Shown one piece after another: positions 1-14,168 of a stretch of DNA of 14,168 bases. The DNA comes from Candidatus Methylomirabilota bacterium (lineage in GTDB: Bacteria > Methylomirabilota > Methylomirabilia > Methylomirabilales > Methylomirabilaceae): assembly GCA_028869615.1 (NCBI GenBank), contig JAGWRQ010000037.1, forward strand, positions 1 through 14,168, read 5' to 3'. The translations under genes and the position numbers were made by a program. The notes below the pieces were generated by a model. That model saw only the letters and a list, made by a program, of their open reading frames with translations, ran no database searches and was not told where the DNA came from. Numbering within the stretch: the stretch's first letter is position 1; the number at the start of each line of letters is the position of its first letter.

Positions 1-176
1 AGGAGCGGCTTCGAGAAGAACACGTTCGATTGTCCCATCGGGAGGGCGACCTGGAAGCCCGTTGGATTCTTCTTGACTACAGCGATGTAATCATTCATAT
101 TTTCGACGAAGAGATGCGGCTGTACTATGATCTGGAGGGCCTGTGGGCCGACGCGCCGAAACGGGAGTTGGTCTAG
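1..176 (+). CDS. rsfS: Ribosome silencing factor RsfS (Iojap family), 3' end only
   Basis: The first 176 bases hold the last 57 codons of a reading frame that enters from the left edge and stops at TAG 174-176. The visible protein contains ARWILLDYSDVIIHIFDE followed by RLYYDLEGLWADAP, the C-terminal signature of the RsfS/Iojap family. Family members bind ribosomal protein L14 (uL14) on the 50S subunit and block 30S joining when nutrients are short; this is known for the family and not visible here. The reading frame is open throughout. An intrinsic terminator about 55 bases downstream would close its transcript. The N-terminal half lies outside the window, so start, operon partners (often nadD upstream) and promoter cannot be judged. 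Confidence 0.9.
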   Translation, partial: ERLREEHVRLSHREGDLEARWILLDYSDVIIHIFDEEMRLYYDLEGLWADAPKRELV

Positions 177-229
177 GGCGGATCGTCGGTTCCTCTGAGA
201 TAACCTGTTAGAATGAGGCCGATACCTGT

Positions 230-263
230 GAAGCGGAGGGCACATGAGCCCCGCTTCTTTTTT
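230..263 (+). terminator. Rho-independent terminator after rsfS
   Basis: GAAGCGG at 230-236 pairs perfectly with CCGCTTC at 251-257. GGC 239-241 can pair with GCC 248-250 to lengthen the stem across a small bulge, leaving a 6-base loop. Six T residues (258-263) follow immediately. It separates rsfS from the DksA-like gene. Confidence 0.7.
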
Positions 264-335
264 GTTGGGGGCTGGCTGTGCCCGCATGCTCCGCTCTCTC
301 TTTAGAGGGCGAGGGTGATCTTCCGAATCGCCGAG

Positions 336-366
336 GTGGCCTGTCTGCGTGCGGCCACATACAGGC
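336..366 (+). promoter_or_regulatory. Possible alternative hairpins just upstream of the DksA-like gene's ribosome binding site
   Basis: Two mutually exclusive 6-bp stems can form here. GTGGCC 336-341 pairs with GGCCAC 353-358, and GCCTGT 339-344 pairs with ACAGGC 361-366. They end directly before the Shine-Dalgarno sequence (about 368-375). This could be chance in GC-rich DNA; no known RNA regulator is recognised. Confidence 0.25.
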
Positions 367-381
367 AGGGAGGTGATGGGG

Positions 382-735
382 ATGCCGTTGAGGGCAGCGA
401 TCCTGGAACGGTTAAAGGAAAAGCTGTTAGAAAAACGACGAGCGTTGATTAACACAGTGCGGGAGAAGCGCGCAAACAATCTGGAGGGCGGTAGCGATGG
501 CACGCAGGACATCGCTGATCAAGCCACGACCGCCTATACCAAGGAGTTTCTGCTCTCTATCAGCGACGCTGAGCGCCAGTTGTTGAAGCAGGTGGACGCC
601 GCCCTGGAGAAGATGCGGCAGAAGAAGTATGGCGAGTGCGAACGGTGCGGCGAGCCAATCAGTGAGAAGCGGCTCGAGGCGTTGCCTTTTGCCCGATTTT
701 GCATTGCCTGCCAGGAGGAAGAGGAACGGAGCTGA
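382..735 (+). CDS. DksA/TraR-type C4 zinc-finger regulator
   Basis: This 117-residue protein has a charged N-terminal half likely to form a coiled coil, then a C4 zinc finger (C86-x2-C89 and C107-x2-C110) in the order seen in DksA/TraR proteins. The sequence DIADQA (D43, D46, A48) matches the DxxDxA coiled-coil tip motif that DksA uses in the RNA polymerase secondary channel, so a transcription-modulating role is likely. I chose ATG 382 because GGGAGGTG (368-375) ends 6 bases before it. A GTG at 349 and an ATG at 376 are in frame but badly placed for that site. It is shorter than E. coli DksA (151 aa) and resembles the short DksA-like proteins of many lineages. Its stop lies inside the start of the ComF-family gene, so the two are probably co-translated. 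Response to ppGpp cannot be judged. Confidence 0.85.
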   Translation: MPLRAAILERLKEKLLEKRRALINTVREKRANNLEGGSDGTQDIADQATTAYTKEFLLSISDAERQLLKQVDAALEKMRQKKYGECERCGEPISEKRLEALPFARFCIACQEEEERS

Positions 736-1469
736 AGGAGCTGCTGGCGGCCTTTCTCCACCTCGTCTTTCCCTCCCCCTGCCGAGTGTGCCGTCAACCC
801 CTAGACGCCACTCGCCGGTCCCTCATCTGTGGCCGCTGCTGGCTGAAGATTCAGCCCGTTACCGAACCGTTTTGTCCCCGCTGTGGGAGGCTCTTCGCCT
901 CGCTCAAGAGCCTCAAGGCAAGCCCTGACCACCTGTGCGGATCCTGCCGGGAGCGATTGCCGCCATTCGCTATGGCGAGGTCGGCGGCGTTGTACGAAGC
1001 CGACGGGACGATGCGCCAGGCAATCCTGCTGTTCAAGTATGGTGGCCGCCGTACGCTCTCCCGTCATCTGGGTCGTCTGATGGTCGAGACGGCCGGATAC
1101 CTGTTTGATCCCCGTGAGTTTGATCTCCTGATCCCGGTTCCGCTCCATTCCAAGCGAGAGCGTACGCGAGGCTTTAACCAGGCGGCGCTCTTGGCGAAGG
1201 AGGTCGGACGCGGCTTCGGCCTTGACGTTGGTGAGCGCCTGCTGGGGCGGGTCCGAGCTACGGAGGCCCAAAGTGGAGGTCGGCGAGAGAGGGAGAAGAA
1301 CGTCAAAGGAGCCTTTCAGGTCACGCGGCCCGATCGCGTGAAGGACCGGAGGCTCCTGCTGATTGACGATGTCTTGACAACCGGCGCGACCGCCGGCGAG
1401 TGCGCCAAGACCCTCCTTGCTGCCGGCGCCGCAACGGTGGGAGTCTACACCCTCGCCCGAGTCGAATGA
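699..1469 (+). CDS. comF: ComF-family phosphoribosyltransferase-like protein
   Basis: ComF proteins combine an N-terminal zinc-binding double ribbon with a type I phosphoribosyltransferase domain and are needed for DNA uptake in competent bacteria; their enzymatic activity is largely unknown. Both parts are visible. Eight cysteines occur in pairs (C28/C31, C44/C47, C59/C62, C80/C83, counted from TTG 699), and the PRPP loop LLLIDDVLTTGATA covers about residues 219-232. The family signature QSGG...R...N.KGAF sits at about 191-206. The true start is uncertain. TTG 699 lies deep inside the preceding zinc-finger gene. A CTG at 732 overlaps that gene's TGA (CTGA), sits 7 bases after a GAGG, and would give a more typical N-terminus before the first cysteine pair. 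No ATG or GTG precedes the zinc site in frame apart from these options. No other competence genes are in view, so a role in transformation is only inferred. Confidence 0.88.
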   Translation: MHCLPGGRGTELKELLAAFLHLVFPSPCRVCRQPLDATRRSLICGRCWLKIQPVTEPFCPRCGRLFASLKSLKASPDHLCGSCRERLPPFAMARSAALYEADGTMRQAILLFKYGGRRTLSRHLGRLMVETAGYLFDPREFDLLIPVPLHSKRERTRGFNQAALLAKEVGRGFGLDVGERLLGRVRATEAQSGGRREREKNVKGAFQVTRPDRVKDRRLLLIDDVLTTGATAGECAKTLLAAGAATVGVYTLARVE

Positions 1470-1518
1470 TGACGCTGACGCGCCCCCAGCCCCTATCTGC
1501 TCGCGCACTCAATAGGAC

Positions 1519-1548
1519 TTGCCAAAGGCCAAAAAACGGAACTAAAAT
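1519..1548 (+). promoter_or_regulatory. Putative sigma-70 promoter for the small secreted protein
   Basis: TTGCCA at 1519-1524 (-35) and TAAAAT at 1543-1548 (-10) are separated by 18 bases, in an AT-rich pocket of otherwise GC-rich DNA. Transcription would start near 1555, at the first arm of the leader hairpin. Confidence 0.45.
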
Positions 1549-1551
1549 AAT

Positions 1552-1605
1552 CCACCTCGTGAAAGGCGGGTAAGCGTTAGCGCTTGTGAGCGAGAGGGGA
1601 GGTGG
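1552..1605 (+). promoter_or_regulatory. Structured 5' leader RNA element, class unknown
   Basis: CCACCTC 1552-1558 pairs perfectly with GAGGTGG 1599-1605. Inside this stem, AAGCG 1572-1576 pairs with CGCTT 1581-1585 around a TTAG tetraloop. With the promoter call at 1519-1548, the transcript would begin with this two-level fold about 100 bases before the start codon at 1708. I compared it by eye with the conserved cores of common riboswitches (cyclic-di-GMP, SAM, glycine, TPP, molybdenum cofactor) and saw no match. Confidence 0.35.
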
Positions 1606-1707
1606 TGCGGCCGTGAGGGAGCGGTAAGACACCATCCGCGCATCGGCTTCTGAACCGAACGAACTGAGCATTGCGGCGTACATGATCAAAAAGGGAGGGT
1701 ATCCCAC

Positions 1708-1992
1708 ATGAAACGACTGTTCTTTGCCAGCGTGATCGTAAGTCTGTTTGTGACGGGAGTCTCGGTCTCGTGGGCTGAGACCACTACCGTCAAGGGCTCG
1801 AAGAGCAACGGAGATAATCGCGTCAGTGGAAAAGAAGGAGCCCAGAAGAAGGGGACCAAGCCGACGGCCGCGCCTGCGACGCAAGACCCGTGCGCGAGCG
1901 TCAAGAATGACGCGACCAAATATGCAGCCTGTCAGGATGCCGCAAATCCCCGTGGGCTTACGAATATTAAGGAGCGTGGGCGGAAATACTGA
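1708..1992 (+). CDS. Small secreted hypothetical protein
   Basis: I do not recognise this 94-residue protein. It begins with a clear signal peptide: KR at residues 2-3, a hydrophobic core to about residue 20, and a likely signal peptidase cut after SWA (residues 21-23). The mature part, about 71 residues, is hydrophilic and low in complexity, rich in Lys, Thr, Ala, Asn and Gly. It has two cysteines in DPCASV...YAACQD that could form one disulfide. The AAGGGAGG before ATG 1708 is a good ribosome binding site. It stands alone between comF and gap, with its own putative promoter and a structured leader. Size and composition suggest a periplasmic or cell-surface protein. No function is proposed. 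Confidence 0.75.
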   Translation: MKRLFFASVIVSLFVTGVSVSWAETTTVKGSKSNGDNRVSGKEGAQKKGTKPTAAPATQDPCASVKNDATKYAACQDAANPRGLTNIKERGRKY

Positions 1993-2100
1993 TCCGACAT
2001 GGGTGTTGGGGGCTTCGGGGATGTAAGTGGACCGGCTATTCGATGGACTGAAGGAGCGAGGGGGGAGCAAAAAATTCTATGGGGAGTTGGCCTTAGGGGA

Positions 2101-2129
2101 TTGACATTTGGGAACAAAGGCCTTATAAA
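2101..2129 (+). promoter_or_regulatory. Strong sigma-70-type promoter of the gap-pgk-tpiA-secG operon
   Basis: TTGACA at 2101-2106 is a perfect -35 box and TATAAA at 2124-2129 a near-perfect -10 box, spaced by the optimal 17 bases. Transcription would start near 2136, giving a leader of about 95 bases before gap. The palindrome AAGGCCTT (2117-2124) touches the -10 box and could be an operator, but may be chance. Confidence 0.8.
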
Positions 2130-2139
2130 AAAGGGCTGA

Positions 2140-3231
<1,092 letters not shown>

Positions 3232-3264
3232 CGGCTCTCTTACAACCGCATTATTTCGGGAAGC

Positions 3265-3363
3265 GTCATTGCGAGGGAGCGCAGCGACCGAAGCAATCCC
3301 ACCGTTCTTCGCATCCTCAAGAACGCTGAGATTGCCGCACTCCCGATGGTCGCTCGCAATGAC
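3265..3363. repeat. REP/BIME-like imperfect palindrome between gap and pgk
   Basis: The left arm 3265-3300 begins GTCATTGCGAGGGAGCGCAG and ends GAAGCAATCCC. The right arm 3328-3363 starts GAGATTGCC and ends GGTCGCTCGCAATGAC; its reverse complement shares GTCATTGCGAG, CGACC and GCAATC with the left arm. Between them CGTTCTT 3303-3309 pairs with AAGAACG 3319-3325. The whole unit can fold into one long hairpin of about 100 bases. From memory, GTCATTGCGAG...GAAGCAATC units are abundant intergenic repeats in several phyla. In the mRNA it could protect the upstream gap message or partly terminate, giving gap more product than pgk. Confidence 0.75.
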
Positions 3364-3386
3364 AATGTAGCTAGACTGATTTCTAT

Positions 3387-3403
3387 TGCGATAGTGAATC
3401 GCA
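3387..3403 (+). repeat. Short perfect inverted repeat before pgk
   Basis: TGCGAT 3387-3392 and ATCGCA 3398-3403 form a 6-bp stem with a 5-base loop, 25 bases before the pgk ATG. No T-run follows, so it is not a terminator. It may affect pgk translation, which otherwise lacks a clear ribosome binding site. Confidence 0.35.
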
Positions 3404-3428
3404 GATCTCCTCTTGCACCGTGAGTGAT

Positions 3429-4616
3429 ATGACCAAACTCTGTATCGATAACCTGGAACTTCCAGGGAAACGGCTTCTCATCCGCGTCGATTTCAACGTC
3501 CCGATCGACGAGCAAGGGATGATTACCGACGACACGCGCATCCGCGCCGCCCTCCCCACGATCAACTATGCGATCCAACATAGGGCGAAGGTCTTGCTCA
3601 TCTCCCACCTCGGCCGGCCCAAGGGTGGTCCCAACCCGAAGTTCAGCCTCGGGCCTGTGGCAGGGCGACTGTCTGCATTGCTGGGGAGTCCGGTCGAGAT
3701 GGCTGAGGATTGCGTGGGACCGGAGGTGAAGGCCCGGATCGACAGGATGGAGCTTGGGGATGTGCTGATGCTGGAGAACTGCCGCTTTCATCCGGAAGAA
3801 GAAAAGAACGACGACATGTTCTCTAGGGCGCTGGCGGAGCTGTGTGACCTGTACGTCAACGACGCCTTCGGTACTGCGCACCGCGCCCACGCCTCCACCG
3901 TCGGCGTGACACGATTCGTCAAGCAGTCGGCGTGCGGTTTTCTCATGCAGACCGAGCTCAAACAGCTCGGGGCGCTGCTCGACCACCCCGCGCGCCCCTT
4001 CATCGCCATTCTTGGCGGCGCGAAGGTGTCGGATAAGATCGGCGTCCTGGCCAATCTGCTCCCGAAGGTGGACAGTTTCCTGATCGGCGGCGGCATGGCC
4101 TATACGTTCCTGAAGGCTCAAGGGCACGAGGTGGGAAGCTCTCGGGTGGAGGCTGACGGACTGAAGGTAGCCCAAGAGACAATGGAGCAGGCCAGCCGTT
4201 CGAACGTGGCCATTCATCTGCCCAGTGACCATGTGATTGCGGAGCGGATTGGCGCAGACGTACCCACCAGACACGTCGATGGGACTATCCCGATCGGTTT
4301 TATGGGGCTTGACATCGGTCCCGCGACGATCAGGCGATTCGTTCGGGAGGTTGAGCGCGCAAAAACGATCCTGTGGAACGGGCCGATGGGCGTCTTCGAG
4401 CTGTTGCCGTTCCGGGAGGGGACGTTTGCCTTGGCCAAAGCGGTCGCGGCCTCGGGCGCCCATTCGGTAATCGGGGGCGGGGATACGGCTGCCGCTGTCG
4501 CCCAAGCTGGAGCCGCTGAGCAGATGACTCATATCTCGACGGGAGGCGGCGCATCCCTGGAGTTTTTGGAAGGGAAGGAACTGCCGGGTATCGCCGCGCT
4601 CACCAATAAAAGATAG
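3429..4616 (+). CDS. pgk: Phosphoglycerate kinase
   Basis: It transfers the acyl phosphate of 1,3-bisphosphoglycerate to ADP, giving ATP and 3-phosphoglycerate. The 395-residue length fits bacterial PGK. Landmarks in order are RVDFNVP (19-25, substrate binding), ISHLGRPKG (58-66), [25 protein letters not shown], the hinge region [11 protein letters not shown], then nucleotide-domain motifs [21 protein letters not shown] and [16 protein letters not shown] 3429 gives the family N-terminus (MTKLCIDNL). An in-frame GTG at 3420 is an alternative, and neither has a good Shine-Dalgarno sequence. It follows gap after 197 bases holding a large palindromic repeat, and is followed by tpiA after 17 bases. 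Lower expression than gap is plausible from this layout. Confidence 0.97.
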
Positions 4617-4633
4617 GGTAGAGGTTTTTAGTG

Positions 4634-5392
4634 ATGCGAACACCGCTTATTGCGGGAAATTGGAAGATGTACAAAACCTCGTCCGAGGCGATCGTATTGG
4701 CGAAGGCGATCGTGAAGACGCTGTCGACGCCAGACGGGACCCAAGTGGTGATATGTCCTCCATTTACGGCGCTTGCTGCTGTTGGTCAGGTCGTTGTCGG
4801 GTCAAGAATAAGCCTTGGCGCGCAGGACCTGCATTGGGCAAAGGAGGGGGCCTACACTGGCGAGGTATCGGCGGAAATGCTCCGGGATATCGGATGTCGC
4901 TATGTCATTATTGGCCACTCCGAGCGGCGACAGTATTTCGGGGAGACCGATGAGGGTGTGAATAAGAAGTGCCGTGCCGCCCTGGCAAGCGATCTCACCC
5001 CGATCGTCTGTGTCGGTGAGACTCTCGCCGAGCGGGAGGCGGGACGCGCTTACGGCATCGTGGAGACACAGCTCAAAGGGGCGCTGTCGGGTCTTTTGCC
5101 TGAGCAGGTTCAAAGGCTTGCCCTCGCGTATGAGCCGGTCTGGGCTATTGGCACAGGAAGAACGGCCACCCCGAGCCAGGCTGACGAGATGCACGCCCAT
5201 ATCCGAAAGACCGTTGCCATGCTGGTCGATGCCGAGATCGCGCGCAGTGTCCGTATCCTCTATGGGGGAAGCGTCAAGTCGGATAATGCCAAGGAGTTGC
5301 TGGAGCGATCTGAGATCGACGGCGCACTGGTTGGCGGGGCAAGCTTACAGGCTGATTCGTTCGCGGCGATCGCAGCAGCGGCCAAAAGATAA
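4634..5392 (+). CDS. tpiA: Triosephosphate isomerase
   Basis: It interconverts dihydroxyacetone phosphate and glyceraldehyde 3-phosphate in the cytoplasm. The protein has 252 residues, the usual size. Catalytic residues are K11 in GNWKMYK, H95 in IIGHSERR and E167 in [11 protein letters not shown]. The phosphate-gripping segments YGGSVKSDN and [10 protein letters not shown] follow near the C-terminus. ATG 4634 is preferred over the overlapping in-frame GTG 4631, with AGAGG (about 4620-4624) some 9 bases upstream. The 17-base gap from pgk and 18-base gap to secG show tight operon packing. Confidence 0.97.
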
Positions 5393-5410
5393 AGGGTTAA
5401 GGAGGTAGTA

Positions 5411-5782
5411 ATGATTATCGCGCTTTCCGTCGTACATCTGCTTATTGCAGTGGTCCTCGTTGTGATTGTGCTCCTCCAGAGCGGCAAAGGCGCCGACATC
5501 GGCGCCGCGTTTGGCGGCGGGTCGAGCCAGACTGTCTTCGGTGGACGCGGCGCTGCGACTTTCTTGAGCAAGCTGACTCTGGCAGCGGCTGTGCTCTTTA
5601 TGATCTCATCCATCATACTGACTGTCGTGTCTGAGCGCAGGGGTCGTTCATCGGTGATTACAGAGGAACGGGTCCAGCAGACCGCCCCAGCCCCTGCATC
5701 GCCTCCGACCGGCGCCCCGGCGCCGCCGACGTCTCCGGCCGAACAGACGCCGCCAGGGCAGGTCCCTCCAGCCGCTAAGTAG
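5411..5782 (+). CDS. secG: Preprotein translocase subunit SecG
   Basis: SecG is the small accessory subunit of the SecYEG channel that helps proteins cross the inner membrane. The 123-residue protein shows two membrane helices, about residues 3-22 and 53-74. The loop between them carries the family signature [17 protein letters not shown] followed by [10 protein letters not shown]. Residues 85-123 form a Pro/Ala/Thr-rich tail, common in SecG from many phyla and probably disordered. AAGGAGG about 6 bases before ATG 5411 is a strong ribosome binding site. Placement after tpiA is a widely conserved but functionally unexplained linkage. Confidence 0.95.
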
Positions 5783-5814
5783 CTCGATGCCCTTAGGCCC
5801 GCTACCCCTGATTC

Positions 5815-5840
5815 TTCGCCAAACCGTATCTTCTGGCGAA
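5815..5840 (+). repeat. Inverted repeat downstream of secG
   Basis: TTCGCCA 5815-5821 pairs perfectly with TGGCGAA 5834-5840 across a 12-base loop. No T-run follows, so termination here would not be classical. It marks the end of the glycolytic operon or a processing site before the next gene cluster. Confidence 0.35.
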
Positions 5841-5878
5841 AGAGACGTGTATGATATGCATCGCAGGGTTGTTGGTCT

Positions 5879-6271
5879 ATGGCGCCTCCCTTCGTAAGCT
5901 CCAAGGTTTCACCGTTCGGTAGCCGCTGGTCGAGGATTCGGTCCCGCTTGCGCCGCGGCTTCGCCCATGCGTTCGCACTCAGCGGCCAAGACAGCCGGCT
6001 CGAGGCGGAAGATCTCGCGTTGCTGGATCGTTTTGCCCGCCTTCTCGCTGATCGCGGTCTCACGATGCCTGCCATATTTCTGGTGGAGTCTCTTGTGCCT
6101 CTCGGTTTCCTTGCCAGTCAACTGGTTCATGCCCTGACACCGATCATGGGCATGGTTGCCCCCCCCGATGACATTGAACGGCTCGCCCGTGTGCTGGAGC
6201 GGGAAGCGACCCCGGCGGTCTTCATCGACAGACTTCGACTCATGGAGGAGGGACAGCGCTGTGAGTCGTGA
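5879..6271 (+). CDS. Small conserved hypothetical protein coupled to the MutL-like gene
   Basis: I cannot name a function for this 130-residue protein. Residues 1-40 are basic and low in order. The rest is predicted helical, with a segment LTMPAIFLVESLVPLGFLASQ (about 61-81) and a final helical part ERLARVLEREATPAVFIDRL. From memory, small proteins with an 'L..PAIF.lE...Pl.FL.SQ' core occur beside MutL-like genes in other phyla; a database search would be needed to confirm this. The middle is amphipathic to hydrophobic but probably not a true membrane span. Its end overlaps the GTG start of the ATPase gene by 11 bases, so it is likely translationally coupled and may be a partner subunit. The ribosome binding site before ATG 5879 is weak (AGGGTT), and the real start could lie slightly downstream. 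Confidence 0.7.
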   Translation: MAPPFVSSKVSPFGSRWSRIRSRLRRGFAHAFALSGQDSRLEAEDLALLDRFARLLADRGLTMPAIFLVESLVPLGFLASQLVHALTPIMGMVAPPDDIERLARVLEREATPAVFIDRLRLMEEGQRCES

Positions 6272-8057
6272 GATGACGGCGATCCTGGCCACCGACTGCG
6301 GAAGCACGACCACCAAGGCGATCCTGATCCAGAAGGTAGGGGCAGAGTACCGCCAGACCTTCCGCGGCGAGTCCCCGACCACCGTCGAGGCTCCGTTCGA
6401 CGATGTGACTCGCGGGGTACTGAACGCCATCCAGGAGGTGGAGGAGCTGTCCGGACGGAAGCTCCTGGATGGAGAGAAGATCTTGACGCCTGCCGAGGAG
6501 GGTCACGGTGTCGATCTTTACGTCTCCACGAGCAGCGCCGGTGGAGGTCTCCAGATGATGGTAGCGGGCGTGGTCATGGCCATGACCGCCGAGAGCGCCC
6601 AACGGTGCGCCCTTGGCGCCGGCGCCATCGTCATGGACGTGTTGGCCAGCAATGATGGCAGAGCGGCGCATGAGAAGATCGAGCGAATCCGGGTTCTAAG
6701 GCCAGATATGATCTTGCTGTCCGGCGGGACCGATGGCGGAACGATTTCGCACGTTGTGGAGTTGGCGGAATATATTCGGGCGGCCGATCCGAAGCCCCGG
6801 CTTGGCGGGAGCTTCAAGCTCCCGGTCATCTTTGCCGGCAACAAAGATGCGCGGAATCGGATTCAGGAGATTCTGGGCGACCGAACGGCCCTCGTCATGA
6901 CCGATAATATTCGACCCATCCTTGAGCGGGAGAATCTCGGACCGGCCCGCCACACGATCCACGACCTGTTCCTCGAGCACGTTATGGCTCAGGCGCCGGG
7001 GTACGGAGTGCTCATGGGGTGGACAGGCGCGCCGATCATGCCGACGCCGGCCGCGGTCGGCCTCATCATGGAGCAGGCGGCAAAGGCGCAGGGGTTGAAC
7101 CTGCTGGGTGTGGACATTGGCGGCGCCACAACAGATGTGTTCTCAGTGGTGGATGGACAATTCACTCGGACCGTCAGCGCCAATCTGGGAATGAGTTATA
7201 GCGTGAGTAATGTCCTGGCCGAGGCCGGTATCGACAAGATCGAGCGCTGGCTGGTCGATCCGATTGCAGAGCAGGAGTTGCGGAATCGGATCAAAAATAA
7301 GATGATTCGGCCAACCACGATCCCCCAGACGTTGCCGGATCTGGCCCTGGAGCAGGCAATCGCGCGGGAGGCGCTCCGTCTGGCATTTGACCAACACAAG
7401 GCGCTGGCCGTCAGCCTGAAGGGCGTTCAGCAAGAACGAACCATTGCGGATGCCTTCGAGCAGGAAGAGGGCGGGAAGAGCCTCATCGACCTGTACAGGA
7501 TCGACTTGATCATCGGGAGCGGTGGGATCCTGTCTCATGCGCCACGCCGTGTCCAGGCGATGATGATGATGATCGATGCCTACCAACCGCTTGGACTGAC
7601 GCAGTTGGCGGTGGACAGCATCTTCATGATGCCGCACCTCGGTGTGCTGTCCCAGGTCAATGAGCGAGCCGCCACTGAGGTCTTCCTGAAAGATTGCTTG
7701 GTTCCACTCGGGAGTTGCCTGGCAGCCGAGGGGAGGGCAAAGCGCGGCGAGTCATGTTTCGCGTATACCATCCGATTTGCAGATGGTCGGCAAGCGCAGG
7801 GTACCGTCCGATTCGGAGAGATCCTTCGCCTCGATCTTCCTCTCGGAGCAGAAGCCGAGCTCCAGGCGGAGCCGTCGAAGAGTTTTGACCTGGGTGCCGG
7901 GAAGGGGAAACCGGTGAAGCTTCAAGCGAAAGGCGGCGTAGTCGGGCTGATCCTGGATGCCAGAGGACGGCCGCTCTACCTGGCAGAGGACGAGTCGGAG
8001 CGGATCACCGGGCTGCGCGGTTGGGCTAAGGCGGTCGATCTGTATCCGGAGGTTTAA
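6261..8057 (+). CDS. MutL-like (GlmL family) ASKHA ATPase with long C-terminal extension
   Basis: The family is named for GlmL/MutL of the glutamate mutase operon, thought to act as an ATP-dependent chaperone or reactivase for a B12 enzyme. It is unrelated to mismatch-repair MutL. Here 598 residues show the sugar kinase/Hsp70/actin fold motifs: phosphate-1 loop ATDCGSTTTK (about 10-19), phosphate-2 loop GVDIGGATTD (283-292) and adenosine motif IIGSGG (417-422). SGGTDGG lies near residue 154. About 120 residues past the conserved core (from about 475) form a beta-rich extension with GVVGLILDARGRPL, longer than classic GlmL (about 460 aa). GTG 6261 is chosen because GGAGGG (6247-6252) lies 8 bases upstream; the in-frame ATG 6273 is 20 bases away. 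No mutase subunit is near. Downstream genes encode membrane proteins, so the ATPase may serve a membrane complex instead. Confidence 0.85.
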   Translation: MSREMTAILATDCGSTTTKAILIQKVGAEYRQTFRGESPTTVEAPFDDVTRGVLNAIQEVEELSGRKLLDGEKILTPAEEGHGVDLYVSTSSAGGGLQMMVAGVVMAMTAESAQRCALGAGAIVMDVLASNDGRAAHEKIERIRVLRPDMILLSGGTDGGTISHVVELAEYIRAADPKPRLGGSFKLPVIFAGNKDARNRIQEILGDRTALVMTDNIRPILERENLGPARHTIHDLFLEHVMAQAPGYGVLMGWTGAPIMPTPAAVGLIMEQAAKAQGLNLLGVDIGGATTDVFSVVDGQFTRTVSANLGMSYSVSNVLAEAGIDKIERWLVDPIAEQELRNRIKNKMIRPTTIPQTLPDLALEQAIAREALRLAFDQHKALAVSLKGVQQERTIADAFEQEEGGKSLIDLYRIDLIIGSGGILSHAPRRVQAMMMMIDAYQPLGLTQLAVDSIFMMPHLGVLSQVNERAATEVFLKDCLVPLGSCLAAEGRAKRGESCFAYTIRFADGRQAQGTVRFGEILRLDLPLGAEAELQAEPSKSFDLGAGKGKPVKLQAKGGVVGLILDARGRPLYLAEDESERITGLRGWAKAVDLYPEV

Positions 8058-8064
8058 AGCTATT

Positions 8065-8131
8065 AGCAATCAGCTATCAGCTTTCAGCAAGAGCTGTCTT
8101 CCTGACTGCTGATCGCTGACGGCTGGCTGCT
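8065..8131. repeat. Heptad-periodic CAGC inverted repeat between the ATPase and barrel-sandwich genes
   Basis: The left arm 8065-8089 and right arm 8107-8131 are 25-base inverted repeats differing only at two-base blocks. CAGC recurs every 7 bases in the left arm (CAGCTAT, CAGCTTT, CAGC) and GCTG every 7 bases in the right arm (GCTGATC, GCTGACG, GCTGGCT). A 17-base loop separates them. It fills most of the 82-base gap, the only non-overlapping junction in this cluster. Confidence 0.8.
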
Positions 8132-8139
8132 TTCCTATT

Positions 8140-9279
8140 ATGGCTCATTCATACACACCAGGCTTGCGCATGGCGCCTCAGACCGTGGTCCGGAAGCGGC
8201 GGATCTTGCCGATCCCGGGGCAGGTGCTTGTCCATGAGGGACAGGCGGTTACCGCCACTACGGTGATCGCGCAGACCGAGTTGCCTGGCAAGGTCCACGC
8301 GGTGAATGTGGTCAACCTGCTGGGGATCGTCCCGCAGGAGGTCCGGCGCTATATGCTGAAACGGGAGGGCGATGCGGTCGGGGCCGGCGAGCCGCTGGCC
8401 GAGAATAAGCCACTTATCAAATGGCTGAAGACCCAGGTCCCTTCTCCGATCACCGGAACGATCGAGACCGTGTCCGAGGTGACCGGACAGGTGTTCCTGA
8501 GAGAACCGCCAAGACCTCTGGCCCTGACAGCCTATCTCGACGGCCATGTGGTTGAGACCTTTCCGGGTGAAGGGGCCACCGTGGAGACGGCATGCAGTCT
8601 GGTGCAAGGGATTTTCGGCATCGGCGGCGAGGCTGTGGGTCCCATCGCAGTAGCCGCCGACAACCGCGAAGACGAACTGACACCGGATCGGATTACCGAC
8701 GCGCATCGAGGGACGATCCTCGTGGGTGGCTCGCTGATCGGTCGTGACGGCTTCGCCAGGGCCAAGCAGGCCGGCGTTGCCGCCATTGTCGTAGGCGGCA
8801 TCCACGCCCTTGATCTGAAATTGCTCCTCGGGCGGGACCTCGGTGTCGCCATCACCGGTACTGAACAGGTCGGTCTGACGCTGATCATCACCGAAGGATT
8901 TGGTCGAATTGCCATGGCCAGGCGAACTTTCGATCTTCTGACCTCCAAGGTTGGTCAACGCGCATCCTGCTCTGGCGCGACCCAAATTCGGGCCGGCGTT
9001 ATCAGGCCGGAGGTGATTGTCCCGCTGGGAGAGCAGGCAGCGGGCAGCGGGCAGCGGGCAGCGGGGGAAACCGGAGGAGTTGGAAGCGGACTCCAGGTTG
9101 GCGATCAAATCCGAATTATTCGAGAGCCGTATTTTGGCAGGATTTGTAAGGTATCCGCTCTTCAAGCCGATCTCCGGCTTCTTGCCACGGAAAGCAAGGT
9201 CCGCGTTCTCGAGGCAGAGCTTGACGACGGGCAGCACATCGTCGTCCCTCGTGCCAATGTGGAACTGCTGGAAGCGTGA
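8140..9279 (+). CDS. Predicted barrel-sandwich (lipoyl/RnfC-like) and KOW-like protein linked to the MutL-like ATPase
   Basis: This 379-residue soluble protein has no named function that I know. Residues about 20-130 look like a barrel-sandwich hybrid of the lipoyl/biotinyl or RnfC type: repeated short strands, LPGKVHAVN, and SPITGTIETVSEVTGQVFLREPP split over 102-124. There is no MKM or DKA lysine site, so it is not a conventional carrier. The central part (190-255) is alpha/beta with VGGSLIGRDGF and AAIVVGGI. The C-terminal 60 residues (VGDQIRIIREPYFGRICKV, then VVPRANVELLE) resemble a KOW/SH3-like barrel. A 28-base heptamer repeat inserts AAGSGQRAAG at about 300-309 between the last two parts. 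There is no Shine-Dalgarno sequence before ATG 8140, and ATG 8170 is an alternative. Its TGA overlaps the next gene's GTG. Confidence 0.75.
   Translation: MAHSYTPGLRMAPQTVVRKRRILPIPGQVLVHEGQAVTATTVIAQTELPGKVHAVNVVNLLGIVPQEVRRYMLKREGDAVGAGEPLAENKPLIKWLKTQVPSPITGTIETVSEVTGQVFLREPPRPLALTAYLDGHVVETFPGEGATVETACSLVQGIFGIGGEAVGPIAVAADNREDELTPDRITDAHRGTILVGGSLIGRDGFARAKQAGVAAIVVGGIHALDLKLLLGRDLGVAITGTEQVGLTLIITEGFGRIAMARRTFDLLTSKVGQRASCSGATQIRAGVIRPEVIVPLGEQAAGSGQRAAGETGGVGSGLQVGDQIRIIREPYFGRICKVSALQADLRLLATESKVRVLEAELDDGQHIVVPRANVELLEA
9036..9063 (+). repeat. Heptanucleotide tandem repeat GGCAGCG x4 inside the barrel-sandwich gene
   Basis: Four perfect copies of GGCAGCG follow one another at 9036-9063. 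Each unit contains CAGC, and the 7-base period matches the intergenic inverted repeat at 8065-8131. The 28 bases are not a multiple of three, so any gain or loss of one unit shifts the frame before the C-terminal KOW-like domain. Confidence 0.9.
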
Positions 9280-10517
9280 GTACCGTGCGCGCTCTTGCCG
9301 TAGCGGTGGTTTTAGCCCTTTTCACCCTCCACCCTCCACCCTCCACCCTCGCCGTATCCCTTGCCCCTCCCGAGCAGTTCGAGGCCTTTGACATGCCCGG
9401 CGATGGCGGAGGCAGTATCGGGCTGTCGTGGCAAGCGGCCCCGTTCGATGGACCGACAGTTCGCTATCAGGTCTACATGGCCGATCGGGTGCAAGGACCG
9501 TTTACGCGACTCGCCGAGTTTGCCGCCGACACGCACTACAAGAGCGATGTTGATCGCCCATGGTGGAGCTGGGATCGGAGCAAGGCGTATCACTTTTACC
9601 AGGTGAAATCGACGCAGGATCTCCGCCTCGAGAGCGGACGATCCTACTTCTTCAAGGTGGCGGTGACCGACGGGGTGCAGGCGAGTGAAGGGCCGGTTCA
9701 ATCGGCAGTCCCTGCGCCAAACTTCTTCAATCTGGCAAAGGCGAATAACTTTCTATTGATGCTCCTCTTCTCTGCGCTTGTCCTGTTTGCGATTGCCCAG
9801 GCGAAGCGACATCCCGCCATCTTCCTGCGCCGGATTCCCGGCCTGGATGCGGTGGAAGAGGCGATCGGCCGGGCGACCGAGATGGGACGGCCGATCCTCT
9901 ACCTCACCGGCTCTGACGACATGTCGAGCCTTTCGACGATTGCGGCGACGGTGATCCTTGGACAGGTTGCGAAAAAGGCGGCGGCGTACGACACACAGCT
10001 CAAGGTGCCGCACCGAGACCCGATCGTGATGGCCATCTGTCAGGAGATCGTCAAGGAGTCATACCTGGAGGCCGGACGCCCTGATGCCTATCGTGATGAC
10101 TCCAATTTCTTCATCACCAACGATCAGTTCAGCTACACCGCCGCGGTGAATGGGATTATGCTTCGAGAGCGGCCGGCAGCCAACTTCTTTATGGGCTTTT
10201 ACTATGCTGAGGCGCTCCTGCTGGCAGAGACCGGCGCCGGGACCGGCGCGATCCAGATCGCCGGGACCGACGCCGATCTGCAACTGCCGTTTTTCATTAC
10301 AACCTGCGATTACACCCTGATCGGCGAGGAGCTGTACGCCGCGAGCGCATACCTCTCGCGCGAGCCGGTGCTGGTCGGGACCTTGCGGGGGCAGGATATA
10401 GGGAAGGCATTTCTCCTGCTCTCTATGGTAATCGGGACGGTCCTGGCGACCATCGGTGGGCTCGTTGGAACCCAGGCGTTCGTGCCGTTGCTGCAACTGT
10501 TCCGGGATTTCAAATGA
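9276..10517 (+). CDS. DUF6754-type membrane protein with fibronectin III-like outer domain
   Basis: The 413-residue protein has a hydrophobic N-terminus (4-28) serving as signal peptide or anchor. A beta-rich domain at about 35-142, with GLSWQAAP, YQVY and YFFKVAVTDG, looks like a fibronectin type III fold. A membrane helix follows (about 158-176), then a conserved domain at about 185-370 and a second hydrophobic helix (376-397). The conserved part contains IPGLDAVEEAIGRATEMGRP, NDQFSYTAAVNGIMLRE, NFFMGFYYAEALLLAETG and CDYTLIGEELYAASAYLSR. I recall these as the DUF6754 family, with no function assigned. GTG 9276 overlaps the previous stop (GTGA), with only a weak ribosome binding site, which suggests coupling. 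A CACCCTC x4 repeat encodes part of the signal region. Topology suggests an outer sensor domain linked to a large cytoplasmic domain. Confidence 0.82.
   Translation: MSTVRALAVAVVLALFTLHPPPSTLAVSLAPPEQFEAFDMPGDGGGSIGLSWQAAPFDGPTVRYQVYMADRVQGPFTRLAEFAADTHYKSDVDRPWWSWDRSKAYHFYQVKSTQDLRLESGRSYFFKVAVTDGVQASEGPVQSAVPAPNFFNLAKANNFLLMLLFSALVLFAIAQAKRHPAIFLRRIPGLDAVEEAIGRATEMGRPILYLTGSDDMSSLSTIAATVILGQVAKKAAAYDTQLKVPHRDPIVMAICQEIVKESYLEAGRPDAYRDDSNFFITNDQFSYTAAVNGIMLRERPAANFFMGFYYAEALLLAETGAGTGAIQIAGTDADLQLPFFITTCDYTLIGEELYAASAYLSREPVLVGTLRGQDIGKAFLLLSMVIGTVLATIGGLVGTQAFVPLLQLFRDFK
9323..9350 (+). repeat. Heptanucleotide tandem repeat CACCCTC x4 in the signal peptide of the DUF6754-type gene
   Basis: Four perfect copies of CACCCTC lie at 9323-9350 and encode TLHPPPSTLA around residues 17-26. 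Unit length 7 means that a copy-number change would shift the frame very early and abolish the protein. Confidence 0.9.
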
Positions 10518-11152
10518 CACTGTTCCTGCGGCGGACGTTCCCGCTGATTCTGACCTTCCTGTTTGGTGTGGCGGCCGCCCTGCAGTATTACATCCCCCAC
10601 CCGGTCTCGGAGGCGGCGCTCACCGAGGTCTCGGTCTGGCTTCGGATCATCCTTGGATTCGCCATGATCCTGGGGATCGCCAGCCTTTCTCACGTTCATT
10701 ATGCGAAGATCCGGATGCGGACGGCCGGCTGGGGGTACAGCCTGGTGGTCTATCTCTCGATGGCGGCCACAGTCGTCGTGGGGGTGTGGTCGCGAGGACA
10801 GGAGGAAGGCACAGGCTTTGGTTGGATCTATACATATGCCCTGCTCGCGCTGCAAGGGACGATGTTTGCCATACTCGGATTTTTCGTCGCCTCTGCCGCC
10901 TTCCGCGCCTTCCGGGCCAGGAGCAAAGAGGCGGCTGTCCTGCTGCTGGCGGCGATCCTCATGATGTTCGGTCGGGTGCCCTTGGGGGAGTACCTGATCC
11001 CTGCGACGGGGCCGATGGCCGGCTGGCTCCTGAATGTTGTGAACACTGCCGCCCGACGGGGGATCCTCATCGGGATCAGCCTCGGTGGAATCGCCATGTC
11101 GGTGAAGATCATTTTCGGGATCGAGCGGTCGTATCTGGGGGGCCGAGATTGA
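10514..11152 (+). CDS. Polytopic membrane protein, about six helices
   Basis: This 212-residue protein is not one I can name. Hydrophobic segments are at about 8-28, 43-60, 74-92, 105-130, 140-155 and 185-203, so six helices with both ends likely cytoplasmic. Short basic loops (KIRMR, RAFRARSKE) fit the positive-inside rule. There are no cofactor-binding signatures, no heme-binding CxxCH and no obvious transporter motif. A histidine pair, HVHY, lies after the second helix. Its ATG overlaps the stop of the DUF6754-type gene (ATGA), and its own TGA overlaps the next start, so translation of the three is probably coupled and the products may form one complex. Confidence 0.8.
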   Translation: MTLFLRRTFPLILTFLFGVAAALQYYIPHPVSEAALTEVSVWLRIILGFAMILGIASLSHVHYAKIRMRTAGWGYSLVVYLSMAATVVVGVWSRGQEEGTGFGWIYTYALLALQGTMFAILGFFVASAAFRAFRARSKEAAVLLLAAILMMFGRVPLGEYLIPATGPMAGWLLNVVNTAARRGILIGISLGGIAMSVKIIFGIERSYLGGRD

Positions 11153-12030
11153 AGGATTTGGCGAGTAAGCTGCTGCGCATGGATCGTCGGGTGATCTTCA
11201 TCCTGATCGCGCTGGCGACGCTGATCCCGCTCCTGCGCCCGATCGGCTTTCCGATCCGGATCTCACCTGAGGTGAAGCAGGTCTACGACTACATCGAGTC
11301 ACTTCCGCCAGGATCGGTATTTTTGCTGTCGTTGGACTTCGACCCGGCCTCGAAACCGGAACTCTATCCGATGGCTGTAGCGTTACTCAATCACGCCTTC
11401 AAACGGAACCTGCGGGTCGTCGGGATGACCCTCTGGGTGACGGGGACGGGAATGGCTGAAAAGGTGGTGAGCGGGATCGCCAGCGAGCATGGGAAGCGAC
11501 GAGGAGTGGACTACACCTTCCTTGGGTATTCGCCCGGCGGGACCAACGTCATCATCAACATGGGTCAGGACCTGGCTGCCGCCTTTCCGACCGACCATTA
11601 TGGCGAGCGGACCGCGGATCTCCCGGTCATGCAGGGGGTCACATCGCTGAGGCAGGTCAACTACGTTGTGAGCCTGGCCGCGGGTACGCCAGGCGTCGAA
11701 AGCTGGTACCTGTATGGGAAGGAAAAGTACGGCTTCGAGTTGGGTGGTGGCGTGACGGCCGTGATCGCGCCGGGCCTCTACCCCTTCCTCGATACCGGGC
11801 AGATCAACGGCTTGATCGGCGGGTTGCGCGGGGCAGCCGAGTATGAGACCTTGATCGGAATGAAGGGAAAGGCGGTGGCCGGGATGGATGCGCAATCAGC
11901 CACACATTTTATCATTATCGGCCTAATTCTGCTCTGCAATCTCTTTTACTTCTTGACGCCCCGTATGAGGATCCGATCCTTCACGGGTACCCAGGATGGG
12001 CCTGGCTCGCCGCAAGAGGCGCGGCGCTGA
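11149..12030 (+). CDS. Bitopic membrane protein with large extracytoplasmic alpha/beta domain
   Basis: Reading from TTG 11149 the protein has 293 residues: a short basic N-terminus, a membrane helix at about 14-33, an alpha/beta domain at about 38-250 and a second helix at about 252-269, followed by a short basic tail. The middle domain includes GSVFLLSLDFDPASKPELYP, RVVGMTLWVTGTG, VDYTFLGYSPGG and FLDTGQINGLIGGLRGAAEYE. The alternating strand-helix pattern suggests a Rossmann-like fold on the outer face. I know no assigned function. TTG 11149 overlaps the previous TGA (TTGA) and follows a G-rich stretch. The alternative ATG 11179 lacks a ribosome binding site and would leave a very short N-terminus before the helix. 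The reading frame is open well upstream (to 10456), but that part is only a shadow of the previous gene. The stop shares one base with the next ATG. Confidence 0.75.
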   Translation: MKDLASKLLRMDRRVIFILIALATLIPLLRPIGFPIRISPEVKQVYDYIESLPPGSVFLLSLDFDPASKPELYPMAVALLNHAFKRNLRVVGMTLWVTGTGMAEKVVSGIASEHGKRRGVDYTFLGYSPGGTNVIINMGQDLAAAFPTDHYGERTADLPVMQGVTSLRQVNYVVSLAAGTPGVESWYLYGKEKYGFELGGGVTAVIAPGLYPFLDTGQINGLIGGLRGAAEYETLIGMKGKAVAGMDAQSATHFIIIGLILLCNLFYFLTPRMRIRSFTGTQDGPGSPQEARR

Positions 12031-12794
12031 TGACCCCATCTGTTCTGCTCGGCGCCTGGGTGGCCGCTGGTCTCACCCTCTGCATGTTCAGCTTCCTATA
12101 TAAGGATAACCCCTTCTTCCGATTCGGGGAGCACCTCTATGTGGGAATCTCGATGGGGTACACCATCGTTCGGATCTACTACGACGTCATGGTCAAAAGC
12201 CTCTATACCCCGGTCACCCAGGAAGGGAAATGGTGGTTCCTGATCGCCGCCCTCCTGGGTCTTCTGGTCCTGACTCGCTTCATCCCGAAAGTGAGCTGGC
12301 TGAGCCGAATCTCGTTTGCCGTGATCGTTGGGTTCGGTTCCGGGGTTGCTATCCCCCGCATCATCTCCTCCAACATCCTTCAGCAGGTGCAGGGGACGTT
12401 GAAGCCGCTGCTCGGCAATGCCGGTCAACCTCTGTTCGGCATGGCGCAATTGAATGCGCTACTGATCCTTGTCGGCGTCGTCACGGTGCTGGTCTATTTC
12501 TTCTTCTCCATCGAGCATAAAGGGGCGATCCAGGTCTCAGCGAGGATCGGCATCTATTTCCTCATGATCAACTTCGGCGCAGGCTTCGGCTATACGGTGA
12601 TGGCCAGAATGTCGCTCCTCATCGGCCGGTTCGATGATCTGATCCTCTTTGGCTCCCGCGACTACGGCTATGCCTCGTTGATTCTGCTCGGTATGATCGC
12701 GTTCGGCCTGTTCATGTGGGAGCGTAACTCGATCACCCCCTCCGGCCCCGATCAGGAAGGAGGCGCCGCCGGTCGCGATGTGCGTGATGAGTGA
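12030..12794 (+). CDS. Polytopic membrane protein, about seven helices, last gene of the MutL-like/DUF6754 cluster
   Basis: This 254-residue protein has hydrophobic segments at about 5-22, 34-51, 68-85, 94-110, 140-160, 172-192 and 213-231, then a hydrophilic tail. It is not a family I can name. Features worth noting are FFRFGEHLYVGISMGYTIVRIYYD in the first third (shown over two helices), a conserved-looking NFGAGFGYTVMARMSLLIGRFDDL near 181-204, and charged residues within or near helices. It begins at ATG 12030 in a TGATG overlap with the preceding gene. No clear terminator follows, and OsmC starts 90 bases later with its own strong ribosome binding site. It is probably the channel-like or scaffold partner of the preceding membrane proteins; this is inference from context only. 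Confidence 0.8.
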   Translation: MTPSVLLGAWVAAGLTLCMFSFLYKDNPFFRFGEHLYVGISMGYTIVRIYYDVMVKSLYTPVTQEGKWWFLIAALLGLLVLTRFIPKVSWLSRISFAVIVGFGSGVAIPRIISSNILQQVQGTLKPLLGNAGQPLFGMAQLNALLILVGVVTVLVYFFFSIEHKGAIQVSARIGIYFLMINFGAGFGYTVMARMSLLIGRFDDLILFGSRDYGYASLILLGMIAFGLFMWERNSITPSGPDQEGGAAGRDVRDE

Positions 12795-12884
12795 CCCCTC
12801 ACACCATATCGCCATTGCACGAGAAGAGCCCGATCATCTATCGTCTATGCTGAAGCCCGAATATGGGGGTAGAAGGAGGGCAAC

Positions 12885-13337
12885 ATGTCAGAGCACGGTG
12901 TAACCGTCACGTGGCGGCGCACTTCCACGAGTTTCGACTATGAGGTCTATAACCGCGATCACACCTGGTCGTTCGACGGTGGCATTCAGGTCCGTGGGTC
13001 CGCAGCTCCCGCCTATCACGGCGACTCCGACTGCGTCGATCCCGAAGAGGCATATGTAGCCGCCCTTTCCGGTTGTCACATGCTGACCTTTCTGGCTATT
13101 ACGTCACGCAAGCGACTTGTCGTCGATGCGTACGAAGACAACGCGACGGGATTTATGGAGAAGAACGTCCACGGCAAGCTGGCCGTGACGCGGGTCGTGC
13201 TTCGACCTCGAGTCCGGTTCAGTGGCTCTGTGGTACCTTCTTACGACGAACTCGCCAAGCTCCACGAGCAGGCCCACCAAGGGTGCATTATCGCGAACTC
13301 GGTGTTAACAACCGTTACTGTCGAACCGGCCGACTGA
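12885..13337 (+). CDS. OsmC/Ohr-family peroxiredoxin-like protein
   Basis: OsmC/Ohr proteins reduce organic hydroperoxides in the cytoplasm with two reactive cysteines. Both are present: C64 in LSGCHMLTFL and C134 in HQGCIIANS. A conserved Arg (R37, in VRGSAAPAY) and the acidic DPEE at 52-55 fit the active-site arrangement. Length is 150 residues, typical. C50 is an extra cysteine. The internal PAYHGD and DPEE.YVAALSGC segments fit the OsmC subgroup better than Ohr, but I cannot decide the subfamily. AGAAGGAGGG about 5 bases before ATG 12885 is a strong ribosome binding site. A DyP-type peroxidase gene follows after 49 bases, so the two probably act together against peroxides. Confidence 0.92.
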   Translation: MSEHGVTVTWRRTSTSFDYEVYNRDHTWSFDGGIQVRGSAAPAYHGDSDCVDPEEAYVAALSGCHMLTFLAITSRKRLVVDAYEDNATGFMEKNVHGKLAVTRVVLRPRVRFSGSVVPSYDELAKLHEQAHQGCIIANSVLTTVTVEPAD

Positions 13338-13386
13338 TGTATAACCGGCTACTGCGGCGTTCCGAACATCACGTGCTGGAGGTGCT

Positions 13387-14168
13387 ATGAATAATGCCCA
13401 ATCCGGAATCCTGGAATCGACCCCTCCGGTCGCCCGATATCTCATCTTCTCGCTGACCGACCAGGACGAAGTCCGTAGGAGCTTGCGGCTACTCGGTAAC
13501 ATAGCTGACGGTCGACAGACTGTGGTTGGGCTTGGTCAGTCGCTCGTGCGGACCCTTGGGGCAACCATACCCGGTCTCCGTACGTTTCCGAGCTATGCCG
13601 GCGCCGGGTACGAAGTGCCTTCCACGCCGTTTGCGTTGTGGTGTTGGTTGAGGGGGGATGACAGGGGTGAACTGCTGCACCGAACCAGGCGCATTCATGA
13701 TGCGCTGGCGCCCGCGTTTCGCCTGGAACAGGTCATTGATGCATTCACCTATGATACGGGTCGTGATTTGACGGGGTATGAAGACGGGACTGAGAATCCG
13801 AAAGGCGAGCGTGCGTCAGAGGTCGCGTTTGTTCAGGGACACGGCGAGGAGCTGGATGGGTCGAGCTTTGTCGCGGTCCAGCAATGGGTCCATGACCTCG
13901 ATCGCTTCGAGGCCAAGTCCGCCCAGGAGCAGGATTATACGATCGGTCGCCGCCGGAGCGACAACGACGAGATCGAGGATGCGCCGCCGTTTGCGCATAT
14001 TAAAAGAGCGGCACAGGAAAGCTTCGATCCCGCGGCATTTGTGTTGAGGCGCTCAATGCCGTGGACGGACGGCTGCCACGCAGGCTTGGTCTTTGTCGCA
14101 TTCGGCGCATCCTTCGACGCCTTCGAGGCCCTCTTGAGGCGGATGGTCGGCGCGGAAGACGGGATAGT
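13387..14168 (+). CDS. DyP-type heme peroxidase (YfeX/DypB-like), 3' end missing
   Basis: The frame is open for 260 codons from ATG 13387 and runs off the right edge. The family signature GYEDG (G130-D133-G134, in LTGYEDGTENP) supplies the distal aspartate. H204 in FAHIKR is the expected proximal heme ligand, and R222 in LRRSMPW the distal arginine; the spacing (71 and 18 residues) fits class B DyPs such as DypB and YfeX. VQQWVHDLDRFE and IGRRRSDN also match that group. Class B enzymes oxidise dyes, Mn2+, lignin phenols or porphyrinogens with peroxide. Some are encapsulin cargo, marked by a C-terminal tail that is not in view. A GGAGGT lies only 3 bases before ATG 13387, a tight but usable site. 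There is no signal peptide. It is likely co-transcribed with the OsmC-type gene. Confidence 0.92.
   Translation, partial: MNNAQSGILESTPPVARYLIFSLTDQDEVRRSLRLLGNIADGRQTVVGLGQSLVRTLGATIPGLRTFPSYAGAGYEVPSTPFALWCWLRGDDRGELLHRTRRIHDALAPAFRLEQVIDAFTYDTGRDLTGYEDGTENPKGERASEVAFVQGHGEELDGSSFVAVQQWVHDLDRFEAKSAQEQDYTIGRRRSDNDEIEDAPPFAHIKRAAQESFDPAAFVLRRSMPWTDGCHAGLVFVAFGASFDAFEALLRRMVGAEDGI

Follow-up and report, generated by a model that had tools for sequence, protein, structure and literature searches.

Seven tightly packed genes on one strand of the genome of a Methylomirabilis-like NC10 bacterium (g1, M, B, D, g5, g6 and g7; positions 5879–12794) recur in the same order in distant bacterial groups, which points to a membrane machine, apparently undescribed, that has an ATPase of its own. 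We hold with moderate confidence that the seven genes specify one conserved envelope machine, in which a g1–M–B module using ATP would serve one or more complexes of D, g5, g6 and g7 (hereafter D567). If this reading is true, an overlooked envelope system of little-studied bacteria is now directly testable. In the part of the literature that was seen, no paper names DUF6754 or PF20539, and what could be consulted of the work on PF13941, on GlmL and glutamate mutase, on MutL in connection with ASKHA ATPases and membranes, and on MutL in Nitrospira apparently contains nothing on the seven-gene system.

The window, meaning the whole stretch of 14 168 nucleotides that was analysed, had been described in an initial annotation as holding seven genes in one direction with overlapping junctions, and all seven open reading frames are found on the forward strand where it had placed them. 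The first, g1 (5879–6271), encodes 130 amino acids that belong to no Pfam or NCBIfam family; its relatives share a conserved motif around FLES..P..FLGSQ. M (6261–8057, 598 amino acids) may start at GTG 6261, which gives an 11-base overlap with g1, whose stop lies at 6271, or at the in-frame ATG 6273, also plausible, which leaves a 1-base gap. The only real gap follows, 82 bases at 8058–8139, and contains one copy of a short repeat element found genome-wide. Beyond B (8140–9279, 379 amino acids) the overlaps can be read directly from the sequence as GTGA at 9276, ATGA at 10514, TTGA at 11149 and TGATG at 12028–12032. A scan of the window with Rfam gave no match reaching the gathering score, and the PADLOC models of anti-phage defence gave 0 families for all seven proteins at E ≤ 0.01.

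The order g1–M–B–D–g5–g6–g7 is found again in records titled Nitrospirota, Planctomycetota and Elusimicrobiota, and the presence of this gene set in one order in several phyla excludes chance. Adjacency was counted in 121 loci fetched for holding D or M, with the short loci L001–L009 and the loci L090–L097 omitted. D is followed by g5, g6 and g7 in 98 of 102 places and M by B in 52 of 58, while g1 precedes M in 45 of the 55 places where the upstream sequence is long enough. At eight loci M is separate from D567, whether or not g1 and B accompany it. Beyond the seven genes, no neighbour recurs across many phyla among the clusters listed (45 and 22).

Co-occurrence was followed in 290 genomes sampled without regard to D. 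Here D is present in 66, full-length M in 61 and B in 64, with D and M together in 59 and D and B together in 63. Full-length M was counted only at E < 1e-100, and 12 genomes with weaker matches, three of them D carriers, were set aside. Outside the window's own genus D occurs in 51 of 275 sampled genomes, 45 of which carry full-length M and 48 of which carry B (Fisher p = 1.7e-42 and 8e-49, ignoring kinship). Named carriers include Nitrospirota, anammox Planctomycetota, Elusimicrobiota and Cloacimonadota. The initial annotation had asked how often these genes share a neighbourhood across phyla and would have been contradicted by a pairing limited to close relatives; the ATPase and the DUF6754 block are found together well beyond these, in a pairing that spans phyla. 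In the class to which the window belongs, D was met in the genus alone (0 of 80 genomes sampled from elsewhere in the order or class), so the D system is not a universal core function. D is found without full-length M in seven of the 66 genomes and without B in three, some genomes being incomplete, and the ATPase module may therefore not be obligatory.

In some genomes M and B are fused as single open frames, and one such fusion has 71 relatives, 67 of which cover 98% or more of the half used in the search. At three loci (L117, L121 and L124) fusions lie apart from D567, and the genomes concerned have separate copies of M and B as well, so M–B may have another client. The copy numbers of the two halves of the system are asymmetric. 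D is multicopy in 25 of its 66 carriers, with two to seven matches each and 75 in total, and tandem D567 arrays are present at L081, L088 and L089. Each of these 25 genomes has one stand-alone B (excluding fusion pieces, one 32-residue piece in G110 and one 18-bit match in G219), and full-length M is single in 22, although split or broken in G128 and G222; the exceptions have two copies (G273), none (G101) or one cut by a contig end (G271). These counts rest on the best six candidates per genome for B and the best four for M. The fixed stoichiometry that had been read from the tight packing is not supported by this comparison.

The identity of M as a MutL-like ATPase is certain. It scores 417.5 bits against PF13941 (cut-off 27) over the full 450-position domain, and the motifs DCGSTTTK, DIGGATTD and GSGGIL, which we take to be the two phosphate motifs and the adenosine motif of ASKHA ATPases, are all intact. 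In an alignment of 11 sequences from several phyla, the window copy included, mean column identity is 76%, a strong conservation, and residues Asp12, Gly14, Ser15, Thr16, Thr18, Lys19, Asp285, Gly287, Gly288, Thr290, Asp292 and Gly419–Gly422 are invariant in all 11. In a set of 61 sequences D.GST is retained in 56 and D[IMV]GG.T[TS]D in all. Residues 480–598 (7698–8054) form a C-terminal extension past the end of the Pfam MutL model that is also found in relatives. A sequence search of the PDB with M returned chance-level matches only.

B combines a barrel-sandwich hybrid N-terminus resembling RnfC_N and NqrA_N with a very weakly RraA-like middle and a KOW-like C-terminus. The window copy itself stays under the RnfC_N cut-off (16.7 against 25.6 bits), and at E ≤ 0.1 RnfC_N is matched by 15 and KOW by 11 of 20 relatives; the B half of one of the three fused M–B relatives scanned passes the RnfC_N cut-off with 29.6 bits. 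As a single sequence B finds nothing in the PDB, and weak hits to SPT5-KOW (E = 0.037) and RraA (E = 0.066) are the only notable ones among the seven matches of its profile. The hairpin lysine is not conserved (48 of 69), so nothing in B points to an attached biotin or lipoyl group.

D (9276–10517, 413 amino acids) scores 400.3 bits against PF20539 (cut-off 27), which makes its assignment to DUF6754 certain, as initially annotated. It consists of an N-terminal hydrophobic helix, a fibronectin type III (FN3) ectodomain (about residues 28–149, 9357–9722), a transmembrane helix, an α/β domain and a second transmembrane helix, with the DUF6754 region spanning residues 147–399 (9714–10472). Next come g5 (10514–11152, 212 amino acids), with about six hydrophobic segments, g6 (11149–12030, 293 amino acids), with a Rossmann-like α/β domain (residues 40–236) between two transmembrane helices, and g7 (12030–12794), a polytopic membrane protein of 254 amino acids without a Pfam family. 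The folds of D and g6 are predicted by AlphaFold with high model confidence (pLDDT 91.2 and 91.8, respectively), and the elements of the α/β domain follow the same order in both models. The initial annotation expected two proteins with sizeable outward domains, to which the FN3 part of D and the domain of g6 conform, but the α/β domain of D is more likely to be cytosolic. The alignment for the model of D took in 46 of 49 selected relatives (L010, L082 and L083 were omitted for length), and that for g6 all 28 relatives left by an earlier filter for length and 75% identity. The stretch following TM1 of D is net positive in 47 of 47 sequences, and the α/β domain would probably lie in the cytosol; the stretch preceding TM1 is net positive too (+1.1, 68%). 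In g6 a net positive charge is found on the N-terminal flank in 97% and on the C-terminal flank in 93% of 29 sequences, and its α/β domain is probably extracytoplasmic; the stretch that follows its TM1 likewise has a net positive charge (+1.2, 86%), so that the sidedness of g6 is not clear-cut.

In the arrangement that we consider most likely, g1, M and B form one ATPase module, separate and cytosolic, that acts on one or more D567 membrane complexes to assemble, energise or reset them. D, g5, g6 and g7 would make up an inner-membrane complex with a Rossmann-like α/β domain on each face, that of D inside and that of g6 outside, to which D would further contribute an FN3 ectodomain of variable length. 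M would be the ASKHA ATPase of the module with B as its direct partner and g1 perhaps as an adaptor, and a single module might serve one or several D567 complexes per cell. The ATP spent by M would then pay for the assembly, energising or resetting of D567. That an ATPase drives or assembles a membrane complex had already been proposed for this locus, and an ATPase acting on such a complex is what we infer as well.

Several other readings share part of this evidence. Group II ECF transporters use a common energising module, with an ABC ATPase, for several membrane modules per genome. A transporter or receptor family of this kind, with M–B as the common module and each D567 as a substrate-specific unit, would suit the single stand-alone B and mostly single M per two to seven D matches, as well as the tandem arrays. 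D ranges from 258 to 975 amino acids, and in the long copies read it is the N-terminal part that varies. Some conserved residues (Gly212, Gln284, Gly307 and Thr331 in D; Asp63 and Thr203 in g6) lie at or just past strand ends, as is the case in ligand sites. The likeness is an analogy only, since M is an ASKHA and not an ABC ATPase and D, g5, g6 and g7 match no transporter family in a family search, and we know of no ASKHA ATPase that drives a transporter. We regard this reading as rather doubtful; it overlaps with the machine proposed above, from which the role of ATP sets it apart. M could instead be a chaperone or reactivase of the GlmL type that serves a B12-dependent mutase and is merely co-transcribed with unrelated membrane genes. 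M shares the full MutL domain and intact nucleotide-binding motifs with the GlmL/MutL family of hydantoinase-like ASKHA ATPases (PF13941, TIGR01319, NF040745), and source records label several M–B relatives and fusions 'glutamate mutase L', a name that may be misleading for the fusions. Yet M fails all three NCBIfam cut-offs of the GlmL family (228.5 bits against 475 for NF040745, 208.1 against 600 for NF040744 and 165.3 against 204.05 for TIGR01319), which speaks against a GlmL methylaspartate mutase accessory protein, and it differs further in its C-terminal extension and in its association with B and a membrane complex. Family profiles reveal no B12 enzyme among the nine window proteins scanned, and B is missing from all nine genomes in which D is lacking and a weak GlmL-like M is the only one. 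Following the initial suggestion to compare B12 enzymes with envelope systems, we find that methylmalonyl-CoA mutase co-varies weakly with D outside the phylum (36 of 51 genomes with D against 74 of 144 without, p = 0.02) and is absent from 15 of those 51 carriers, while the envelope marker Omp85, present in 274 of the 290 genomes, is uninformative. A GlmL-type role is unlikely on this evidence.

PilM is an ATPase of the ASKHA fold whose gene lies with those of membrane proteins bearing extracytoplasmic domains, and the locus shows a general likeness to PilM with PilN and PilO in the type IV pilus platform. An assembly platform of this kind for a pilus, secretion or surface structure is nevertheless quite improbable: the locus has the polytopic pair g5/g7 and a DUF6754 protein instead, and kinship to PilM/N/O, of which the layout had reminded the initial annotation, finds no support in sequence, none of the seven proteins matching PilM_2, PilN or PilO at E ≤ 1. 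Matches to PilM_2 are near-universal in the sample (272 of 290 genomes; 48 of 51 with D and 133 of 144 without), and its co-occurrence is therefore uninformative. We give equally little credence to an envelope glycan or glycoconjugate system with glycosyltransferase-like Rossmann domains and M as a small-molecule kinase of the hydantoinase/BadF kind. M does touch Hydantoinase_A in ten of 11 members, and Foldseek relates g6 to trehalose-phosphate synthase and other Rossmann folds, but weakly (best E = 1.8e-4, TM 0.31) and generically. A gene of one family, PMT_2 in the single copy checked, lies directly upstream of D in five loci (between B and D in three), but four of these are Elusimicrobia or Elusimicrobiota by title and the fifth is titled just 'bacterium'. 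Finally, the RnfC/NqrA-like barrel-sandwich of B and the redox genes flanking D567 at L081, L089 and L108 could suggest a relative of Rnf/Nqr that works as a redox or ion pump. This is very improbable, as D, g5, g6 and g7 match no Rnf or Nqr family at E ≤ 1, no other Rnf/Nqr subunit is found at the locus by family search, B has its KOW-like end and 20 aligned B proteins have no invariant or near-invariant cysteine. The ATP-driven machine favoured here might tentatively be extended to a new class, in which M and its barrel-sandwich partner B power or reset a four-protein inner-membrane core with related Rossmann-like domains on opposite faces (D inside, g6 outside). One shared module would serve several paralogous, ectodomain-diversified cores per cell, and M would be the first ASKHA ATPase to act as the energiser shared by the members of a transport or sensing family; we see this as possible at best.

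For the α/β domains of D and g6 only a shared order of elements is claimed. Sequence comparison reveals no homology: hhalign gives a probability of 0.9% for the full alignments and of 1.9% and 0.1% in the two directions for the domain alignments (four control pairs, 0.1–0.7%), and the score of an ungapped profile test is equalled by 52 of 200 shuffles. A comparison of g5 with g7 by hhalign gives nothing. Against the PDB the g6 and g7 profiles find no match, that of D matches through its FN3 part only (PDB entry 2uve) and that of g5 gives just two weak receptor matches. We distrust the weak assignments of g6 to DUF2249 and Cyt_bd_oxida_II (one of 29 members each) and of g7 to lspA, its sole NCBIfam match (17.6 bits against a cut-off of 73.95). 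In the last block of D (residues 326–361) the register that fits the predicted elements scores best among the offsets tried, the single hint of homology between the domains of D and g6. A conserved motif, GIER..LG, is located at the C-terminus of g5.

The seven genes lie on one strand (5879–12794) in the order g1, M (the MutL-type ATPase), B (the barrel-sandwich/KOW protein), D (the DUF6754 protein), g5, g6 and g7. Their junctions, read from the sequence, are as described in the initial annotation, and ATG 6273 is an alternative start for M. Among the seven proteins only M (417.5 bits) and D (400.3 bits) have clear Pfam families. B gives sub-threshold Pfam matches only, g5 and g7 match at chance level and g1 and g6 have no family in the Pfam scan of the window proteins; g7 also matches the NCBIfam model for lspA weakly (17.6 bits, cut-off 73.95). 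The window (G000:C203) is part of a 2.06 Mb draft genome, and close relatives of its D come from an NC10 bacterium (92% identity) and Candidatus Methylomirabilis (88%). A pattern search places a short AGCNATCAGC-type repeat element in the gap between M and B (8058–8139). With at most two mismatches, its 17-base pattern occurs 73 times forward and 55 times in reverse in the genome, and the reversed control 0 times.

Co-occurrence was determined in 290 genomes, of which 66 contain D, 61 full-length M and 64 B. D and M are found together in 59, D and B in 63 and M and B in 60. Among the 51 D carriers that lie outside the genus of the window, 45 also contain M and 48 contain B, against 2 with M and 1 with B among the 224 genomes without D (Fisher p, ignoring relatedness, of 1.7e-42 for D–M and 8e-49 for D–B). 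The carriers are spread over many families, and D is found in 0 of 14 control genomes. The possibility raised initially, that the ATPase and the DUF6754 block are found together only in close relatives, thus fails. The distribution of D is nevertheless patchy, as it is present in all 15 genomes of the window's genus and in 0 of the 80 genomes sampled from the rest of its order or class, which counts against a core role.

Scanning the DUF6754 alignment against genome contigs matched at least 583 stretches, all encoding a D relative. The titles of the best 80 of these include Nitrospirota, NC10 (Methylomirabilis), Planctomycetota (Brocadia, Scalindua, Kuenenia), Elusimicrobiota, Latescibacterota, Binatia, WOR-3/Stahlbacteria, Eisenbacteria and Edwardsbacteria. 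We searched 90 loci with a profile for each of the seven proteins, including the window, its own piece L001 and eight more below 4 kb; many are cut by contig ends, and matches were obtained for g1 in 40, M in 45, B in 58, D in 89, g5 in 88, g6 in 86 and g7 in 79. The full order is conserved in several phyla. Some of forty further regions also show it, others have D-g5-g6-g7 or g1-M-B separate, and one locus (L136) reads g1-D-g5-g6-g7-M-B. Gene order was counted in 121 loci that had been chosen for holding D or M, so the 290 genomes are the independent test of association. Where the sequence extends far enough, D is followed by g5, g6 and g7 in 98 of 102 places, B follows M in 52 of 58 and g1 precedes M in 45 of 55.

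secG, identified by Pfam, lies upstream of the run, together with genes that we take to be gap-pgk-tpi (all four at 2161–5782, just 5′ of g1-M). Relatives of these four genes are placed likewise in an NC10 locus (L010:2528–6194) and, with one extra ORF between, in a genome of another phylum (L132:3806–7264), which suggests that the linkage is old.

In three loci M and B are fused in a single open frame (L117, 985 aa; L121, 1015 aa; L124, 1012 aa). All three match MutL in Pfam, and the B half of the L117 fusion also contains an RnfC_N domain that exceeds its cut-off. When the C-terminal half of one fusion was used as query, 71 proteins were returned; 70 of them are 829–1063 aa long, and in 67 the match spans at least 98% of the query. 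Where the source name gives an organism, these are Fermentibacteria, Zixibacteria, Delongbacteria, Cloacimonadota and one Firmicutes MAG; several are labelled glutamate mutase L. The fusions suggest that M and B touch. Some (L121:8878–11925, P0128, P0129, P0131 and P0132) have a helix-turn-helix at the N-terminus (PF01381/PF12844), which is likely to bind DNA.

The fixed stoichiometry initially proposed is contradicted by copy numbers. Two to seven D matches per genome (75 in total) are present in 25 genomes. Stand-alone B is single in all 25 if fusion pieces (G175, G208, G242), a fragment of 32 residues (G110) and a match of 18 bits (G219) are left out. Full-length M is single in 22, counting one split in halves on two contigs (G128) and one broken (G222); the exceptions have two (G273), none (G101) or a copy cut by a contig end (G271). 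At most six candidates for B and four for M were scored per genome, such that a weak second copy could escape. From these unequal numbers, one cytosolic module seems to serve several membrane modules.

M falls below the cut-offs of all three GlmL-family models, the window proteins match neither PilM, PilN and PilO nor the Rnf and Nqr membrane subunits, and PADLOC gives 0 matches at E ≤ 0.01 for the seven proteins. On these grounds the set as a whole fits none of the described systems tested or known to us. Methylmalonyl-CoA mutase, the one B12 enzyme compared, is weakly associated with D (36/51 versus 74/144, p 0.02).

In our model, D, g5, g6 and g7 would form an inner-membrane complex with one alpha/beta domain per membrane face. 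M-B would dock onto it from the cytosol, possibly with g1 as adaptor, and may use ATP to assemble, energise or reset it. Positions at least 95% conserved in D (132 sequences) include Arg185, Arg199, Glu202, Gln284, Arg297, Glu312, Glu318, Gln327, Gln336, Cys344, Asp345, Glu351, Glu352 and Asp374, and in g6 (123 sequences) Asp63, Glu71, Asp121, Asp149, Thr203, Gln218 and Glu233. Some of these residues are located at, or directly after, strand ends.

Downstream of g7, 31 loci, all titled Nitrospira/Nitrospirota and kin, share one gene family (for example L034:13492–14931), Memo-like (PF01875) in the single copy checked. Another family, PpiC/SurA-like in the single copy checked (L069), faces the g7 end in nine loci (L063, L066, L067, L069, L070, L074, L077, L079 and L086; eight titled Elusimicrobia, one 'bacterium'). 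Near tandem D-g5-g6-g7 copies in L081, L089 and L108 lie genes for FAD-dependent and ferredoxin-like oxidoreductases. D is 929–975 aa long in L100 and L126, with a much extended N-terminal part, and relatives of the L100 protein carry Cloacimonadota names. A record titled Klebsiella pneumoniae MAG (L013), a title that is probably wrong, contains a D-g5-g6-g7 cluster with a D 63% identical to that of the window.
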